Part shown: positions 1 through 64,000 of the stretch, one piece after another | Layout: each line of letters opens with the position of its first letter | Numbering within the stretch: position 1 is the first letter of the stretch | From: Christiangramia sediminis | Lineage (GTDB): Bacteria > Bacteroidota > Bacteroidia > Flavobacteriales > Flavobacteriaceae | Assembly (NCBI RefSeq): GCF_020552705.1 | Contig: NZ_JAJBZG010000001.1 | Coordinates: 62,001 to 126,000, forward strand | DNA length: 64,000 nucleotides | Direction: 5' to 3' | Made by a program: the position numbers and the translations under genes | Notes under the pieces: generated by a model | Told to the model about the DNA's origin: nothing | The model's database searches: none | Seen by the model: only the letters and a program-made list of their open reading frames with translations

Positions 1-594
1 ACGATCTATTCCCATATTGATAAGAAGCTGATAGGTCTTGCTGCCAACAGAAGGTATTTTTCTTACAGAGAGTGGTGCCAGGAAAGGTTTTTCATATCCC
101 AGATCAATACGTATCTGATTATTAGGTTTAGCTTCCCCGGTGGCGATCTTGGACACAATTTTATTCTGAGAGAGTCCAAAAGAGATGGGAAGACCGGTTT
201 CTTTAATAATGGTATTTCGAATTTCAGAGGCATACTTATAACAGCCGAAGAATTTATCCATTCCACTGAGATCGGCATAAAATTCATCAATACTGGCTTT
301 TTCAAATACGGGAACCTTCTCTTTTATAATTTCAGAAACCTGATGGGAATATTTTGTATAAATACTGGAATCTCCTCTAATAATAGTAGCCTCGGGACAT
401 AGATGCCGGGCAATTTTCATGGACATTCCAGATCTTACTCCGAAATTTCGTGTCTCATAACTACAGGCTGCAACTACCCCACGATCTCCTAGCCCACCGA
501 CAAGTAGAGGCTTTTTTTGAAGACTGGAATCCAGTAAACGTTCGCAGGAAACGAAAAAGGTATCTAAATCAAGATGTAAAATTGATGCTTTCAT
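1..594 (-). CDS. dinB: DNA polymerase IV (Y-family), 3' part cut by window edge
   Basis: Translesion DNA polymerase that copies past damaged bases; 198 codons are visible, running off the left edge, so the C-terminal thumb and little-finger domains are missing. I read the protein by translating the minus strand from the ATG at 594. It starts MKASILHLDLDTFFVSCE, the classic Y-family motif with the metal-binding Asp9 and the aromatic steric-gate position in DTFF. A second catalytic motif, ASIDEFYADLS, supplies the Asp-Glu pair near residue 104. KIVSKIATGEAKP and the helix-hairpin-helix motif IPSVGSKT follow, as in DinB. It is divergent from the SRAP gene at 717, another DNA-damage gene. A promoter-like motif precedes it. 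Family assignment is firm. Confidence 0.93.
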   Translation of the reverse strand, partial: MKASILHLDLDTFFVSCERLLDSSLQKKPLLVGGLGDRGVVAACSYETRNFGVRSGMSMKIARHLCPEATIIRGDSSIYTKYSHQVSEIIKEKVPVFEKASIDEFYADLSGMDKFFGCYKYASEIRNTIIKETGLPISFGLSQNKIVSKIATGEAKPNNQIRIDLGYEKPFLAPLSVRKIPSVGSKTYQLLINMGIDR

Positions 595-627
595 AATTGG
601 AATAAATCCATTAAATAAGAAATATTC

Positions 628-657
628 CAAAATTAGGTCAATCTTTGCAAATATCAA
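628..657 (-). promoter_or_regulatory. Predicted Bacteroidetes-type promoter of dinB
   Basis: On the minus strand the sequence reads TTG (657-655), 19 bases, then TAATTTTG (635-628). This is an exact match to the Bacteroidetes consensus TTG-N19-TAnnTTTG. The start of transcription would fall near 621, giving a leader of about 27 bases before the ATG at 594. Predicted from sequence only. Confidence 0.55.
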
Positions 658-716
658 ATGAGTTTAGAAATAAACTTTGAAAAGAAACTTTTGTAACTTT
701 AAAAGAAAAGGAAATT

Positions 717-1448
717 ATGTGTTATCAGGCTTCTTTAAACCAATCTGAAAAAAATATTGAAAATTATCTCAATAGACCTTCTGTAGCCTCAGATATTCTA
801 GAACCCTATTTTTTAAACGATGGTTTTACTCATAACCAGGTCTACATTATTCCTATGGATGAACCAAAACATTGGTATCCGGCAAGCTGGGGCTTGGTGC
901 CAGATTATGCTGAACCTAAGGAATTCTATAAAAGTGGAAAATATAATACCCTGAATGCCCGGGATGACAAAGTTTTCGATTCCAGATTATATGGTAAACC
1001 AATACGTGAGGCAAGGTGTTTAATATTTGCAGATGGTTTTTTTGAACCCCATCATGTGGGAAAGGAAAGCCAGCCATATTTTTGTTACCTGGAAGAAAGT
1101 AAGACCTATAAAGAAAGGCAGCTTTTCACCTTTGCAGGAATTTATACCAGTGACGGTGAAGGAAGTTATTATACCAGTTTAATAACCGTAGATGCCAATC
1201 CTTTATTTGAAAAGGTGCATAATAAAGCGAAGCGAATGCCCCTGGTATTAGACAGGAAATATGAAGAGGATTGGATAGCGGAAGGCCAGAGTGAGCAAAT
1301 TATAAAAGATATTATGCAGGAAGGTTTTACAGCTAAATCTTTTACCGCTCATCCTGTAATTAACTATAGACTAAAAAAAAACTGGGAAATTAAGAATACC
1401 GAAAAGGTTATTGAACCGGTGGAAGCTATAGATACAAATTTACCGTAA
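717..1448 (+). CDS. SOS response-associated peptidase (SRAP / YedK / HMCES family)
   Basis: SRAP proteins crosslink to abasic sites in single-stranded DNA through the amino group and thiol of Cys2, shielding them from breakage. This 243-residue protein begins MCYQ, the flavobacterial version of the MCGR start, so Cys2 is present after removal of Met1. The other active-site residues are in place: Asn80 in LNARDD, Glu110 in ADGFFEPHH, and His168 in KVHNKAKRMP. The length is usual for the family. The gene is divergent from dinB across 122 bases, which suggests joint use in DNA-damage tolerance. There is no Shine-Dalgarno; the start is fixed by the need for Cys at position 2. Confidence 0.95.
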   Translation: MCYQASLNQSEKNIENYLNRPSVASDILEPYFLNDGFTHNQVYIIPMDEPKHWYPASWGLVPDYAEPKEFYKSGKYNTLNARDDKVFDSRLYGKPIREARCLIFADGFFEPHHVGKESQPYFCYLEESKTYKERQLFTFAGIYTSDGEGSYYTSLITVDANPLFEKVHNKAKRMPLVLDRKYEEDWIAEGQSEQIIKDIMQEGFTAKSFTAHPVINYRLKKNWEIKNTEKVIEPVEAIDTNLP

Positions 1449-1489
1449 TCCTTTTAAAATTAGAGTTATAGGGGGTTGTGTGCTTTTTT

Positions 1490-1858
1490 TTACTTCGACA
1501 ACTGGTAATTAGTGACCAATACAGAAGCAGAAATATGTAGAATTCCTTCCAATTCTCTAATCATATCTACTGTCAATCTTTTCTTTTTGTTCAAAATTTC
1601 TGAAACTCTACTTTTTCCACCCATTACTCCAACTAAATCTTTTTGTTTAAGATTCATTTCTTCCATTCTGATTTTTATTGCTTCAATTGGATCTGGAGCT
1701 TCTATTGGATAATGTTCATTTTCATAATTATCGATTAACATTGAAAGAATTTCTGCCTCGTCTCCTTCTTGTGAATTAGCTGGAGCATCAAATATTACCT
1801 CAAGCCTTTCTAAAGCTTTCTCGTAATCTTGTTCGTTTTTTAAAGGTTTAATATTCAT
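1490..1858 (-). CDS. higA: HigA-type antitoxin, XRE-family helix-turn-helix
   Basis: Antitoxin of a type II toxin-antitoxin pair; it binds and silences the HigB toxin and represses its own operon. In 122 residues, the N-terminal half (1-60) is the acidic toxin-interacting region seen in long HigA proteins (LKNEQDYEKALERLEVIFDA). Residues about 60-115 form the Cro/C1-type helix-turn-helix (MNLKQKDLVGVMGGKSRVSEILNKK). It lies 11 bases downstream of the toxin gene, in the toxin-first order typical of hig operons. Auto-repression is supported by a perfect inverted repeat in the promoter at 2194-2216. Confidence 0.9.
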   Translation of the reverse strand: MNIKPLKNEQDYEKALERLEVIFDAPANSQEGDEAEILSMLIDNYENEHYPIEAPDPIEAIKIRMEEMNLKQKDLVGVMGGKSRVSEILNKKKRLTVDMIRELEGILHISASVLVTNYQLSK

Positions 1859-1869
1859 AACTTTAGTTT

Positions 1870-2166
1870 TTAAATTGTGTCAGCATCTATTTTATCATAT
1901 TCTGCATGTGTTCCGACAAATCTTACAAAAGCCCATTGTCTGTGGTAATTAAATTTTACGATTAATCTATATGAGTTTCCTTTTATGTTGAAAACGACTC
2001 TACTATTTTTTAAAATGCTGGCATTTATATAAGTGTTCTTTATATCATTTGGAGAATTCCAATTGGAAGTTTTAGCTGTTTCGTACCAGGTTTTTAAATA
2101 CTGTTCTGAATCAGAATGTTTTTCCCAGAATTCTCTTAATGTCTTTTTTGAAACTATTCTTTTCAT
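1870..2166 (-). CDS. higB: HigB-type toxin (RelE superfamily mRNA interferase)
   Basis: Predicted ribosome-dependent mRNA endonuclease, the toxin of the HigBA pair. The 98-residue protein shows the HigB pattern: an N-terminal helix (KKTLREFWEKHSDSEQYLKTWY), a helix with the WNSPNDIKNTY motif, then strands NSRVVFNIKGNSYRLIVKF and WAFVRFVGTHAEYDKID. The C-terminal H-x-E-Y-D signature is the one shared by the HigB family. Transcribed first, followed by higA after 11 bases. Its ATG is only about 10 bases from the predicted transcription start, so it is translated from a very short leader. Confidence 0.92.
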   Translation of the reverse strand: MKRIVSKKTLREFWEKHSDSEQYLKTWYETAKTSNWNSPNDIKNTYINASILKNSRVVFNIKGNSYRLIVKFNYHRQWAFVRFVGTHAEYDKIDADTI

Positions 2167-2182
2167 TCTAAAAAATCTAGAA

Positions 2183-2216
2183 CAAAGATAATTAAAGTTC
2201 TCTATTTTAGAACTTT
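2183..2216 (-). promoter_or_regulatory. hig promoter with palindromic operator
   Basis: On the minus strand, TATCTTTG (2190-2183) is a perfect Bacteroidetes -7 element. Directly upstream lies a perfect 8-base inverted repeat, AAAGTTCT (2194-2201) and AGAACTTT (2209-2216), with a 7-base spacer. It sits between the -7 and -33 positions, where a bound repressor would block RNA polymerase. A weaker copy of the half-sites, TTCTA...TAGAA, lies at 2166-2182 over the transcription start. Inferred to be the HigA operator. Confidence 0.6.
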
Positions 2217-2247
2217 TAAGTAGAAAACTTTATGAAAAAAATTGCAT

Positions 2248-2376
2248 CACAACGTTTTCGGTTATTGCTAGTTGGCGGAGTAAGGGACACGGATTTGTCG
2301 GCTTAGACCTGATTTGTTGTGAAATTTAATTATTTTTTACTAACGGTGTCGTCTATTTGCAGTGAATCGTTGTTAG
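2248..2376. repeat. attC-like intergenic element with ACAACG / CGTTGT ends
   Basis: About 125 bases, more G+C-rich than its flanks, bounded by the inverted hexamers ACAACG (2249-2254) and CGTTGT (2368-2373), the latter within CGTTGTTAGG. The size and terminal signature recall integron attC sites and the cassette-like repeats found next to toxin and HNH genes in Flavobacteriia. The inner arms pair poorly, so this is a resemblance and not a proof. It separates higBA from the HNH pseudogene. Confidence 0.35.
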
Positions 2377-2386
2377 GGGTAGTTTA

Positions 2387-2848
2387 TTAGTTTTGCTCAT
2401 ATCTATAGTCATCAAATTTAAAACATATTCTAAAATATAGATGAGAATATTCGGGAAAAACTCCAGCACCGTGTAATCTCGAACATATTCCTCCAATTTC
2501 TTGGCCATTTCTATCTAATTTAGGAACTATAGTTTCTTTATGTAAATTTTCATGACATTCCCAGCATAAGGTAGTTAAAGCGTCATCTGGATATTCCCAC
2601 GCCTTTAAACCTGTAATATTTGTGATTTATGTGTAAATTCGAAATCGAAGTCCATGAGCTATTCTTGTCAATTGGAGAAAAAACTTATTGTTTCGTCTCC
2701 TCGGTGAACTTAGGATTTGATTCTTTTTTCAAAAGTTTTATTAGAACAATTGACACATTTTCTCTTATCCCGTTCTAAAATCTTGTTATGTTTAACATTG
2801 CCATTTTGGATTAAGTAATTGTTCTTGATAATTCATGATCTCTTTCAT
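2387..2848 (-). pseudogene. Decayed HNH endonuclease gene
   Basis: No open frame spans this stretch, but its minus strand encodes in different frames the successive parts of a small HNH endonuclease. From the ATG at 2848: MKEIMNYQEQLLNPKWQ and then a stop; in a second frame HNKILERDKRKCVNCSNKTF; and finally AWEYPDDALTTLCWECHENLH, followed in the same frame by CSRLHGAGVFPEY. These are the usual N-terminus, the CxxC zinc knuckle and the Cys-x-x-Cys-His end of this family. The central His region is also broken (LKAWEY follows stops). At least two frameshifts and several stops make it non-functional. It appears to be a relic of a mobile nuclease in the accessory island. Confidence 0.75.
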
Positions 2849-2882
2849 ATTAATTTAGCTATTTTTCAATAAAAATAAACTG

Positions 2883-3107
2883 ATGTCGAAAACAAAACTG
2901 ACTGTACTCAATAACGGAAGCATTAAAATTGAAGGTGACTTTGAAATGGTGGATAAAGATGGAAATAACTACGGACTTGGCGGCAGGGAATTAATTTCTG
3001 TATGTCGTTGCGGGCTATCTTCCAACAAACCTTTTTGCGATGGCTCACATCGAAAACATTTTGAACACGAAGCCATAGCCTTTGATCTTCCAGATTTGAA
3101 GAAATAA
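2883..3107 (+). CDS. CDGSH iron-sulfur domain protein
   Basis: Small (74 residues) cytoplasmic protein with one CDGSH domain, binding a redox-active, acid-labile [2Fe-2S] cluster as in mitoNEET-like proteins. The ligands are visible: Cys41, Cys43, Cys52 and His56 in CRCGLSSNKPFCDGSHRKHF, the exact C-x-C-x8-C-x3-H spacing. The N-terminal half (KIEGDFEMVDKDGNNYGL) is the lead-in common to bacterial members. The gene stands alone, 34 bases from the HNH pseudogene. The role of bacterial stand-alone CDGSH proteins is not settled; electron transfer or cluster donation is the usual proposal. Confidence 0.93.
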   Translation: MSKTKLTVLNNGSIKIEGDFEMVDKDGNNYGLGGRELISVCRCGLSSNKPFCDGSHRKHFEHEAIAFDLPDLKK

Positions 3108-3446
3108 CTCATCACTACAACAGGATATTATTTATAAATTCCTTGCTCTATTCAGAGGTTAACAAATGATTATTGATGAAATTGTTATTACTGCAGTTTC
3201 ATCAATATTTTCTTCAGCTACATATAATTAAAGATTTTCTCTCATACTAATTTTGTAAAGGTCAAACCAAAGCAAGGGCATTGGCTTTCCTGCTTTTTCT
3301 AGGTTACCTGATTTCTGAATTTGTCCAGTACTTTTTTCAGGTAGTCAGCGGGAACAGTTCCCAGATGCCCAAAAATGGATTTGTACCATGGCTAATTACA
3401 TCAAAATTATTAGTTTAAGTGTTTTTAACTGAACTAACCACAGATT
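3108..3446. other. Intergenic region with a possible coding remnant
   Basis: No intact gene is seen. On the minus strand, 3391-3299 encodes a short protein-like run ending in a stop (its core GHLGTVPADYLKKVLDKF) without a start codon. It may be the tail of a lost gene. The rest is A+T-rich and holds the unrecognised leader of the APC transporter. Confidence 0.3.
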
Positions 3447-4688
3447 ATGAGTAAAGAAAAACTTAAGAGATCATTAGGCTTCTGGGATATTTTAATGTTT
3501 GGAGTAGGAGGAATAGTAGGTGCCGGGATCTATGCAATCATAGGTCAGGCGGCCGGTTTAAGCGGGAATATGCTCTGGGCCAGTTTTGCAGTGGCCGCTG
3601 CGGTTGCCTTACTTACCGGACTATCCTATGCTGAATTTGTTAGTCGGTTTCCCGATGCTGGTGGAAGTTTTGAATATATCAAACAGGGGATGAATGAAAG
3701 AACGGCCTTAATTATGGCTGTTTTTATTGCCTTTACGGGAATTGTGGCCCCGGCGGCCATAGCGATAAGTTTCTCGGAATATCTGAGCAGGCTAATTGAA
3801 ATACCTAACTGGATCGCCGTGATTGGTATTGTTCTGGCGATGGCAGCCTTTAATATCGTAGGCTCTAAAATAAGTTCCTATTATAACAAGTTTGCCACGG
3901 CCATCACCTTGTTGGGTCTGGCTCTTGTTATTGGATTCTGTATTCCAGACTGGGGCAATGTGGCCTATTTTGAGATGGGAGATGAAGGTTTCACCGGGAT
4001 CCTGGCCGGGGCAGCGCTTATTTTCTTCAGTTATGTAGGCTTCGAAGATCTTGTAAAACTGGCGGAAGAGACCAAAGATGCAAAAAAAGTACTGCCTAAA
4101 GGAGTGCTTCTTAGCGGGATCATAGTTTTCGTGTTTTATGTGATGATCGCCATCAGTGCCATTAGCACATTTAGTGCTGAAGACCTGTCTCAACAGGATG
4201 GGCCCTTAGCCGCTATTATTGAATCTCAATGGGGTGCGATAGGCGGAACCATTCTGGTGATCGTAGCACTTTTTGCCACCAGCAAGACCATATTAAGCAA
4301 TATTTTAGGAACTTCACGTATGCTTTATGATGTAGCCCGCGATAGTGAAATATCCTGGCTTAGAAAGTTTACGACCCTTAGCGGAATGGGAGAAAAAACA
4401 CCCAACTACGCGATTATTGCAGTTGCCGTGGTGACCATAGCCTTTGGACTTATTGGTAATTTAAAAATAGTAGCTTCTATAAGTAACATTTTTGTGTTCT
4501 GCCTTTTCGGAATGGTAAATATCGCACTTCTAAGTTTTCGTATAAAAAATAAAGACCAGGATGAAGAAGGTATATTTAAGATCCCATGGAATATTAATAA
4601 TATTCCTGTTCCCACAGTCATTGCCCTGATTACGATTCTTATTTTATTTGGGTTTAATCTTTATAACCTGTTCCAGGGGAATGCGTAA
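3447..4688 (+). CDS. APC-superfamily amino acid permease
   Basis: Inner-membrane amino acid / polyamine transporter, probably a proton or amino-acid exchanger of the APC superfamily. The 413 residues make about 11-12 hydrophobic spans. The first span carries the family signature LMFGVGGIVGAGIYAIIG, where the GxxGxGI-type unwound helix binds the substrate backbone. Spans 2-3 hold LSYAEFVSRFPDAGGSFEY, also conserved (E and P/GG). LGTSRMLYDVARD marks the helix 8-9 region. The substrate cannot be read from the sequence. It stands alone between the CDGSH gene and the convergent HNH gene. A small palindrome AATTGG...CCAATT lies just downstream (4753-4769). Confidence 0.9.
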   Translation: MSKEKLKRSLGFWDILMFGVGGIVGAGIYAIIGQAAGLSGNMLWASFAVAAAVALLTGLSYAEFVSRFPDAGGSFEYIKQGMNERTALIMAVFIAFTGIVAPAAIAISFSEYLSRLIEIPNWIAVIGIVLAMAAFNIVGSKISSYYNKFATAITLLGLALVIGFCIPDWGNVAYFEMGDEGFTGILAGAALIFFSYVGFEDLVKLAEETKDAKKVLPKGVLLSGIIVFVFYVMIAISAISTFSAEDLSQQDGPLAAIIESQWGAIGGTILVIVALFATSKTILSNILGTSRMLYDVARDSEISWLRKFTTLSGMGEKTPNYAIIAVAVVTIAFGLIGNLKIVASISNIFVFCLFGMVNIALLSFRIKNKDQDEEGIFKIPWNINNIPVPTVIALITILILFGFNLYNLFQGNA

Positions 4689-4785
4689 TAGAATTTTTTA
4701 TCAATCCCGGGACTTATAAATAGTGAATATTTTTATTCGTTATACTCCTGAATTAATTGGTGTTACCAATTTTATACTTTGTATT

Positions 4786-5766
4786 CTATAATAAATAGAC
4801 TTCTTTATTATGCCAATTTAAATATTCAATAGAAGGATACCATGATAATTTCTTTGGTAGAGAAATTTGTTTTCCTTCAAATTGGGATAAAGAGAAGGTA
4901 GAGTCATTTTCTGAAATAGAAGGAGATACCCTAACAATATAATCACTGTTTATGGTAATCAATCCGCGGTCAAAGGCACGATGAAGATTGGGGGAAAGTG
5001 CAATTCCATTGGGAATGGTGTCATCATTAGAAAGACTAAAGGGATATATATGACAAGCATCTATCATCTGCACACTGTGAGTAGAAGTGATTTTCATTCC
5101 CGAAATAGAACACGTGAAATCATAGATTTTGGGAACAGTTCTTTTAAAAAGCCCGCCCCGAACAAAAATTTCTTCTTCGAATTCGTCCTCTTCTAAGCGG
5201 TCTCTTAAACTGCGAATTTGATTTTGATAAACTTCTGTGGATTCATTTAAAATAGAATTTTCTATAAAGCTCTCTTCATATGTTTTCTCTTGATCTGAAT
5301 ATTCACTCTTAGTAGAAGGAAAGTATTGATCAAGAAGGTATTGTTCAAACAAAGTCTGAGAAATTGGATTTTGGAATATTAAAAATAATTCTCTGTCAAT
5401 TTCAGCGTAAGCTATATTTTCTTTTAAGGATTTAAAACTTTTTATACTCTTGGATTTCGTTAGAATAATCTTCTTTCCTGCCTTTGGAATGAGATACCAA
5501 AATGGTTCAGAATGCATATGGTAAAAAGGAAGAGAAAAGTTAGGGGAATGTGCCGAATCAACCAACTGCTTCCAATTTCTTTTAAACGCTAAAATTAAAT
5601 CTGCAGTTATAAAGATTTTATTAGAATCAATACTTCCACTTTTAACCAATTGAAGCACTGAAAGTAATAAGATGGGTTTATGGGGAGCACGACCGAGATT
5701 TTTAGTGTAGCCTCTGTTTAGCTTTTTAAAATAATTCAAATATTTCGCGATGGTTTCTTCTGTCAT
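4786..5766 (-). CDS. HNH endonuclease with N-terminal SBD-like domain
   Basis: Predicted DNA endonuclease, last gene of a three-gene operon. Residues about 1-130 resemble the sulfur-binding (SBD) domains of McrA-type restriction enzymes: APHKPILLLSVLQLVKSGSI followed by FYHMHSEPFWYLIP. Those domains read phosphorothioate-modified DNA, but whether this one does is not shown. Residues about 215-270 form the HNH nuclease: the zinc-side Cys219 and DACHIYPFSLSNDDTIPNGI with His239, Asn253 and His262 in LHRAFDRG. A Glu-rich linker (190-200) joins the halves. It starts 9 bases after the helicase gene ends. A type IV-like restriction role is inferred. Confidence 0.85.
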   Translation of the reverse strand: MTEETIAKYLNYFKKLNRGYTKNLGRAPHKPILLLSVLQLVKSGSIDSNKIFITADLILAFKRNWKQLVDSAHSPNFSLPFYHMHSEPFWYLIPKAGKKIILTKSKSIKSFKSLKENIAYAEIDRELFLIFQNPISQTLFEQYLLDQYFPSTKSEYSDQEKTYEESFIENSILNESTEVYQNQIRSLRDRLEEDEFEEEIFVRGGLFKRTVPKIYDFTCSISGMKITSTHSVQMIDACHIYPFSLSNDDTIPNGIALSPNLHRAFDRGLITINSDYIVRVSPSISENDSTFSLSQFEGKQISLPKKLSWYPSIEYLNWHNKEVYLL

Positions 5767-5775
5767 AGATTCTTC

Positions 5776-8700
5776 TTAACCAACCGCCAATTTTTGACTT
5801 TCCTTTAAAATATATGCAGGCATTGCTTCTTCTAATTTCCACTCTATATTCATAGGTTTTTCTCCGGAATGTTTCTGAAAAATAGCTTCTCCTAAAAATA
5901 CATAGCCCATAGTAAAACCATATTCATCTTTAGCCTGTTCTCTTACAAAAAGGAGCACGTTTTTTTTACTTTTTATATAGGCTTGTCCCTTAGGAGTATT
6001 GGGCGAAGCACTATTTTGTGTTTGCCAATGAAAAAGATTTTTATTCAGTGCATAATCTTCATACATAGTCGTAGGGGAGTAATCTTTGTCAGACTTTTTC
6101 AAGGTTACAAATAAAGCTTCAGTATTTATTGATTTTTCATAGGATGCACCTTCTCTACTTGGCTTAGCTTTTTTGAACTTATGCCTTCTGATAGCAACTA
6201 GAATTTGGTTACGGTTATATCTACTATGAATTTTTAGAGGAAATTCAAATCCAAGTTGGATGGGTTTTTCCACAAAATCTATTTCCTCCATTAATAGTTC
6301 TACTACTTCAAGAATTTCATCAATCATTCTTGGATTTTTAGAAATCTGGTGCAGACTTTCATTTAAGTTATTGAAATTACAATCAGGTCCTGATTTTTGC
6401 CATATATCGTAATGAAGCATTAGGGCCTTCAACCTTTCTATTTCAGAAAAATTCAAATTACTGAAGTTCGATTGACATAAGTTTTTGATGAACTTCAAAT
6501 AACTAACTGAATTACAACTTATCAATCTATTGCTAATAAAATTGGCAATCTCTTTTTCATTAGGTTCTGAAAATTCTTCAATTACTCCCGCTTCCGCACA
6601 TAATCTATTCCAACTTCCCTTCTTATAAATTTGTTGGAGTCTTAAGTGATGAAATTCAATAAAATTTGAAAGCGTAAGTGGTAATGAAGAATGATTTTTA
6701 AAGCTTTTAATTTTCTGAACTAGTTGAGGTCTTCTAAATTCAGTGGCTTCTTTAATATTTTTGAGGATTATTTCTTTAGCTTTTCTTTCTAAAACAATTG
6801 AACAGCCTAATGGTAAATGAGGAAATTCATCTTCAATTTCTTTAATTACAGAAGTATGAGTTTTTCCAATCAAAGCTCTGAATTTATGCTCAAAATCATA
6901 TTCAGGTCTAGCATTACCTACAAAATCAAGGACGGTAAGACAATCTTTATTTTCTGCGAGCCTTAGACCGCGACCTAATTGCTGAAGAAATATAGTTAAG
7001 CTCTCAGTAGGTCTGAGAAATAAAACCGTATCAATTTCTGGAATATCTACACCTTCGTTAAATATGTCAACCACAAATAGATAATTAATCTCCTTCTTGT
7101 ATAATTTATTTCTTAATTCATCCCTGTTAGAGCTATTTGAGCTTACTAAATAATCGGCTTTCAGTCCCACACGTGTAAAATTTTCAGCCATATATCTGGC
7201 GTGTTCCTGACTTACACAAAATCCTAGTGCTTGAACATCATTTACATCGGTTAGATATTCTTCGCAGTTTTTCAAAATATCTCCTAGTCGACGATCATCT
7301 TCAGTATATAATTTAGTTAGCTCATTAATATCATATTTTCCTTGTCTCCAGTTGACAGTTGTTAAATCAATAGAATCTGAAAGAGCAAAGTATTGAAAGG
7401 GAGAAAGTAATTTTCTATTTAAGGCTTCTGGAAGACGAATTTCGGCTGCAATCTTATTGTGAAAATCACCAGTGATATCTCCACCATCCATTCTTTCTGG
7501 TGTAGCGGTAAGACCTAATAAAATCTGAGGATTGAATCTTTTTAGAATTGGTCTATAACTCTCCGCTTTAATATGGTGAACCTCATCAACTATAATATAA
7601 TCGAAGAAATCATCACCGAGCTCTAGCTTTTTAAGTCTATTATTTAAGGTTTGAACTGAAGCAAATAGTTGATCATATTTTTGAGGTTCATAACCTCCTA
7701 CCCAAAGTTCTCCAAAGTTTGAATCGCGCAATACATGCTGAAAAGTTCTTTGCGCTTGTTCGAGTATTTCTTTACGATGTGCAACAAATAAAAATTTAGG
7801 ATTTGGATTAGAATTTTTAAAACGTTTAAAATCGAAAGCCGATATCACAGTTTTACCGGTTCCTGTTGCAGCTACCAATAAGTTTTTATTCCGATTATGA
7901 ATAATCCTTTCGGAATCAAGTTTGGAAAGAATTTCTTCCTGATAAGGATAAGGTTTAAGATCAAAAAAAGTAGTTATCAGATTTACTCCTTGATTGCTCT
8001 GCCTTTTTAAAGAAGCTATGAGTTTTTCTTGATCCTTTCCCTTTTCATAAAATTCGAATTCTGGGTCTAGCCAGTAAGTTTCAAAAGTTTTTTGAAATTT
8101 ATCTATAATGTGGCCAATTTCCTGGGTAGTAACTTTCAAGTTCCATTCAAGTCCGTTTGTCAAAGCAGACCGAGAAAGATTAGATGAACCAATATAACCA
8201 GTATGAAATCCTGAATTTCTTAAAAATAAATATGCCTTCGCATGTAATCGTTCGTGTTCAACATTATAAGAAACTTTAATTTCAGTATTGGGTAAGGAAG
8301 ATAAGTATTCTACAGCTTTGGCATCTGTAGCACCCATATAGGAAGTTGTGATAATTTTTAACTTCTTACCACTATTAGTAAATTCTTCTAATTCTTTTTT
8401 AAAAATTCGGATCCCAGAATATTTAATAAAAGAGACAAGCCAGCAAATTTCATCGGCAGAAAGGATTTCCTTTTTGATCTCACTTTCTAAAGAGATTCCA
8501 GTATTATTCCCTGTAAATAATTCACTTTGACTAAGACGCGTATACGGTGTTATTTCTTTTAGACGATCTTTTAAATTTGAATATGGAAAGTTAGATTTAG
8601 AAAAAACAGCTTCAAGTATTCTGCCTTCGTTTTCAATTAAGTTGTCTGCTAAATCTATGTTTTTAAGTTCCTCAGCTAATAATTTAATAATCTTATTAGA

Positions 8701-8913
8701 GATTTCGATTTGTCTTAATGGCCTGTCCTTTTCTTTGATTTCATTCAAAGCAAATCGGATTGTTTCTGATAAATACAGACTTAAATATTGTGACGCCTCC
8801 TCTTTATCTAAAAGTGTTTCGCTAATGTGGAATTTTTGACAGTCAAGTGTATCTAATTTATTAGATACCAATTTATTTATTAGCTGTTCGTAAAGTCCGG
8901 TTTCAAAACTCAT
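5776..8913 (-). CDS. PLD-family nuclease / SF2 helicase / DUF3427 protein
   Basis: A 1045-residue multidomain DNA enzyme. An N-terminal segment (1-140) of unknown fold is followed by a phospholipase D-type nuclease (about 145-290) with one HKD motif: His224 and Lys226 in RLHAKAYLF, then GYIGSSNLSRSA. One motif implies dimerisation for activity. The SF2 helicase (about 320-690) has motif I AATGTGKT (348-355), motif II DEVH (443-446), motif III LTATPERM and motif VI QQLGRGLR. The C-terminus is DUF3427 (SPTTMYEDYALNKNLFHWQ, then VLLFVRE). The start codon overlaps the Nudix gene stop (ATGA), and the HNH gene follows after 9 bases. Proteins of this build recur in bacterial defence loci; the exact mechanism is unknown to me. 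Confidence 0.9.
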   Translation of the reverse strand: MSFETGLYEQLINKLVSNKLDTLDCQKFHISETLLDKEEASQYLSLYLSETIRFALNEIKEKDRPLRQIEISNKIIKLLAEELKNIDLADNLIENEGRILEAVFSKSNFPYSNLKDRLKEITPYTRLSQSELFTGNNTGISLESEIKKEILSADEICWLVSFIKYSGIRIFKKELEEFTNSGKKLKIITTSYMGATDAKAVEYLSSLPNTEIKVSYNVEHERLHAKAYLFLRNSGFHTGYIGSSNLSRSALTNGLEWNLKVTTQEIGHIIDKFQKTFETYWLDPEFEFYEKGKDQEKLIASLKRQSNQGVNLITTFFDLKPYPYQEEILSKLDSERIIHNRNKNLLVAATGTGKTVISAFDFKRFKNSNPNPKFLFVAHRKEILEQAQRTFQHVLRDSNFGELWVGGYEPQKYDQLFASVQTLNNRLKKLELGDDFFDYIIVDEVHHIKAESYRPILKRFNPQILLGLTATPERMDGGDITGDFHNKIAAEIRLPEALNRKLLSPFQYFALSDSIDLTTVNWRQGKYDINELTKLYTEDDRRLGDILKNCEEYLTDVNDVQALGFCVSQEHARYMAENFTRVGLKADYLVSSNSSNRDELRNKLYKKEINYLFVVDIFNEGVDIPEIDTVLFLRPTESLTIFLQQLGRGLRLAENKDCLTVLDFVGNARPEYDFEHKFRALIGKTHTSVIKEIEDEFPHLPLGCSIVLERKAKEIILKNIKEATEFRRPQLVQKIKSFKNHSSLPLTLSNFIEFHHLRLQQIYKKGSWNRLCAEAGVIEEFSEPNEKEIANFISNRLISCNSVSYLKFIKNLCQSNFSNLNFSEIERLKALMLHYDIWQKSGPDCNFNNLNESLHQISKNPRMIDEILEVVELLMEEIDFVEKPIQLGFEFPLKIHSRYNRNQILVAIRRHKFKKAKPSREGASYEKSINTEALFVTLKKSDKDYSPTTMYEDYALNKNLFHWQTQNSASPNTPKGQAYIKSKKNVLLFVREQAKDEYGFTMGYVFLGEAIFQKHSGEKPMNIEWKLEEAMPAYILKESQKLAVG

Positions 8914-9299
8914 TTAAAATTCTGTATATAATGTTGAACAATTGGTATATCTGCTTCAGCCCAGTCAAAATTTTCTAATTGCCAAATAGCAGCCCATTCT
9001 ATTTTAGAATGTTCTTTTAAATCGATTTCTGAGGTTTGTAGGGAACAGCGAAATGGGATAAGTTTAATAATCTTATTTTCTGAATATTTATGTGTGTTTG
9101 ATGGAAGTCGTTCTAAGATTGTTATTTCTAATCCTAGCTCTTCTTTAATTTCTCGTTTAAGACAATCTTCGAGTGTTTCTCCATTCTCCAGTTTCCCTCC
9201 TGGGAACTCCCACTTCAAAGGAAGCTTCATTTCTGCACTGCGTTGGGCGCATAAAATTCGATCATTATCTTCTATTAATGCACAGGTAACTTGAATCAA
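8910..9299 (-). CDS. Nudix hydrolase, MutT-like (deoxy)nucleoside triphosphatase
   Basis: Hydrolyses nucleoside diphosphates linked to another moiety; the MutT subgroup cleans 8-oxo-dGTP from the nucleotide pool. In 129 residues the Nudix box is perfect: Gly35, Glu41, Arg49-Glu50, Glu53-Glu54 and Gly56 in the pattern Gx5Ex7REUxEExGU. The start VTCALIEDNDRILCAQR and KWEFPGGK are MutT-like. It is the first gene of the operon, with a 4-base overlap (ATGA) into the helicase gene, so it is probably translated with it. Here it more likely acts on a nucleotide made or spent by the nuclease-helicase system than as the housekeeping MutT; this is inference. Confidence 0.93.
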   Translation of the reverse strand: MIQVTCALIEDNDRILCAQRSAEMKLPLKWEFPGGKLENGETLEDCLKREIKEELGLEITILERLPSNTHKYSENKIIKLIPFRCSLQTSEIDLKEHSKIEWAAIWQLENFDWAEADIPIVQHYIQNFK

Positions 9300-9527
9300 C
9301 CGACTTTAAATTATTGTTCAAATTAAAAATACATGTTTAATTGTATAATCTCTTTTTAATTGAAATTACTTTTTAACGTTTTATCCATACACTTCAACAA
9401 AATCATGAATATTAATAAGTATATTTTCTTAGCTTTTAAATCTGATTTTCAGGCTAGGCATTCCGGCTTACTAATTTTTCCAGAACAGCAATAAAACCAC
9501 CTAGCAAACTAAGCATTTAAAATAAAA

Positions 9528-10247
9528 TCACTCCTTTACAAACACCATACAATGCTGCCAGGGTAGGTTGCTGATGTTTTCCTTGAGAACATAGCCATTC
9601 GCCTTAAATTCCTTAACAGCTTGTGCTTCGGTCATTTTATGCAGTTTTTTTATAGGGATAGAAGCATCTTCCCCACGATATTCAATAAGGTATATTTCAC
9701 CATTTTCCCGTAACGCCTTGTGCATGGAAGTTAGCATTTCCACCGGATAACTGAATTCGTGATACACATCTACCATCAGGATCTTATCTACCGAGTTTGC
9801 CGGCAGGTTCACACTTTTTTCTGAGCCTTTTAAAATTTTGATGTTTTCCAGGTCTGCTTCCTTTTTTGCTTTTTTAATGGCTTGTAGCATTTCGTCCTGT
9901 ATATCTACAGCGTAAATGAGGCCTTCTTTGGCGAGTGGCGCCATTTTAAAGACATGGTAACCCGAACCTGCGCCAATATCTGCAATGCGGTCATCGGGCA
10001 GGATGTTCATATTTTTAATAAGTCTGCTGGTGTTTTCTTCCTTTTCACGTTCCGGCCGTTCTAACCAGCTCATTCCTAGGAAGCCCATCACATGTGAGAT
10101 CTCACGACCTTTATAGAACTTTCCAATACCATCAAAACTGCCGGTTTTAAAGACGTAGTTTTCACTGGTATTTTCGGTTTGTCCTTTGCATTGAAAAAAG
10201 AACAGGGAAACAGTCAGGATGAGTAAGGAGTAAATATACTTTTTCAT
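9528..10247 (-). CDS. Class I SAM-dependent methyltransferase, lipoprotein
   Basis: Predicted methyltransferase exported and lipid-anchored. The start MKKYIYSLLILTVSLFFFQC is a lipoprotein signal with cleavage before Cys20. The Rossmann methyltransferase domain starts near residue 90: IADIGAGSGYHVFKMAPLA is motif I, binding SAM, followed by IYAVDIQDEMLQAIKKA and KILMVDVYHEFSYP. A methyltransferase outside the cytoplasm is odd because SAM is cytosolic, yet such lipoprotein methyltransferases recur in Bacteroidetes. The substrate is unknown. It is a single gene with a possible 20-codon ORF 11 bases after its stop. Confidence 0.85.
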   Translation of the reverse strand: MKKYIYSLLILTVSLFFFQCKGQTENTSENYVFKTGSFDGIGKFYKGREISHVMGFLGMSWLERPEREKEENTSRLIKNMNILPDDRIADIGAGSGYHVFKMAPLAKEGLIYAVDIQDEMLQAIKKAKKEADLENIKILKGSEKSVNLPANSVDKILMVDVYHEFSYPVEMLTSMHKALRENGEIYLIEYRGEDASIPIKKLHKMTEAQAVKEFKANGYVLKENISNLPWQHCMVFVKE

Positions 10248-10395
10248 GATATGATTTTGGATATCATAAAGTTACGGAAAGCCTGTGTAAAAGAGATCAT
10301 TTCGGGATATATGAGTCTGAAATTTCTTTTAGAACATGAGCATTATTTAGAACCCGGAATAAAACATTTTTAGAATACCTCTTAGTTGAACTTAA

Positions 10396-10438
10396 AAATA
10401 AAAAAACCACTACCAAATACAGGTTCGCCAGTGGTTTT
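10396..10438 (-). terminator. Rho-independent terminator
   Basis: On the minus strand a 9-base stem (AAAACCACT / AGTGGTTTT) with an 18-base loop runs straight into a T-rich tract. It lies 230 bases after the LytS kinase stop, with a possible small RNA between. Confidence 0.65.
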
Positions 10439-10668
10439 GTGTTCCAAACAATTCCTCGATCACAAGGATCGGACTATTAATTAAAAGATTAGAGAAGCTG
10501 CAGCTACGAAACCCCAATTATGTATTACGACCCTACTCATAATATATAATTTGAAAGCAACCCCAATAATGGTGTAGCCGCCACTTGCTCTAATTTGTTA
10601 TAAAACTAAATATTATGTTAAAGCGAAAGATAAGCATTTAGTAAACGTATCGAATTTGAAAGTTATCG
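10439..10668 (-). ncRNA. Possible small structured RNA or leader with 19-codon ORF
   Basis: This stretch between the kinase stop and the terminator is richer in structure than the intergenic background. On the minus strand, GCGGCTAC and GTAGCTGC can pair over 8 bases, GGGGTT boxes occur twice, and CCGATC...GATCGAGG forms a second hairpin. Within it, 10540-10481 encodes MSRVVIHNWGFVAAASLIF and a stop. It could be a small RNA, a short peptide gene or a long kinase 3' UTR. I do not recognise it as a known RNA family. Confidence 0.3.
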
Positions 10669-13653
10669 TTAGATCTTCAGATTAATTATAACGGAAGTAC
10701 CTTTATTTTTTTCAGAATTTATCTGGATTGTTTCTTCAACATCATAGCCAAGTAAAGCTAAGCGCTCCTTAACCAGACTAACTCCTCTGGATTTATGCAA
10801 TTTGTTTCCGGAGTTTTCAGAAAAGCCTGCCCCATTATCTTCAATCTTGCATTGCAATATATTTTCTGTCAACAAGTTGAAGGAAATTTTTAAAGTTGGA
10901 TTCTGTATACTCGCAGGGAACGCGTGTACAAAAACATTCTCTACAAAGCTTTGCAGCAACATGGTAGGAATTTCAACTTCATAGGTGTCGATCCTAGGAT
11001 CTATTTCCATGACAACCTTAATATTATTATTAAAGCGGGTGTTTTCTACCCGAATATAGGATTGCAGGTATTCAATTTCTTCCACGAGTAAAATACTTGG
11101 TTTGGTACAGTGATCCAGATTTAACCTGATCAATTTGGCGAAATCACCTAAAAATACACTGGCATTATCTATATCACTGTCCATGATATAATTCTGGATG
11201 GAATTCATGGCATTAAAAATAAAATGCGGATTCATCTGGGCCAGTAAAGCCTCCATTTTTGTCTCTTCAAAACGCTTCTGGATCAACCTTTTTTGTGCTT
11301 CGAATCTCCTGGCCTGGTTGATCTGAAATTTATAAAATACATATACCGCCAGTAATATCGAACTTATGATCAGGGCTATGAACCACCAGGTTTGCCAGTA
11401 GGGTGGGAGTATAGACAGTTTTACCAGGGAATCTGTATAATTTAGACCGGTACTTTGATCCAGGACCTTTACATCCACCTCATAGTCATTTGAAGGTAAA
11501 AAAGGCAGGAATATCTCAGGTTTGGAAGTAGGAAGACTCCAGTTTTCACTGGCATTCAATCTATATTGATATTTTAATTTATGCGGATAGGGATGTGCAT
11601 TCGTACTAAATTTAAGTAAGACCGTATTTTCGTTATAAGGAAGCCTTATGTCCTCTTTATCGATATACTGGCCGGAAGGAAATTTAGCATTATTGGTAAA
11701 AACTTCCTTGATCTCTATACTCTTCACCAAAGCATTTGTATCGCTAATGGCATCGAGGTCTATATTATAAAACCCATCCTTGCTGCCAATAGTCAATATA
11801 TTTTTATTCACTTCTGCGCTGAGTAAAGGTTGTTGTAATCCCTGTTCTTCGTCAATGAAGATATAACGGTCTTCGTTATAAAGACTTAATCCTTTTTCGG
11901 TCCCAATTAATAAATTCCCGCGGTATTCCTTTAAAAATGAAATGGTATTCCCCTGTATCTTTGCCCGGGGGATCTTTTTTAATAATTCAAATGAATTGTT
12001 ATCGTTTACGATAAATACATCCCCGAACTCATTTGAAATTGCCAGATCTTTCCCGAAAGTGCTAATGTGCCTTAATTTTTTCTCGCCCCAGATCCCATTT
12101 TGTAAATAAGAATGAAAGTCATTTTTCTTCCAGACATAAAGACCTGAAAAAACAGACAGGAAATAAGTTTTATCATCCTTTTGTAAACTATTAACCACCA
12201 TGGTGGGCGTTTGAGGATCTTCCTGGTTATAATGGATGTAATCTAAAGCATCCAGATCGCTATATACCCTAACACCACCATAAGGATTGGTCTCTATAAG
12301 ATGGCCGTCTGGCGTAAAATTGATCTCTTCTGAATGTACAGGCAGGTAGTGCTTTAATTCGCCGGAAGCTTTAATGGCAAACACACCAATATTGGTGTTT
12401 ATCCAGAATACATTTCCAGATACTTTTATATCATAAAAACTAATATCAGCAGCCCTGGTCGTATAATCCAGTTCATAAAAATCATCTGCATGTTTTGGCA
12501 GGGGTATATTAGTATTCCGTACATAATTCTCCTGCCATTGTTTTAATTGCGATAAACCAAGCCTATGCTCATTTTCAGCATTTTTTAAAATAATCGCATC
12601 GTTCATTAAAACTGCGGAGGTCCCATCAGTCCTTGCAAAACCGAGCACATTTTTTTCTTCGATCTCATGGAATTTTATCTGAGGCTTTAAGGCGATCTCA
12701 AACAAGCCGGCATCCCTGGTTCCCGCATATAGTTTTTCAAAGTCTGGATCATAGGCCAGAGAGATCACTTCTTTACTTGGAATATTGAATTCTGAAGCCC
12801 GGGACATAAAAGCATCATCCTGTATCTCGTAGATGCCGCCGTTAGTATCATAAATTCCCCAGGCAGCAGCAAAAACCTGATCATCTTTTGTTTTTACGTA
12901 GTCCCATATGATGGAGGTGCCAGCTTTATCTGCGGATAGCGTGTCTTTTCCGTTTACATAATCTGCAAGGTTGTTTTTTGTGAAAAAACCCTGGTTACTG
13001 CTGTAAATACTGTCTTTATCCTTAAAAACAGCATAGATATTCTTGTGAGCATTAAGCTTTACTAATTGGGTGTTATTCTTTTCCTCGGTAAATTTATAGA
13101 TTCCGGCTTTATAGCTTGCCAGGTAGACCTTCCGCTTATACTCAAAAAAACCAGTTATCCTGAAAAGCTCCTCTTCCGCAGGAATACTCCAGGAATCAAT
13201 TTTAAAAGTATTGATATCTATCCTGGAAACACCATTGCTGGTTCCAACGTACATATAGTTTCCCTTCGAAAACAATTTGGTTACCTGATTGTGAACCAGG
13301 CCGTGTTTCTCTGAAAGAACCCTGAATTTGAATCCATCATAAACACTGATACCTTCGCCATAGCTTCCAAACCATAGCTTTTTATTTTTATCTTCTGCAA
13401 TGGCCCAACAGCTGTTCAGGGCTAAACCATCCTCTTCAAAAAAGTATTTAAAGACGTCATTTTCTTTTTTAACCACCCCGTTATCTGTACCAATCCAGAG
13501 AATATTATTGCTGTCTACTAACAAAGATCTAACGGCATTGTTTGGCAATTCGTTGGCAGCTGTATAATTTTTACCGGGGAAATTCTGGGAAAAGGCTACA
13601 TTAAACCATAATAAGGAAAAGAGAAAAAATCTAATGGTTTTGTAGAATGGCAT
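10669..13653 (-). CDS. Reg_prop / Y_Y_Y sensor histidine kinase, LytS type
   Basis: Membrane sensor kinase of a two-component system. A start at codon 17 of the longest frame (13653) is chosen because MPFYKTIRFFLFSLLWFNVA is a good signal peptide; the longer version would overlap the regulator by 71 bases. The periplasmic part is a two-component-regulator propeller (repeats such as ILWIGTDNGV, KLWFGSYGEGISVYDG) plus a Y_Y_Y domain (LKYQYRL...NYTDSLVKL). One membrane span (TWWFIALIISSILLAVYVF) leads to a His_kinase domain with the phospho-acceptor His in QMNPHFIFNAMNS and an ATPase with EDNGAGF. Its partner regulator lies upstream, overlapping by 23 bases. The signal is unknown. Confidence 0.9.
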   Translation of the reverse strand: MPFYKTIRFFLFSLLWFNVAFSQNFPGKNYTAANELPNNAVRSLLVDSNNILWIGTDNGVVKKENDVFKYFFEEDGLALNSCWAIAEDKNKKLWFGSYGEGISVYDGFKFRVLSEKHGLVHNQVTKLFSKGNYMYVGTSNGVSRIDINTFKIDSWSIPAEEELFRITGFFEYKRKVYLASYKAGIYKFTEEKNNTQLVKLNAHKNIYAVFKDKDSIYSSNQGFFTKNNLADYVNGKDTLSADKAGTSIIWDYVKTKDDQVFAAAWGIYDTNGGIYEIQDDAFMSRASEFNIPSKEVISLAYDPDFEKLYAGTRDAGLFEIALKPQIKFHEIEEKNVLGFARTDGTSAVLMNDAIILKNAENEHRLGLSQLKQWQENYVRNTNIPLPKHADDFYELDYTTRAADISFYDIKVSGNVFWINTNIGVFAIKASGELKHYLPVHSEEINFTPDGHLIETNPYGGVRVYSDLDALDYIHYNQEDPQTPTMVVNSLQKDDKTYFLSVFSGLYVWKKNDFHSYLQNGIWGEKKLRHISTFGKDLAISNEFGDVFIVNDNNSFELLKKIPRAKIQGNTISFLKEYRGNLLIGTEKGLSLYNEDRYIFIDEEQGLQQPLLSAEVNKNILTIGSKDGFYNIDLDAISDTNALVKSIEIKEVFTNNAKFPSGQYIDKEDIRLPYNENTVLLKFSTNAHPYPHKLKYQYRLNASENWSLPTSKPEIFLPFLPSNDYEVDVKVLDQSTGLNYTDSLVKLSILPPYWQTWWFIALIISSILLAVYVFYKFQINQARRFEAQKRLIQKRFEETKMEALLAQMNPHFIFNAMNSIQNYIMDSDIDNASVFLGDFAKLIRLNLDHCTKPSILLVEEIEYLQSYIRVENTRFNNNIKVVMEIDPRIDTYEVEIPTMLLQSFVENVFVHAFPASIQNPTLKISFNLLTENILQCKIEDNGAGFSENSGNKLHKSRGVSLVKERLALLGYDVEETIQINSEKNKGTSVIINLKI

Positions 13654-14383
13654 TGATAAATTCTTCTTCTTTTCGGAAAGAAACAGGCAGTTTCTCTCCA
13701 TTGGTTAATTCAACTTCCTTATTCGCTTTATGGTATCTTACCACATAATTCAGGTTAATGACGTAGCTTTTATGAATCCTTTGGAAAGACTTCCCGGGAA
13801 GTATCTCTTCCACATATTTTAAGGTTTTCGAGGCCGTTTTCAGGGAACCGTCAATTTTCTTTATGCAACAGTAATTACTCTCGGCCCTGCAATATAATAT
13901 TTGATTGGAATGAATCAGTTCAAATCCTTCGAGGGTCGGGAAAGCAATTTTACTTACGTTCTGGTCATTTACATTAAGGTTCTCCAGCAATAAGGATAAT
14001 TTTTTCTGGGCAGAGCTTCCTTGGTTCCTGGTCTCAAACCTTTTAACGGCATCAGAAAGCTCCAGATGATTTATAGGTTTTAGTAAATAATCCAGGGCGC
14101 TGCGCTTTATCGCTTTTATGGCAAATTGATTGTAAGCTGTGGTAAATATGACTTCAAAATTTACAACATCAAAATACCTGAACAATTCAAAACCATTTTT
14201 TTCAGGCATTTGAATGTCTAAAAAGACCAACTCCGGCTCATGTTTCTTAATGGCAAGTACACCAGAATCTACCGAATTGCATTTTTCAACAATATTGAAT
14301 TTATTAGGGAAATGCCGGTAAAGCGTTTTCTCCAATAAACTTTGGGCATTTATTTCGTCGTCAATTATTACTGCTTTAATCAT
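13631..14383 (-). CDS. LytTR-family response regulator
   Basis: DNA-binding response regulator partnered with the downstream LytS-type kinase. The receiver domain (1-120) shows MIKAVIIDDE with the acidic pocket, the phosphorylated Asp in LVFLDIQMPEKNG, the Thr of FTTAYNQFAIKA and the Lys of YLLKPI. The LytTR DNA-binding domain (about 145-250) contains YCRAESNYCCIKKIDG, SFQRIHKSYVINLNYV and FRKEEEF, all typical. It binds direct repeats rather than palindromes, as known for the family. The kinase starts inside its last 23 bases, so the two are translationally linked. Target genes cannot be told from this window. Confidence 0.94.
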   Translation of the reverse strand: MIKAVIIDDEINAQSLLEKTLYRHFPNKFNIVEKCNSVDSGVLAIKKHEPELVFLDIQMPEKNGFELFRYFDVVNFEVIFTTAYNQFAIKAIKRSALDYLLKPINHLELSDAVKRFETRNQGSSAQKKLSLLLENLNVNDQNVSKIAFPTLEGFELIHSNQILYCRAESNYCCIKKIDGSLKTASKTLKYVEEILPGKSFQRIHKSYVINLNYVVRYHKANKEVELTNGEKLPVSFRKEEEFINAILQNH

Positions 14384-14674
14384 ATAATAAAACTACAATT
14401 ATATGAAGAATATATAACTTCTTTCGGTGTAATGAAAACCCGCGGTGAAAGCCATGTTTTTTTGTTTTTGTAGTTACATCCAGATATAAGCTAATTATTC
14501 CCCGATCTGTATTTAAGGAACTTATTTTGTATTGTTTAAAAACAATTATTAGCCATAAATCAATTTTAACAGCTCCTCAATTTTGTGAGCTTTTGGCCAT
14601 TGCTTAACAGTTCATTTACAACTTCGCGCTACTAAATCATCTAACTTTAAGAAACAATTTATTCAAACGATTTT

Positions 14675-16807
14675 ATGAAAGAAGACAAGAAAAAGGCATC
14701 TAAAAAAGCAGATGACCTACAGAAGAATATTTCTGATGCGGAAGGAAAAACAATGACGACCAACCAGGGCTTAAAAGTTAATGACACCAATAATTCCCTT
14801 AAAGCCGGAGAACGTGGCGCCACACTTTTAGAAGATTTTATCCTTAGGGAAAAGATCACTCACTTTGATCACGAACGAATTCCGGAAAGGATCGTTCATG
14901 CCCGCGGAAGTGGAGCCCATGGATATTTTGAACTGTATGAAAGTCAGGAAGAGATCACCAAAGCCGGGATCTTTACCGATACTTCCAGGAAAACTCCAGT
15001 ATTTGTTCGGTTCTCTACTGTGGCCGGTTCAAAAGGATCGGCAGATATGGCCCGGGATGTTCGCGGTTTTGCTACTAAATTCTATACCGAGGAAGGTATA
15101 TTTGACCTGGTGGGAAATAATATGCCCATTTTCTTTATTCAGGACGCGATGAAATTTCCAGACCTGATCCACTCGGTGAAACCCGAACCGGATCGGGAGA
15201 TTCCCCAGGCAGCTTCAGCCCATGATACTTTCTATGATTTTATTTCCCATACCACAGAAACTCTGCATAACCAGATCTGGGTAATGAGCGACAGGGCTAT
15301 TCCGAGAAGTTTAAGAATGATGGAAGGCTTTGGGATACATACCTTCAGACTTGTAAATGCGGAAGGCAAATCACATTTCGTGAAATTTCACTGGAAACCT
15401 TTACTGGGAGTGAAATCTGTAACCTGGGATGAAGCGGTGAAAATGCATGGAGCCGATTCAGATTTCCATAGAAGAGATCTTTGGGATGCCATAGAGGCAG
15501 GACAATTTCCTGAATGGGAACTGGGACTTCAGGTGGTGCCAGAGGAAGACGAGCATAAATTTGACTTTGACCTGCTAGATCCTACGAAACTGATCCCGGA
15601 AGAAATGGTTCCAGTAAAACGTATTGGGAAAATGACCCTTAACCGTAACCCCGATAATTTCTTTGCGGAAACCGAACAGGTAGCTTTTCATCCCGGACAT
15701 ATAGTGCCAGGAATAGATTTTACCAATGACCCCTTGTTGCAGGGAAGATTATTCTCTTATACAGATACCCAATTGTCACGATTGGGAAGTCCTAACTTTC
15801 ACGAACTACCAATTAACCGTCCCGTAAATGAGGTGCATAACAATCAGAGGGATGCGCAGATGAGAATGACTGTTAATAAAGGAAAAACGGCCTATTTTCC
15901 AAACTCTATTGGTGGAGGATGTCCTCACCTGGCTAAGATAGCTGAAGGTGGTTTTAGCAGTTATGAAGAGCGTATAGATGCTAAAAAAATAAGGGAACGA
16001 AGTGAAAGTTTTAATGATCATTTCTCTCAACCGGCATTGTTTTACCGTAGTTTAAAGGAACACGAGCAGGAACATGTGATACAGGCTTATTCTTTTGAAT
16101 TAGGTAAATGTACCTACGATCATATTAAAGAGCGAATGTTATGGATCCTTCAGCAGATAGATGAAAATCTCGCTAAAAAAGTTGCTGAAAACCTGGGAAT
16201 GGAAATTCCAAAAGAGGTTGAAGGTCCGGTAAATCAAGCTATTGGAGCAGATGCCGATGTGAAAAAGCATCAACCAGGTCCTAAGAAGATGTACCTGGAT
16301 AAATCTGAAGCCCTGAGCCAGGAGCACCTGCCCTCAGAAGGCATAGCGACCCGAAAGATCGCAATGCTGGTAGGAGATGGTTTTAGCGAAAGCGATTATA
16401 ATAAAATGAAAAAACCTCTGGAAGAGGCGGGCGCGATGTTAGAAATAGTTGGCGTTCATGGCGGTACTATTAAGTGTGATAAAGGAGACTCCCATAAAGT
16501 AGATCACGCGCTTATGACCACAGAAAGTGTTCTTTTTGATGCCCTTTATATCCCCGGCGGAAAAGAAAGTATTGCAGCGCTTATGAAACAGGCAAAAGCG
16601 AAGAAGTTTGTAAATGAAGCCCTTAAGCATTGCAAGGCAATAGCTGTAGATGCTGAAGGTGAGAAATTTTTTGATGCTACTTACGGGAAGGATTTTAAAG
16701 ATGATGAAGCTGTTTGCATTAATGCCCAGGCGAAAAAATTCATAAAAGCGATCAGTATGCACCGTAACTGGAAAAGAGAGAAAGCGGCGATGGATATTCC
16801 TGCTTAA
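14675..16807 (+). CDS. katE: Large-subunit catalase HPII with C-terminal DJ-1-like domain
   Basis: Decomposes hydrogen peroxide; clade 2 monofunctional haem catalase. The 710-residue length fits the large-subunit class. The distal His75 lies in [15 protein letters not shown], the distal Asn148 in [10 protein letters not shown], and the proximal haem-ligand Tyr362 in [15 protein letters not shown]. After residue about 545 comes the flavodoxin/DJ-1-like extra domain ([15 protein letters not shown] ... [10 protein letters not shown]) that marks HPII. The N-terminus is lysine-rich. A strong terminator follows. A GIY-YIG gene separates it from an Hsp31/DJ-1 gene and a universal stress gene, suggesting a stress-response neighbourhood. 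Function is secure. Confidence 0.97.
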
Positions 16808-16844
16808 ATTTTTCCTGGCTACTATCGTTGTAGCATTTATTAAA

Positions 16845-16883
16845 AAAGGTCCGGAACTTTTAAAAATAGTCGGACCTTTTTTT
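16845..16883 (+). terminator. katE terminator
   Basis: The stem GGTCCG (16848-16853) / CGGACC (16871-16876), flanked by paired A and T runs, ends in TTTTTTT. It lies 38 bases after the katE stop. Confidence 0.8.
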
Positions 16884-16913
16884 ATTTCTAAAATAAACAT
16901 TTTGAATTTGGTT

Positions 16914-17024
16914 GTCACTCTGAGCATAGCAAAGAGTCTCTGCAACATGAGATTCTTCACTTCGCTTTGCGGCGTTCAGAATACACATTTTGTGGATGTC
17001 ACTTAGAGCCACGCGAAGAGTCTC
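16914..17024. repeat. REP-like repeat unit, left of GIY-YIG gene
   Basis: Two copies of a motif of the type GTCACTCTGAGC...AAGAGTCTC head the unit (16914-16943 and 16998-17024). An inverted copy (ATTCTTCACTTCGCTTTGCGGCG, about 16951-16974) lies between them, so the first part is palindromic. The stretch 16975-17024 (TTCAGAATACACATTTTG then GTCACTTAGAGC) recurs at 17401-17455 on the other side of the GIY-YIG gene. Confidence 0.65.
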
Positions 17025-17039
17025 AAATAAAATGATCAT

Positions 17040-17333
17040 TCAGGAATTCCCAGTGTGGATTATGATCGGTAATAAGTTTATTTTTTTGATTCTAAGCCAA
17101 CCTTTAATTTCTTTTTCCCTTAAAATGGCTTCCTGTATCCAGGTATATTTTTCATAATATAAAAGGTAAATGCACTGATATTGAGCTGTAAATGATTTTT
17201 TTCTCAATCGCACACCTTCTGCATGTTCGCTAAGACGTCTTTTAAGGTTATTAGTAACGCCGGTGTATAATACATCTATATTCTTATTAGTAAGAATATA
17301 GATATAATAAGTATGCCATCCCTCGTAAAACAC
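17040..17333 (-). CDS. GIY-YIG nuclease domain protein
   Basis: Small (97-residue) single-domain GIY-YIG endonuclease of the YhbQ-like group. The signature strands are YYIYILTNK and VLYTGVTNNL, followed by the catalytic Arg32 in KRRLSEH; the Glu comes from the KEIKGW segment near the end. The family nicks DNA, and small members occur in many copies in flavobacterial genomes. Here the gene sits tightly between two copies of a short repeat (16975-17024 and 17401-17455), with the left one only 16 bases after its stop. That arrangement suggests the gene travels with, or acts on, the repeat. Its cellular role is unknown. Confidence 0.88.
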   Translation of the reverse strand: MFYEGWHTYYIYILTNKNIDVLYTGVTNNLKRRLSEHAEGVRLRKKSFTAQYQCIYLLYYEKYTWIQEAILREKEIKGWLRIKKINLLPIIIHTGNS

Positions 17334-17400
17334 ACTGGAAATTAGTTAAAATATAATAGTTACTTGTCTAAACATGGAGATTGTTCAGTTACTATGTTCC

Positions 17401-17455
17401 TTCAGTATACACATTTTGACACGAGAGTGTCCCTCTGAGCAAAGCGAAGAGTCTT
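17401..17455. repeat. REP-like repeat unit, right of GIY-YIG gene
   Basis: TTCAGTATACACATTTTG followed by GTCCCTCTGAGCAAAGCGAAGAGTC, in the same orientation as 16975-17024. The two copies match in the ATACACATTTTG core and in the GAGC...GCGAAGAGTCT core, with a slightly longer linker here. Together they bracket the GIY-YIG gene. Confidence 0.65.
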
Positions 17456-17495
17456 ATCAGACCAATAATTTCAGAATTCTATATTGGGTAATAAA

Positions 17496-17563
17496 AAATA
17501 ACGGTCTAAAAAGTATATTTTCATCTGAATGATATTTTATTTTACTCTTTAGACCGTCTTTTT
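17496..17563 (-). terminator. Bidirectional terminator-like hairpin
   Basis: Perfect 10-base arms, ACGGTCTAAA (17501-17510) and TTTAGACCGT (17548-17557), with T-rich sequence after the stem on both strands. It ends the Hsp31/DJ-1 transcript arriving from the right. The loop is long (37 bases). Confidence 0.55.
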
Positions 17564-17583
17564 ATAAAATATTTATTCCGAAA

Positions 17584-18261
17584 TTATTTCAGCATTTCAT
17601 ATAATTTCTCGGCTACCAGGCCGGAAGAAGCCGGATTTTGTCCAGTGACAAGGTTTCCGTCCACCAGGGCATATTCTTCCCAGTCACCCGCTTTAGAGTA
17701 AATTCCGCCATTCTCCTTTAGCATATCTTCCACTAAAAAAGGAACCACCTCGGTTAACTCCACTGCTTTCTCTTCGGTATTAGTAAAACCGGTTACTTTT
17801 TTTCCTTTCACCAATGGCTCACCATCCTTGCCTTTTACATTTTTTAAAGCCGCAGGAGCATGGCAAACAAAACCTATTGGTTTCTTTGCAGCATTGAATG
17901 TTTCTATAAGGGTGATAGAGTCCTGATCTTTAGAGAGATCCCATAGTGGGCCGTGTCCTCCCGGATAGAATACTGCATCGTAATCTTTAGGGTGTATTTC
18001 AGAAAGGACTTTTGTAGTGTTAATTACCTTCTGTGCCGCCTCATCATTTTTAAAACGTTTCGTATCTTCAGTCTGCGCATCTTCAGTATCACTGCTTGGA
18101 TCTATAGGCGCTTTTCCTCCTTTAGGAGTGGCAACGGTAATATCTACCCCTTTATCTAATAATTTATAATAAGGATTGGCAAATTCTTCTATCCAAAAAC
18201 CTGTTTTGTTTCCTGTATCCCCCAATTCGTCGTGTGAAGTGAGTACAAATAATACTTTCAT
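17584..18261 (-). CDS. DJ-1/PfpI-family protein, Hsp31-like chaperone/glyoxalase
   Basis: Predicted cytoplasmic stress protein of the DJ-1 superfamily, Hsp31 branch: holding chaperone and glutathione-independent glyoxalase. In 225 residues the nucleophile is Cys133 followed by His134 in IGFVCHAPAAL, on the usual strand-turn elbow, with the conserved acidic residue in GFWIEEFANPYY (Glu25 or Glu26). AVFYPGGHGPLWDL is the substrate-pocket loop typical of Hsp31/YDR533C proteins. It is the second DJ-1 fold in the neighbourhood, after the KatE C-terminus. It stands alone, with a terminator-like hairpin downstream. Often annotated as a type 1 glutamine amidotransferase, an activity it is unlikely to have. 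Confidence 0.9.
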   Translation of the reverse strand: MKVLFVLTSHDELGDTGNKTGFWIEEFANPYYKLLDKGVDITVATPKGGKAPIDPSSDTEDAQTEDTKRFKNDEAAQKVINTTKVLSEIHPKDYDAVFYPGGHGPLWDLSKDQDSITLIETFNAAKKPIGFVCHAPAALKNVKGKDGEPLVKGKKVTGFTNTEEKAVELTEVVPFLVEDMLKENGGIYSKAGDWEEYALVDGNLVTGQNPASSGLVAEKLYEMLK

Positions 18262-18442
18262 AGCTTTCTTTTTTTTGATTATTACTGTTCCCGAAATTTT
18301 AAAAATTTCAGGATTTCTGTAAAAACCAAGTTAGCTATTTGTTGAGAGCATATGTGTTATAACAAAACTAAAGTTTAGATAAGAATAAGTTACCAGACCA
18401 TTTAATTTGAATAATTGGAGATTTGCTGAAGAGGTAATGAAC

Positions 18443-19288
18443 TTATTTTACTTCCTTTAAAATCAATACCGGTAATTTAGGATCAAAAGCGATCTCGCTA
18501 ACTACCGATTTGGAAAATAACCTGGAAAAGAAACCCTGTTTTCTTTGATATAAGGTTAGGAAATTACTATCCCTGCTTTCAATAAAAAGATGCACACCAG
18601 TTGCGGGGGTGGTCTGGGTTAAAATATGGAAGCTCTGAGGTACACCGGTTAAATGTTGTTCCAGTTCTTCCTTATTTTTTACCTGCTCTGGACTCAGTTT
18701 TTTATCTTCCGTATTAATGTATAACACGCGTACAGAGGCTCCCAGGCTTTTAGCAAGATCTATAAGCGCCAGTAATTCCTTTTGCTTAAAGGGAATTCTA
18801 AGATTGGTTGGAAATACGATCTCGGCATTATCCTGCGCTTTCCATTCAATAGTTTCTGGAATCACCAGAACCGGGCATTGCTCCACATCTTCAGTGATCT
18901 TTAAAATATCTTCGGAAGTATTAATATGAACCGAGTCACCCCGGGAACCTAAAATTATAAGATCAACCCCAAATTTATCGGCACTCTCCTGGATATTATC
19001 TACCAGGTTTCCCTGAAGAGAGATGGTTTCAAATTTATGATTAGGATTCTCTTTTCTAAAACTAAGTCCCTGCATGATCCTGGCCAGGCCTTTTTCTGAA
19101 ATTTCCTTGGCGTTATGCTGCTCATCATGATTTTTACCCAGGGGCATTTCACTTAAAAAACCCTGTGAATGATAAACGTTGATCACATAGAAGGTGCAGG
19201 AATATTTTTTATAAAGACCCATCGCAAAAATGAGGGCATTCCAGGAATGTTTAGAGAAATTTGTAGGGATCAGGATCTTCTTTTCCAT
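18443..19288 (-). CDS. Universal stress protein, tandem Usp domains
   Basis: Cytoplasmic stress protein of 281 residues with two Usp domains in tandem. The first (1-145) begins KKILIPTNFSKHSWNALIFA and ends with the nucleotide-binding type loop LIILGSRGDSVHIN plus QCPVLVIPE, so it may bind ATP. The second (about 150-281) keeps the fold pattern (AEIVFPTNLRIPFKQKEL, then LPVLILKEV) but lacks the GxxG loop and is probably structural. No operon partner. It sits with katE and Hsp31, matching a general stress theme. Confidence 0.9.
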   Translation of the reverse strand: MEKKILIPTNFSKHSWNALIFAMGLYKKYSCTFYVINVYHSQGFLSEMPLGKNHDEQHNAKEISEKGLARIMQGLSFRKENPNHKFETISLQGNLVDNIQESADKFGVDLIILGSRGDSVHINTSEDILKITEDVEQCPVLVIPETIEWKAQDNAEIVFPTNLRIPFKQKELLALIDLAKSLGASVRVLYINTEDKKLSPEQVKNKEELEQHLTGVPQSFHILTQTTPATGVHLFIESRDSNFLTLYQRKQGFFSRLFSKSVVSEIAFDPKLPVLILKEVK

Positions 19289-19623
19289 AGATATTCAATT
19301 GATTTTATAAATATACTAAAGAGAAGTTGTGATAAAAGCATTTGAGTTAAAACAATATTTTGAGAATAAGAGATCAAAAGCTTTAGTGTGGGATTATTAC
19401 TGAAAACTCATTAGTTAACTGAAAATAATGTATTTAGGTTAATACTTTAATGTATAGAGCTCTTTTTCTGCAAATTCTGGAATATAAATTGACGTAAATA
19501 TTACAAAGGAAAACAAAGGAGGTATGCATGAGAAAATAACATTTAAGAAAACTATTTGTTCAATTATTAATTTTTAATCATTGAATTAGCCCAACAAAAG
19601 TCCCGCAAATGACGGGGCTTTTT
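19289..19623. other. Intergenic region, no supported gene
   Basis: A+T-rich stretch between two leftward genes. It contains the RND operon terminator at its right end. A plus-strand run AAAGGAGGT (19515-19523) followed by a 17-codon frame is the only coding hint, and I do not count it as a gene. Confidence 0.4.
19590..19621 (-). terminator. RND efflux operon terminator, bidirectional
   Basis: A 9-base stem, AAAGTCCCG (19597-19605) and CGGGGCTTT (19613-19621) with one G-T pair and a 7-base loop. It begins 3 bases after the permease stop. The T run is longer on the plus strand. Confidence 0.65.
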
Positions 19624-22600
19624 TTATACCTGCTTTTTTTCTACCAGTTTCCCTTTTTTGAAATAAAGCCCTATATCTTCCGCGATCAAATAAAGACATG
19701 GAACAATTACCAGGATGATCGAAGTGGCGAAAACGATCCCAAAACCAAGGGAAATAGCCATGGGGATCAGGTAATAGGCCTGGCTTGAAGTTTCCAGAAT
19801 TATAGGAGTAAGCCCGCCAAAAGTGGTAAAGGTAGTAAGCATAATAGGTCTGAAACGCCTGATCCCCGCCTCATGAATTGCTTCATATATGCTCATATTC
19901 TTGCGCTTTTTGTTGGCATAATCTATCATAATAAGCGAATCGTTCACCACCACCCCGGAGAGTGCGATCACGCCCATTAAACTTACCAGGGAAAGATCAT
20001 ATCCCAGTAAAATATGGCCAATTACAGCGCCAACTGTTCCAAAAGGGATCGCGATCATCACTATAAGTGGCTGGGTATAACTGCTGAAAGCCATGGCAAG
20101 AAGTGTATAAATAAGAAGCATGGCCATGCCGAAACCACTCCATAGGGTCGCTGTAGATTCGCGCATATCTGCCTGGCTGCCTTCAAAACTCCAGGTGATT
20201 CCGGGAAAGTCGGCTCTTAGCTGGGGCAGGACTTCCTGTTCTATAGAAGCCAGCACCTGGGAGACCGTATTGGCAGGTTCTACATCCATACCCACGCTTA
20301 CCACCCTGCTGCCATCCCTGCGGTTTATGCTGGTAAAGGCTTCTTTCTGCTCCACACTTACTACATCCAGCAGAGGTACTTCCACACTATCCCGGGTTCT
20401 TATCAGAAAATTTTCAAGATTCTGAATATCACGGCGTTCTTCTAAAGGTAATTTTACCAGGACTTCAATCTCATTAATTCCTCTCAGTTGTCTCATAGCC
20501 AGCGCACCGTAAAAAGCATCTCTCACCTGTCGCCCCACTTCGTTCGAGGTAAGCCCCAGGTTTCTACCTTCCGGCAGTAACTTAAAATCGTACTGAATTT
20601 TCCCTTTATTGTAATTATCATTGACATCCCGGGTATTGTCAAAAGCTTCCACTCTTTGCATAAAAGCTTCGCTCGCCCGGCCCAGCACATCAATATCTGG
20701 ATGGCTAATATCCACACTTATCGCCTGCTGATAGCCTCCGGGGCCACGTTCAGCTTCAAAAGTGATTTGATCTACCCCTTCAATTTCTCCAATATTATCA
20801 CGCCACAAGGCGATAAGTTCACGTGCAGACATTTCGCGTTGATCTGGCGGTTTCATGACGATCTCCACATCAATAAAATTCTGACCCCGTACATTGGTTT
20901 TAATACCTTCCGCCACCTTATAAAGTTCATATTTTTCAAACATTTGGCGGGTAGATTCGGTGATCTCTTCAGCAACTTTAGAAGCCTGCAGGGGAGTGGT
21001 GCCCACCGGTAATCTTACACCGGCTTCAATCTCATCGGCCGCAACTTCTGGCATCATGATCATCCCCATGTGATCGCTATAACCATAACCGCCCACCACT
21101 AATAATAATGCGACTGCAGCACTAAGTGTAATATACCTGTATTCAAGACATTTATCAAGGATGGGACGGTAGTACTTATCGATCAATCTGTTGAAACCTT
21201 TAGCAAAAGATTCCTGCCAGGTCTCGAGTTTTAATACCCAGCCTTTTCTCTTTTTCCTGGATAGATGCCCCAGATGTGAGGGTAGAATAAAAAGGGCTTC
21301 CAGGAGTGAAACTGCTAAAATCAGGATCACCACCATGGGCAGCGGCCACCAGAATTTACCGGTTTCTCCGGGCATAAATAGTAGTGGAATAAAAGTAATT
21401 ATGGTAGTTATGATACTGAAAGTGACCGGTTTTGAAACATCTTTAGTTCCTTTAATCGCGGCATCTATATAACTATAGCCCTGCTGCCGGTATTCATATA
21501 CATTTTCTCCCACTACAATAGCATCATCTACCACAATTCCCAGTACAATAAGGAATCCGAACATGGAGATCATATTTAAACTTACTCCTAAAACGGGAAG
21601 CAGGATCATACCGCCAATAAAAGAGATGGCCATTCCCATCATAACCCAGAAAGCGAGCCGGTATTCCAGGAAAAGGGTAAGGATTACCAGTACTATTATG
21701 ATAGCAAGGATCCCATTTTCAGTAAGTAAGGAAAGACGTTCCCGGTAATCTTCAGCAGTATTGCTGTTAATTCGATATTGGATCCCTGGCGGTAGCTGAA
21801 AATCTGCCATGATCTCATCTACCTTTTCTGAAATTTCCAGTGGTGACTGTTCTCCTACCCGAAAAATACTAAGGTCTACCGCGGGTTGCTGATTGAACTT
21901 TCCATGAAAACCAGATTCTTCAAAACCATCGGTTACGGTGGCGATATCTGCCAGGCTAACTTTTGCTCCAGAAGGAGAAGAAAGGATGGTGATATTTCCA
22001 AATTCCTCAGCCCATTGCTTGCGTTCCTGCATACGCAGTAGTATTTCTCCAGATTCGGTTTCTACCGCTCCTGCGGGTACATCCTGGCTGGATTGCGCGA
22101 TAATATCGGCTACCTGCCCTAAAGTAAGGCCATATTTCCTTAAATTATTTCTGGAAATTTCTATGTGGGTAACATAGTCGGGGACATTTCCCAGTTCAAC
22201 CTGGGTGATCTGTTCATTACTAAGCAATCTGTTTCGCAGCCGTTCAGCAAGTTTTCTCAAGGTCCAGATATCAGAATCTCCATAAAGGCTTATTTCCAGA
22301 ACATCTCTTTGCCTTACCTGAAGATTTACCTGGGGCTCTTCAATATCATCGGGAAAAGTCCTGATCCTGTTCACTGCCTGATCAATTTCCTGATAGGTCT
22401 GCATTCTATTGACCCCTGTAATTAGTTCTATGGTCACATTTCCCGAACCTTCATTAGCCGTGGAAACGATCTCCTTGATCCCCTGGATGCCTCTCACGGC
22501 TTCTTCCACCGGTAAAAGAATTCCCTGCTCCACCTCGGCAGGAGCGGCCCCCGGATAGGTTACATTTACTTCTACATAGTCTAACTGGAATTCGGGGAAA

Positions 22601-22740
22601 ACTTCTTTTTGAATATTGAACATGGTCCAGATACCCCCACCAATTAAAAGCAACATCAGGAGATTTGCCGCAATAGAATTCCTGGCCATATATCCTATGA
22701 TACCTTCTTTACGCACATTATCTTCCTGATTGTTTTCCAT
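19624..22740 (-). CDS. RND efflux pump permease
   Basis: Proton-driven inner-membrane pump of the AcrB/MexB (HAE) type, expelling drugs or other hydrophobic compounds. At 1038 residues it has the full RND plan: a first span ([18 protein letters not shown]), a large periplasmic loop, spans 2-6, a second loop and spans 8-12. The proton-relay motif [12 protein letters not shown] in span 4 is present. [24 protein letters not shown] is typical of the family. It is the last gene of a three-gene operon, one base after the adaptor. The substrate cannot be deduced. Confidence 0.95.
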
Positions 22741-22741
22741 T

Positions 22742-23944
22742 CTAGTCCTGCATTTGCATATTATCCTGTGCGGTATTGGTAGTATCTGCTCCCGTTCTCA
22801 ACTTAATCCCATTGGAAACTGTGCTCAGGTTGGTAGTGACCACTTTATCGCCTTCTTCCACCCCTTTAGTGATATAGGCATATTTAGAGTCGGTAAGCAG
22901 AATTTCGGCATTGCGAATGGAGAGCGCGCCATTATCCATCACCCAAACGGTTTGATTGCTTCTAATATGATCACGGTTAAGCCTAACTACATTGGCGATC
23001 CCTTTGGCCTGTACATGAGCTTCTACAAATGAGCCGATCATAAGTTCAGGTTTATCCTCATTGATATTTTGCGCCAGTGGATCGGGTACTCTTACTAAAA
23101 TTCTGGCAAGACGCGTCTGCCCGTCCAGAGCGCCAATTTGCTTGTATAAATATCCTTCCCGATAAGCATCTTTTCCCCAGGCAGTGGAATTCATGATCTT
23201 TACCGGCGATCCCATTTCTGAATCATTCCCCGGAAAGTATAACCACTTTAGTTTATTTACGGGTAGGGTAAGGGTAACCCAGTAGAATTTGGTACCCACG
23301 AGACGACCTAAATTATCTCCCGGGGCTACCTGGGATCCTTCAGTTACATTCTGACTTAAAATATGAGCATCGAAAGGAGCTTTTATAGTCGCCCGGTTTA
23401 AATTTAACTGAGCCTGGTCTACAGCGGCTTCAGCAGATTTCAGGTTGGCCTGAACCGAATTAAGCTGAGGTTTTCTCAGGACCAGGGATTTTTGCTGAGG
23501 AGAAAGTGAATCTATACCAAGTAATTCCAGGTCTTCTTCTGCCACTTCCTGTCTTCCCCGTTCCACATCCAGATCGGTTCTCGCCTGTTCCAGCTCACTT
23601 CTTCTAAGCTGTACCGTATTTCTGAAATCTGAAGGATCTATTTGCAACAGGATGTCTCCTTTTTTTACAAAACCACCCGGGGTAAAAGAAGGATCTCTTT
23701 TTATGATCTGCCCACCCACCAAAGGGCTCAGCATCACATCTTCTACGGGTTCAACCGTGCCCGTGGCGACGATCACCGGGTTAAAATCTCCTTTTTCTGC
23801 AGTTTCCACTTCAACCAGCATGGCCATTTGCTTCGTAGCTCCTTCGCTGCTGGCCGTAGGTTCGGTCAGGAAAATAAGTATGGTGATTACTGCTGCCACC
23901 AGTAATATTCCTCCACAAATAATAAGTATTTTCTTCTTTTTCAT
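22742..23944 (-). CDS. RND periplasmic adaptor (membrane fusion protein)
   Basis: Bridges the inner-membrane pump and the outer-membrane channel. The 400 residues begin with one membrane anchor ([21 protein letters not shown]). Then follow the barrel-sandwich lipoyl half ([33 protein letters not shown]), a coiled-coil hairpin ([20 protein letters not shown] ... [17 protein letters not shown]), the second lipoyl half ([11 protein letters not shown]) and beta-barrel and membrane-proximal domains. It lies between the channel and pump genes with single-base gaps on both sides. Confidence 0.94.
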
Positions 23945-23945
23945 A

Positions 23946-25298
23946 TTATTCTTCCAAATAGTTCAGGTCGCTTAGCTCTACAGCTCTTTCGGTTTCAAAA
24001 CTTCCGGCAAGAGCACGATAAAGAGAGATGCGTATTTCCAGTAATTGCTGCCTGGCATTTATCATGTCTCTTTGTAATTGTTGTTCCTGGTCTATAGACA
24101 GCAACACATCAAGGTAATCTGTAAGTCCGTTAAGAAATGACAATTTTAGCTGTTTATTAGTTTTAGCAGCAAGCTCCAGTTGCTTTTTGAGGCTGATGAT
24201 CCTTTCTTTCTGTTTTAATTCCCGTATAAGGGCATCTTCAACTTCCCTGAATGCGGTAAGCACAGTTTGCCCGTATTCATATAATCTCTGGTTCTTTAAG
24301 GCTTTAGTTCTGTCAACTTCAGCATTAAGTCTTCCGCCGTAAATAATAGGGCCAACGATGTTCCCGGCCAGGGTATAAGCCCAATCCTGAAACAATGAAT
24401 TGAAATCGTTAGACCTCGCCTGGGCGACTAAATTCAGGGAGATCCGGGGATATTTATTCCGAATTGCCTGGGCCATATCCCTATCTGCAGCCAGCACCAG
24501 GCTATAGGCTTGTTTAATATCGGGACGTCTTCGAGTGAGTTCCAGTGGTAGCCCGGTTTCAGGCAAATCTGGTAACTTAGGGAAATCGGCATCCGGGATC
24601 TCCAAATCATTTTGGGGTGGAAAACCGAGCAAGACCGCTAATTGATTTTGCACGAGTTCTACATTGGTCTCAAATATGATTTTTTGATTTCTGGTACTTT
24701 CTACCAGCTGTTCCTGTCTAAGTATATCTACCGCTCTAATTTGTCCGCTGGTGTAGCGTGTTCTAAGAAGTTTAAGGATATTTTCATTGGTTTGCACCTG
24801 TTCTTCGATAAGCTGAAGCTCTTTTCTTGCAGAAACCAGTTGATACAGACTAAGGGCAGTTTCCGCAGAAATGGTCATAGCAGCAGCCTGATAATCAAAA
24901 TAAGTTGCCTGTGCTCTGAATTCTTCTGCTTCGATCCCGGTACGAATTCTCCCCCAAAGATCTATCTCATAGGATGCGGAAAGACCCACCTGGGAATTCT
25001 CCCCGCCAGCAAAGTCGGGTTGAGGTCGGCTAATTCCAGTTCGTGCTTCTGCCTGAATATCTGGAAATAAAAAGGACCGCTGACTTTTAACCGTGGCTAT
25101 GGAAGCCTGAAATTGTTCCCACGACCCTGCCAGTTCAAGATTCGCGGTAAGAGCGGTATCTACTAGTTGGTTAAGTACTGGATCATTAAAAGCGCGCCAC
25201 CATTTTTCAGGAATCATCTGTTGCCCGTTATTGCTGAAATTATCTGGTTCTGCTTCTACCGGAAGTTCAACTTCGTGTACTTTGGGAGCACAAGCCAT
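23946..25298 (-). CDS. Outer-membrane efflux channel lipoprotein, TolC/NodT type
   Basis: Outer-membrane exit duct of the RND pump. Two OEP domains are seen (GLSASYEIDLWGRIRTGIEAEE and LELTRRRPDIKQAYSLVLAADRD are NodT hallmarks). The first ATG in frame (25298) gives MAC, leaving the lipobox Cys at position 3 with no signal peptide. Reading upstream in the same frame gives KRLSVFLLIFLMAC, an excellent lipoprotein signal, but no ATG, GTG or TTG lies before the next stop. A non-standard start (for example CTG at 25325) or a sequence error is likely. First gene of the efflux operon. Confidence 0.9.
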   Translation of the reverse strand: MACAPKVHEVELPVEAEPDNFSNNGQQMIPEKWWRAFNDPVLNQLVDTALTANLELAGSWEQFQASIATVKSQRSFLFPDIQAEARTGISRPQPDFAGGENSQVGLSASYEIDLWGRIRTGIEAEEFRAQATYFDYQAAAMTISAETALSLYQLVSARKELQLIEEQVQTNENILKLLRTRYTSGQIRAVDILRQEQLVESTRNQKIIFETNVELVQNQLAVLLGFPPQNDLEIPDADFPKLPDLPETGLPLELTRRRPDIKQAYSLVLAADRDMAQAIRNKYPRISLNLVAQARSNDFNSLFQDWAYTLAGNIVGPIIYGGRLNAEVDRTKALKNQRLYEYGQTVLTAFREVEDALIRELKQKERIISLKKQLELAAKTNKQLKLSFLNGLTDYLDVLLSIDQEQQLQRDMINARQQLLEIRISLYRALAGSFETERAVELSDLNYLEE

Positions 25299-25325
25299 AA
25301 GAAAAATTAAAAGGAAAACTGACAG

Positions 25326-25808
25326 CCTTTTGAAAGCTGATTTTCCTGAAAAAGTTCCTATTTGGTCTGTTAGAGATTTTATGGCAGCAAAATTTTTATG
25401 GAGGAATGTTTTTTACTGAAAATTCAGGATCCATTTTATATTGATACACATATCCGGAAATATCAGATTTCCCCTAAGTTACAGAATTTTTTGCAAGACT
25501 TTTACTGGCAGGTTAAAGATGAATTTGATTTATTATTTAATTAACCGTGGTTTAGGGGAGGATCAAATTTTTGAGCGGAAATTTCAGAAGAACATATTGG
25601 AGGATCTTCAAAAAGTTAATTTCTATATATTTTCTGAACTTTCATTCAAAAATTGCCAGTTTCAGGTAAGAAAATTTTAGAATTAAAAGTTTTAAGAGTT
25701 TTTATTGCAGATAGCATAATTCTTCCGGTACGGCTTTAAATCGGTGTTTTTTAATGATTCAAAAAGCTTTAGTTTTACTCTTTTATTTTTAGAATTTTCA
25801 GAATTGAT
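25326..25808. other. Divergent intergenic region, no supported gene
   Basis: A+T-rich region between the efflux operon and serBA, holding the promoters of both. A 79-codon plus-strand frame at 25441 has low-complexity, lysine- and phenylalanine-rich content, with no domain or start signal, and is not accepted as a gene. Confidence 0.5.
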
Positions 25809-27701
25809 ATGGAGAATAAAAAGCATTTTGTGATTGATTTCGACAGTACATTTACCCAGGTGGAAGCACTGGATGTACTTGGTGAGATCTCTCTGGAGAA
25901 GCATCCCAGGAAAAAAGAAAAACTTCAGGAATTAAAGGATCTTACAGATCTGGCCATGGAAGGTAAACTTGCCTTTAGGGAGTCCCTGGAAAGAAGGCTG
26001 AATATTCTGGAAGCAAATAAAAGTGCCATTCCGGAACTGGTGGAAAGACTTCAGCAAAAGGTATCGGTTTCCTTTGTGAGAAATGAAGGCTTCTTTAAAG
26101 AACATAAGAATAATATCTATATTATTTCTAATGGGTTTAGAGAGTTTATTGTGCCAATTGTAAAGGAGCTGGGAGTGAAGGAAGAAAACGTGTATGCCAA
26201 CAGCTTTGATTTTGATGCTGATGGAAACATTACCGGGTTTGATCAGGACAATGTACTTTCTTCCAATAACGGCAAAGTGGAGCTTTTAAAAAAGATGGAT
26301 CTCAAAGGTGATGTGTATGTCATCGGCGACGGATATAACGATTATGAAATTAAAGCCGCCGGGCTTGCAAATAAATTCTACGCCTTTACTGAAAATATTG
26401 AGCGCGATAATGTTCTTGATAAAGCAGACCATATCACGCCAAGTCTTGACGAATTCCTATACCTTCATAAAATGAACAAAGCAATATCTTATCCTAAGAA
26501 CAGAATTAAAGTCTTACTCCTGGAGAATGTGCATGCAGATGCCGTGGCCATCATGAAAAATGAGGGTTATAATGTGACTACCATTTCCGGGGCTCTGGAT
26601 GAGGAGGAACTGGCGGAAAAGATCAAGGATGTTTCTGTACTGGGGATTCGATCCAAAACTAATCTTACGGAAAAGGTATTGGAGAATGCCAATAGACTTA
26701 TTGCCGTAGGCGCATTTTGTATAGGAACCAATCAGATAGATCTTGAGGCATGTCTTAAGAAAGGGGTAGCCGTTTTTAATGCTCCTTTCAGCAATACCAG
26801 GTCTGTGGTGGAACTCGCAATTGGAGAGATCATCCTTTTAATGAGAAATCTTCCCGACCGTATTGCTGAGATGCATAATGGTGAATGGAATAAATCTGCT
26901 AAGGGAAGCTATGAAATAAGAGGTAAAAAACTCGGGATCGTAGGTTATGGAAATATTGGTGCTCAACTCTCTGTGGTTGCTGAAGCTATTGGGTTTGATG
27001 TCTATTATTATGACCTGGTTGAAAAATTAGCCCTTGGAAATGCGACCAAATGTAATAGCCTTCAGGAGTTATTTGAAAAGGTTGATATCGTGAGCCTGCA
27101 TGTAGATGGCAGAAACGAGAATAAGAACATGATTGGTGACAGGGAATTCAGCTGGATGAAGGAAGGTTCAATTTTTCTAAATCTTGCCAGAGGCCAGGTA
27201 GTAGATGTGGACGCTCTTAGAAAACATATGGAGTCTGGAAGGATTATCGGGGCAGGAGTAGATGTATTTCCGAAAGAACCAAAGACCAATCAGGACGAAT
27301 TTGAATCGACACTAAGAGGCTTACCAAATTTGATACTCACACCGCATATTGGTGGAAGTACACAGGAAGCCCAGGAAAATATAGGAAATTTTGTTCCCGG
27401 GAAAATTATAAATTATATCAATACCGGTGGAACTACCAATTCGGTAAATTTCCCGAACCTGCAATTACCAATTCTGGAAAATGCCCACAGGCTTATACAT
27501 ATTCACCATAATAAACCGGGGATAATAGCACATATCAATAAGATCCTGGCGACACATGATATCAATATTGTGGGACAATATCTTAAGACCAATGAAACTA
27601 TTGGGTATGTGATCACAGATATAGATAAGGAGTATAATGCAGAAGTTATAAAGGAATTAAAAGGAATACAGGGGACTATAAGATTCAGGGTGCTTTACTA
27701 G
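25809..27701 (+). CDS. serA: Fused phosphoserine phosphatase / phosphoglycerate dehydrogenase
   Basis: Carries the first and last steps of serine synthesis in one 630-residue chain. Residues 1-215 are a HAD phosphatase of SerB type: DFDSTFTQVEAL with nucleophile Asp10 and Asp12, ISNGFREF, and GDGYNDYEIKAAG. Residues about 228-540 are the D-3-phosphoglycerate dehydrogenase: IRSKTNLTEKVL, GIVGYGNIGAQLSVVAEAIG (NAD-binding), LNLARGQVVD, and the catalytic His in LTPHIGGST. Residues about 555-630 are a C-terminal ACT domain (HHNKPGIIAHINKIL), which in other SerA proteins binds serine for feedback control. The fusion is known in Bacteroidetes. The transaminase SerC is not in the window. A terminator follows. 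Confidence 0.95.
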   Translation: MENKKHFVIDFDSTFTQVEALDVLGEISLEKHPRKKEKLQELKDLTDLAMEGKLAFRESLERRLNILEANKSAIPELVERLQQKVSVSFVRNEGFFKEHKNNIYIISNGFREFIVPIVKELGVKEENVYANSFDFDADGNITGFDQDNVLSSNNGKVELLKKMDLKGDVYVIGDGYNDYEIKAAGLANKFYAFTENIERDNVLDKADHITPSLDEFLYLHKMNKAISYPKNRIKVLLLENVHADAVAIMKNEGYNVTTISGALDEEELAEKIKDVSVLGIRSKTNLTEKVLENANRLIAVGAFCIGTNQIDLEACLKKGVAVFNAPFSNTRSVVELAIGEIILLMRNLPDRIAEMHNGEWNKSAKGSYEIRGKKLGIVGYGNIGAQLSVVAEAIGFDVYYYDLVEKLALGNATKCNSLQELFEKVDIVSLHVDGRNENKNMIGDREFSWMKEGSIFLNLARGQVVDVDALRKHMESGRIIGAGVDVFPKEPKTNQDEFESTLRGLPNLILTPHIGGSTQEAQENIGNFVPGKIINYINTGGTTNSVNFPNLQLPILENAHRLIHIHHNKPGIIAHINKILATHDINIVGQYLKTNETIGYVITDIDKEYNAEVIKELKGIQGTIRFRVLY

Positions 27702-27738
27702 TATTTTTTAATCCAGGTAGATTAAGCATAAAAATAGG

Positions 27739-27769
27739 AAAAGCCGCACTAAAATTAGTGTGGCTTTTT
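27739..27769 (+). terminator. serBA terminator
   Basis: A stem of AAAAGCCGCACTA and TAGTGTGGCTTTTT around a tiny loop, ending in a T run, 38 bases after the stop. Confidence 0.85.
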
Positions 27770-27897
27770 AATTGAAATCACGTTGAATTGTTTACCGAAT
27801 GATTCATTCAGCATCATTAATTCCTTAATTTAAAGTTCATAACATTTTGATATTAGTTTATTTAACCATGGGTAATGTAAAAAGAGCATACAGTTTA

Positions 27898-27966
27898 TAC
27901 TTTTGAAATAAATATAAGAGAAGGAGGAAAGGGTCAATTCTGAAATGATAGTCACGACCCTTTTTT
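27898..27966 (+). ncRNA. Possible short transcript: -7 box plus terminator
   Basis: TACTTTTG (27898-27905) is an exact -7 element. About 50 bases beyond the implied start, the stem AAAGGGTC (27928-27935) / GACCCTTT (27956-27963) runs into TTTTTT. The implied RNA, about 55 bases, contains a GGAGGAAAGGG run and no gene. It may be a small RNA or a promoter relic. Confidence 0.3.
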
Positions 27967-28077
27967 GATTTGATGAACTTTAATATTTTATTAGCTAATT
28001 TTAGCTTTCGGTTAACTTATGGAAAGAAGATATATAAGTATATTTATAATGTAATTATTGGTCAAACAATAATTGCG

Positions 28078-28125
28078 AAGGCTAACTGGAAAATGGTTTA
28101 AATATTCTAGTTAGCCTTTTTTTTT
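28078..28125 (+). terminator. Terminator with no gene in front of it
   Basis: Perfect 10-base arms AAGGCTAACT and AGTTAGCCTT followed by nine T residues. The nearest plus-strand gene upstream (serBA) already has its own terminator, and another hairpin lies between, so this may end a small RNA of about 110 bases starting near 28010. It may also serve to insulate the convergent atoE gene, which ends at 28149. Confidence 0.7.
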
Positions 28126-28148
28126 ATCCGTTTTTAAAAATTACTCCT

Positions 28149-29519
28149 CTAGATTAATAGTAAACCAGCAATATAAACACACATACCCACAAGCATTAAA
28201 ATCAATGTATAGGGAAGAATTTCTCGTGCCTTTAATCGTGTAATGGCCAGAAGTGGTAACGCCCAAAAGGGCTGGAGCATATTTGTGATCTGGTCTCCGT
28301 AGGCGAAGGCCATGATGGCCTTATTTAGCGGAACGCCAAGTTTTACGGCACTTTCCAGAACTATAGGACCCTGGATAGCCCATTGACCTCCTCCGCTAGG
28401 GACGAAAATATTTACCAGCCCGGCACTAAAAAAGGTATAGACCGGTAAGCTGACCTCCGTAGCAATACTGGAGAAAAAACCGGCAATGTCGCCCACAATC
28501 CCTGTTTCTCGCATTATACCCATAATGCCGAAATAAAGAGGAAATTGGATCAATATAGCGGCGGCTCCGCCAATAGCTTCATCAAGGGCATTTAAAAAAG
28601 AAACGAAAGAACCATGCAGCAAAATACAAAGCGCGAGCATAAAGAAATTCAGCATGTTCGGGGTAAGATTAACCGAGAGAAGACTGGAGTCATAACTAAC
28701 AAAAAATGCCGCTAATAGCAGTAGTCCAAATATCAGGCTGAGGTATTTGGAATGGTCAAGTTTTTCAGCCCCTTCAATCAGGATATTTTTTTGAGTTTGC
28801 TTTTCAGCAGGAAATTCAACTTTGGAAACTTCAGTTTTCTTACTTATGATCCACAACACCAGGGGTACCAGGATAAGTAGAATTCCAAAAAGGAGCAGGT
28901 TCCAATTGGCGAAAATGGTAGTTTCTGTGGGGATATTATCCGGTAATATATTTAGGATATTTTCATTTTCATCACCGGGGAATAGTCCTGCAATATGCCC
29001 GCTTTCCGCAGCCTTTAAGGGAGCACTTCCACTAATTCCACCGTGCCATACCATTAACCCCACATAGCCCGCAGCTCCAATCAGCGGATAATTGATTTTA
29101 AAATTGCGATCCCGGGCAGCCTCACCCACCTTTCTCGCCATAATTGCACCAAAAATAAGTCCCAGACCCCAGTTAAAGAACGCGACCAGCATAGTAGAAA
29201 CCGAAACCATTATTACAGCACTGGCATTATCATATACGAGCCGGGTGAGCTTTTCTGTGATCCAGGAGACAGGTTTAGTAAGTACTAGGACATGTCCCAG
29301 CACCAGGATAAGCATCATTTGTACGGCAAAAACAAGCAGGCTAGGATCCCACATTCCATCCTGCCAGTAAAAAAGGATATCTCCCAAATAGGCAGGCGTC
29401 GTTTCCCCGGTGAAAATAAGTGCAATCAAGATGGTAAACAAACTTAATAGAACGGCAAGTGTAAACGGAGCAGGAATCAGTTTTTTAAAAACCAGTTCTA
29501 TATATCTCGTCGTATTCAT
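28149..29519 (-). CDS. Short-chain fatty acid transporter, AtoE family
   Basis: Inner-membrane uptake protein for short-chain fatty acids such as acetoacetate or butyrate. The 456 residues form about 12 hydrophobic spans. Diagnostic stretches are VLVLTKPVSWITEKLTRLV, AFFNWGLGLIFGAIMAR, VWHGGISGSAPLKAAESGH and the loop VNIFVPSGGGQWAIQGPIV, which is the strongest AtoE mark. AYGDQITNMLQPFWALPLL is also conserved. It stands alone; no CoA-transferase or thiolase genes lie beside it. Confidence 0.9.
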   Translation of the reverse strand: MNTTRYIELVFKKLIPAPFTLAVLLSLFTILIALIFTGETTPAYLGDILFYWQDGMWDPSLLVFAVQMMLILVLGHVLVLTKPVSWITEKLTRLVYDNASAVIMVSVSTMLVAFFNWGLGLIFGAIMARKVGEAARDRNFKINYPLIGAAGYVGLMVWHGGISGSAPLKAAESGHIAGLFPGDENENILNILPDNIPTETTIFANWNLLLFGILLILVPLVLWIISKKTEVSKVEFPAEKQTQKNILIEGAEKLDHSKYLSLIFGLLLLAAFFVSYDSSLLSVNLTPNMLNFFMLALCILLHGSFVSFLNALDEAIGGAAAILIQFPLYFGIMGIMRETGIVGDIAGFFSSIATEVSLPVYTFFSAGLVNIFVPSGGGQWAIQGPIVLESAVKLGVPLNKAIMAFAYGDQITNMLQPFWALPLLAITRLKAREILPYTLILMLVGMCVYIAGLLLI

Positions 29520-29840
29520 AGTAGTTTTTAGGAAATTCCAGGGTAAGATAAAAAATAGTTTATTAAGATTTATAGATATGCCTCATCGGGAAAATTTGCT
29601 TTAAACTCCCAGGAGGATGCGGCGAATTACTATACAAAGCCGGTGAATGCCTAAATTCACTAATAATGGGATGGTTGTAGATAAATTCGGGATTCAGTTC
29701 CAATAATGTATATCTGGATACCATAGTTAGGCTGTCTGGATCATTCTGTCATAATGAAGCATAATCTCCTGTAAATTAGTGCTATTCATTAATCAATTAA
29801 TTGACAGTTAAAAATCATTATTAATTAAAAAACATTCATC
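29520..29840. other. Intergenic region, no gene seen
   Basis: Upstream regions of the divergent atoE and the secreted protein gene. No open frame of coding character, RNA gene or clear promoter was found on either strand. Confidence 0.5.
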
Positions 29841-30404
29841 ATGAAAACATTATTTTTTTCTTTATTGCTAGTTGCGGTGGGCCTTGTAGGTCAGGCTCAG
29901 GAACAAAAAATTACTCAACTGGAAGAAGCCAAAGTAGGATTTGCGCCACTTGATGCTAAAATTACCCAAAGTGGAGATAGTTTCTCTTACAAAGTTGAAG
30001 AGGAATATGAAGGAGAGTTCACTAAAGATGCAATAGCATTTATGAAAGCGAACTTTGACATCCAAAACTTCATCTCAGAATTTGAAGAAGATAAGTATAG
30101 CTCTTACGTCGTAACATTTAGAAGTAGTAAGGGACATTTATCTGCCGACTTTAATAAAGAAGGTGAACTGGTTAAGACATTTCAGAAATTCCAGGACATA
30201 GCCTTACCACTGGATGTAAGAAGAGAAGTTTATATGGCTAATAAAGGCTGGACAATGACATCGAACAAATACATCGCTTCAGGTAACGGAGATCTTCTTG
30301 AGAAGGAAATATATAAAGTAAAACTTGAAAATGGGAATCAGAAGCGCAATGTAAAACTTGATTCCAGATCAGTATCTGGAACTTCAGTAGCAGTTAATCA
30401 ATAG
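29841..30404 (+). CDS. Secreted protein of unknown function, PepSY-like pattern
   Basis: I do not recognise this gene with certainty. It encodes 187 residues with a clean signal peptide (MKTLFFSLLLVAVGLVGQAQ, cleavage after AQA-type end near 19-20), so the product is periplasmic or secreted. The mature part alternates short strands and one helix (KDAIAFMKANFDIQNFISEF ... YVVTFRSSKGHLSADFNKEG), a layout like the PepSY-like proteins common in Bacteroidetes. No catalytic motif or cysteine is apparent. It is monocistronic, with a strong terminator just downstream. Confidence 0.75.
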   Translation: MKTLFFSLLLVAVGLVGQAQEQKITQLEEAKVGFAPLDAKITQSGDSFSYKVEEEYEGEFTKDAIAFMKANFDIQNFISEFEEDKYSSYVVTFRSSKGHLSADFNKEGELVKTFQKFQDIALPLDVRREVYMANKGWTMTSNKYIASGNGDLLEKEIYKVKLENGNQKRNVKLDSRSVSGTSVAVNQ

Positions 30405-30439
30405 GTTTGATTTTTAAATTTAGTTGTTTGAGTTTTAAT

Positions 30440-30473
30440 AGGGCTATCAAAATCTCATTTTGATAGCCCTTTA
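30440..30473 (+). terminator. Terminator of the secreted-protein gene
   Basis: A 12-base stem AGGGCTATCAAA / TTTGATAGCCCT with a short loop, then TTATT. It lies about 35 bases after the stop. Confidence 0.8.
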
Positions 30474-30602
30474 TTGGGAATATAATGGATTATTTATGAG
30501 AAAAAATTACATAATTCTGATTTATAGGTTAGTAAATTGAAAGATTTTCAACAAAAATGTTCAAATAGTTTTAAATTGTGTGTACAAACTTATGTGTAAA
30601 GC

Positions 30603-31367
30603 ATGAAAGCACTTGTAATTGATGACGAAGAACTGGCCCGAAGGCGGGTTCTAAATTTACTGGAAGAGGTAGAAGCTATTGAAGTTATTGGAGAATGTTC
30701 CAATGGACGTACGGCTATTGAAAGAATAAATGCAGATAAGCCAGATCTTATTTTCCTTGATATCAATATGAAAGATATGAATGGATTTGAAGTACTGAAG
30801 AAGATCGAAATTTCTCCCAAACCCATCGTTATTTTTGTAACCGCCTATGATAATTATGCCTTGAAGGCTTTTGATGTAGAAGCAGTTGATTTTCTTCTAA
30901 AACCATTTAAAGATCAGCGATTCTTTAAAACCATCAATAAAGTGCTGGAAACTACAAAAACAGAAGCGAACGATAATTTTGAAAAACGTCTGGTAGAATT
31001 CTTTCATGAATATTCAAAGGGAGGGCTACGACTTAATTCGGTATCCAAGATCCCAGTAAAGCAGGGAAATAAAACGGCTCTGGTAGATCCAAAGGATATT
31101 TTATATATACAGGCTTCAGGGTATTATGCTGAGATCTTTGTGGAGTCTAGAAAGTACGTGCTTCGGGAATCTTTGAACAACCTCGGAGAAATCCTGGATA
31201 GTAACATTTTTATTAGAATTCATAGATCAACCATAGCAAACCTTAATTATGTAAATGAAATCATACATTCAGATTATTCTGAGATCGACGCTAAAATGAC
31301 TGACGGGAAACTATTACACGTCAGTAAATCGCACAAAAAGGAGTTTCTGGAAAAAATAGGAATTTAA
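30603..31367 (+). CDS. LytTR-family response regulator
   Basis: DNA-binding response regulator of the second LytTR/LytS system in the window. Receiver domain: ALVIDDEELARRRV, phospho-acceptor Asp in LIFLDINMKDMNG, VTAYDNYALKAF, and Lys in FLLKPFKD. The LytTR domain (about 155-254) has VDPKDILYIQASGYYAEIFV, FIRIHRSTIANLNYV and HVSKSHKKEF. It is followed after one base by its sensor kinase. Targets are unknown. Confidence 0.94.
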   Translation: MKALVIDDEELARRRVLNLLEEVEAIEVIGECSNGRTAIERINADKPDLIFLDINMKDMNGFEVLKKIEISPKPIVIFVTAYDNYALKAFDVEAVDFLLKPFKDQRFFKTINKVLETTKTEANDNFEKRLVEFFHEYSKGGLRLNSVSKIPVKQGNKTALVDPKDILYIQASGYYAEIFVESRKYVLRESLNNLGEILDSNIFIRIHRSTIANLNYVNEIIHSDYSEIDAKMTDGKLLHVSKSHKKEFLEKIGI

Positions 31368-31368
31368 G

Positions 31369-32481
31369 ATGAGCCTCTCCACACTTAAAAAGAAATACAT
31401 AGACCCTCAACTGGTGTTATTACTGGCCGGATTTTATTTGTTATTTGACCTCGTATTAATCGTGAAGGTCGCTTATATGCGTACTTATATGCGCGCGGAA
31501 GAAGGAGGGGAAAAATTTCTTTGGTCAGAGTTTCTGGTGCAAAACCTTCTTTTTGATTATATTATTGTGGTAAGCTATATGACACTAATTGCCATTAGCA
31601 CGAAACGATTCCTGAATAAAAATTATTCCTGGGTCAAGATCATCTCCATCCACACGCTGTTTTCAATTCTCATTGGGCTTATAATTAGATTTATTTTCGA
31701 CTTTTATTCTATCATTGCCGGGCGAATAGACATTGCTGATTTTAATCTTAGAAAAAGTATCAATGCTTTTATCTATGTGATAGATCTTAACTTTTTGATC
31801 TATTTCGCGATGATCTTTATTATTTACACCTACTATTATTTACGACAGGTAAAACAGGCAGAAAAACGGCATTCCAAACTCGAATCCCAATTGGTGAATA
31901 CACGAATGAAAATGCTTTCTTCCCAGTTACAACCACATTTTTTGTTTAATACGCTTAATTCTATTGCAGTCCTAACCGATATGGATACCAAAAAAGCAAA
32001 GGATACCATTGCTGATTTGAGTGATTTTTTACGCGAAATTCTTTATAACAGTGACCGGAATAGGATCACCCTGGATGAAGAATTGAGAATTCTTGAATAT
32101 TATCTAAATATTGTGAACGTTCGGTTTTCAGATCATCTTACCATTACCAAAAATATCGATGAGTCCTTATTGTTGAAAAAAGTGCCTGCCATGCTCCTTC
32201 AACCGGTAATTGAAAATTCTATCAAACATGGATATTCCTACGATCATACAGATCTTAAAATTGATGTTTCTGTGTACCAGGAAAACAGAATGTTGGTTAT
32301 AAAGGTTGAAAATGACGGTGCTCAGATTACTGAAACCCACGCCCAACTGATGAAAAAAGGAGTAGGCCTGAAAAATATCCACGACCGCTTAAGTAATTTG
32401 TACAAAGACAAATATTTTTTCGAGATCAGAAACAGGGAGAATAATAATGGAGTGGAAACAATTATCAAGATCCCGGAATAG
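31369..32481 (+). CDS. LytS-type sensor histidine kinase
   Basis: Membrane sensor kinase partnered with the regulator one base upstream. Of 370 residues the first 160 hold four hydrophobic spans (LVLLLAGFYLLFDLVLIV, FDYIIVVSYMTLIAIS, IISIHTLFSILIGLIIRFIF, FLIYFAMIFIIYTYYY) with very short outside loops, so the sensor is the membrane part itself. A coiled linker follows. The phospho-acceptor His lies in LQPHFLFNTLNSIAVL, and the ATPase has LQPVIENSIKHG and VGLKNIHDRL. This is simpler than the Reg_prop kinase at 10669. The signal is unknown. Confidence 0.93.
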   Translation: MSLSTLKKKYIDPQLVLLLAGFYLLFDLVLIVKVAYMRTYMRAEEGGEKFLWSEFLVQNLLFDYIIVVSYMTLIAISTKRFLNKNYSWVKIISIHTLFSILIGLIIRFIFDFYSIIAGRIDIADFNLRKSINAFIYVIDLNFLIYFAMIFIIYTYYYLRQVKQAEKRHSKLESQLVNTRMKMLSSQLQPHFLFNTLNSIAVLTDMDTKKAKDTIADLSDFLREILYNSDRNRITLDEELRILEYYLNIVNVRFSDHLTITKNIDESLLLKKVPAMLLQPVIENSIKHGYSYDHTDLKIDVSVYQENRMLVIKVENDGAQITETHAQLMKKGVGLKNIHDRLSNLYKDKYFFEIRNRENNNGVETIIKIPE

Positions 32482-32559
32482 ACAGTCTTTTATACTAACA
32501 TTTCTATTGCATCTTATCAATTTTTCAATTAAATTAAAGATAGCTTTTTAATTGAAAAA

Positions 32560-33225
32560 ATGAGAAAGTTTAAGAAACCAAAATATTATCCTCCTGCAGA
32601 AGAAAGATTAAATATAATTTCTCATGGGATAGGATTTGTTCTAAGTGTTGTTGCTCTCGTAATGCTTATTTTAAAAGCTCATAAACTTGGCGAAAGTAAG
32701 CATCTGGTAAGTTTTATAATTTTTGGAGCCAGCATGGTGCTGGTGTATGCTGCCTCCACTTTTTACCATAGTGCCAAAACCCATCGTTTGCGAATTAGAC
32801 TGAATATCCTTGATCATGCAGCTATTTACATTCTAATTGCCGGAACTTATACTCCTTTTGCACTGGTAACTCTAAACGGAATTACAGGTTGGACTCTCTT
32901 ATGGGTGGTTTGGGGTATGGCCCTGGTGGGGGTGATTTTAAAACTTTTTTATGCCGGCAGGTATCAGTTACTGTCTACTATAATGTATGTAGCCATGGGC
33001 TGGCTCATTATCTTTGCTATTAATCCTCTGATCAATAATTTATCTACTCCCGGTTTATGGTGGTTGTTTGCAGGAGGTATCTCCTATACCATTGGAGCTA
33101 TACTATTTATGCAGAAAAGGATTCCCTTTAATCATGCTATTTTTCACATTTTTGTCCTTTTGGGTACTTTCGCGCATTTTGTGAGCATCTATTTTTATAT
33201 TCTGCCTTCGGCTACGACGCAGTAG
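32560..33225 (+). CDS. Hemolysin III family membrane protein (PAQR-like)
   Basis: Seven-span membrane protein of 221 residues. The metal-site residues of the PAQR/hemolysin III fold are in place: the Glu and His in ERLNIISHGIGF, Ser and His in YAASTFYHSAKTHRLR, Asp-His in LNILDHAAIYILIAGTYTPFAL, and two late His in HAIFHIFVLLGTFAHF. Despite the name, the family in bacteria is now linked to membrane homeostasis or ion balance, not to lysis. It stands alone. Confidence 0.93.
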   Translation: MRKFKKPKYYPPAEERLNIISHGIGFVLSVVALVMLILKAHKLGESKHLVSFIIFGASMVLVYAASTFYHSAKTHRLRIRLNILDHAAIYILIAGTYTPFALVTLNGITGWTLLWVVWGMALVGVILKLFYAGRYQLLSTIMYVAMGWLIIFAINPLINNLSTPGLWWLFAGGISYTIGAILFMQKRIPFNHAIFHIFVLLGTFAHFVSIYFYILPSATTQ

Positions 33226-33290
33226 CTTGGCAGCTGTAAGCTATTTACAAGGCATCGGAATAATTTTCTGCTATCTATTATATAGCTTAA

Positions 33291-33322
33291 AAAATCCCCA
33301 TAATTAAATGAGGATTATTTTT
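33291..33322. terminator. Weak bidirectional terminator between convergent genes
   Basis: An imperfect stem AATCCcCAT / ATGaGGATT with A and T runs on both sides lies between the hemolysin III gene and the convergent YciE/F gene. Confidence 0.45.
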
Positions 33323-33342
33323 AAATTATTTGTGAAATATAG

Positions 33343-33828
33343 TTAGGCCTTTGCTTTTTTAATGATCTTTTTCTTTGCCAGCTTTTTCAATTTTTTTTCT
33401 GTTTTCTCTTCTTCTTTCAGTGTTTTTTTGAGATGCTTGCGAACAGTTTTCAATTTCAGCGTTTTTGCATAACGGTAAGCCGTGTCATAACCTGCAATTT
33501 CATAGTGCTCAACTCTTCGGGCACAGGCAATAAGTCCCGCATCCATGACTTCATCACTGCTTTTCTCGCTCATTAATCCCTGGCATTCCTGAATGAGTCC
33601 AGCCATGGCATTACATTTTGTACTACCGGGATTGATATCCATTTCTTTACAAATTTCCTGTATCCTTTCTAAATGTCTTTCGGTTTCTTTTAAATGCTTG
33701 GTAAATCCCTTTTTCAGCTTTTCATTACTAGCCGCTTTTATCATTTCAGGTATAGCGTTCATTAACTGTTTTTCTGCTGAATAAAGGTCTTTTACCTCAT
33801 GTTCGAGTAATTCTGTTAGATTCTTCAT
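33343..33828 (-). CDS. Ferritin-like DUF892 protein (YciE/YciF family)
   Basis: Small four-helix ferritin-like protein of 161 residues, linked to stress in enterics. The helices match the family: NLTELLEHEVKDLYSAEKQL (helix 1 with Glu ligands), KHLKETERHLERIQEI (helix 2, E-x-x-H), ARRVEHYEIAGYDTAYRYAK (helix 3, E-H-Y-E) and LKKTLKEEEKTEKKLKKLA (helix 4, E-E). These Glu/His pairs would form a di-iron site. The C-terminus is a lysine-rich tail. It is monocistronic and follows the stress theme of this part of the window. Confidence 0.92.
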   Translation of the reverse strand: MKNLTELLEHEVKDLYSAEKQLMNAIPEMIKAASNEKLKKGFTKHLKETERHLERIQEICKEMDINPGSTKCNAMAGLIQECQGLMSEKSSDEVMDAGLIACARRVEHYEIAGYDTAYRYAKTLKLKTVRKHLKKTLKEEEKTEKKLKKLAKKKIIKKAKA

Positions 33829-33918
33829 ATTTTTTGGTTTATCCTAAAATACTGAATTTCAATCATAAAGAGTCCTAGCTTAATTATAAAATAGGGTTAA
33901 AATTGAATGCATAAAGCT

Positions 33919-36573
33919 TTAGACCATATTGAGCCAGTAAGATTTTTGAAATGCCAGGTCATTTTTTTCCTCTTTTTCTTTTAGGTCATGTAAGAGTTTG
34001 AGGGAAGCGGGTACCGTATCACTGCATAATACAATCAGCGAATCTTTCCTGGCGTTCTCAATGGCATATTTTATAGATTCTGCTTCAGAGCCGGCAATTT
34101 TAACCGGAATTTCTTGTGCTACCTGGTTTATTCCCTTTCTCAAGAGGCAGATAAGCTGTTCAGCAGATTTTCCTCTAAGATCTACATCATCTCTAATGAT
34201 GATCTCGTCAAACATTTCAGCTGCAATTTTTCCTATTTCTTCAGTATCTCTTTCCAGGCGGTCTCCAATACCGGCTATGATCCCAACCTTATGTGAATAA
34301 TCCAGTGAGTCGGTAAAAGTTTGTAAAGCACGCATTCCGGTTGGGTTGTGCGCATAATCTAGTATAAAACTGAAATTTTTAAATTTGAACATATTCAACC
34401 TGCCTGGCGTTTGGGCATCTGAGGGGATAAAACTTTGTAAGGCCGTTCTCATATCTTCAATACTGAATCCGCTTAAATATGAACTAAGAACGGCGGGGAG
34501 TATATTCATAATCATGAACCTGGCTTTCCCTCCAAAGCTTAATGGAATATCTACAACCTTCATCACGCGCATTTTCCACACGCCACTGGTGAGAATAACA
34601 TAAGACTGTTCTAAAATTGCGGTAACACCACCCTCTTCCTGAAATTTCTTTATTCTTGGATTATCCTCATACATAGAAAATAAGGCAATATTGCAATTCA
34701 GGTTATGTCGCATATTATAAACGAGGTCATCGTCGGCATTTAAAATGGCATAACCACTTCTTTTAACCGTTTCCGGGATTACAGATTTTACCTGCGCTAA
34801 TTGATTTTGAGTATGTATGCCCGCCAGTCCGAGGTGATCGCCCTCAACATTGGTGACAATCCCAATATCTGAATTATCAAAGGCCAGACCCGACCTAAGC
34901 AATCCTCCACGGGCACATTCAAGAACCGCAAAATTTATAGTGGGATCACGCAGAACAAGTTCTGTACTAACCGGTCCTGTACAATCACCTGTCATTACCA
35001 TTTGATTCTGGATGTATACACCATCTGAAGTGGTATAACCTACCATTTTTCCACTTAATTTAGCGATATGTGCAATTAGGCGGGTAGTGGTGGTTTTACC
35101 ATTAGTACCGGTAACTGCCACAATAGGGATCGTGCCGGTATCTTTCTCTGGGAATAATTCGTCAATTACATGAGCTGCCACATTCCTGCCTAATCCTTTA
35201 GTAGGAGCCAGATGCATACGAAAACCGGGACCGGCATTCACTTCAATTACTGCACCACCGGTCTCGTCTATGGGTTTGCTAATATTATCGGTTATAATAT
35301 CGATCCCACAAATATCCAGATCTATAATCCTGGCAATTCTTTCCACCATGAAAATATTAGAAGGGTGAACAATTTCTGTGACATCTTCAGCGGTACCTCC
35401 CGTGCTAAGATTTGCGGTGTCTTTAAGAATCACGGCTTCATCTTTGGGCGGGATAGATTCCAGATCATAGCACTGTTTTGCAAGAAGCTGCAAACTATGA
35501 TCATTTAACTCTATCCTAGTAAGTACATTTTCATGCCTGTAACCTCGCCGGGGATCTTTGTTAACCTCTTCTATCAATTCTGAAATACTTGAAGTTCCAT
35601 CTCCCATTACTTGTGCAGGGGATCGTTTGGCTGCGGCAACAAATTTGAAATTAATTAATAGGATTCTGTAGTCTGAGCCATGGATATGTTTCTCAATAAT
35701 TATGAGATCTGAAATTTCCTTTGCCTTAAAAAATGCTTCTGTTGCCTGTTCCAGATTTAAAATATTGGAAGTTATTCCGCGGCCATGGTTCCCATTAATG
35801 GGTTTAATTACTATGGGGAATCCTATATGCTCACAGGTTTCCTGTAATTCTGATATATCACGAATAATCTCTCCTCTGGGTACATTGATCGCTGCCTGTT
35901 TTAATAATTTTTTTGTTTCCTCTTTATCACACGCAATGTCTACTCCTATATTGCTGGTTTTGCTGGTTATGGTAGCCTGAATTCTTTGTTGATTAGCTCC
36001 ATAACCCAATTGGCAAAGAGATCCTTCATCTAAACGCATCCAGGGAATACCGCGTTTTTCAGCTTCTTTAATAATAGATTCGGTGCTGGGTCCTAATCTG
36101 CCATCTTCTTTTAACTCCCTTAGTTCCTGGATATCCTTTTCCAGATCATAATTATTTCCGGCGATTAAAGCTTTACAGATCTTTACTGAAGCCCGGGCAG
36201 CATATCTGCCGGCATTTTCTTCTTCATAAGAAAATACCACATGATAAACTCCTTTCTCACCATAACCACGGGTTCTTCCAAATGAAGTGCCCATTCCGGC
36301 CAGATTCTGTATTTCGAGGGCAATATGTTCAATTACATGTCCCATCCAGGTGCCCCGCTCGAGGCGGGCATAAAAACCTCCAGGCTTCCCCTCAGAACAA
36401 TAATGTTCAGCAAGCCCGGGCAGTAAATTTTTTAAACGCTGATTAAAACCTACTATCTCATTGGATGGGTAATTCTCCATCTCCTCCAGATCAAGTACCA
36501 TTACGATCAGCTTATGACGCCTAACCGACCAGTAGTTAGGGCCACGCATTGTGGTAATTTCCTTAATTTTCAT
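33919..36573 (-). CDS. cphA: Cyanophycin synthetase
   Basis: Makes the nitrogen-storage polymer cyanophycin (a poly-aspartate backbone with arginine side chains) from Asp, Arg and ATP, without ribosomes. The 884 residues show the CphA1 layout. The N-terminal domain has TWMGHVIEHIALEIQNLAG. The ATP-grasp domain (about 205-470) has IVIKPINGNHGRGI and VIEVNAGPGFRMHLAP. The Mur-ligase-like domain (from about 475) has the P-loop VAVTGTNGKTTTTRLI, followed by FSFILDYAHNPTGM and IAGIGDRLERD. Full family length. Divergent from cyanophycinase across 89 bases, making a storage-and-release unit. Function is secure. Confidence 0.96.
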   Translation of the reverse strand: MKIKEITTMRGPNYWSVRRHKLIVMVLDLEEMENYPSNEIVGFNQRLKNLLPGLAEHYCSEGKPGGFYARLERGTWMGHVIEHIALEIQNLAGMGTSFGRTRGYGEKGVYHVVFSYEEENAGRYAARASVKICKALIAGNNYDLEKDIQELRELKEDGRLGPSTESIIKEAEKRGIPWMRLDEGSLCQLGYGANQQRIQATITSKTSNIGVDIACDKEETKKLLKQAAINVPRGEIIRDISELQETCEHIGFPIVIKPINGNHGRGITSNILNLEQATEAFFKAKEISDLIIIEKHIHGSDYRILLINFKFVAAAKRSPAQVMGDGTSSISELIEEVNKDPRRGYRHENVLTRIELNDHSLQLLAKQCYDLESIPPKDEAVILKDTANLSTGGTAEDVTEIVHPSNIFMVERIARIIDLDICGIDIITDNISKPIDETGGAVIEVNAGPGFRMHLAPTKGLGRNVAAHVIDELFPEKDTGTIPIVAVTGTNGKTTTTRLIAHIAKLSGKMVGYTTSDGVYIQNQMVMTGDCTGPVSTELVLRDPTINFAVLECARGGLLRSGLAFDNSDIGIVTNVEGDHLGLAGIHTQNQLAQVKSVIPETVKRSGYAILNADDDLVYNMRHNLNCNIALFSMYEDNPRIKKFQEEGGVTAILEQSYVILTSGVWKMRVMKVVDIPLSFGGKARFMIMNILPAVLSSYLSGFSIEDMRTALQSFIPSDAQTPGRLNMFKFKNFSFILDYAHNPTGMRALQTFTDSLDYSHKVGIIAGIGDRLERDTEEIGKIAAEMFDEIIIRDDVDLRGKSAEQLICLLRKGINQVAQEIPVKIAGSEAESIKYAIENARKDSLIVLCSDTVPASLKLLHDLKEKEEKNDLAFQKSYWLNMV

Positions 36574-36662
36574 ACGTCTTAGGTTGTTGATTTTTAATGA
36601 ATTAAATAAAATTAGACTATTTCGCTGAACAACTGTATTTTAGTATTCTAAAAGTTGCGTTA

Positions 36663-37535
36663 ATGAAATCTAAAGGAACATTAATTCCTATTGGTGGAAA
36701 TGAAAACAAGGGAACCAGGACCAATGAAAAATTTCATACGGAAAAAATTGAAAAAGGAATTCTTTCCAGGTTAGTGATTGAAAGTGGGGGAGTGAATGCA
36801 TTGATTGTGGTTATTCCTACCGCTTCAAGTATCCCGGTTCAGGTGAGTGAAAGTTATCTTGAAGCATTTGGCAAGCTAGGATGTAGGAACATCAGAATAG
36901 CAGATATAAGAAGTCGTGAAGATTCAGAAAAACAGGAGAATATAGATCTTATTACGAAAGCAGATTGCGTAATGTTTTCAGGAGGAAATCAGTCGGAAAT
37001 TATAAATAAAATCAAAGACACTTCCATTCATACAATACTCATGGACAGGTATCATAATAGTTCCCTGGTGATTGCTGGAACCAGTGCTGGGGCCATGTGC
37101 ATGTCTGAGGAAATGATTACCGGCGGCAGACACAAAGAGGCTTTTGTGAAAGGAGCTGTTGGGATGAGTAAAGGAATGGGTTTTCTTCAGAAACTGATTA
37201 TTGATTCTCATTTTATTAGACGTGGGAGATTTGGCAGATTAGCCGAGGCGGTAGCAAAATTTCCTGAAATGGTAGGCATCGGGCTCGCTGAAGATACGGG
37301 ATTGGTTATTAAGGAATGTAATACTGTTGAGATCGTAGGGACCGGGATGGTCATTATTTTTGATCCGGGGGAACTTGAACATAACACAGAAAAATACGTA
37401 AAGAAGGGCGAATTAATGTCTGTAACGAATCTTAAAACTCATATTCTGGCCCAGGGTGATATATTTAATATAGAAAAACACCAGGTTAAGATATTACATG
37501 TGGAAACACCTTTAAAGGATATTCATTCTTCATAA
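36663..37535 (+). CDS. cphB: Cyanophycinase
   Basis: Serine-type exopeptidase of family S51 that cuts cyanophycin to beta-Asp-Arg dipeptides. In 290 residues the nucleophile Ser141 lies in the elbow VIAGTSAGAMCMSEEMI. CVMFSGGNQSEI is the conserved loop after strand 4, and LIIDSHFIRRGRFGRL carries the residues binding the Arg side chain. VGIGLAEDTGLVI is also typical. The protein has no signal peptide, so it acts inside the cell on stored granules. Divergent from cphA, and its last 13 bases overlap the convergent isoaspartyl peptidase gene. Confidence 0.96.
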   Translation: MKSKGTLIPIGGNENKGTRTNEKFHTEKIEKGILSRLVIESGGVNALIVVIPTASSIPVQVSESYLEAFGKLGCRNIRIADIRSREDSEKQENIDLITKADCVMFSGGNQSEIINKIKDTSIHTILMDRYHNSSLVIAGTSAGAMCMSEEMITGGRHKEAFVKGAVGMSKGMGFLQKLIIDSHFIRRGRFGRLAEAVAKFPEMVGIGLAEDTGLVIKECNTVEIVGTGMVIIFDPGELEHNTEKYVKKGELMSVTNLKTHILAQGDIFNIEKHQVKILHVETPLKDIHSS

Positions 37536-38458
37536 ATAGCAATCATTTTTTTGCCTGTGGAATCCTGCATTCCACGATACATTCCTTCGGTATTAAAAGG
37601 CATGGCAATATTCCCCTTAGTATCCACAGCGATTAAGCCTCCATCACCATTTATCTTTAAAAGTCTTTTATGAATAACTTCTTCCGCAGCGTTTTGTAAG
37701 GAAAGACCTTTATATTCCATCAGGCAGGAGAGATCATATGCAATTACACCACGTATAAAATACTCTCCACTACCGGTACAACTTACGGCGCAGGTTTCAT
37801 TATTTGCGTAATTACCAACTCCAATTAGGGGGGTATCCCCAATACGCCCCCAGTTTTTATTGGTCATTCCTCCGGTGGAGGTTGCAGCGGCGACATTGCC
37901 TTCAACATCACAGGCAACTGCACCAACAGTTCCGAATTTTGAATCTTTTTTATCGCTGTGATCTAATTGAAAGTGATCACTGTCTTTTAGTTCCTGCCAC
38001 TGCCGGTACCGAAATTCATCATAGAAGTAATCTTCGTTTTCTAATTTGAATCCATTTAATTTTGCGAATTCCAAGGCGCCGGAACCTGCTAGCAGAACAT
38101 GTGGACTTTTTTCTAAAACAATTCTAGCCAGGGAAATGGGGTTTTTTATACCGGTAATTAAACTTACCGCACCGGCTTTAAGGTTTTTTCCCTCCATTAT
38201 AGCCGCATCCATTTCATGGGTGCCATTTGCCGTAAAAACACTTCCTTTCCCGGCATTAAACAGGGGGGAGTCTTCCATTATTATTACCGCTTTTTCAACC
38301 GCATCTAATGCACTACCTTTTTTTTTCAGAATAGAGAAACCCTCCTCAAGGGCAAGTTTTAAAGTACTCCGGTAGGCCTTTTCTTTTTCCGGGGTCATTT
38401 TACCTCTGATGAGGGTCCCTGCACCTCCATGTATAGCTATCGAATAATTTGAATTCAT
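37523..38458 (-). CDS. iaaA: Isoaspartyl peptidase / plant-type L-asparaginase
   Basis: Ntn-hydrolase that splits beta-aspartyl dipeptides, here presumably the beta-Asp-Arg released by cyanophycinase. The 311-residue precursor cleaves itself before Thr177 in SKFGTVGAVACDVEGNVAAA, giving alpha and beta subunits. The start SIAIHGGAGTLIRG and MTNKNWGRIGDTPLIGVGNYAN are family hallmarks, and CTGSGEYFIRGV holds substrate-binding residues. No signal peptide, so cytoplasmic. Its end overlaps the end of cphB by 13 bases in convergent orientation. Together with cphA and cphB it closes the cyanophycin cycle. Confidence 0.95.
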   Translation of the reverse strand: MNSNYSIAIHGGAGTLIRGKMTPEKEKAYRSTLKLALEEGFSILKKKGSALDAVEKAVIIMEDSPLFNAGKGSVFTANGTHEMDAAIMEGKNLKAGAVSLITGIKNPISLARIVLEKSPHVLLAGSGALEFAKLNGFKLENEDYFYDEFRYRQWQELKDSDHFQLDHSDKKDSKFGTVGAVACDVEGNVAAATSTGGMTNKNWGRIGDTPLIGVGNYANNETCAVSCTGSGEYFIRGVIAYDLSCLMEYKGLSLQNAAEEVIHKRLLKINGDGGLIAVDTKGNIAMPFNTEGMYRGMQDSTGKKMIAIYEE

Positions 38459-38651
38459 TTTTAAGTGAAAATATGGAATATTAAGGTAGTGAAATTCAAA
38501 TTTGAATGAGCTTAGGTTGCTGATAAAAAGAGGTTAAAATTTAAGTAGTTATTTGAACTTTATTACTTCACAGCAATAGCATTCCCTCCTTTATGTTAAA
38601 GAAGGGAAGTTTTAGTTTTTCTTAAATAATAAGTAACTGTAAAATCTTATT

Positions 38652-40037
38652 TCAGGCCTTTGGTTCGATATTCTGATTTACCCTGAAAAAATTATCCGGA
38701 TCGTATTTAGCCTTGATCTTTCTTAATTTATCATAATTGTGCCTGAAGGATGCTTTCACACGTTCCTGGCCTTCTTCCATCATGAAATTTGAATAAGATC
38801 CACCCATAGAAAATGGATGTAATGCGTTCCAGTAATCCTTGCACCAGTCAGTAATTATCTGTGCTTTTCCCGGGTCGGGATCTACTCCTACAAATACTCC
38901 GGCATATTTCGCATCACGATAGGCCCAGGCTGTGTCTTCAGGCCCCGGTTTTGCGGCAGCACCGCTAATAGGATATAAATGCATTTGTGAAAGGGGAGTG
39001 GGGATCTTTGAGCCAAATTCTAAATGTTTCTTGGAAGCTTCTGGCAGGATATCACTAAAGAAATCACCTCTCCAGTACCATTGGAAACCTGGAGGCATTA
39101 AGCCGTCAAAAAGTGTTTGAATGGCCGGATAAGGCATTTCGCCCACATGTTCAAAAACAGGTTCCATGGCTTTTACCGGCTCAAAGAGTTCCTTGAATTT
39201 ATCCGGGTTTCCTGTATAGCACCATACAATACCGCAAAACTTCTTATTATGAAGAAAATCGGGGAAGGGTGGACCGGGAATTACCATGGTTGCAACAAAC
39301 CCGTTGAGGTCTTCCGGTTGCTTATGTAAAAATTCATGATACCATTTCATGATCTCTTCAGTTTTTTCGATAGGCCAGAGAGTAGGTCCGCCAATAACAT
39401 TGGTCAAGGCATGTGCCTGAAAAAGGAAAGAGGTCACAATCCCAAAATTACCTCCACCGCCGCGAATCGCCCAGAAGAGATCTGAATTCTGATCTTTATT
39501 TACAGTAACCAGACTACCATCTGCCAGAACCATATCAGCTTCCAGTAAATTATCTATGGTAAGTCCAAATTTTCTGGAAAGATGACCAACTCCACCGCCC
39601 AGCGTTAGACCTCCTACACCTGTGGTAGAGATCATCCCTGAGGGAATGGCCAGACCATAAGCATGGGTGGCATGATCTACTTCTCCCCATAGATTTCCTC
39701 CACCCACTCTTACTGTTTTATTTGAAGCATCCACACGTACATATTTTATCCCGGAAAGGTCAATTACCAGGCCTTCATCACAAATTCCCAGGCCTCCTCC
39801 ATTATGGCCGCCCCCTCTAACTGCGGTGAGTATGTTGTTTTTTATTCCGAAATTAACTGCCGTTACCACATCTGCAGCATCGACACATTTAATGATCATG
39901 CCGGGATGTTTATTGATCATGGCATTATAGATTTTGCGTGAATCTTCATAATTCACATCGCCTTCAAGAATTAACTCGCCTCTTAGGGCATGTGACAATT
40001 CCTGCATCTTTGAATCTTCCAGTTTTAGCGCCTTCAT
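38652..40037 (-). CDS. FAD-linked oxidase, berberine-bridge type
   Basis: Flavoprotein oxidase of the PCMH/berberine-bridge family; it probably oxidises a sugar or alcohol, substrate unknown. The 461 residues contain the FAD domain with His78 in AVRGGGHNGGGLGI, the residue that carries the covalent 8-alpha-histidyl FAD bond. The second attachment Cys of bicovalent members is absent: the matching segment reads PSGMISTTGVGGLTLGGG. The C-terminal BBE motif (YDKLRKIKAKYDPDNFFRVN) is intact. There is no signal peptide. Monocistronic. Confidence 0.92.
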   Translation of the reverse strand: MKALKLEDSKMQELSHALRGELILEGDVNYEDSRKIYNAMINKHPGMIIKCVDAADVVTAVNFGIKNNILTAVRGGGHNGGGLGICDEGLVIDLSGIKYVRVDASNKTVRVGGGNLWGEVDHATHAYGLAIPSGMISTTGVGGLTLGGGVGHLSRKFGLTIDNLLEADMVLADGSLVTVNKDQNSDLFWAIRGGGGNFGIVTSFLFQAHALTNVIGGPTLWPIEKTEEIMKWYHEFLHKQPEDLNGFVATMVIPGPPFPDFLHNKKFCGIVWCYTGNPDKFKELFEPVKAMEPVFEHVGEMPYPAIQTLFDGLMPPGFQWYWRGDFFSDILPEASKKHLEFGSKIPTPLSQMHLYPISGAAAKPGPEDTAWAYRDAKYAGVFVGVDPDPGKAQIITDWCKDYWNALHPFSMGGSYSNFMMEEGQERVKASFRHNYDKLRKIKAKYDPDNFFRVNQNIEPKA

Positions 40038-40263
40038 TCTGATCTATTTTAAAAATTTGATTGATATATTTATTTCCCGGGGGGAAGAGCAAAAGCAGAA
40101 GAAATGCAAAGGTGTAGATGAATTTTTAAAGCAGCAGGGCTATCCGTATCAGTTAATTTAAATAACTGAAAAACAGTATTGCAAGATACTCAATTCCATA
40201 GGAATACAACCTTCAAAATGGTATTAATTTCTGATAATCAATTGTTTAAATATAAAAATATAT

Positions 40264-40821
40264 TTAAGAAGTCTTGAATTCAAAACTTTTAATAATATCC
40301 CAATGATGCCCATTATGTTTTAGCAGAACCAAGTTCTTAGCGGTGAAGGAGTTTTTATATTCTTTGTTTTCAAATTCATTCCAGATAGGGAGAAAATTAC
40401 TTCTTTTCAGATCCCGTACGGCTATAGTTAAGTGTGGGTGAATTTTTGAAGAAATTTCATGATTTTTCAGAGGAATAAAAGACCTGAGTGTTTCCTGTAA
40501 TTCAAAATGAAGCTTTATAAGATGCTGATGATCTGATACATTGACGAAAATGACATTTTTAGAGAATCTCCCAAACCCATCAAGTTCTACTTTAAAAGGG
40601 ACTATTTTATTGGAAAAGGTTTTGATGTTTTCCAGTAATATAGCCTCGTTTTCTTCGTCGAATCTGAAAGGTATCTGAATGGTAATATGGGCTGGAAGTT
40701 TTAAAGCATGCTTTACATCATGCTCTTGCTTTATCTTTTCCTTAAAAGCTTTGATCTCACTTTTAATATTCTCAGGAGGTAAGATCGCAATAAAATACAG
40801 GGGATGCTTTTGATGGCTCAC
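40264..40821 (-). CDS. 2H phosphoesterase, LigT / 2'-5' RNA ligase-like
   Basis: Small enzyme (185 residues) of the 2H superfamily, acting on cyclic phosphates of RNA or nucleotides. Both catalytic HxT motifs are visible: His45-x-Thr in PAHITIQIPF and His130-x-Thr in HPHLTIAVRD. The starting strand PLYFIAILPPENI and the length are usual. It is the last gene of a leftward operon, 6 bases after the cyclase gene. The natural substrate is unknown. Confidence 0.85.
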   Translation of the reverse strand: MSHQKHPLYFIAILPPENIKSEIKAFKEKIKQEHDVKHALKLPAHITIQIPFRFDEENEAILLENIKTFSNKIVPFKVELDGFGRFSKNVIFVNVSDHQHLIKLHFELQETLRSFIPLKNHEISSKIHPHLTIAVRDLKRSNFLPIWNEFENKEYKNSFTAKNLVLLKHNGHHWDIIKSFEFKTS

Positions 40822-40827
40822 ACAAAT

Positions 40828-41610
40828 TTATTTTATGGCAATGATCCTTAACGGGCCACCGCTTCCACCTTTAATTTTTATGGGTAAAGCTATGATCTGA
40901 AAATCTCTGGAAGGTAATCTATCGAGATTCGCCACATTTTCAAAAGCAGGAATATTTCTGGACATCAAAGCGACGTGCGTGGCAAAGTCTGTAGATTGCC
41001 CAAAATCTATACTTGCGGTGTCGAGACCTACTGCTTTGATCTTCCTGTTTTCAATAAGCCAGATGGCGGCTTCAGTTGAAAGGCCTGGAAAATGAAGCTC
41101 CTTTACTGCCTCAGAACCTCTCTTATCTGTACCAAGATATTTTTTCGCATCGGGATAAAATTTTCCGAAGCCGGTCTGGAAAAGAACGATACTCTGTTCG
41201 GGAATTTTACCATTAGATTTTTCCCAGTCCTTAAGATCGTCTATGCTGATGATATAATCACTTGTTTTAAGCGCTTTGGCTGAGATGTCAATTTTAATTC
41301 CATTACCGATCAACTGTTTCAACGGAATTTCATCCAGACTTTGCATGTTCTCAGCAAAATGGATGGGCGCGTCAATATGAGTTCCACCATGTTCAGCAGT
41401 AGAAAAATTATTGGCTGAATAATAATATCCTTTTTCGGTTTTGCCTTTGGCCACCTCTTCAAGCTTAAACTCCCGGGCTGTTACCCAGTAAACCGTTTCA
41501 TGCGAAAATGCATGGGTAAGATCTATAATTTCATGCTTATCGAAAGATAATTCCTGGCTTGTGACAGGATAGCTAATTATAAGTATGCAGAGTAGAATTA
41601 GATTTCTCAT
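40828..41610 (-). CDS. Cyclase family protein (kynurenine formamidase fold), exported
   Basis: Metal-dependent hydrolase of the cyclase/KynB fold. The signal peptide MRNLILLCILIISYPVTSQE sends it to the periplasm. The metal-binding motif is AEHGGTHIDAPIHF with His74, His78 and Asp80. KAVGLDTASIDFGQS is the second conserved stretch. True kynurenine formamidases are cytoplasmic, so the substrate here is probably different. Encoded 33 bases after the CHAD gene and 6 bases before the 2H phosphoesterase. Confidence 0.88.
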   Translation of the reverse strand: MRNLILLCILIISYPVTSQELSFDKHEIIDLTHAFSHETVYWVTAREFKLEEVAKGKTEKGYYYSANNFSTAEHGGTHIDAPIHFAENMQSLDEIPLKQLIGNGIKIDISAKALKTSDYIISIDDLKDWEKSNGKIPEQSIVLFQTGFGKFYPDAKKYLGTDKRGSEAVKELHFPGLSTEAAIWLIENRKIKAVGLDTASIDFGQSTDFATHVALMSRNIPAFENVANLDRLPSRDFQIIALPIKIKGGSGGPLRIIAIK

Positions 41611-41643
41611 CAGTCTGGAATTTTGTTTCCATAAGTTATGAAA

Positions 41644-42540
41644 TCAATTCCAGTTAATTTCAGTGTATTTTCCGATTCTTTTTTTGAAATCTTTCGGACT
41701 TTCAGCATAGATAAGTTCCCCTCTAGTTTTTGCGTTACTTCTTAAGGAATTACTGTATTCATTGATGATGGCTATCATAAGTTCACGATGGGTTTCCTCT
41801 TTTAAGCTGAAATCTCCGGCAAGTATTTTTTCTTTTAATACCATAAGATCATGGTCATTTCCTAAAAGATCTGCTAATTCGTGAATCTCAGCTTCCAGGG
41901 TATCAAAAAAGTTAGGCCAGGTATCCTGAAGCAATAGCGTTTGATACCATAAATACTTTACCCGTTTTCTCCATTCATGAAAGTTTTCTTTTTCCGGGGT
42001 CTCATATGCCTTTTGCAGTGCCATCTGTCCGCGTTTGTATACACGTTCAATACTTGGTAAGATAATATCAATATTATTTGATTCTACCGGCCAGCTGGTC
42101 AGCTCTTGTTTTGCTTTTTTCAATTTTTTGACCAAATGTTCTGAAAAGAAGTTTTGTGATCTCAAATTATTCTCCATCTGTTCGCGTTCTTCCTCTATTT
42201 GTTTGGAAAAAGTTCTAAAGAAGTTTACATAAAGATATTTTCCGAAACGTTCATTCAGCATTTCCAGGGTCTCCAGATGTGCAGTGAGATCACGAAAATC
42301 TGAGATTTCTTTTCCCAGGTCCCGAAAATAAATATTTATAGATTTATAATTGTCTTCGCCCATTTCATCCCGCACCAGCCTGCAGAGCGCTCTAAGTTTT
42401 TTGAGACGCTTCCGTATGTCGTGAATTGCCTCGTGTATATTCAGAGTTTCCAGAGCTTCAAGGCTTGCCTCAATCTCCTCGTTGGCGATGCTGCTAATAT
42501 TTTTTATTAAACTCTTTTCTTTATTCAGTTTATAGACCAT
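41644..42540 (-). CDS. CHAD domain protein
   Basis: All-helical CHAD protein of 298 residues; the family binds polyphosphate through conserved histidines and basic residues. Signature stretches are NIHEAIHDIRKRLKKLRALCRLV (helix with His and the Arg/Lys ladder) and ENFHEWRKRVKYLWYQTLLL, the second repeat of the same HxxRKxxK pattern. The end ELADLLGNDHDLMVLKEKI is typical. First gene of the leftward operon with the cyclase and 2H genes, though no functional link is evident. Cytoplasmic. Confidence 0.92.
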   Translation of the reverse strand: MVYKLNKEKSLIKNISSIANEEIEASLEALETLNIHEAIHDIRKRLKKLRALCRLVRDEMGEDNYKSINIYFRDLGKEISDFRDLTAHLETLEMLNERFGKYLYVNFFRTFSKQIEEEREQMENNLRSQNFFSEHLVKKLKKAKQELTSWPVESNNIDIILPSIERVYKRGQMALQKAYETPEKENFHEWRKRVKYLWYQTLLLQDTWPNFFDTLEAEIHELADLLGNDHDLMVLKEKILAGDFSLKEETHRELMIAIINEYSNSLRSNAKTRGELIYAESPKDFKKRIGKYTEINWN

Positions 42541-42597
42541 TTTCAGAATTTGTAATGAAGATACTTATTTGAAGGCATAGAAAAACTTAGAATTTTA

Positions 42598-42631
42598 TTA
42601 AAAAAAATCCCTGCTCTTAAGGAACAGGGAT
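42598..42631 (-). terminator. Terminator of the lipoprotein gene at 42656
   Basis: On the minus strand a stem ATCCCTG / CAGGGAT followed by TTTTTTTT. It is 25 bases after the stop. Confidence 0.75.
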
Positions 42632-42655
42632 AGAATAAATTTATATAAGAACCAT

Positions 42656-43321
42656 TTACCTGGCTTCTGAAACTGGTCTGTTTTCTTCGGTTTCCGGATT
42701 CCCAATAAAATGGATCTTCAGTGCATCATAACTATTGGAGCGAATTCCAATAATTCCGAATTTTTCCTCACCCGGATTTATTGTTTTTCCGATCAAATTA
42801 TAATTTTCCAGATCATTTTTAAATCTTTTATTGGCTGAAGATGCCTTTATCAGGTTGTACCCGGCAAGACCAGGTCCCAGTATGAGTCCTATAGGAAAAA
42901 AACTTTGACTTTGGGTATACCCGTTGGAAGTGGTGGTAGTTGTAAGATTAGTAGGTGTTAGTAATAAATACAACAAATGGTAAGCGCCTTTTTGCTTTAG
43001 GTCACCAAAAGTCTTTTCCTTACTTAGCATCATGATATTAGTACCGTCTTCATAAGCTATTTGAAAATCCTTTCCAAAAACTAATTGTCTATCGGTATTG
43101 TTGGTAATTCCCAGGGCTATTAATCTTACATCGTTCTTTTTTTCCTTTTTAGCATATTTCTTTGGAAGCAGGTCGTACTTATATGCTAAAGAGATCCCTT
43201 CTTCTGACTTTTTCTTAGAGTTATAATTAAGATTTTCCGGTTGAATGGATTGATAGCCCGAGGCACAGCTGGTCATATAAAACAATCCGGCTAAGGCAAA
43301 AACTAGCTTTAAAATTTTCAT
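42656..43321 (-). CDS. Lipoprotein of unknown function
   Basis: I do not recognise this 221-residue protein. It begins MKILKLVFALAGLFYMTSCAS, a lipoprotein signal with Cys19 as the anchor, so it is membrane-attached outside the cytoplasm. A basic stretch (PKKYAKKEKKNDVRLI) precedes a strand-rich region (RLIALGITNNTDRQLVFGKDFQIAYEDG) and a short hydrophobic segment (FPIGLILGPGLAGYNLI). The latter may touch the membrane. Similar strand patterns occur in uncharacterised Bacteroidetes lipoproteins. The start codon lies directly against a strong inverted repeat (43324-43382). It is monocistronic with its own terminator. Confidence 0.7.
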   Translation of the reverse strand: MKILKLVFALAGLFYMTSCASGYQSIQPENLNYNSKKKSEEGISLAYKYDLLPKKYAKKEKKNDVRLIALGITNNTDRQLVFGKDFQIAYEDGTNIMMLSKEKTFGDLKQKGAYHLLYLLLTPTNLTTTTTSNGYTQSQSFFPIGLILGPGLAGYNLIKASSANKRFKNDLENYNLIGKTINPGEEKFGIIGIRSNSYDALKIHFIGNPETEENRPVSEAR

Positions 43322-43323
43322 TG

Positions 43324-43382
43324 AGAACTAACGGTTTAAGTTAAAATTTTAACAAATAAATTAAAAATCAACGGTTAGTTCT
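43324..43382 (-). promoter_or_regulatory. Inverted repeat in the leader of the lipoprotein gene
   Basis: AGAACTAAC (43324-43332) and GTTAGTTCT (43374-43382) are perfect 9-base inverted arms. Between them lies a 14-base perfect palindrome, GTTAAAATTTTAAC (43340-43353). One arm ends two bases before the ATG. It could be an operator or an RNA hairpin hiding the start codon. Confidence 0.45.
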
Positions 43383-43549
43383 AAAAAATTTTAGCTTATT
43401 TTTAAATTAATTTCTAATATTATTATTTCCAGAACAATAGAATAAATGGTAGATGGTGATGTTTCGATTTTTGTTTATAATTTCTGTTAGACTTAAATAA
43501 TACTTAACCAACCAGATGACCTCCCTACAAGTCTTCGCAATTTTATAAT

Positions 43550-45145
43550 ATGAGAAGATTTCCTGTTTTATTAGTTCTTGCAATTATTTTTTTTAGTTCC
43601 TGCGCCAAAGACGATGATACTATTCCACCGGAGCATCCACAAGGAACTTTGCAGGGAGTTTTTATTGATTCCCCGGTTGAAGGCTTAAAGTATGAAACTG
43701 AGACCCATTCCGGATATACAGATGAAAATGGTAATTATGATTACGAAGAAGGGGAGACCGTAACTTTTTATGTTGGTGGCATAAAACTGGGAAGTGCGTC
43801 TGCATCTGAAGAAATGTCCCCAATTTCTATTGCTTCGACTCCCGATGCTACTATTGAGACCCTGGAAGTTCAGAATATCGCTGCATTTCTGCAAACTCTG
43901 GACGAGGATGGGGATCCGGGAAATGGTATCCAAATTTCTCCAGCAGTAGCAGATGCGATTAGTATTTTAGAAATAGATTTCACTCAAAATATCATTCAGA
44001 TACTGGGAGAAATCGCTTTAGAAGTTTTTCAAAATACCGGGGTTAGTCTTGAGGTTGTCTATCCAGAAAGAGCAGCTGCTCATTTAGCTCAGACTTTAGG
44101 ATTGGAATTTGCCCCTACAGATATGTTTTCTTTTAACTTCCTTCCTGCTTTTACCAATTATTTTGGAGTGGAGAGGCATTATGAACTATGGAAGGGTGCA
44201 ACTAGGGCTGTGCTTTGGAAGCATGAATTTGATAGTGCAGGAAAATTAATCAAATCTATCGCTTATGAGAAATATCCTTTTAGAATTTTTAAAGAATTTT
44301 ATTTTTCAAATTATGATTCAGTTAATTTGAGTGTTGATTTGAAAATTCAAACAAATAATTATCATGGATGGCCTTCCACTTATACTGAAAACTATACAAT
44401 ACGATATTCTTCTGATTATTTAATTACAGATTTGACTACTGGAGCAGGTGTCATTTTTAAAAGAAAAGAGTTTGAAGCTTTCAGTTCTGAAAACTGGGTC
44501 ACCTCTTTGGTTTCATACAATTCTGAAGATCAGTTAGTCTTTACTCATAATTATGAATACGATTCAAAAGGAAATATTATTAGAACTGAAACTTTTGGGA
44601 TAGATGGAAATTTAAAGTCCTCGAATGAATTTAATTATTCCGATGTTGATGAGGTAAGGACAGCGCTTTACTTAAACAGTGATGATTCTCAATCTACTTT
44701 TGAATATTCCTATAGAGATGATCATACATTAGAAAAAGTTGAAGAAACATTTTCAAATGGAAATGCAATTTTTTATTATTCTGAAGAAGAACTTTTAAAA
44801 GAGTGGGTCATTTTTTATAATAGTGGCTACAAGATTGTATTTACCTTCGAAGCTACAGAAAAAGTTGAGAAAAATTTTTACGATGGGGTACTTACTGATA
44901 TCTACTATTACAGGTTTGAAGATGGAAATTATAGTGGCTGGGTTTATAAGTATGAGTGGTATGAAAATGGAATTCTTAGAGAACGGACTGTTTTAAATGA
45001 AAATTATAAAAGGGAATCCTTTGAATACTTTTATGATAATGGGAATTTAGAATATAAGGAATTTTATGATCAGGATGGAACCAGGATATATACAGAATAT
45101 TATGATGAAAATGGAAACCTGATAAATACCCAATATCATAATTAA
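43550..45145 (+). CDS. Large lipoprotein with YD/RHS-like C-terminal repeats
   Basis: Unknown surface lipoprotein of 531 residues. The signal MRRFPVLLVLAIIFFSSCAK anchors at Cys18. Residues about 30-180 resemble a domain widespread in marine bacterial surface proteins (GVFIDSPVEGLKYETETHSG, TDENGNYDYEEGETVTFYVG, AAFLQTLDEDGDP). From about 200 on, tandem strand units of the form Y-D-x-x-G-N-(L/I) recur (YDSKGNIIRTETF, FYDNGNLEYKEFY, YYDENGNLINTQY), as in YD/RHS-type beta repeats. No toxin or enzyme domain follows the repeats. The role is unknown, perhaps surface binding. Terminator shared with the convergent lysA. Confidence 0.75.
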   Translation: MRRFPVLLVLAIIFFSSCAKDDDTIPPEHPQGTLQGVFIDSPVEGLKYETETHSGYTDENGNYDYEEGETVTFYVGGIKLGSASASEEMSPISIASTPDATIETLEVQNIAAFLQTLDEDGDPGNGIQISPAVADAISILEIDFTQNIIQILGEIALEVFQNTGVSLEVVYPERAAAHLAQTLGLEFAPTDMFSFNFLPAFTNYFGVERHYELWKGATRAVLWKHEFDSAGKLIKSIAYEKYPFRIFKEFYFSNYDSVNLSVDLKIQTNNYHGWPSTYTENYTIRYSSDYLITDLTTGAGVIFKRKEFEAFSSENWVTSLVSYNSEDQLVFTHNYEYDSKGNIIRTETFGIDGNLKSSNEFNYSDVDEVRTALYLNSDDSQSTFEYSYRDDHTLEKVEETFSNGNAIFYYSEEELLKEWVIFYNSGYKIVFTFEATEKVEKNFYDGVLTDIYYYRFEDGNYSGWVYKYEWYENGILRERTVLNENYKRESFEYFYDNGNLEYKEFYDQDGTRIYTEYYDENGNLINTQYHN

Positions 45146-45151
45146 TAATAA

Positions 45152-45175
45152 AAAAGCAGCCCGATGGCTGCTTTT
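45152..45175. terminator. Bidirectional terminator, lipoprotein / lysA
   Basis: A stem AAAAGCAGCC / GGCTGCTTTT with a four-base loop between two convergent genes. Confidence 0.85.
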
Positions 45176-45179
45176 CTGT

Positions 45180-46415
45180 TTATTCTTTATCAACCAACTC
45201 TTTGGGAGAAGTTTCAAAGTTAATTTCTATCTGGTGTCTTGTAAGATCTTCAAAAGTTTCACGTTCTCTTATAAGATGGGCTTTGCCATTATACCACATT
45301 ACTTCAGCTGGGCGATACCTGGAATTAAAATTACTGGCCATAGAGAAACAGTAGGCTCCGGCATTACTGAAACTTAATATATCTCCCTCACGTATTTCTG
45401 CGATCCTTCGGTTATTTCCAAATGTATCGGTCTCACAGATATAGCCCACCACGCTATAAAAACGCGGTTTTGCTTCGGGATTAGAGATATTGGTGATCTC
45501 GTGATGTGATCCATAGAACATAGGTCTTATTAAGTGATTGAAGCCTGTGTCTATTCCTGCAAATACTGTAGAAGTAGTTTGTTTGATCACATTTACCTTA
45601 GCTAGAAATTTTCCTGATTCACTTACAAGGTATTTTCCGGGTTCAAAAGCAAGCGCAAGTTCCCTACCATATTCTTTACAAAATTTCTCAAATTTCTCGG
45701 TTAATTGTGCTCCAAGATCTTCGATATCGGTCTCAATGTCTCCCTCCCGGTAAGGAACTTTAAAACCACTTCCGAAGTCGATAAATTCTAATTCCTTAAA
45801 ATTACGGGCAGCTTCGAAAAGAATTTCTGAAGCATACAGAAATACCCCAATATCAAGAATGTCACTTCCCGTGTGCATATGAATACCATTAATATGCATC
45901 CCGGTGTTTTCTACGATCCTCAATAAATGCGGCATTTGATGTATACTGATCCCGAATTTAGAATCTATATGTCCCACTGAGATCTTAGAATTCCCGCCCG
46001 CCATTACGTGCGGATTGATCCTGATACAAACGGGAATTTCAGGATGTCTGCTACCAAATTGTTCTAATACGGAAAGATTATCAATATTGATCTGCGCTCC
46101 TAATTTCACAACTTCTTCGATCTCCTCCAGTGAAACCCCATTTGGAGTGTATATAATTTTAGAAGGATCTACTCCGGCTTTTAAACCAAGTCTGACTTCC
46201 TGAACAGATACAGTGTCAAGTCCACAGCCCAGCAAATTCAGAAGTTTCAGAACAGAGATATTTGATAATGCTTTTACCGCGTAATGAATTCGAAGTTCAT
46301 TTACTTTAAATGCATTGGTAAGCCTCTGGTATTGTGAAATAATCTTATCGGCATCATATACATATACCGGACTATCAAATTCTTCAGTGATGGAAAGTAG
46401 ATCTTTCTGGGTCAT
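45180..46415 (-). CDS. lysA: Diaminopimelate decarboxylase
   Basis: Last step of lysine synthesis: PLP-dependent removal of CO2 from meso-diaminopimelate. The 411 residues have the alanine-racemase-like barrel with the PLP Lys48 in IHYAVKALSN, the phosphate-binding glycines in FIDFGSGFKVPYR and EPGKYLVSESG, and the C-terminal sheet motif CETDTFGNNRRI that contributes the catalytic Cys across the dimer. FSNAGAYCFSMASNFNSR is also conserved. It stands alone; an AT-rich -7-like TATTTTTG lies just upstream (46442-46435 on the minus strand). Confidence 0.95.
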   Translation of the reverse strand: MTQKDLLSITEEFDSPVYVYDADKIISQYQRLTNAFKVNELRIHYAVKALSNISVLKLLNLLGCGLDTVSVQEVRLGLKAGVDPSKIIYTPNGVSLEEIEEVVKLGAQINIDNLSVLEQFGSRHPEIPVCIRINPHVMAGGNSKISVGHIDSKFGISIHQMPHLLRIVENTGMHINGIHMHTGSDILDIGVFLYASEILFEAARNFKELEFIDFGSGFKVPYREGDIETDIEDLGAQLTEKFEKFCKEYGRELALAFEPGKYLVSESGKFLAKVNVIKQTTSTVFAGIDTGFNHLIRPMFYGSHHEITNISNPEAKPRFYSVVGYICETDTFGNNRRIAEIREGDILSFSNAGAYCFSMASNFNSRYRPAEVMWYNGKAHLIRERETFEDLTRHQIEINFETSPKELVDKE

Positions 46416-46523
46416 TTCTTTTAAATATTTTGAGCAAAAATAAATTACTTCTTAAAGTACGAATAAGGCTTATATCAAATATAACCGATTTGTACATTTT
46501 GTAATTTCTGAAAGCAATTAAAT

Positions 46524-47705
46524 TTAAGTATTACTCAATTCCAGTTTCGCAGTTTGCTGTCGTCTTATCATTATAACTCCCAAACCAATAAAAATTCCAA
46601 TTCCAGCCATCGCAGCTCCTATGTATTGTGCGGAAACAATGCCATAACCATAAGCTATTGGTAAACCAGCCAGGTAAGCCCCGCTGGCATTTCCCATATT
46701 AAATGCACTCTGATTTAGAGAGGAACCTAGCATTTCAGAACCTTTTGCTGAATTGATCACAGCCATTTGTATAGGAGTGGCGATACAAAAGGCAATTAAA
46801 GGGAGTATAAATGTCATTACAAGCACACCAATCTGGTCATAGGCCAGGAAGGTATTGGAAAGTAGCGCAATTACCATTAAGACTAAGGCGATAATGACTG
46901 CATTTATTGGCTTGAACATTTCTGCGAGTTTTGCACCCAGAAAATTACCTGCCACCATCCCTAATCCCGCAAGGATCATAGCATAACTTACAATATTGTC
47001 ATCATGACCGGCCACATCTGTAATTAATGGAGCTATATAGCTGTACCAGGCAAAAAAACCACCAGTTCCTATGGTTGTTAAAAGAATGATCATCCATAAT
47101 TCAGGTTTCTTAAGAACTTTTATATCTTTTTTGAAACCGTTTGATTCATTTTTAGGCAATTCAGGCATCCAGAATTTTACACTAAGAACCGCAAATATCC
47201 CTACAACACCAACAGCAAGAAAGGCTACTCCCCATTCAAAATTCTGTCCCAACCAGGTTCCTAAAGGAACTCCTATAACATTTGCCACGGTAAGTCCGGT
47301 GAACATGATAGCTATTGCCTGTGCATCCTTGCCAGGTTTGGCAAGTTTTCCAGCCACTACTGCACCAATCCCGAAGAATGCACCATGTGGCAGTCCCGAT
47401 AAAAATCTGGAGATCAATAAAAGCATATATGAATTTGAAAAAGCAGAGAGGGTATTGAAAATGGTAAACCAGACCATTAGTCCCAGAAGAACCTTATGCG
47501 GTGGCCATTTATTTCCAAAAACGGTAAGTAAGGGTGCACCCACTACCACGCCCAGGGCATAGGCAGATATAAAATGGCCGGCCTCAGGAATAGTAATGCT
47601 GAGAGCTTCAGCAACTTCAGGTAGTATTCCCATGATCACAAACTCCGTCATTCCAATTCCAAAACCACCTATCGCTAATGCTAATAAAGCCTTTTTCATA
47701 AGCAA
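46524..47705 (-). CDS. MFS transporter, AraJ / sugar-efflux type
   Basis: Inner-membrane drug:proton or sugar:proton antiporter of the major facilitator superfamily, DHA1 (AraJ-like) branch. The 393 residues give 12 spans. Span 1 carries GGFGIGMTEFVIMGILPEVA, the family mark, and the loop after span 4 has SGLPHGAFFGIGAVVAGKLA. VNVIGVPLG in span 5 is motif C-like, as in efflux members. A start at the third codon (MKKALLAL) is equally possible. Substrate unknown. Monocistronic, leftward, divergent from sucC. Confidence 0.9.
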   Translation of the reverse strand: MLMKKALLALAIGGFGIGMTEFVIMGILPEVAEALSITIPEAGHFISAYALGVVVGAPLLTVFGNKWPPHKVLLGLMVWFTIFNTLSAFSNSYMLLLISRFLSGLPHGAFFGIGAVVAGKLAKPGKDAQAIAIMFTGLTVANVIGVPLGTWLGQNFEWGVAFLAVGVVGIFAVLSVKFWMPELPKNESNGFKKDIKVLKKPELWMIILLTTIGTGGFFAWYSYIAPLITDVAGHDDNIVSYAMILAGLGMVAGNFLGAKLAEMFKPINAVIIALVLMVIALLSNTFLAYDQIGVLVMTFILPLIAFCIATPIQMAVINSAKGSEMLGSSLNQSAFNMGNASGAYLAGLPIAYGYGIVSAQYIGAAMAGIGIFIGLGVIMIRRQQTAKLELSNT

Positions 47706-47859
47706 CTATTAAACGAGCAATTTACAGGAGAATGAAGTTTAATGCCAGAGATATCCATTTTTTCTACGATAACCTTTTCGTTATGAGGCTTCATTTTGCC
47801 AAAGCATTGAGATTATTGGATTTCCCTGATTAGAGAAGCGTTAAGAAGCTCAAAAAAGA

Positions 47860-47890
47860 TTGGTACAATAGTATGTATTTGTTACTTTTG
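47860..47890 (+). promoter_or_regulatory. Predicted sucC promoter
   Basis: TTG (47860-47862), 20 bases, TACTTTTG (47883-47890): an exact Bacteroidetes consensus. The start of transcription would fall near 47897, giving a leader of about 27 bases. Confidence 0.65.
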
Positions 47891-47923
47891 CCTTCCATAA
47901 TAAAACAGAAGAAATAGCTGATT

Positions 47924-49117
47924 ATGAATATACACGAATATCAAGGAAAAGAGATTTTAAACAGTTTCGGAGTTCGCATTCAACGTGGGACTGTGGCAAG
48001 AAATGCCAAAGAAGCAGTTGAGGCTGCCAAAGAACTAACTGAACAGACCGGAACTGGCTGGCATGTGATCAAAGCGCAGGTACATGCAGGAGGCCGTGGA
48101 AAAGGTGGTGGGGTAAAACTTGCTAAAAACCTAAAGGAAGTTGAAGAGATTGCAGGAGAGATCATTGGGATGAATCTTGTTACTCCTCAAACTTCTGCTG
48201 AAGGTAAAAAGGTTCACCAGGTTCTCGTAGCTGAAGATGTTTATTATCCTGGAGATAATGAGCCGGAAGAGTACTACATGTCTGTATTGCTTAACCGTGC
48301 TACCGGTCGTAACATGATCATGTATTCTACTGAAGGTGGGATGGATATAGAAACTGTTGCTGAAGAAACTCCAGACCTTATATTCACAGAAGAAATAGAT
48401 CCTTCTACAGGACTTCTAGGTTTTCAGGCACGTCGTATCGCATTTAACCTTGGATTAAGCGGGAAGGCATTTAAAGAAATGACGAAATTCGTAATGTCTT
48501 TATATGAGGCTTTCGAAAAATCTGATTCTTCATTATTCGAAATTAACCCGGTGCTAAAAACAAGTGATGATTTGATCATGGCTGTTGATGCTAAGGTAAC
48601 TTTAGATGATAATGCACTTTTCCGTCATAAAGACTATGCTGAAATGCGTGATGTTCGTGAAGAAAATCCAACTGAAGTTGAAGCTAGAGAAGTTGGACTT
48701 AACTACGTAGATCTTGATGGAAACGTTGGATGTATGGTAAATGGTGCCGGACTTGCCATGGCAACGATGGACCTTATCAAGCAAGCTGGTGGTGAACCTG
48801 CAAACTTCCTTGACGTAGGAGGTACTGCAGACGCTAAAAGAGTAGAAGAGGCATTCAGACTTATCCTTAAAGATGATAAAGTGGAAGCTATACTTGTAAA
48901 TATTTTTGGAGGAATCGTTCGATGTGACCGTGTAGCTCAGGGTATTGTTGATGCATCCAAAAATATGGGAGATGCGATGAATGTGCCAATTATTGTGCGA
49001 TTACAGGGAACAAATGCCGATATCGCAAAAGAACTTATAGATAACAGTGGACTTAAAGTGTACAGTGCAGTACAGTTCCAGGAAGCTGCCGATAAAGTAC
49101 AGGAAGTTCTTTCCTAG
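47924..49117 (+). CDS. sucC: Succinyl-CoA synthetase (ADP-forming) beta subunit
   Basis: TCA-cycle enzyme that forms ATP or GTP from succinyl-CoA, working with SucD. The 397 residues have the ATP-grasp fold: NIHEYQGKEILNSFGV at the start, KAQVHAGGRGKGGGVKLAKN binding nucleotide, SLFEINPVLKTSDD with a metal ligand Asn, and VNGAGLAMATMDLIK and NIFGGIVRCD at the CoA-ligase end. The length is normal. SucD is not adjacent, a common split in Flavobacteriia. A consensus promoter and a strong terminator flank it, so it is its own transcription unit. Confidence 0.97.
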   Translation: MNIHEYQGKEILNSFGVRIQRGTVARNAKEAVEAAKELTEQTGTGWHVIKAQVHAGGRGKGGGVKLAKNLKEVEEIAGEIIGMNLVTPQTSAEGKKVHQVLVAEDVYYPGDNEPEEYYMSVLLNRATGRNMIMYSTEGGMDIETVAEETPDLIFTEEIDPSTGLLGFQARRIAFNLGLSGKAFKEMTKFVMSLYEAFEKSDSSLFEINPVLKTSDDLIMAVDAKVTLDDNALFRHKDYAEMRDVREENPTEVEAREVGLNYVDLDGNVGCMVNGAGLAMATMDLIKQAGGEPANFLDVGGTADAKRVEEAFRLILKDDKVEAILVNIFGGIVRCDRVAQGIVDASKNMGDAMNVPIIVRLQGTNADIAKELIDNSGLKVYSAVQFQEAADKVQEVLS

Positions 49118-49139
49118 TATATAAATTACATATAAAAAG

Positions 49140-49168
49140 AACCCCACGCGCTTGCGTGGGGTTTTTTT
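49140..49168 (+). terminator. sucC terminator
   Basis: A stem AACCCCACGC / GCGTGGGGTT with a short loop and seven T residues, 22 bases after the stop. Confidence 0.9.
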
Positions 49169-49294
49169 ATGCAATTATTTTAAATACTATCCATCTTTAG
49201 TACAGTGTTCATTCTCAAAATGTTAAACCGTATTTTTTAGTGTAACGATTCTCTTTTTCTATCGTCTTTTAAATAGAACAACTAAAGAATAATT

Positions 49295-49519
49295 ATGAAA
49301 AGGATCCATTATTTTCTCTTCGCTGTCATATTTTTTGCCATTGCAGGTAAGGCTAATTTAAATTTAGATAGAGATATGGGATATGCCGCTCTTTCAACAG
49401 ATACTAAAACCGAAAATGTTGATCAATTTTTTAAGTATAAGGTAAACCATTTACAGTTTGATGAACCACAAAAAATTAGGAGTTGTTCGATCAAATCTGC
49501 TATCTGTTCTCATGCCTGA
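49295..49519 (+). CDS. Small secreted protein, unknown
   Basis: A 74-residue product I do not recognise. MKRIHYFLFAVIFFAIAGKA is a plausible signal peptide, leaving a mature chain of about 54 residues. The end SCSIKSAICSHA has two cysteines that could form a disulfide. The frame has ordinary codon use for the window, and the start is followed by a typical basic-then-hydrophobic run. Nothing near it suggests a function. It could be a lineage-specific small exported protein. Confidence 0.5.
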   Translation: MKRIHYFLFAVIFFAIAGKANLNLDRDMGYAALSTDTKTENVDQFFKYKVNHLQFDEPQKIRSCSIKSAICSHA

Positions 49520-49689
49520 GAATAATGGTCCAGTGCCTTAGAAATTGAAGGAACTCAGTTAATAAAAAGAAGATTTTTAATTTACAAAAAGATTAAAAAT
49601 ATTTGATTATCAGTGAATTATATATAAATATTTTTGTTAAATTCCTATTTAGTATTTATCTTTAAGTGTGTTTTTCTGAAAAATATGAA

Positions 49690-49796
49690 AAGCCGTCTTT
49701 CTCTAAAGCATTTACGTTGAAATACTGTTGAATTTGAATTAGCCAACATGAAAAATTTTGCAAATCGCGTATGCAAAAACTATAGAAAGACGGCTT
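49690..49796. other. Long-range inverted repeat enclosing a tiny ORF
   Basis: Perfect 13-base arms, AAGCCGTCTTTCT (49690-49702) and AGAAAGACGGCTT (49784-49796), 81 bases apart. They lie between two convergent genes, so the structure could act as a terminator for both. The loop is unusually large. A plus-strand 18-codon frame (MKNFANRVCKNYRKTASL) starts at 49748, and an 11-codon frame starts at 49685. Confidence 0.5.
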
Positions 49797-49806
49797 CTTT
49801 ATGAAA

Positions 49807-50628
49807 TTAAGATTTATCCTTTTCAGGATACCATTCCATTAATTCAACCTGAATATCTTTATCTCCTTCATTTACCAGCGTCTTAAATTTTTCCACGTCT
49901 GAAAATCCATCTTTTCCTCGATAGTGATATGGGATAACCTTCTTAGGTTTAAAAGCTAGAACCCCTTCCGCAGCCTGATCTACAGGCATGGTATAAGGTA
50001 AATTCATTGAAACCAGGGCTATATCAATATTTTTTAGATCACGCATCTCGGGAATATCTTCGGTATCTCCGGAAATATAAAGTCTCTCGCCATTTTTTTC
50101 CAGTACATATCCGTTACCGCGTCCCTTAACATGCATTGCATCCTTAGTCTGCGGAAGATTATACATGGGTATAGCCCTAACCGTGAAACCCATAAATTCT
50201 TTTGAATCTCCATTGTTTATTACAACAAGGTTTTCTTGCATCTCTTCCGGTAATTTTTTCTGTACTGCATCTGGCACCAGAATTTTTGTTTCTCCCAGGT
50301 TAAGAGCCTGAAGCGTCTCCGCATCCATGTGATCTCCATGTATATCGGTGATAAGAATAAAATCTGGTTTTTGCATTCCTTCAAATGCCTGTGCTCCACC
50401 CACAGGATCGGTATAAAATACCTTGTCTCCCCATTTAAATACTGCCGTGGCATGTGAAATTGGGGTTATCTCAATTTCGGTGGAATCAGATTCCATTTCG
50501 TTGGGAGTAGTGTTTTCAGCTATTTCAGTTTTAGCTTCATTTTCAGAGTCTTCAGAATTTTTGTCATTTTTACAGCCTATTAGCAGAATACTAAAAGCAA
50601 TAAGGGTAGTTATTTTTCTCATAATCAA
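49807..50628 (-). CDS. MBL-fold metallohydrolase lipoprotein (UlaG-like)
   Basis: Exported metal-dependent hydrolase of the UlaG-like beta-lactamase-fold group. The start MRKITTLIAFSILLIGCKND is a lipoprotein signal (two codons after the first Met). An acidic linker (DSENEAKTEIAENTTPNEME) leads to the metallohydrolase: HATAVFKWGDKVFYTDPVGG, then the metal motif DIHGDHMDAETL, and later YISGDTEDIPEM and VIPYHYRGKDGF. All metal positions seem present. The substrate is unknown. It ends at the large inverted repeat 49690-49796. Monocistronic. Confidence 0.88.
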   Translation of the reverse strand: MIMRKITTLIAFSILLIGCKNDKNSEDSENEAKTEIAENTTPNEMESDSTEIEITPISHATAVFKWGDKVFYTDPVGGAQAFEGMQKPDFILITDIHGDHMDAETLQALNLGETKILVPDAVQKKLPEEMQENLVVINNGDSKEFMGFTVRAIPMYNLPQTKDAMHVKGRGNGYVLEKNGERLYISGDTEDIPEMRDLKNIDIALVSMNLPYTMPVDQAAEGVLAFKPKKVIPYHYRGKDGFSDVEKFKTLVNEGDKDIQVELMEWYPEKDKS

Positions 50629-50684
50629 AATTTTATATAAATGTAAAGAAGGCTCTATGGAGTAAGCTTTACATTAATAAATAT

Positions 50685-51146
50685 TTATGAAAGGTTTAGA
50701 CTCATTTTAATATCACCTCGCGTATAGGGATTATTTTTTTCGATGGGAATTTCTTCAAAGCCATATTTTTTATAAAGATGTATGGCATTTTCCAGTTTTC
50801 TGTTACTATAGATTATAAGTTCCTTCCATTCATTCTTTCTGGCAAAATCTATAGTATATTTCATTAACTGCTGACCTATTTTTTTTCCGCGGTGTTCCGG
50901 TTTTACGGCCATTTTTGTAAGTTCAAAAATATTATCCTCCATTTTCATAAGAGCTACACAACCTATGATAGAGTCATCCTCTTCCTTTACAAAAAGTATA
51001 TTCCCGCCGGGATCGATGATATATTTTTTAGGATTACCCAGAACATCTTCGTCATGTGGCTCTACCCAGAAGAATTCTTTTAGCCAGTGAAGGTTCATAT
51101 TCTTAAATTCTTCGGAATATTCAGGTTGCCAGGAGACTATTTCCAT
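50685..51146 (-). CDS. GNAT-family N-acetyltransferase
   Basis: Acetyl-CoA dependent acetyltransferase of 153 residues. Motif A, the acetyl-CoA binding loop, reads LTKMAVKPEHRGKKIGQQLM (R-G-x-x-x-G-x-x-L pattern). It is followed by ELIIYSNRKLENAIHLYKKYGFEEI (motif B with the typical N-x-A-x-x-x-Y-x-K-x-G-F end). The acceptor substrate cannot be told. Short gap to the divergent trehalase gene. Confidence 0.9.
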   Translation of the reverse strand: MEIVSWQPEYSEEFKNMNLHWLKEFFWVEPHDEDVLGNPKKYIIDPGGNILFVKEEDDSIIGCVALMKMEDNIFELTKMAVKPEHRGKKIGQQLMKYTIDFARKNEWKELIIYSNRKLENAIHLYKKYGFEEIPIEKNNPYTRGDIKMSLNLS

Positions 51147-51251
51147 TTCAATTTTTTTTAGAATTCAAAAATATTAAATACAATGGATAATTGCCCTAAC
51201 AAAAATGAATCTCTGAAATCTCTTATATTTATAGGGAATTAAACTGAAACT

Positions 51252-52877
51252 ATGAAGAACCGACTTTTCCCGTATTTTAATTATCTATTGATAATTTCCC
51301 TTTTTATTTCCTGCAAAATTGGACCGGATCCCGAACAGGAACTTGATAAAATTGAAAATGAAATTGAAATTCTTCCTCCCGCAGAATTATATGGTGAACT
51401 TTTCTATGATGTGCAGACCAGGGAGATCTTTCCCGATAGTAAAACTTTTGTGGATGTAAAGCCCGAATATAATGTTGGTCTTATAAGACAACGATACAAT
51501 ATGCTGGAAGATACGACCACAAAAGGGATCAAAGAATTTGTGGAACAGCATTTCCAATTACCGGGGAATGATTTTGAATTTGAAACAGATTCATCTTCTA
51601 TAAACGCTCATATTGGCAAATTATGGGATGACTTAAAAAGACCTTCCGATGAAAGAAAATCTGGTACTCTTATTCCTTTACCCGAGCCGTATATTGTTCC
51701 GGGTGGCCGGTTCAGGGAGATCTATTACTGGGATAGCTATTTTACCATGCTGGGGCTGCAGGAAGATGGAGAAATTGAGACGATTCAGAATATGGTAGAT
51801 AATTTTGCGTATTTGATTAATGAATATGGTTTTATTCCTAATGGCAACAGAACTTATTACCTGGGGAGATCACAGCCACCATTCTTTGCTATGATGCTGA
51901 AAGTTCTTGCCGAGGAAAAAGGAGAAAGAGTTTTAGCCAAATATCTGCCGGAACTTGAAAAAGAATATAATTTCTGGATGGATGGAAGTTCCAGTCTTGA
52001 GAATAGAAAGGCCTATAGAAGAGTGGTTAAGTTGAAAGATGGTGAAATTTTAAACCGGTACTGGGACGATAATACTACTCCCAGACCTGAGAGTTACCGG
52101 GAAGATGTGAAAACTACTGAAGAAGCCATCGCGCAAAACCCTGATCTTACCAAAGAAGAGGTTTACAGAAACCTGAGAGCCGGAGCGGAATCTGGTTGGG
52201 ATTTTTCCAGCAGATGGCTTAACAGAAATGAAAATGGAAAGTTTGATCTTTCTACGATACACACCACAGATATTGTTCCGGTAGACCTTAATTCTTTAAT
52301 GTATAATTTAGAAAGTACAATTTCTGAAGCAGCACAGATTGCGGGGGATAAGGAAAAAGCGAAAGAGTTCACTCAAAAGGCGGAAGATCGTAAGTTGGCG
52401 ATTTTAAAATATCACTGGAGTGAGGAAGTTGGTTTTTTTATGGATTATAATTTTAGGAAAGCAACCCTAACTGAGCAGTTTTCACTGGCGGGCGTGTATC
52501 CTTTATTCTTTGAAATTGCAAGAAAGGAACAGGCTGAAAAAATTGCGGATAAGTTAGAAAAAGACTTTTTAAAACCCGGAGGAGTGGTGACCACTCCTTA
52601 TAACACCGGCCAGCAATGGGATGCCCCAAACGGATGGGCTCCTTTACAGTGGCTTTCTATCCAGGGACTTAGAAATTATGATCAAAATGATCTGGCCGGA
52701 GAAATCAAATCCAGATGGTTAAAATTAAACAAGGATGTTTATGGGCGAACCTACAAAATGCTCGAAAAATATAATGTAGAAGATCTTTCCAAAGAAAGCG
52801 GAGGAGGAGAATACCCCACTCAGGATGGTTTTGGATGGACAAATGGAGTGTATCAAAAATTATCTTCAGAAAATTAA
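51252..52877 (+). CDS. treA: Periplasmic alpha,alpha-trehalase (GH37), lipoprotein
   Basis: Splits trehalose to two glucose molecules by inversion. The 541 residues begin with a lipoprotein signal ending LFISC (Cys21), so the enzyme is anchored outside the cytoplasm. Both GH37 signatures are complete: PGGRFREIYYWDSYFTMLGL (151-170) and QWDAPNGWAPLQWLSIQGL. The catalytic acid Asp317 lies in ESGWDFSSRW and the base Glu520 in GGGEYPTQDGFGWTNG. It is followed after 3 bases by a DUF1622 membrane protein gene, so the two are co-transcribed. It allows growth on external trehalose. Confidence 0.96.
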   Translation: MKNRLFPYFNYLLIISLFISCKIGPDPEQELDKIENEIEILPPAELYGELFYDVQTREIFPDSKTFVDVKPEYNVGLIRQRYNMLEDTTTKGIKEFVEQHFQLPGNDFEFETDSSSINAHIGKLWDDLKRPSDERKSGTLIPLPEPYIVPGGRFREIYYWDSYFTMLGLQEDGEIETIQNMVDNFAYLINEYGFIPNGNRTYYLGRSQPPFFAMMLKVLAEEKGERVLAKYLPELEKEYNFWMDGSSSLENRKAYRRVVKLKDGEILNRYWDDNTTPRPESYREDVKTTEEAIAQNPDLTKEEVYRNLRAGAESGWDFSSRWLNRNENGKFDLSTIHTTDIVPVDLNSLMYNLESTISEAAQIAGDKEKAKEFTQKAEDRKLAILKYHWSEEVGFFMDYNFRKATLTEQFSLAGVYPLFFEIARKEQAEKIADKLEKDFLKPGGVVTTPYNTGQQWDAPNGWAPLQWLSIQGLRNYDQNDLAGEIKSRWLKLNKDVYGRTYKMLEKYNVEDLSKESGGGEYPTQDGFGWTNGVYQKLSSEN

Positions 52878-52880
52878 ACT

Positions 52881-53249
52881 ATGGAGAATATAAAATTTTA
52901 TATTGAAGTGATAGCCAGGATCATTGAAGTTGGGGGTGTTTTAACAATTTTAATCGGAACGATATTGTCGCTTTGGAAGTTTATTTTTTCAATGCAGAAT
53001 GGCGAAAAACGTTCCTATAAAATCCTGCGTCAGGAATTGGGAAAAGGAATCCTTTTAGGTTTGGAGATCCTGGTGGCGGCAGATATTATTGCTACCGTGG
53101 TCACTGAACCTACCATGAATAAGGTACTCACTTTGGGAGTTATCGTTCTAATCAGGACCTTTTTAAGTTTGTCCATTGAACTGGAGATTGAAGGAAGGTT
53201 TCCCTGGCAGCGTACTCCTTCAGAGAAAAGACTTGATCAGGATGCCTGA
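52881..53249 (+). CDS. DUF1622 membrane protein
   Basis: A 122-residue protein with three hydrophobic spans (VGGVLTILIGTILSLWKFIF, GILLGLEILVAADIIATVV and KVLTLGVIVLIRTFLSLSIELEI) and the family motif RTFLSLSIELEIEGRFPW at the end. DUF1622 has no known function. It begins 3 bases after treA, and its stop touches the end of the convergent hutG. Co-expression with trehalase is likely, but a shared role is not evident. Confidence 0.88.
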   Translation: MENIKFYIEVIARIIEVGGVLTILIGTILSLWKFIFSMQNGEKRSYKILRQELGKGILLGLEILVAADIIATVVTEPTMNKVLTLGVIVLIRTFLSLSIELEIEGRFPWQRTPSEKRLDQDA

Positions 53250-54245
53250 TTAATCACGAATAAAATCTGAAATAAAATATGAGAGGGCTTTTCCCACCTG
53301 GTCAGCATTCTTTTCAGTTGGAGCCGCTTCGCATATATGAAAATAGCAGCAGTTCTCACTTTTAGACGCAGTATCTATAAAATTCCTAATGTCGTTAACT
53401 GAAAAGCCGGCCGGTGACTTTGCACTGCTGGGAAAATTGGAAATGGCATCACAGTCCATTTCCAAACCATAATGCGATTTATTTATTTTTTCCAGGCATT
53501 GCTGAAATCTTCTTTGCATCTCGTCTGGGTATCGCATTAGATCTTCAGATAAATAATATTCCATATAATCTGATGCATCCATTTCCTGCAAAATATATTC
53601 CGGGGTATAGTTTTTATGTAATCCGAAGACAGCATACTTGCGCAGATACTGGCCTTCTATCGCATAGCTGAAACCATTCCCGCTATGTCTATGCTCCAAT
53701 TGCCTTAGATCTGTATGCGCATCGATATTTACTACATTAATAGGATCATTTAAAGCTTTAGCAGAACCTTTTATATTCCCGTAGGCGTTGTTATGGCCTC
53801 CACCGATGATGATCGGTATTTTATGCTGAGAAACAATTTTTTCAATAATATCTGCCAGTAATAGATCAATCTGTTTTACCAGGTCCCCAAGTTTGGGATA
53901 ATAATTAGGATCTGCCTTATCTATATTAGCAGCTTTTTCCATCAGTTTGTCGCAGTCCAGTTCCCCCAGCAGAATTATATTTTCAGGATTATTGAACCTA
54001 TTCACCTGAATATTGACAAGTGATTTTAAGGCTGCGTTCCATGCATTTGAGGTTCCGGTTTTTCCATAATTGGCTCTTACCCCAATATCTTCCCGAATTC
54101 CCAGTAATACGTATTTGGCAGCATTCTTTTCAAGTTCATCAATATTACTTACAAAATGTAAGTTCTCGCCAAACTTTACTTCTCCATTTCTTTTGGAGAT
54201 AAGCTTTTCAATATTGGCCGGGCGGTAAATTTTTAATCCATTCAT
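53250..54245 (-). CDS. hutG: Formimidoylglutamase
   Basis: Last step of histidine breakdown: hydrolysis of N-formimidoyl-glutamate to glutamate and formamide. Arginase-fold enzyme of 331 residues with both Mn sites visible: His151 in IIIGGGHNNAYG, Asp175, His177 and Asp179 in NIDAHTDLR, and the DxD pair in GLEMDCDAIS. The specific assignment against other arginase-family members rests on being one base downstream of hutI. The end of the gene touches the convergent DUF1622 gene. Confidence 0.92.
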   Translation of the reverse strand: MNGLKIYRPANIEKLISKRNGEVKFGENLHFVSNIDELEKNAAKYVLLGIREDIGVRANYGKTGTSNAWNAALKSLVNIQVNRFNNPENIILLGELDCDKLMEKAANIDKADPNYYPKLGDLVKQIDLLLADIIEKIVSQHKIPIIIGGGHNNAYGNIKGSAKALNDPINVVNIDAHTDLRQLEHRHSGNGFSYAIEGQYLRKYAVFGLHKNYTPEYILQEMDASDYMEYYLSEDLMRYPDEMQRRFQQCLEKINKSHYGLEMDCDAISNFPSSAKSPAGFSVNDIRNFIDTASKSENCCYFHICEAAPTEKNADQVGKALSYFISDFIRD

Positions 54246-54246
54246 A

Positions 54247-55482
54247 TTATACTATTTTCCCATTAATATAAACCGATTCAATAGAATTGGTTCCAAAAGC
54301 ATAGGGCAGGAAAGTGTAGGAGGGGATATCTTTGGTTACTATAAAATTAGCCATTTTTCCTTTAGTTATACTCCCGTGGGTATCGCTTAATTCCATAGCG
54401 TAAGCTCCGTTGATGGTTGCAGCATTTATAACTTCTTCCGGGGTCATCTTCATTTTTATGCAGGCTAGGGAAACCACCAGGTTCATATTTCCGCTGGGAG
54501 TACTCCCCGGGTTAAAATCGGTGGCCAGGGCTAGTGGTAGTTCCGCATCTAAAATCTTTCTGGCCGGAGTATAGGGAATACTAAGGAAAAGAGAACAGGA
54601 GGGAAGTGCTACGGGCATGGTATTAGAGCCTTTCAATACTTCTATGTCTTCATCATTCATTACTTCTAAATGATCTACACTTAGAGCGTCATGTTCAACG
54701 CCTGCTTTCACGCCACCAATAGCATTAAATTGATTTACGTGTATCTTTGGTTTTAACCCAAATTCTTTAGCAGCGCTTAATAATTTATTGGTGTCTTCTA
54801 CGCTGAAGTAACCTTTCTCGCAAAAGATATCGATATAGTCGGCCAGTTTTTCCTCAGCAACTTTTGGTAAGATATTCTTGATCACCAGATCCATATAGGC
54901 ATCCGGATCGTTTTTATATTCCTTCGGAATCGCATGTGCTCCTAAAAAAGTAGATTTTACGGGTAGATCATAATTTTCTCTTAGCTTTTTGATCACCCGA
55001 AGCATTTTTAGTTCGGCTTCTTCGGTAAGTCCGTAACCGGATTTGATTTCCACTGCTCCGGTACCAAGCTTCATCACTTCTTCCAGTCTCTTAGACGACT
55101 GCTTGTAGACTTCATCTTCCGGTGTTTCCTGAAGTGTTTTCGCACTGTTCAGAATTCCTCCTCCACGGTTAGCGATCTCTTCATAACTCAGTCCGTTAAT
55201 GCGATCAGCAAATTCGAGCTCGCGGTTACCAGCATATACAATATGTGTATGAGAATCACACCAGGTGGGCAGCACGATCTTTCCGGTGGCATCAATGGTT
55301 TTATCAGCATTCAATTCCGGTAAATTATCCATAGAACCAAAATCGGCAATCTTATCATCTTCAATTAAAAGCCAGGCATTTTTAATAGAGGGAAGTTCTT
55401 TCATTTCACTTCCGGAAACCTTGCGGATATTTTGTTCCCTAACCTGTAATAATTCCCTGATATTGGTTAGCAGTAATCTCAT
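54247..55482 (-). CDS. hutI: Imidazolonepropionase
   Basis: Opens the imidazolone ring in histidine degradation, giving N-formimidoyl-glutamate for HutG. Amidohydrolase fold with the metal motif CDSHTHIVYAGNRELEFADR. GAHAIPKEYKNDPDAYMDLV, HVNQFNAIGGV and VDHLEVMNDEDIEVL hold the other metal and substrate residues, and LALATDFNPGSTPSGNM is the family mark. I place the start at 55482 (MRLLLTNIRELL), not the longer 55509, because the -7 box at 55521-55528 would put the transcript start about 5 bases before the latter. hutH and hutU are not in the window. Confidence 0.94.
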   Translation of the reverse strand: MRLLLTNIRELLQVREQNIRKVSGSEMKELPSIKNAWLLIEDDKIADFGSMDNLPELNADKTIDATGKIVLPTWCDSHTHIVYAGNRELEFADRINGLSYEEIANRGGGILNSAKTLQETPEDEVYKQSSKRLEEVMKLGTGAVEIKSGYGLTEEAELKMLRVIKKLRENYDLPVKSTFLGAHAIPKEYKNDPDAYMDLVIKNILPKVAEEKLADYIDIFCEKGYFSVEDTNKLLSAAKEFGLKPKIHVNQFNAIGGVKAGVEHDALSVDHLEVMNDEDIEVLKGSNTMPVALPSCSLFLSIPYTPARKILDAELPLALATDFNPGSTPSGNMNLVVSLACIKMKMTPEEVINAATINGAYAMELSDTHGSITKGKMANFIVTKDIPSYTFLPYAFGTNSIESVYINGKIV

Positions 55483-55520
55483 ATATTTTTTGGATTGATC
55501 GTTCAACAAATGCTAAAAAA

Positions 55521-55528
55521 CAAAGATA
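55521..55528 (-). promoter_or_regulatory. hutIG -7 element
   Basis: TATCTTTG on the minus strand, an exact TAnnTTTG match, 39 bases before the chosen hutI start. No TTG at the right upstream distance was found. Confidence 0.4.
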
Positions 55529-55575
55529 TAAACTCCACTTAGAATAAAAGAGGTCTTGCAAATTCTTTAAATAAG

Positions 55576-55605
55576 AAAAGCCACTTTAATCGAAAAGTGG
55601 CTTTT
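55576..55605. terminator. Bidirectional terminator
   Basis: A stem AAAAGCCACTTT / AAAGTGGCTTTT with a short loop. In the direction of the leftward genes it ends the adh-PH transcript; it also has T-rich sequence on the other strand. Confidence 0.7.
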
Positions 55606-55643
55606 AAAATTTCATTACTAAGGGGTGCTAATACGATGAGATG

Positions 55644-55710
55644 CTGAAACCAGTTCAGCATGACGACAATTCATTATAGAACTACGTCACCATGAACTTG
55701 TTTCAGGATT
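55644..55710. repeat. Short REP-like palindrome pair
   Basis: GATGCTGAAACCAGTTCAGC (near 55641-55665) followed by GAACTTGTTTCAGGAT in inverted orientation (near 55694-55709). A related unit, GATCCTGGTACAAGTTCAGG, occurs near 59440-59468. These resemble the dispersed CTGAA-ACAAG-TTCAG repeats of flavobacterial intergenic DNA. Confidence 0.5.
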
Positions 55711-55713
55711 ATT

Positions 55714-56091
55714 TTAAAGCGTATACTCCGCTAATAATTTCTGAACTTCATAGATATCTACTTTCTTATTAAAACGCTTGGAAATAGAAGGAGTTTGTTC
55801 TCCAGAGATCCAGATCTTCAGCTCTGCATCAAGGTCAAAACTTCCTGCAGTTTCAACGCTGAACCTGGTAATACTTTTATACAAGACCGAAAAGTATTCG
55901 ATCTTACTTCCCGTAAGCCCCTGAACATCCACCAGGATGAGGCGTTTATTGGTAAAAATAAAAGTATCCCGAATGATCTTGAATCCGGCTTCGATCTCTT
56001 CAGAAGAAATCAGTAATTGTCCATATTTCTCCTGAAGCTTTTCTTTTTCTATCGCTCCGGCATTTCCTAAAAGGGAAGAAAGTATACTCAT
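55714..56091 (-). CDS. Bacterial PH-domain protein (PF08000 type)
   Basis: A 125-residue single pleckstrin-homology-like domain protein. The pattern FIFTNKRLILVDVQGLTGSK, then EYFSVLYKSITRFSVETAGS and DLDAELKIWISG is diagnostic of the bacterial PH domain formerly DUF1696. The function is unknown; the domain forms rings in solved structures of the family. It starts one base after the alcohol dehydrogenase gene, so both share a transcript. Confidence 0.9.
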   Translation of the reverse strand: MSILSSLLGNAGAIEKEKLQEKYGQLLISSEEIEAGFKIIRDTFIFTNKRLILVDVQGLTGSKIEYFSVLYKSITRFSVETAGSFDLDAELKIWISGEQTPSISKRFNKKVDIYEVQKLLAEYTL

Positions 56092-56092
56092 A

Positions 56093-57139
56093 TTAGCTCT
56101 TTAAAGATTTCATATCGATTACAAATCTATATTTTACATCAGAATTTACAACTCTTTCGTAGGCTTCATTAATGTTTTGAATGTCGATCATTTCAATATC
56201 TGAAACAACATTATGCTCACCGCAAAAATCAAGCATTTCCTGAGTTTCTTTAATTCCGCCAATCAAAGAACCGGCAAGTCTTTTTCTTCCCATTATGAGT
56301 CCGCCACCATGAATATCTATTTCATCAATAGCTCCAACAAGCGTCATGGTTGCGTCACGTTTCAATAATCCTACATAAGGATTAGTATCATGGCCAACGG
56401 GAACAGTATTCAGGATAAAATCAAATGTACCCTGGTGTTTTTTCATTTCATCTTCATTTTTAGAAATAAGAACTTCATCTGCTCCAAGTCTTTTGGCATC
56501 TTCAGCTTTACCAGGTGAAGTCGTGATCATTACGGTATGAGCTCCAAGCGCTGATGCAAACTTTACTCCCATGTGACCAAGACCCCCAAGGCCTACAACT
56601 CCAACCTTATCTCCTTTTTTTACATTCCATTGTCTTAATGGTGACCAGGTAGTAATCCCGGCACAAAGAAGTGGAGCAACGGCTTTAGTATCCAGGTTTT
56701 CCGGTACTTTAAGAACGAATTTCTCTTTTACAACGATCAATTCAGAATAGCCTCCAAAGGTATGACCTCCAAGGTGTTTGTCTTCTCCGTTATAAGTAGC
56801 TACCATTCCATTCTCACAGTATTGTTCCAGATCTTCCTTACAGGAATCACATTCCTGGCAGGAATCTACCATACAACCGACCCCTACAAGATCACCTACT
56901 TTATAGTTTTTGACATCCTTACCTACTTCGGTAACATGTCCAATGATCTCGTGTCCCGGAACTACCGGATATTTGCTGTTTCCCCAGTCATTTCTAACCT
57001 GGTGAATATCACTATGACAAACTCCACAATAATCTATCTCGATCTTTACATCGTCTGCTAAAATCTCTCTTCTTTCAATATCAAACGGCTCCAGATTAGC
57101 ATCATTTGACTTCGCTGCATATGCATTTACATTCTTCAT
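56093..57139 (-). CDS. Zinc-dependent NAD(P) alcohol dehydrogenase (YahK/CAD-like)
   Basis: Medium-chain dehydrogenase of 348 residues reducing aldehydes with NADPH, cinnamyl-alcohol-dehydrogenase branch. The catalytic zinc site has Cys in YCGVCHSDIHQ and His-Glu in PGHEIIGHVTEVG. The structural zinc site is the four-Cys lobe CQECDSCKEDLEQYC. The Rossmann motif is GVVGLGGLGHMGVKFA. No extra domains. The PH-domain gene follows after one base. The natural substrate is unknown. Confidence 0.94.
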   Translation of the reverse strand: MKNVNAYAAKSNDANLEPFDIERREILADDVKIEIDYCGVCHSDIHQVRNDWGNSKYPVVPGHEIIGHVTEVGKDVKNYKVGDLVGVGCMVDSCQECDSCKEDLEQYCENGMVATYNGEDKHLGGHTFGGYSELIVVKEKFVLKVPENLDTKAVAPLLCAGITTWSPLRQWNVKKGDKVGVVGLGGLGHMGVKFASALGAHTVMITTSPGKAEDAKRLGADEVLISKNEDEMKKHQGTFDFILNTVPVGHDTNPYVGLLKRDATMTLVGAIDEIDIHGGGLIMGRKRLAGSLIGGIKETQEMLDFCGEHNVVSDIEMIDIQNINEAYERVVNSDVKYRFVIDMKSLKS

Positions 57140-57316
57140 TGGTTCAATTTTTTATTCAAGCTTAAAGTTACCGAAAAAAGGATGCATCACCTCAGGAGGT
57201 TTCAAGGTTTAACTTTAATTAACTTCTGTCTTAGCCAGCTTTTTCCAATTATACCCAGATGACCACATTTATCAGAATTCTTAGTACATTAGGGCTGAAT
57301 TTTTTAAAAATACTTT

Positions 57317-58465
57317 ATGAGTAAGATCAAAGGAATCAACACGATTTGTACGCATGTTGGAGAATTAGAAGACAAGCAATTTAAAGGAGCAGTTTCTCCT
57401 TTGTATATGTCCACTTCCTATGCATTTGAAGATGTTGAGACCAAGAGATATCCGAGATATTTTAATACTCCAAATCAGGTTTCACTGGCTAAAAAAATGG
57501 CCGCTCTTGAACATGGCGAAGCTTCGCTCATCTTTGGAAGCGGAATGGCTGCGGTAAGTACTTCATTAATGGCTTTTTTAAAAGCCGATGATCATGTTGT
57601 TTTTCAGGATTCGCTTTATGGAGGAACCAGTAACCTGGCGACAGAAGAATTTGATAAATTTGGGATTGAATATACTTTTGCCAAAGACGCCAAAGCTGAA
57701 TCTCTTAAAGCCGAAATCAAAGCTAATACGAAGGTTATTTATATTGAAACCCCTTCAAATCCTTTACTCAGGATCACAGATATGCAAGCGGTTGCACAAC
57801 TGACCAAAGAGCATGGGCTGGTAAGTATGATCGATAATACGTTTGCTTCACCGGTAAATCAAAATCCTATAGATTTTGGAATTGATATCGTGATACATTC
57901 AGCTACAAAATATATGGGTGGCCACAGTGATATTCTTGCTGGAACGGTTATTTCTACCGAAGAGAATATTGAAAGGATCTTTCAGATGGCCAAGAATTTT
58001 GGAGGTAGCCTAAGCGATTATACAGTATGGCTGTTAGAGCGAAGTATTAAAACAATGGGAATCAGGGTGAAAGCCCAGAACGAAAATGCAATGAAACTGG
58101 CTGAATTTTTAAATGCTCATACCCAGGTTTCAAAGGTGTATTACCCCGGTTTAAAAGATCATCCAGATCATGAACTCGCAAAAAAACAAATGAAAGCTTT
58201 TGGAGGTATGCTTTCTTTTGAGTTAGATGAAAGGATAAATGCGTCTGAATTTATGAAAGCCCTGGAATTAATTAAACCTTCCATGAGCCTGGCTGGAGTG
58301 GAAAGTACGATCCTGCTTCCATCGCAAACCTCGCATGGATTATTGAGTGAGGAAGACAGAGCCAAACAAGGGATCAAGGATAATTTATTGAGATTTTCAG
58401 TGGGAATTGAAGAAGTAGAAGACCTGATGGAAGATATAGAACAGGCCATTGAAAAAAGCAAATAA
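57317..58465 (+). CDS. Cys/Met metabolism PLP enzyme (cystathionine gamma-synthase/lyase type)
   Basis: PLP-dependent trans-sulfuration enzyme of 382 residues. FGSGMAAVSTSLMAFLKADDHVV binds the PLP phosphate, and the aldimine Lys lies in IHSATKYMGGHSDILAGTV. YIETPSNPLLRITDMQAVA and PSMSLAGVESTILLPSQTSH are family marks. Sequence alone does not separate cystathionine gamma-synthase, beta-lyase and methionine gamma-lyase. The bacillithiol deacetylase gene follows after 19 bases, so the transcript may link cysteine supply to thiol synthesis. Confident for the family only. Confidence 0.93.
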   Translation: MSKIKGINTICTHVGELEDKQFKGAVSPLYMSTSYAFEDVETKRYPRYFNTPNQVSLAKKMAALEHGEASLIFGSGMAAVSTSLMAFLKADDHVVFQDSLYGGTSNLATEEFDKFGIEYTFAKDAKAESLKAEIKANTKVIYIETPSNPLLRITDMQAVAQLTKEHGLVSMIDNTFASPVNQNPIDFGIDIVIHSATKYMGGHSDILAGTVISTEENIERIFQMAKNFGGSLSDYTVWLLERSIKTMGIRVKAQNENAMKLAEFLNAHTQVSKVYYPGLKDHPDHELAKKQMKAFGGMLSFELDERINASEFMKALELIKPSMSLAGVESTILLPSQTSHGLLSEEDRAKQGIKDNLLRFSVGIEEVEDLMEDIEQAIEKSK

Positions 58466-58484
58466 GACTTAGAAACAAATATAT

Positions 58485-59201
58485 ATGAAATTAGATATAC
58501 TGGCAGTGGGATCACATCCTGATGATGTAGAATTAAGCTGCTCAGGGACTATAGCAAAAGAGGTAGACCGGGGAAAAAAGGTTGGAATTCTTGATCTTAC
58601 CAGGGGAGAACTTGGTACCAGGGGTACAGCCGAGATTAGAGATAAAGAAGCGAAGGCTGCTGCAGAAATCCTGGGGGTAAAAATGCGCCATAATCTGGAA
58701 TTTAGTGATGCTTTTTTCGAAAATAATACTGCGCATAAACTGGAGGTTATTAAGATCATTAGAAAATACAGACCCGAGATCGTGCTTTGTAATGCTATTG
58801 AAGACCGCCATATAGACCATGGGAAGGGAGCAAAACTGGTAAGTGACGCCTGTTTTCTTAGCGGACTTCGTAAAATAGAAACGATCATGAATGGTAACAA
58901 GCAGGCAGCCTGGAGACCCAAACATGTTTTTCATTATATACAATGGAAAAATCTGCAACCTGATTTTGTAGTTGATATTTCAGGATATTTAGATAAAAAA
59001 TTAGAGTCGGTTTTAGCTTATCGCTCACAGTTTTTTGACGAGAATAGTAAGGAGCCGCAAACCCCCATTTCAAGCAGTAACTTTCTGGATAGCATTACTT
59101 ACCGGGCTCAGGATATGGGAAGACTTATTAGTACAGAACATGCCGAAGGTTTCAATGTAGAAAGGAATGTGGCGGTAGATTCTATATTTGACCTTATTTA
59201 A
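58485..59201 (+). CDS. bshB1: Bacillithiol biosynthesis deacetylase BshB1
   Basis: Removes the acetyl group from GlcNAc-malate, the second step in making bacillithiol, the low-molecular-weight thiol of this phylum. LmbE-like zinc deacetylase of 238 residues with AVGSHPDDVELSCSGTIAKE holding His-x-Asp-Asp, DLTRGELGTRGTAEIRD and the third zinc His in DRHIDHGKGAKL. The end FNVERNVAVDSIFDLI is typical of BshB1. It lies 19 bases after the PLP enzyme gene, and the tRNA-His gene follows. BshA and BshC are outside the window. Confidence 0.95.
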   Translation: MKLDILAVGSHPDDVELSCSGTIAKEVDRGKKVGILDLTRGELGTRGTAEIRDKEAKAAAEILGVKMRHNLEFSDAFFENNTAHKLEVIKIIRKYRPEIVLCNAIEDRHIDHGKGAKLVSDACFLSGLRKIETIMNGNKQAAWRPKHVFHYIQWKNLQPDFVVDISGYLDKKLESVLAYRSQFFDENSKEPQTPISSSNFLDSITYRAQDMGRLISTEHAEGFNVERNVAVDSIFDLI

Positions 59202-59215
59202 TTGAAATTTTTTCT

Positions 59216-59245
59216 TTGCGAAATTGTACAAATAACTTACATTTG
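59216..59245 (+). promoter_or_regulatory. Predicted tRNA-His promoter
   Basis: TTG (59216-59218), 19 bases, TACATTTG (59238-59245): an exact consensus, 17 bases before the tRNA. It shows the tRNA is not merely read through from bshB1. Confidence 0.7.
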
Positions 59246-59261
59246 CAACCGCTAATCAAAT

Positions 59262-59336
59262 GGTGGTTGTAGCTCAGCTGGTTAGAGCGCCGGATTGTGG
59301 TTCCGGAGGTCGCCGGTTCGAAACCGGTCTTCCACC
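59262..59336 (+). tRNA. tRNA-His (anticodon GTG)
   Basis: Full cloverleaf. The D arm is AGCTCAGCTGGTTAGAGC, the anticodon arm is CCGGA-TTGTGGT-TCCGG with GTG in the middle, and the T arm is GCCGG-TTCGAAA-CCGGT. A G at 59262 lies before the acceptor stem and faces the discriminator C, the histidine identity element. The acceptor pair GTGGTTG / CTTCCAC has two apparent T-T mismatches at pairs 5 and 6. No CCA is encoded. A hairpin terminator follows. Confidence 0.96.
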
Positions 59337-59343
59337 CAAAAGC

Positions 59344-59373
59344 AAAGTCCTTCAGAAATGAAGGACTTTTTTT
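59344..59373 (+). terminator. tRNA-His terminator
   Basis: A stem AAAGTCCTTC / GAAGGACTTT with a six-base loop and a seven-T run, just after the tRNA. Confidence 0.88.
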
Positions 59374-59548
59374 GTGGGATAAATTTAATCTCACTCTGTA
59401 TTTGTTTGGTTTCTGTTTTAATTCACTAGATATGGGATGAGATCCTGGTACAAGTTCAGGATGACAGAATGTGATAACAGGTTTTTTCGTGGAATAAATT
59501 CAAAATTCCACCTTCGAAATCCTATTTTTACAAAAATCAATTTTCAGG

Positions 59549-60322
59549 ATGAATTCACGCGAAGATCAGTTAAAAGCTTTTGACAGGCTGCTTACCATTA
59601 TGGATGAACTTAGGGAGCAATGCCCATGGGACAGGAAGCAAACCATGGAATCTTTAAGACATCTTACTATTGAAGAGACCTACGAGCTTGGAGATGCCAT
59701 TCTGGATAAGGATATGGAAGAGATCAAGAAAGAGCTGGGCGATGTACTTCTTCATTTGGTATTCTATTCAAAAATTGGAAGTGAAACCAATGACTTTGAT
59801 ATTGCAGATGTTGCCAATAGTATTTGTGATAAATTGATCGATAGACATCCACATATTTATGGAGATGTTGAGGTTGCCGATGAGGAAGAAGTAAAAAGGA
59901 ATTGGGAGAATCTCAAACTTAAGGAGGGTAAGAAAAGTGTGCTGGAAGGCGTGCCCAGATCCTTGCCGGCTGTAGTTAAAGCTAGTAGGATCCAGGAAAA
60001 AGTTGCCGGGGTTGGGTTTGACTGGGAAGAGCCACAGCAGGTATTTGAAAAATTGAAGGAAGAGCTGGAGGAACTTCAGCACGAGATCAATGTTGATAAT
60101 AAAGACGAAATAGAAGCCGAATTCGGCGATGTTCTCTTCTCCATGGTAAATTATGCCAGATTTCTGAATGTGAACCCTGAGAATGCTTTAGAACGCACCA
60201 ATAAGAAGTTTATTAAACGTTTTCAGTATCTGGAAGGAAAAGCCAGCGAGAAGAATAAAGCTCTAAAGGATATGAGCCTTGCAGAAATGGATGTTTTCTG
60301 GAATGAAGCGAAAAAACTATAG
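59549..60322 (+). CDS. mazG: Nucleoside triphosphate pyrophosphohydrolase MazG
   Basis: House-cleaning enzyme that hydrolyses NTPs and dNTPs to monophosphates. The 257 residues hold two MazG domains. The first (about 10-110) has CPWDRKQTMESLRHLTIEET and ELGDVLLHLVFYSKI, with the metal-binding EExxD/EExxE pattern. The second (about 150-250) has KLKEELEELQHEI and EFGDVLFSMVNYARF. The start MNSREDQLKAFDRLLTIMDEL and the end LAEMDVFWNEAKKL are standard. It ends back to back with the convergent methyltransferase gene. Not an MazEF member despite the name. Confidence 0.95.
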   Translation: MNSREDQLKAFDRLLTIMDELREQCPWDRKQTMESLRHLTIEETYELGDAILDKDMEEIKKELGDVLLHLVFYSKIGSETNDFDIADVANSICDKLIDRHPHIYGDVEVADEEEVKRNWENLKLKEGKKSVLEGVPRSLPAVVKASRIQEKVAGVGFDWEEPQQVFEKLKEELEELQHEINVDNKDEIEAEFGDVLFSMVNYARFLNVNPENALERTNKKFIKRFQYLEGKASEKNKALKDMSLAEMDVFWNEAKKL

Positions 60323-60949
60323 TTAGGCACAAAAAATTATAAATTCTTCCTGTATCTCTAAAGAAGAAAAGTTCAGGTGCTCTTTTATCCAATTCAAAGT
60401 CTCTTTATTGTAGAAAATCACATGGGTTAGATCGTCTTTGTAATGCCAGTTATGGAAATCTATTGCTTCATCCCAAACTGAAGTTTTACAATATAATTTT
60501 CCTGAAGATTTTAAAAGTGAACGTAATAATTTAAATTCCTTTAGTGGGTTCTGAAAATGCTCCATCACTTCGCAACAGATTATAAAATCAAATGAACCCT
60601 TTAGCACCTTTTTATTCGGTTTAAAATAGGGGTCGTATAGTTCCAGTTGAAAGCCAGATTTTTCCAATTCCGAAGCAATTACCGGACCCGTTCCACAACC
60701 AAAATCAAGGCCTTTGTCAACCAAACTAAAATCAGATTTTATTTGCTGCACAAGTGGATTTACGAAATGAATATACCCCGGATCATTTACATCATTGTTA
60801 TGCAGGATGTACCGGTATTTTTCAGCTTGTGGACTAAGGTGATGTTGAGGAGAAAGAAGAATAGCCTTGCAACCTGTACACTGCACATATTCCCGCTCTT
60901 TGATGATTTCAAAATTGCGGGTGGCGCGATTGCATAGGCTGCAAGGCAT
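60323..60949 (-). CDS. SAM-dependent methyltransferase with N-terminal zinc ribbon
   Basis: Class I methyltransferase of 208 residues. The first 30 residues form a small zinc ribbon, CSLCNRATR ... YVQCTGCKA with two CxxC pairs. Motif I of the methyltransferase is GLDFGCGTGPVIASEL, and the post-I acidic loop is ELYDPYF. FDFIICCEVMEHFQNPLKEFK matches motif 4. The ribbon points to a nucleic-acid or protein substrate, but none can be named. It lies downstream of the DUF349 gene, 10 bases away, in the same leftward transcript. Confidence 0.88.
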   Translation of the reverse strand: MPCSLCNRATRNFEIIKEREYVQCTGCKAILLSPQHHLSPQAEKYRYILHNNDVNDPGYIHFVNPLVQQIKSDFSLVDKGLDFGCGTGPVIASELEKSGFQLELYDPYFKPNKKVLKGSFDFIICCEVMEHFQNPLKEFKLLRSLLKSSGKLYCKTSVWDEAIDFHNWHYKDDLTHVIFYNKETLNWIKEHLNFSSLEIQEEFIIFCA

Positions 60950-60959
60950 AATTTTTTAT

Positions 60960-63275
60960 TTAGTAAAGCGACTTGATCTTTTCAAGTTTCTCTTTCCATA
61001 CCTCAAGGTCGGCTTTGTGATTGGCAATATTTTTATGGACCTCCTTAACTAAAGGATTGTCATCATCTACATTAGAGAAAAATTGAAGGTTATTCTCTAG
61101 CTGTCTTATTTCATCTTTTGTTTCCTGGATCTTCTTGGTTAAGAAATAATGTTCATTTCTAATTCTCTTGTCATCATCTGCATCATCCAGGGCCTGCACC
61201 TTATTCTCATACTTCATCATCTCAGCCTTGGTATGATCAAGATCCATTTTTTTGAATAATTGATCCAGTGCTTTATTGAATTTGCCTTCTATAAAGCGTT
61301 TATTATAGGGGACTTTCCCGATCTCTTTCCAGGCATTGATCTGCTCTTTAATTTTGGCCAGATCCTCCTTTTTGGTACCGCTAAGTTCAATAGCTTTTAC
61401 TTTATCAAGAATTTCTTTCTTTTTATCGAAAGCTTCAACTTCTTCCTTATTATCTTCATTTTTCTGAGTATGAAGCCGGTCAAAATAGTGATTACAGGCT
61501 TTTTTGAATTGCTTCCATACCTTATCGCTATCTTTTCTGGGGACATGACCAATCTTCTTCCAATCTGCCTGTATCTTCTTCATTAAAGGAGTAACGGTCT
61601 TAAAGTCATCACTGTCCTTATTATCATCGGCTATCTGGATAAGTTCTTTTTTCTTCTCCAGGTTATCATATTGGGCTTTTTTTAGATTCTTGTAGTAAGC
61701 GTTCTTTTTACGATTGAAACGGCGCACATTTTCTTTGAAAGCATTCCAGGTCTCCTGGTTTTTAGTTCGTGGAACTTTGCCCGCATTAAAGAATTCTTCA
61801 CGTAAGGCCTCAATTTCCTTGATCTTTTGCTGCCATTTGTTATGATTGTCAAAATCTTTATCTGCTATTTCTTTGATCTTTTCAATGATCTCCTGCTTGC
61901 GCTCCCAGTTTTTTTCATATTGTTCATCCAGGCTATTAAAATACTCCTGTCGCTTATCATGAATACTTTTAGTGGCGGTGCTGAATCTTTCCCAGATCTC
62001 GTCACGATATTCTTTTCCTACGGGTCCAAGTTCTTCCTTCCACATTTTATGAAGCATCTGCAATTCCCGAAAAGCACGATTTACATCCTTTTCCTGAATA
62101 AGCTCTTCTGCTCGGTCTATCACTTTTAGTTTTTGCTCGAGATTGTGTTTGAAATCCATATCCCTGAACTCCCTGTTCAAATGCAGGAAATCATAGAAAT
62201 TCTCTACATGATGGTGATAGGTATTCCAAACATTGTTATAACGATCTCTTGGAATAGGACCGGCTGTACGCCATTTATCCTGAATTTCCTTAAAGTGATT
62301 GTAGGTGGTATTAATGTTTTCTTCAACATCTAAAAGTCCTTTTAACTCTTCAATGAGTTCTAAACGGGTATGAAGATTATCATTAAGATCTTTTTTAAGG
62401 CGCTTATAATAATTATTTCTTTGCTCCTTATAGTCAAAATACAGGGAATTGAAACGTTTTTTTAATGGAGTAGAGTAGTGGAAGTCTATGATATTTCCGC
62501 CATCGGCAAGAAAATCTTCTTTTTTCTCTTCCATTTCCTCATCGAACTTCGCATTGAATTCAGACCGAATTTCTGCTACATGTTCTTTAATGGCTTGTAT
62601 CTTCTCATTCTTTAAAAGCTTCTCTAGCTCATTGGCCAGATCCTCTTTATTCATAGAATGATAATCCTTTTTCTCAATATTATGGCGCTCACTGGCACTT
62701 TCATCTTCACTGTCTTCAGCTACCGCACTGTCCATGTCTTCCTCATGGTTTCCGGAAGATTTCTTGTTCTCCCCAACAACAGCATCCCCTAAATCACTAT
62801 CGGTGCCATCTTCAGTTTCTTCATTTTTCTTTGATTGGGATTCAGATTCTGAAACCATGGCATCTTCATGATCTGTGGATTCTGACAATTTTTGCTTTGT
62901 CTTTAACTTTTTCCCAGATTTTCCTTCTTTAAATTCAGGTTCTTTAAAAAACGGATTCTCTATGTCCTCTGTTTCTTCCATATGAGTATATGGATCTTCA
63001 TCGGGATTTTTCTTTTCTCTGGAAATTTTATCTGAAGTTGCTTTTCCGGTCGCAGATTCATGAAGAATAGCATCTTCATGATCTGATTCTTCATTTTCAG
63101 CTCTATCTGGAGAGACTTCTTTTGAGTCTTCTGTTTTCACTTGGTCCACAGGCTTAGCAGTCGTTTCCTCATTGCTTTCCGCGGAAGTTTTCTCTTCAGG
63201 TATCTTCTTGTCTTTGTTTTCTAGATCTTCGGGGGAAAGGTTTTTCTTCTTGTTTTCATTTTCTTGCTGTGACAT
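60960..63275 (-). CDS. DUF349 repeat protein with acidic N-terminal region
   Basis: A 771-residue cytoplasmic protein (start MSQQENENKKK at 63275; the longer start adds MKD). Residues 1-210 are acidic, Lys/Glu/Ser-rich and disordered, with four short repeats of the type DHEDAxxxES. From about 225 on, at least six DUF349 helical repeats follow (such as IQDKWRTAGPIPRDRYNNVWN, ADWKKIGHVPRKDSDKVWKQF and WKEIGKVPYNKRF). DUF349 has no settled function; the repeats are long charged helices with a W-x-x-x-G-x-(I/V)-P motif. A consensus-like promoter lies at 63315-63345. Confidence 0.93.
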   Translation of the reverse strand: MSQQENENKKKNLSPEDLENKDKKIPEEKTSAESNEETTAKPVDQVKTEDSKEVSPDRAENEESDHEDAILHESATGKATSDKISREKKNPDEDPYTHMEETEDIENPFFKEPEFKEGKSGKKLKTKQKLSESTDHEDAMVSESESQSKKNEETEDGTDSDLGDAVVGENKKSSGNHEEDMDSAVAEDSEDESASERHNIEKKDYHSMNKEDLANELEKLLKNEKIQAIKEHVAEIRSEFNAKFDEEMEEKKEDFLADGGNIIDFHYSTPLKKRFNSLYFDYKEQRNNYYKRLKKDLNDNLHTRLELIEELKGLLDVEENINTTYNHFKEIQDKWRTAGPIPRDRYNNVWNTYHHHVENFYDFLHLNREFRDMDFKHNLEQKLKVIDRAEELIQEKDVNRAFRELQMLHKMWKEELGPVGKEYRDEIWERFSTATKSIHDKRQEYFNSLDEQYEKNWERKQEIIEKIKEIADKDFDNHNKWQQKIKEIEALREEFFNAGKVPRTKNQETWNAFKENVRRFNRKKNAYYKNLKKAQYDNLEKKKELIQIADDNKDSDDFKTVTPLMKKIQADWKKIGHVPRKDSDKVWKQFKKACNHYFDRLHTQKNEDNKEEVEAFDKKKEILDKVKAIELSGTKKEDLAKIKEQINAWKEIGKVPYNKRFIEGKFNKALDQLFKKMDLDHTKAEMMKYENKVQALDDADDDKRIRNEHYFLTKKIQETKDEIRQLENNLQFFSNVDDDNPLVKEVHKNIANHKADLEVWKEKLEKIKSLY

Positions 63276-63314
63276 ATCTTTCAATGTTAAGGTTCCTCAT
63301 AGTCTATTAATTCT

Positions 63315-63345
63315 GAAAGATAACAACTCCCCTAAAATTGGACAA
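63315..63345 (-). promoter_or_regulatory. Predicted DUF349 gene promoter
   Basis: On the minus strand: TTG (63345-63343), 20 bases, TATCTTTC (63322-63315). One base differs from TAnnTTTG. The transcript start would be near 63308. Confidence 0.45.
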
Positions 63346-63394
63346 GGGATTGGTTTTATTTATGAGGACGCAATTGGGTATTTATTGAACTGAA

Positions 63395-64000
63395 TTAAGA
63401 ATTCCAGATATTCCATGCCTTTTCTGCCTGCAGCTTTAACATTTGTAGTCCGTTAATACTTTTTGCACCTTTTTCTGAAGCAAGCTGCATAAATTTTGTT
63501 TCTGAAGGATTATAGATCAGGTCGTAGATAAGATGTTTTTCAGAGATAAATTCAAAAGGAATTTGCGGATATTTTTCAATGTTGGGGGAAGTACCCAAAG
63601 GTGTGCAATTGATGATAAGCGTATGAGAAGCAATGATTTCCTGGTCTAGCTCTGTATAGGAGAGTTGATCTTTTTCACGCTTTCTGGATACGAATTTGAA
63701 ATCTATCTCCAGTAATTTCAAGGCATAGGCGATGGCTTTGGAAGCTCCGCCAGTACCCAGAATAAGCGCGGTTGAATGTTGCGGCTCCAGATGTGGTTTT
63801 ATAGATTCTAAAAAGCCCCAGTAATCTGTATTATATCCACACAAACTACCATCCTTTTCAAATTTGATGGTATTTACCGCTTTGATCTTTTCCGCATGCG
63901 GGTCCAGATAATCCAAATAGGGGATAATTTCTTCCTTGTATGGAATAGTTACATTGAGGCCCGAAATAATAGTATTCTGAATGACTTCGGGAAATTTTTC
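63395..64000 (-). CDS. aroE: Shikimate dehydrogenase, N-terminus cut by window edge
   Basis: Reduces 3-dehydroshikimate to shikimate with NADPH in the aromatic amino acid pathway. The visible 201 codons enter from the right edge in frame. ISGLNVTIPYKEEIIPYL is the substrate-binding motif with catalytic Lys, NTIKFEKDGSLCGYNTDYWGF holds the second catalytic Asp, and ALILGTGGASKAIAYALKLL is the NADPH loop, followed by FKFVSRKRE. LIINCTPLGTSPNIEKYPQI and GLQMLKLQAEKAWNIW complete the domain. The missing part is about 40-45 residues. Certain. Confidence 0.95.
   Translation of the reverse strand, partial: EKFPEVIQNTIISGLNVTIPYKEEIIPYLDYLDPHAEKIKAVNTIKFEKDGSLCGYNTDYWGFLESIKPHLEPQHSTALILGTGGASKAIAYALKLLEIDFKFVSRKREKDQLSYTELDQEIIASHTLIINCTPLGTSPNIEKYPQIPFEFISEKHLIYDLIYNPSETKFMQLASEKGAKSINGLQMLKLQAEKAWNIWNS

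Follow-up and report, generated by a model that had tools for sequence, protein, structure and literature searches.

The recurrent unit at this locus is a pair, composed of a Nudix hydrolase gene and, directly after it, a gene for a SauUSI-type type IV restriction nuclease; the SBD-HNH endonuclease gene that completes the cassette in Christiangramia sediminis is an optional extra. All three genes lie on the minus strand of the window (by which we mean the whole stretch of 64,000 nucleotides analysed here). The Nudix gene (8910..9299; 129 aa, TTG start) shares the four bases ATGA (8910..8913), with its stop and the start of the next gene, with the nuclease gene (5776..8913; 1045 aa), and nine intergenic bases (5767..5775) separate the latter from the SBD-HNH gene (4786..5766; 326 aa). 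The original prediction had placed the three genes, the overlap and the gap at these very positions. The overlap may couple the translation of the Nudix and nuclease genes. On the 5' side of the Nudix gene, the stretch 9300..9378 is kept in five congeners (L056-L060), with homology starting at 9377-9378, and probably represents the edge of the cassette together with its 5' control region.

The 1045-aa protein belongs, as judged from its sequence, to a named family, the SauUSI-type type IV restriction enzymes. It scores 742 bits against the PADLOC profile mREase_IV, and its residues 136-1012 align to SauUSI (PDB 7clg) with E=3.1e-80. It combines a PLD nuclease domain (8071..8475, residues 147-281; PLDc_2, 2.4e-12), an SF2 helicase/translocase motor (6907..7959, residues ~319-669, with the Walker A lysine K354 and DEVHH at 443-447; ResIII, 4.6e-42, and Helicase_C, 5.1e-11) and a DUF3427 (5806..6552, residues 788-1036; 4.7e-25), whose C-terminal part aligns with the domain by which SauUSI reads m5C, an SRA fold. 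The order PLD, SF2 motor, DUF3427/SRA in one chain, by which the SauUSI type is recognised, is thus found here, as in the PLD nuclease, SF2 motor, coupler and SRA-like TRD of SauUSI itself. The idea that no named system has this set of genes consequently needs amending for its largest member, the PLD-helicase-DUF3427 protein. The predicted structure of the nuclease was poor (mean pLDDT 62, pTM 0.39) and the sequence match to 7clg was used in its place. A RadD-like repair helicase was considered and rejected (only 112 of 720 bits to RadD, versus 742 to mREase_IV); the PADLOC family PbeA matches the motor part only (113 bits, 2.8e-33), far under mREase_IV.

The similarity to SauUSI extends in part to residues of the active site and of the putative base pocket. 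The catalytic motif of SauUSI is given as 119-HxKx4E-126 (PMC7913695). The HxK pair of the PLD domain (H224/K226) is kept in 88/88 family members; the acidic residue is absent from the nuclease of the window, which has a leucine at position 231 where SauUSI has E126. H224 and K354 do not vary in 13/13 nucleases nor in the larger alignment (88/88), and the same is true of SSN 243-245 and E256 in all 88 members. The 88 members derive from the 101 close loci described below, without six loci with short upstream sequence, the distant L033-L036, and L112, L143 and L148. D858 and W868 of SauUSI are reported to contact the base (PMC7913695); they correspond to D953 and W963 of the window's nuclease, both unvarying in 88/88; F841 and I842 correspond to F935 and V936. 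The alignment has a gap at or next to Y831 and M829, and Y831 has no alignable counterpart. This pairing was obtained by counting along the alignment with 7clg. The N-terminus before the PLD domain is also longer here (the alignment starts at residue 136, versus 34 in SauUSI).

The association of this nuclease with a Nudix protein was evaluated at 101 close loci, from which the duplicates L037, L098, L082 and L108 had been removed; one batch of 80 loci was taken as the top 80 among 537 relatives. Six of them (L032, L090, L107, L125, L133 and L135) have less than 600 upstream bases, which leaves 95 evaluable loci. A Nudix gene of the class found in the window lies directly upstream of the nuclease gene at 72 of these 95, with an exact 4-base overlap at 47 of the 72, and because of these numbers the arrangement goes beyond chance. 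The other 23 of the 95 have no such Nudix gene, and in a sample of the whole phylum the Nudix was found beside the nuclease at just 8/27 loci; the nuclease can therefore function without it. For SauUSI, one polypeptide is reported to suffice for activity without a partner (PMC3874153). The nuclease tree requires at least 14 changes in the presence of the Nudix and 18 in its type, and a second Nudix subtype occurs at four core rows which do not form a single clade. Nudix and nuclease distances are correlated over 68 loci (Spearman 0.54, with 0/1000 permutations as high), a value to which shared ancestry contributes. The pair is also present in Lactiplantibacillus, Limosilactobacillus, Latilactobacillus and Hymenobacter, and a Staphylococcus aureus plasmid record has a Nudix gene of the same class 1 base upstream of SauUSI, its product being identical at 130/130 positions to PDB 5x1x. 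Of 20 plasmid records of the nuclease, 8 were examined. The adjacency itself is already in print once, in a figure legend; our literature search found no functional reading of it.

The original prediction had read the three genes together as one unit and had named a trio that is not conserved across genomes as evidence against itself. The pair does recur (72/95 loci), and all three genes together occur in 7 genomes of 3 genera (C. sediminis, G215, G210, Salinimicrobium and three Salegentibacter). Half of this counter-evidence was therefore found, the recurrent unit being the pair.

The Nudix protein has a complete Nudix box (Pfam Nudix, 3.7e-19) and D117 in an ADIP motif, and matches the PADLOC profile PDC-S07 with 1.9e-48. 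The "PDC-S" names of PADLOC designate single-gene defence candidates without a mechanism; here, by contrast, the protein is paired with a type IV enzyme. It scores 90.8 bits against the NCBIfam model NudG (cut-off 156), 76.9 against MutT (cut-off 97.9) and 92.9, again under the cut-off, against PRK08999, and its residues 1-124 match E. coli NudG (2rrk) with 61 bits. It thus has the ADIP motif in common with E. coli NudG/Orf135 but remains under the NudG cut-off. In E. coli, NudG is a chromosomal housekeeping gene. We note as a separate observation that E. coli NudG is a 5-methyl-dCTP pyrophosphatase and that the window's Nudix scores closer to NudG than to MutT. The earlier suggestion that the Nudix might act on a modified nucleotide is kept. 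The GGK of the Nudix box and D117 are present in 72/72 Nudix proteins at nuclease loci. We rejected D117 as a proof of pyrimidine specificity: it is undiagnostic because all of 25 further Nudix proteins of the class carry it, including five next to which no defence gene was recognised.

We propose that the pair combines type IV restriction with a guard on the nucleotide pool, a cassette in which the nuclease cuts DNA containing m5C or hm5C and the Nudix hydrolyses modified dCTP, a proposal to which we give close to an even chance of being right. The nuclease would read m5C/hm5C in incoming DNA through its C-terminal SRA-like DUF3427, move along this DNA by its SF2 motor and cleave it by its PLD domain, as expected from homology to SauUSI and from the conservation of the pocket; SauUSI is reported to cleave m5C and hm5C DNA and to spare m4C (PMC3874153). 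The NudG-like Nudix pyrophosphatase would hydrolyse 5-methyl-dCTP, and perhaps 5-hydroxymethyl-dCTP, produced by the breakdown of methylated invader DNA or coming from phages with modified cytosine. Degraded methylated DNA may be the main source of 5-methyl-dCTP, which is described as being incorporated like dCTP (PMC10742078). In this way the Nudix would prevent modified cytosine from entering the chromosome of the host and so exposing it to the cell's own nuclease; it would also deprive phages of the modified precursor. A nucleotide-cleaning partner of this kind, which in two phyla overlaps the nuclease or is fused to a different one, would account for how a cell that degrades methylated DNA keeps the mark from returning to its own genome.

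A different use of the Nudix activity would be regulation of the motor: the substrate would be a regulatory nucleotide, either a signal or a by-product, and not modified dCTP. Nudix substrates are diverse, and the SauUSI enzyme is ATP-driven, accepting ATP or dATP (PMC3874153); however, the nearest characterised relatives of the Nudix are nucleoside-triphosphate pyrophosphatases of the NudG/MutT type and the cassette has no signal synthase, and we consider this the least probable of all the readings presented here.

The surroundings of the same Nudix class at other loci bear on what it does. The 199 genomes hold 26 strong PDC-S07 copies. Twelve of them do not adjoin a SauUSI-type gene; 22 have a defence nuclease or helicase as neighbour or at most two genes away (one of the 22 was judged by eye). 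On three Priestia plasmids, a Nudix of this class overlaps an HNH gene by 4 bp; the one HNH partner tested matches EcoKMcrA (6ghc) with 7e-21, over the nuclease domain only (residues 157-266 of 274). In Paenibacillus polymyxa, the Nudix is fused to an HNH domain that matches 6ghc with 1e-22, again over the nuclease domain only (residues 271-368 of 487). The fusion was seen in three records, and viral contigs scanned with the Paenibacillus protein yielded one relative. These EcoKMcrA-like HNH enzymes share with the window's cassette the Nudix class and its attachment by 4-bp overlap or fusion, but their nuclease is unrelated to the SauUSI type and has no translocase, and the resemblance to EcoKMcrA does not extend to the reading domain. 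Among 13 of 21 plasmid records of the Nudix (H7, H9, H11, H13, H14, H15, H19 and H21 were left out), five adjoin a SauUSI-type gene, three overlap an HNH gene, two adjoin a divergent HNH gene, one is an HNH fusion, one lies beside an Eco57I-type methylase gene and one is in a housekeeping region. Among the 12 strong copies not adjoining a SauUSI-type gene, one is near an R-M system of HpaII type, which includes an m5C methyltransferase of its own.

Could the Nudix merely clear oxidised nucleotides in the manner of MutT, and be carried by chance in mobile restriction cassettes? Its MutT and NudG scores are close, the Priestia Nudix is above the MutT cut-off and that of Lactiplantibacillus slightly closer to MutT, 5x1x is titled Mutator mutT protein, and some copies are in housekeeping or unrecognised surroundings (Sinorhizobium, L224, L232, L234, L235). 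We nevertheless find this hypothesis quite unlikely in view of the 22/26 strong copies near defence nucleases or helicases, the recurrent recruitment by overlap and the HNH-domain fusion. Somewhat less unlikely, although still doubtful in our opinion, is that the Nudix acts against phages on its own, destroying hydroxymethyl-dCTP or dCTP upon infection and starving phage replication, with the nuclease as an independent second layer. PADLOC indeed lists PDC-S07 as a defence candidate in its own right, and the class occurs with other defence proteins where there is no type IV nuclease: near Schlafen-group helicases (PDC-S41) in L225, L226 and L230, fused to one in L231, and near an AAA + DUF2357/PD-DExK module in L229. 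In two lactobacilli, moreover, the gene on the 3' side of the nuclease gene encodes a MazG-like pyrophosphatase. However, gene order and overlap bind the Nudix to its nuclease at the majority of close loci, the fusion with an McrA-like nuclease domain suggests a common target chemistry, and we saw no component that would sense infection.

This proposal can be extended, tentatively and with more doubt than confidence on our side, to the PDC-S07 class as a whole. Its members would be general tolerance factors of modification-dependent immunity, that is, modified-dNTP pyrophosphatases sparing the host chromosome the mark that its own nucleases read as foreign, and would have been recruited repeatedly, by overlap or fusion, with SauUSI-type enzymes, HNH enzymes that have an McrA-like nuclease domain and possibly McrBC-like ones as their partners. 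If so, PDC-S07, a defence candidate for which no function was found, would acquire one.

We also compared the distribution of m5C methyltransferases with that of the nuclease. In the family sample they are present in 1/14 orthologue genomes versus 88/185 others (one-sided p=0.0023, with orthologues accepted at E up to 0.001); in the phylum-wide sample (E up to 1e-10) they are present in 18/43 nuclease-bearing genomes versus 156/342 (p=0.38), and the deficit was thus not replicated. Within the latter sample the figures are 3/12 for core orthologues and 3/9 for the new core; the pooled core value (4/23, binomial p=0.0055) was obtained after both samples had been seen and is not relied on. N6-methylases, used as a control, are present in 14/14 orthologue genomes and 170/199 overall, a weak control because almost all genomes carry one. 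In genomes with the SBD-HNH, m5C methyltransferases occur in 2/8 (p=0.22), with no clear deficit.

The product of the third gene probably belongs to a known class, the phosphorothioate-dependent SBD-HNH nucleases, according to its sequence and predicted structure. Its N-terminus had been predicted to resemble sulfur-binding domains, and this domain (5308..5745, residues 8-153) does match the SBDHga-PT-DNA complex (8h0l) in sequence (1.3e-18) and by Foldseek (8.3e-10, TM 0.86 by target), the model also matching the SBDSpr fold. It is followed by an HNH_2 nuclease domain (4948..5112, residues 219-273; 2.3e-11) with H239, unvarying in 19/19 SBD-HNH proteins as are H224 and K354 in the large nuclease, the three residues singled out in advance. 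The expectation of a restriction or defence module with two unrelated nucleases is thereby supported, with one nuclease of SauUSI type and one SBD-HNH. The protein misses the cut-off of NCBIfam NF045808 (99.7 of 180 bits). It would serve the cassette as an optional second nuclease, extending its targets to phosphorothioate-marked DNA. We did not find dndC in the C. sediminis genome; the gene is present in 2/10 genomes that bear the nuclease and SBD-HNH genes as a pair.

One may also imagine the three proteins as a single DISARM-like cooperative complex of two nucleases, a helicase and the Nudix, as the tight operon of the window and the conservation of the trio in several genera could suggest. 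We hold this to be very improbable. The SBD-HNH gene is directly 3' of the nuclease gene at 10/101 loci (L095, an HNH without SBD, and L144, L147 and L164, where such a gene is close but on the 5' side or the opposite strand, were left out) and was not found there at the other 91, of which 80 offer 1 kb or more of sequence on that side. Seven of eight strong homologues in the 199 genomes are away from the nuclease, and three congeners lack the gene, their homology to the window stopping at 5769-5776, the end of the nuclease gene. A DISARM set comprises the DrmA helicase, DrmB, the PLD protein DrmC and a methylase. The cassette resembles it in having a PLD domain and a helicase, but no DISARM set was detected among the genes scanned (eight with Pfam, three with PADLOC), and DrmC matches at a mere 2.4e-07, through the common PLD fold; the comparison with DISARM is therefore abandoned.

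The SBD-HNH protein resembles EcoWI, SprMcrA and Hga in its order, SBD then HNH, and in its HK and PF motifs, and differs from them in coming third in a SauUSI-type cassette. The HK of the sulfur pocket is present in 19/19 SBD-HNH proteins, and all 19 have LP at the position that we take to be the counterpart of the Tyr-Pro of SprMcrA. SBDHga1, whose structure holds PT-DNA, likewise carries LP.

The three genes (4786-9299, minus strand) are arranged as the original prediction described them, with the ATGA overlap (8910-8913) between the Nudix and nuclease genes and 9 bases (5767-5775) between the latter and the HNH gene, and their products carry the Pfam domains Nudix, PLDc_2, ResIII, Helicase_C, DUF3427 and HNH_2. 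PADLOC matches the Nudix protein to the defence candidate PDC-S07 (1.9e-48) and gives the large protein 742 bits to mREase_IV, a type IV methyl-directed restriction enzyme. Residues 136-1012 of the large protein align with the crystal structure of SauUSI (7clg, 3.1e-80), in which an SRA-fold domain reads Sm5CNGS, ATP drives translocation and a dimeric PLD nuclease cuts (PMC7913695); SauUSI is described as cutting m5C and hm5C DNA and not m4C DNA (PMC3874153). Counting along this alignment, D953 and W963 pair with SauUSI D858 and W868 and are each invariant in 88 of 88 relatives, F935 pairs with F841 (kept in 85 of 88) and V936 with I842 (I or V in 88 of 88), and the HxK pair and motor motifs checked in these relatives are invariant or nearly so. 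SauUSI Y831, which contacts the methyl group, has no alignable counterpart, and SauUSI E126 is not conserved. From these sequence comparisons we take the large protein to be a SauUSI-type enzyme, which would cut m5C or hm5C DNA.

The three genes had been proposed to form one unit. Across 101 distinct loci (the family sample, the genus, and named Bacteroidota loci, the best 80 of 537) this holds for the Nudix gene, which lies upstream of the nuclease gene at 72 (23 lack it and 6 could not be judged) and overlaps it by exactly 4 bases at 47 of those 72, but not for the SBD-HNH gene, which is downstream at 10 only; at 80 of the other 91 loci the sequence extends 1 kb or more past the nuclease gene. 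Its carriers are the window, two congeners, Salinimicrobium, three Salegentibacter, two Draconibacterium MAGs and one Bacteroidia MAG, and seven of the ten have the full trio. The nuclease was found in 7 of 24 genomes of the genus and, at 1e-60 or better, in 18 of the 199 of the family sample (one genome per genus), 14 of them orthologues (54-100 percent; a contig end truncates one) and the other 4 distant relatives; there, the Nudix gene is directly upstream in 14 of 17 judgeable genomes, and SBD-HNH directly downstream in the window's genome only. A nuclease tree (FastTree) implies at least 14 presence changes for Nudix and at least 5 for HNH. In three congeners with Nudix and without HNH, homology to the window spans 9377-9378 down to 5769-5776 and then stops; in the two with HNH it reaches 4797. 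The scarcity of HNH, the changes on the tree and these ends of homology lead us to regard the pair as the core and HNH as an add-on. In the phylum sample, 27 loci were fetched with flanks of up to 1.5 kb, some of them truncated, and a Nudix gene was seen adjoining 8; the pairing is thus frequent close to the window's clade without being universal.

The pairing also extends beyond the phylum. Eight of 20 plasmid records with the nuclease were opened, and five have an adjacent Nudix gene (S. aureus, Lactiplantibacillus plantarum, Limosilactobacillus fermentum, Latilactobacillus curvatus and Hymenobacter canadensis); none was found in those of Pseudoalteromonas, Peptoclostridium and Hymenobacter swuensis. 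The S. aureus Nudix gene (L149:7499-7900) ends one base ahead of the SauUSI start; in that record the SauUSI frame is split, with its first piece identical to 7clg over 655 residues, and the Nudix protein is identical (130/130 residues) to PDB 5x1x, deposited as Mutator mutT protein. The main text of the SauUSI structure paper mentions no Nudix, pyrophosphohydrolase or mutT (PMC7913695); one paper notes, in a figure legend, that small proteins adjoining SauUSI homologues in Streptococcus are MutT homologues (PMC7641849). In two lactobacilli, a MazG-like pyrophosphatase gene follows the SauUSI-type gene (L150:6808-7128, L151:6831-7142), and at a locus without Nudix (L131) a 219-aa protein, by eye RdgB/HAM1-type pyrophosphatase-like, lies 46 bp upstream of the nuclease.

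The same Nudix class keeps other company. On three Priestia plasmids its gene shares 4 bp with an HNH gene; the one such HNH protein tested matches mREase_IV and, at residues 157-266, EcoKMcrA (nuclease domain only, 7.4e-21). In Paenibacillus polymyxa, HNH and Nudix form one 487-aa protein (L158:2921-4384), with residues 271-368 matching the EcoKMcrA nuclease domain only (9.8e-23) and Nudix from about 360; related fusions occur on a viral contig (490 aa, L192:3986-5458) and in Niallia taxi (494 aa, L193:2983-4467). The Nudix half of the latter has, by eye, neither catalytic motif nor Asp and looks catalytically dead; its gene overlaps the ORF after it, of 592 aa and helicase-like by eye. The 199 family genomes hold 26 strong PDC-S07 matches. 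Fourteen adjoin a SauUSI-type gene, and five sit next to, close to or in one protein with helicases of the Schlafen group (four by HMM, L227 by eye), the four being group 3 (L231:3025-5397, a fusion; L225:5431-7398, L226:4238-7197, L230:5803-7932), with those of L225, L226 and L230 matching PADLOC PDC-S41. One each is beside or near an HNH gene, an HpaII R-M system, and an AAA plus DUF2357/PD-DExK module (L229:863-5400, AAA protein PDC-M26A), the last, in which both proteins come after the Nudix, being reminiscent of McrBC; for four, read without an HMM scan, no defence gene was recognised among the listed neighbours. At L226 a PLD protein shares one overlapping operon with Nudix and helicase, and at L228:2365-5422 the HpaII endonuclease is accompanied by an m5C methyltransferase, a system itself making m5C.

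This company is the strongest hint that the Nudix enzyme may clean modified dCTP. Asp and the Nudix box do not separate a dCTP cleaner from other class members. In NCBIfam bits, NudG outscores MutT for the Nudix proteins of the window (90.8 against 76.9, with 92.9 for the general model PRK08999), S. aureus (100.9, 74.8), L031 (101.1, 80.5), L034 (83.4, 79.7) and Priestia L187 (106.5, 101.1), the reverse holding for Lactiplantibacillus L150 (74.1, 76.4); none of the six reaches the NudG cut-off, and L187 passes that of MutT. Breakdown of methylated DNA may be the main source of 5-methyl-dCTP, which a test polymerase is reported to incorporate like dCTP (PMC10742078); a dCTP pyrophosphatase of the MazG type reduces both 5-methyl-dCTP and global methylation in human cells (PMC4491611). 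We suggest that the nuclease would destroy the mark in DNA and the Nudix enzyme its precursor in the pool. Gene order, family membership, pairing and fusions are observed directly; the Nudix substrate, the targets of the two nucleases and the reason for the pairing are inferred. The nucleases are of known kinds; for this gene combination, the available portions of the literature searched hold no statement of such a logic.

A nuclease that forbids host m5C should seldom be accompanied by m5C methyltransferases. They occur in 1 of 14 orthologue genomes of the family sample against 88 of 185 others (p=0.0023); N6 methylases are present in 14 of 14, a weak control because 170 of 199 genomes have one. 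The phylum sample has no such deficit (18 of 43 nuclease-bearing genomes against 156 of 342), and among its core orthologues the deficit is weak (3 of 12, p=0.13), which counts against the proposal. A specificity limited to some contexts could allow coexistence.

As for the HNH protein, its N-terminus had been thought to resemble sulfur-binding domains, and its predicted structure (AlphaFold, mean pLDDT 89.8) bears this out: it matches 8h0l, the sulfur binding domain of Hga complexed with phosphorothioated DNA (SBDHga1), at 8.3e-10 (TM 0.86 by target; sequence alignment 1.3e-18), with the SprMcrA and ScoMcrA domains ranking below, which would point to phosphorothioated DNA as its target. Two of ten genomes with the nuclease and SBD-HNH pair (L194, L195) also have dndC, a possible self-restriction conflict. 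Near the cassette lie an SRAP (SOS response associated peptidase) gene (717-1448) and, a few kb away, a HigB-type toxin with a probable HTH antitoxin (1490-2166; HTH_3 below cut-off). A gene that by eye is Y-family polymerase-like stands at the window edge (1-657), and four of six congeners (L056, L057, L058, L060) have such a gene immediately upstream of their cassette.
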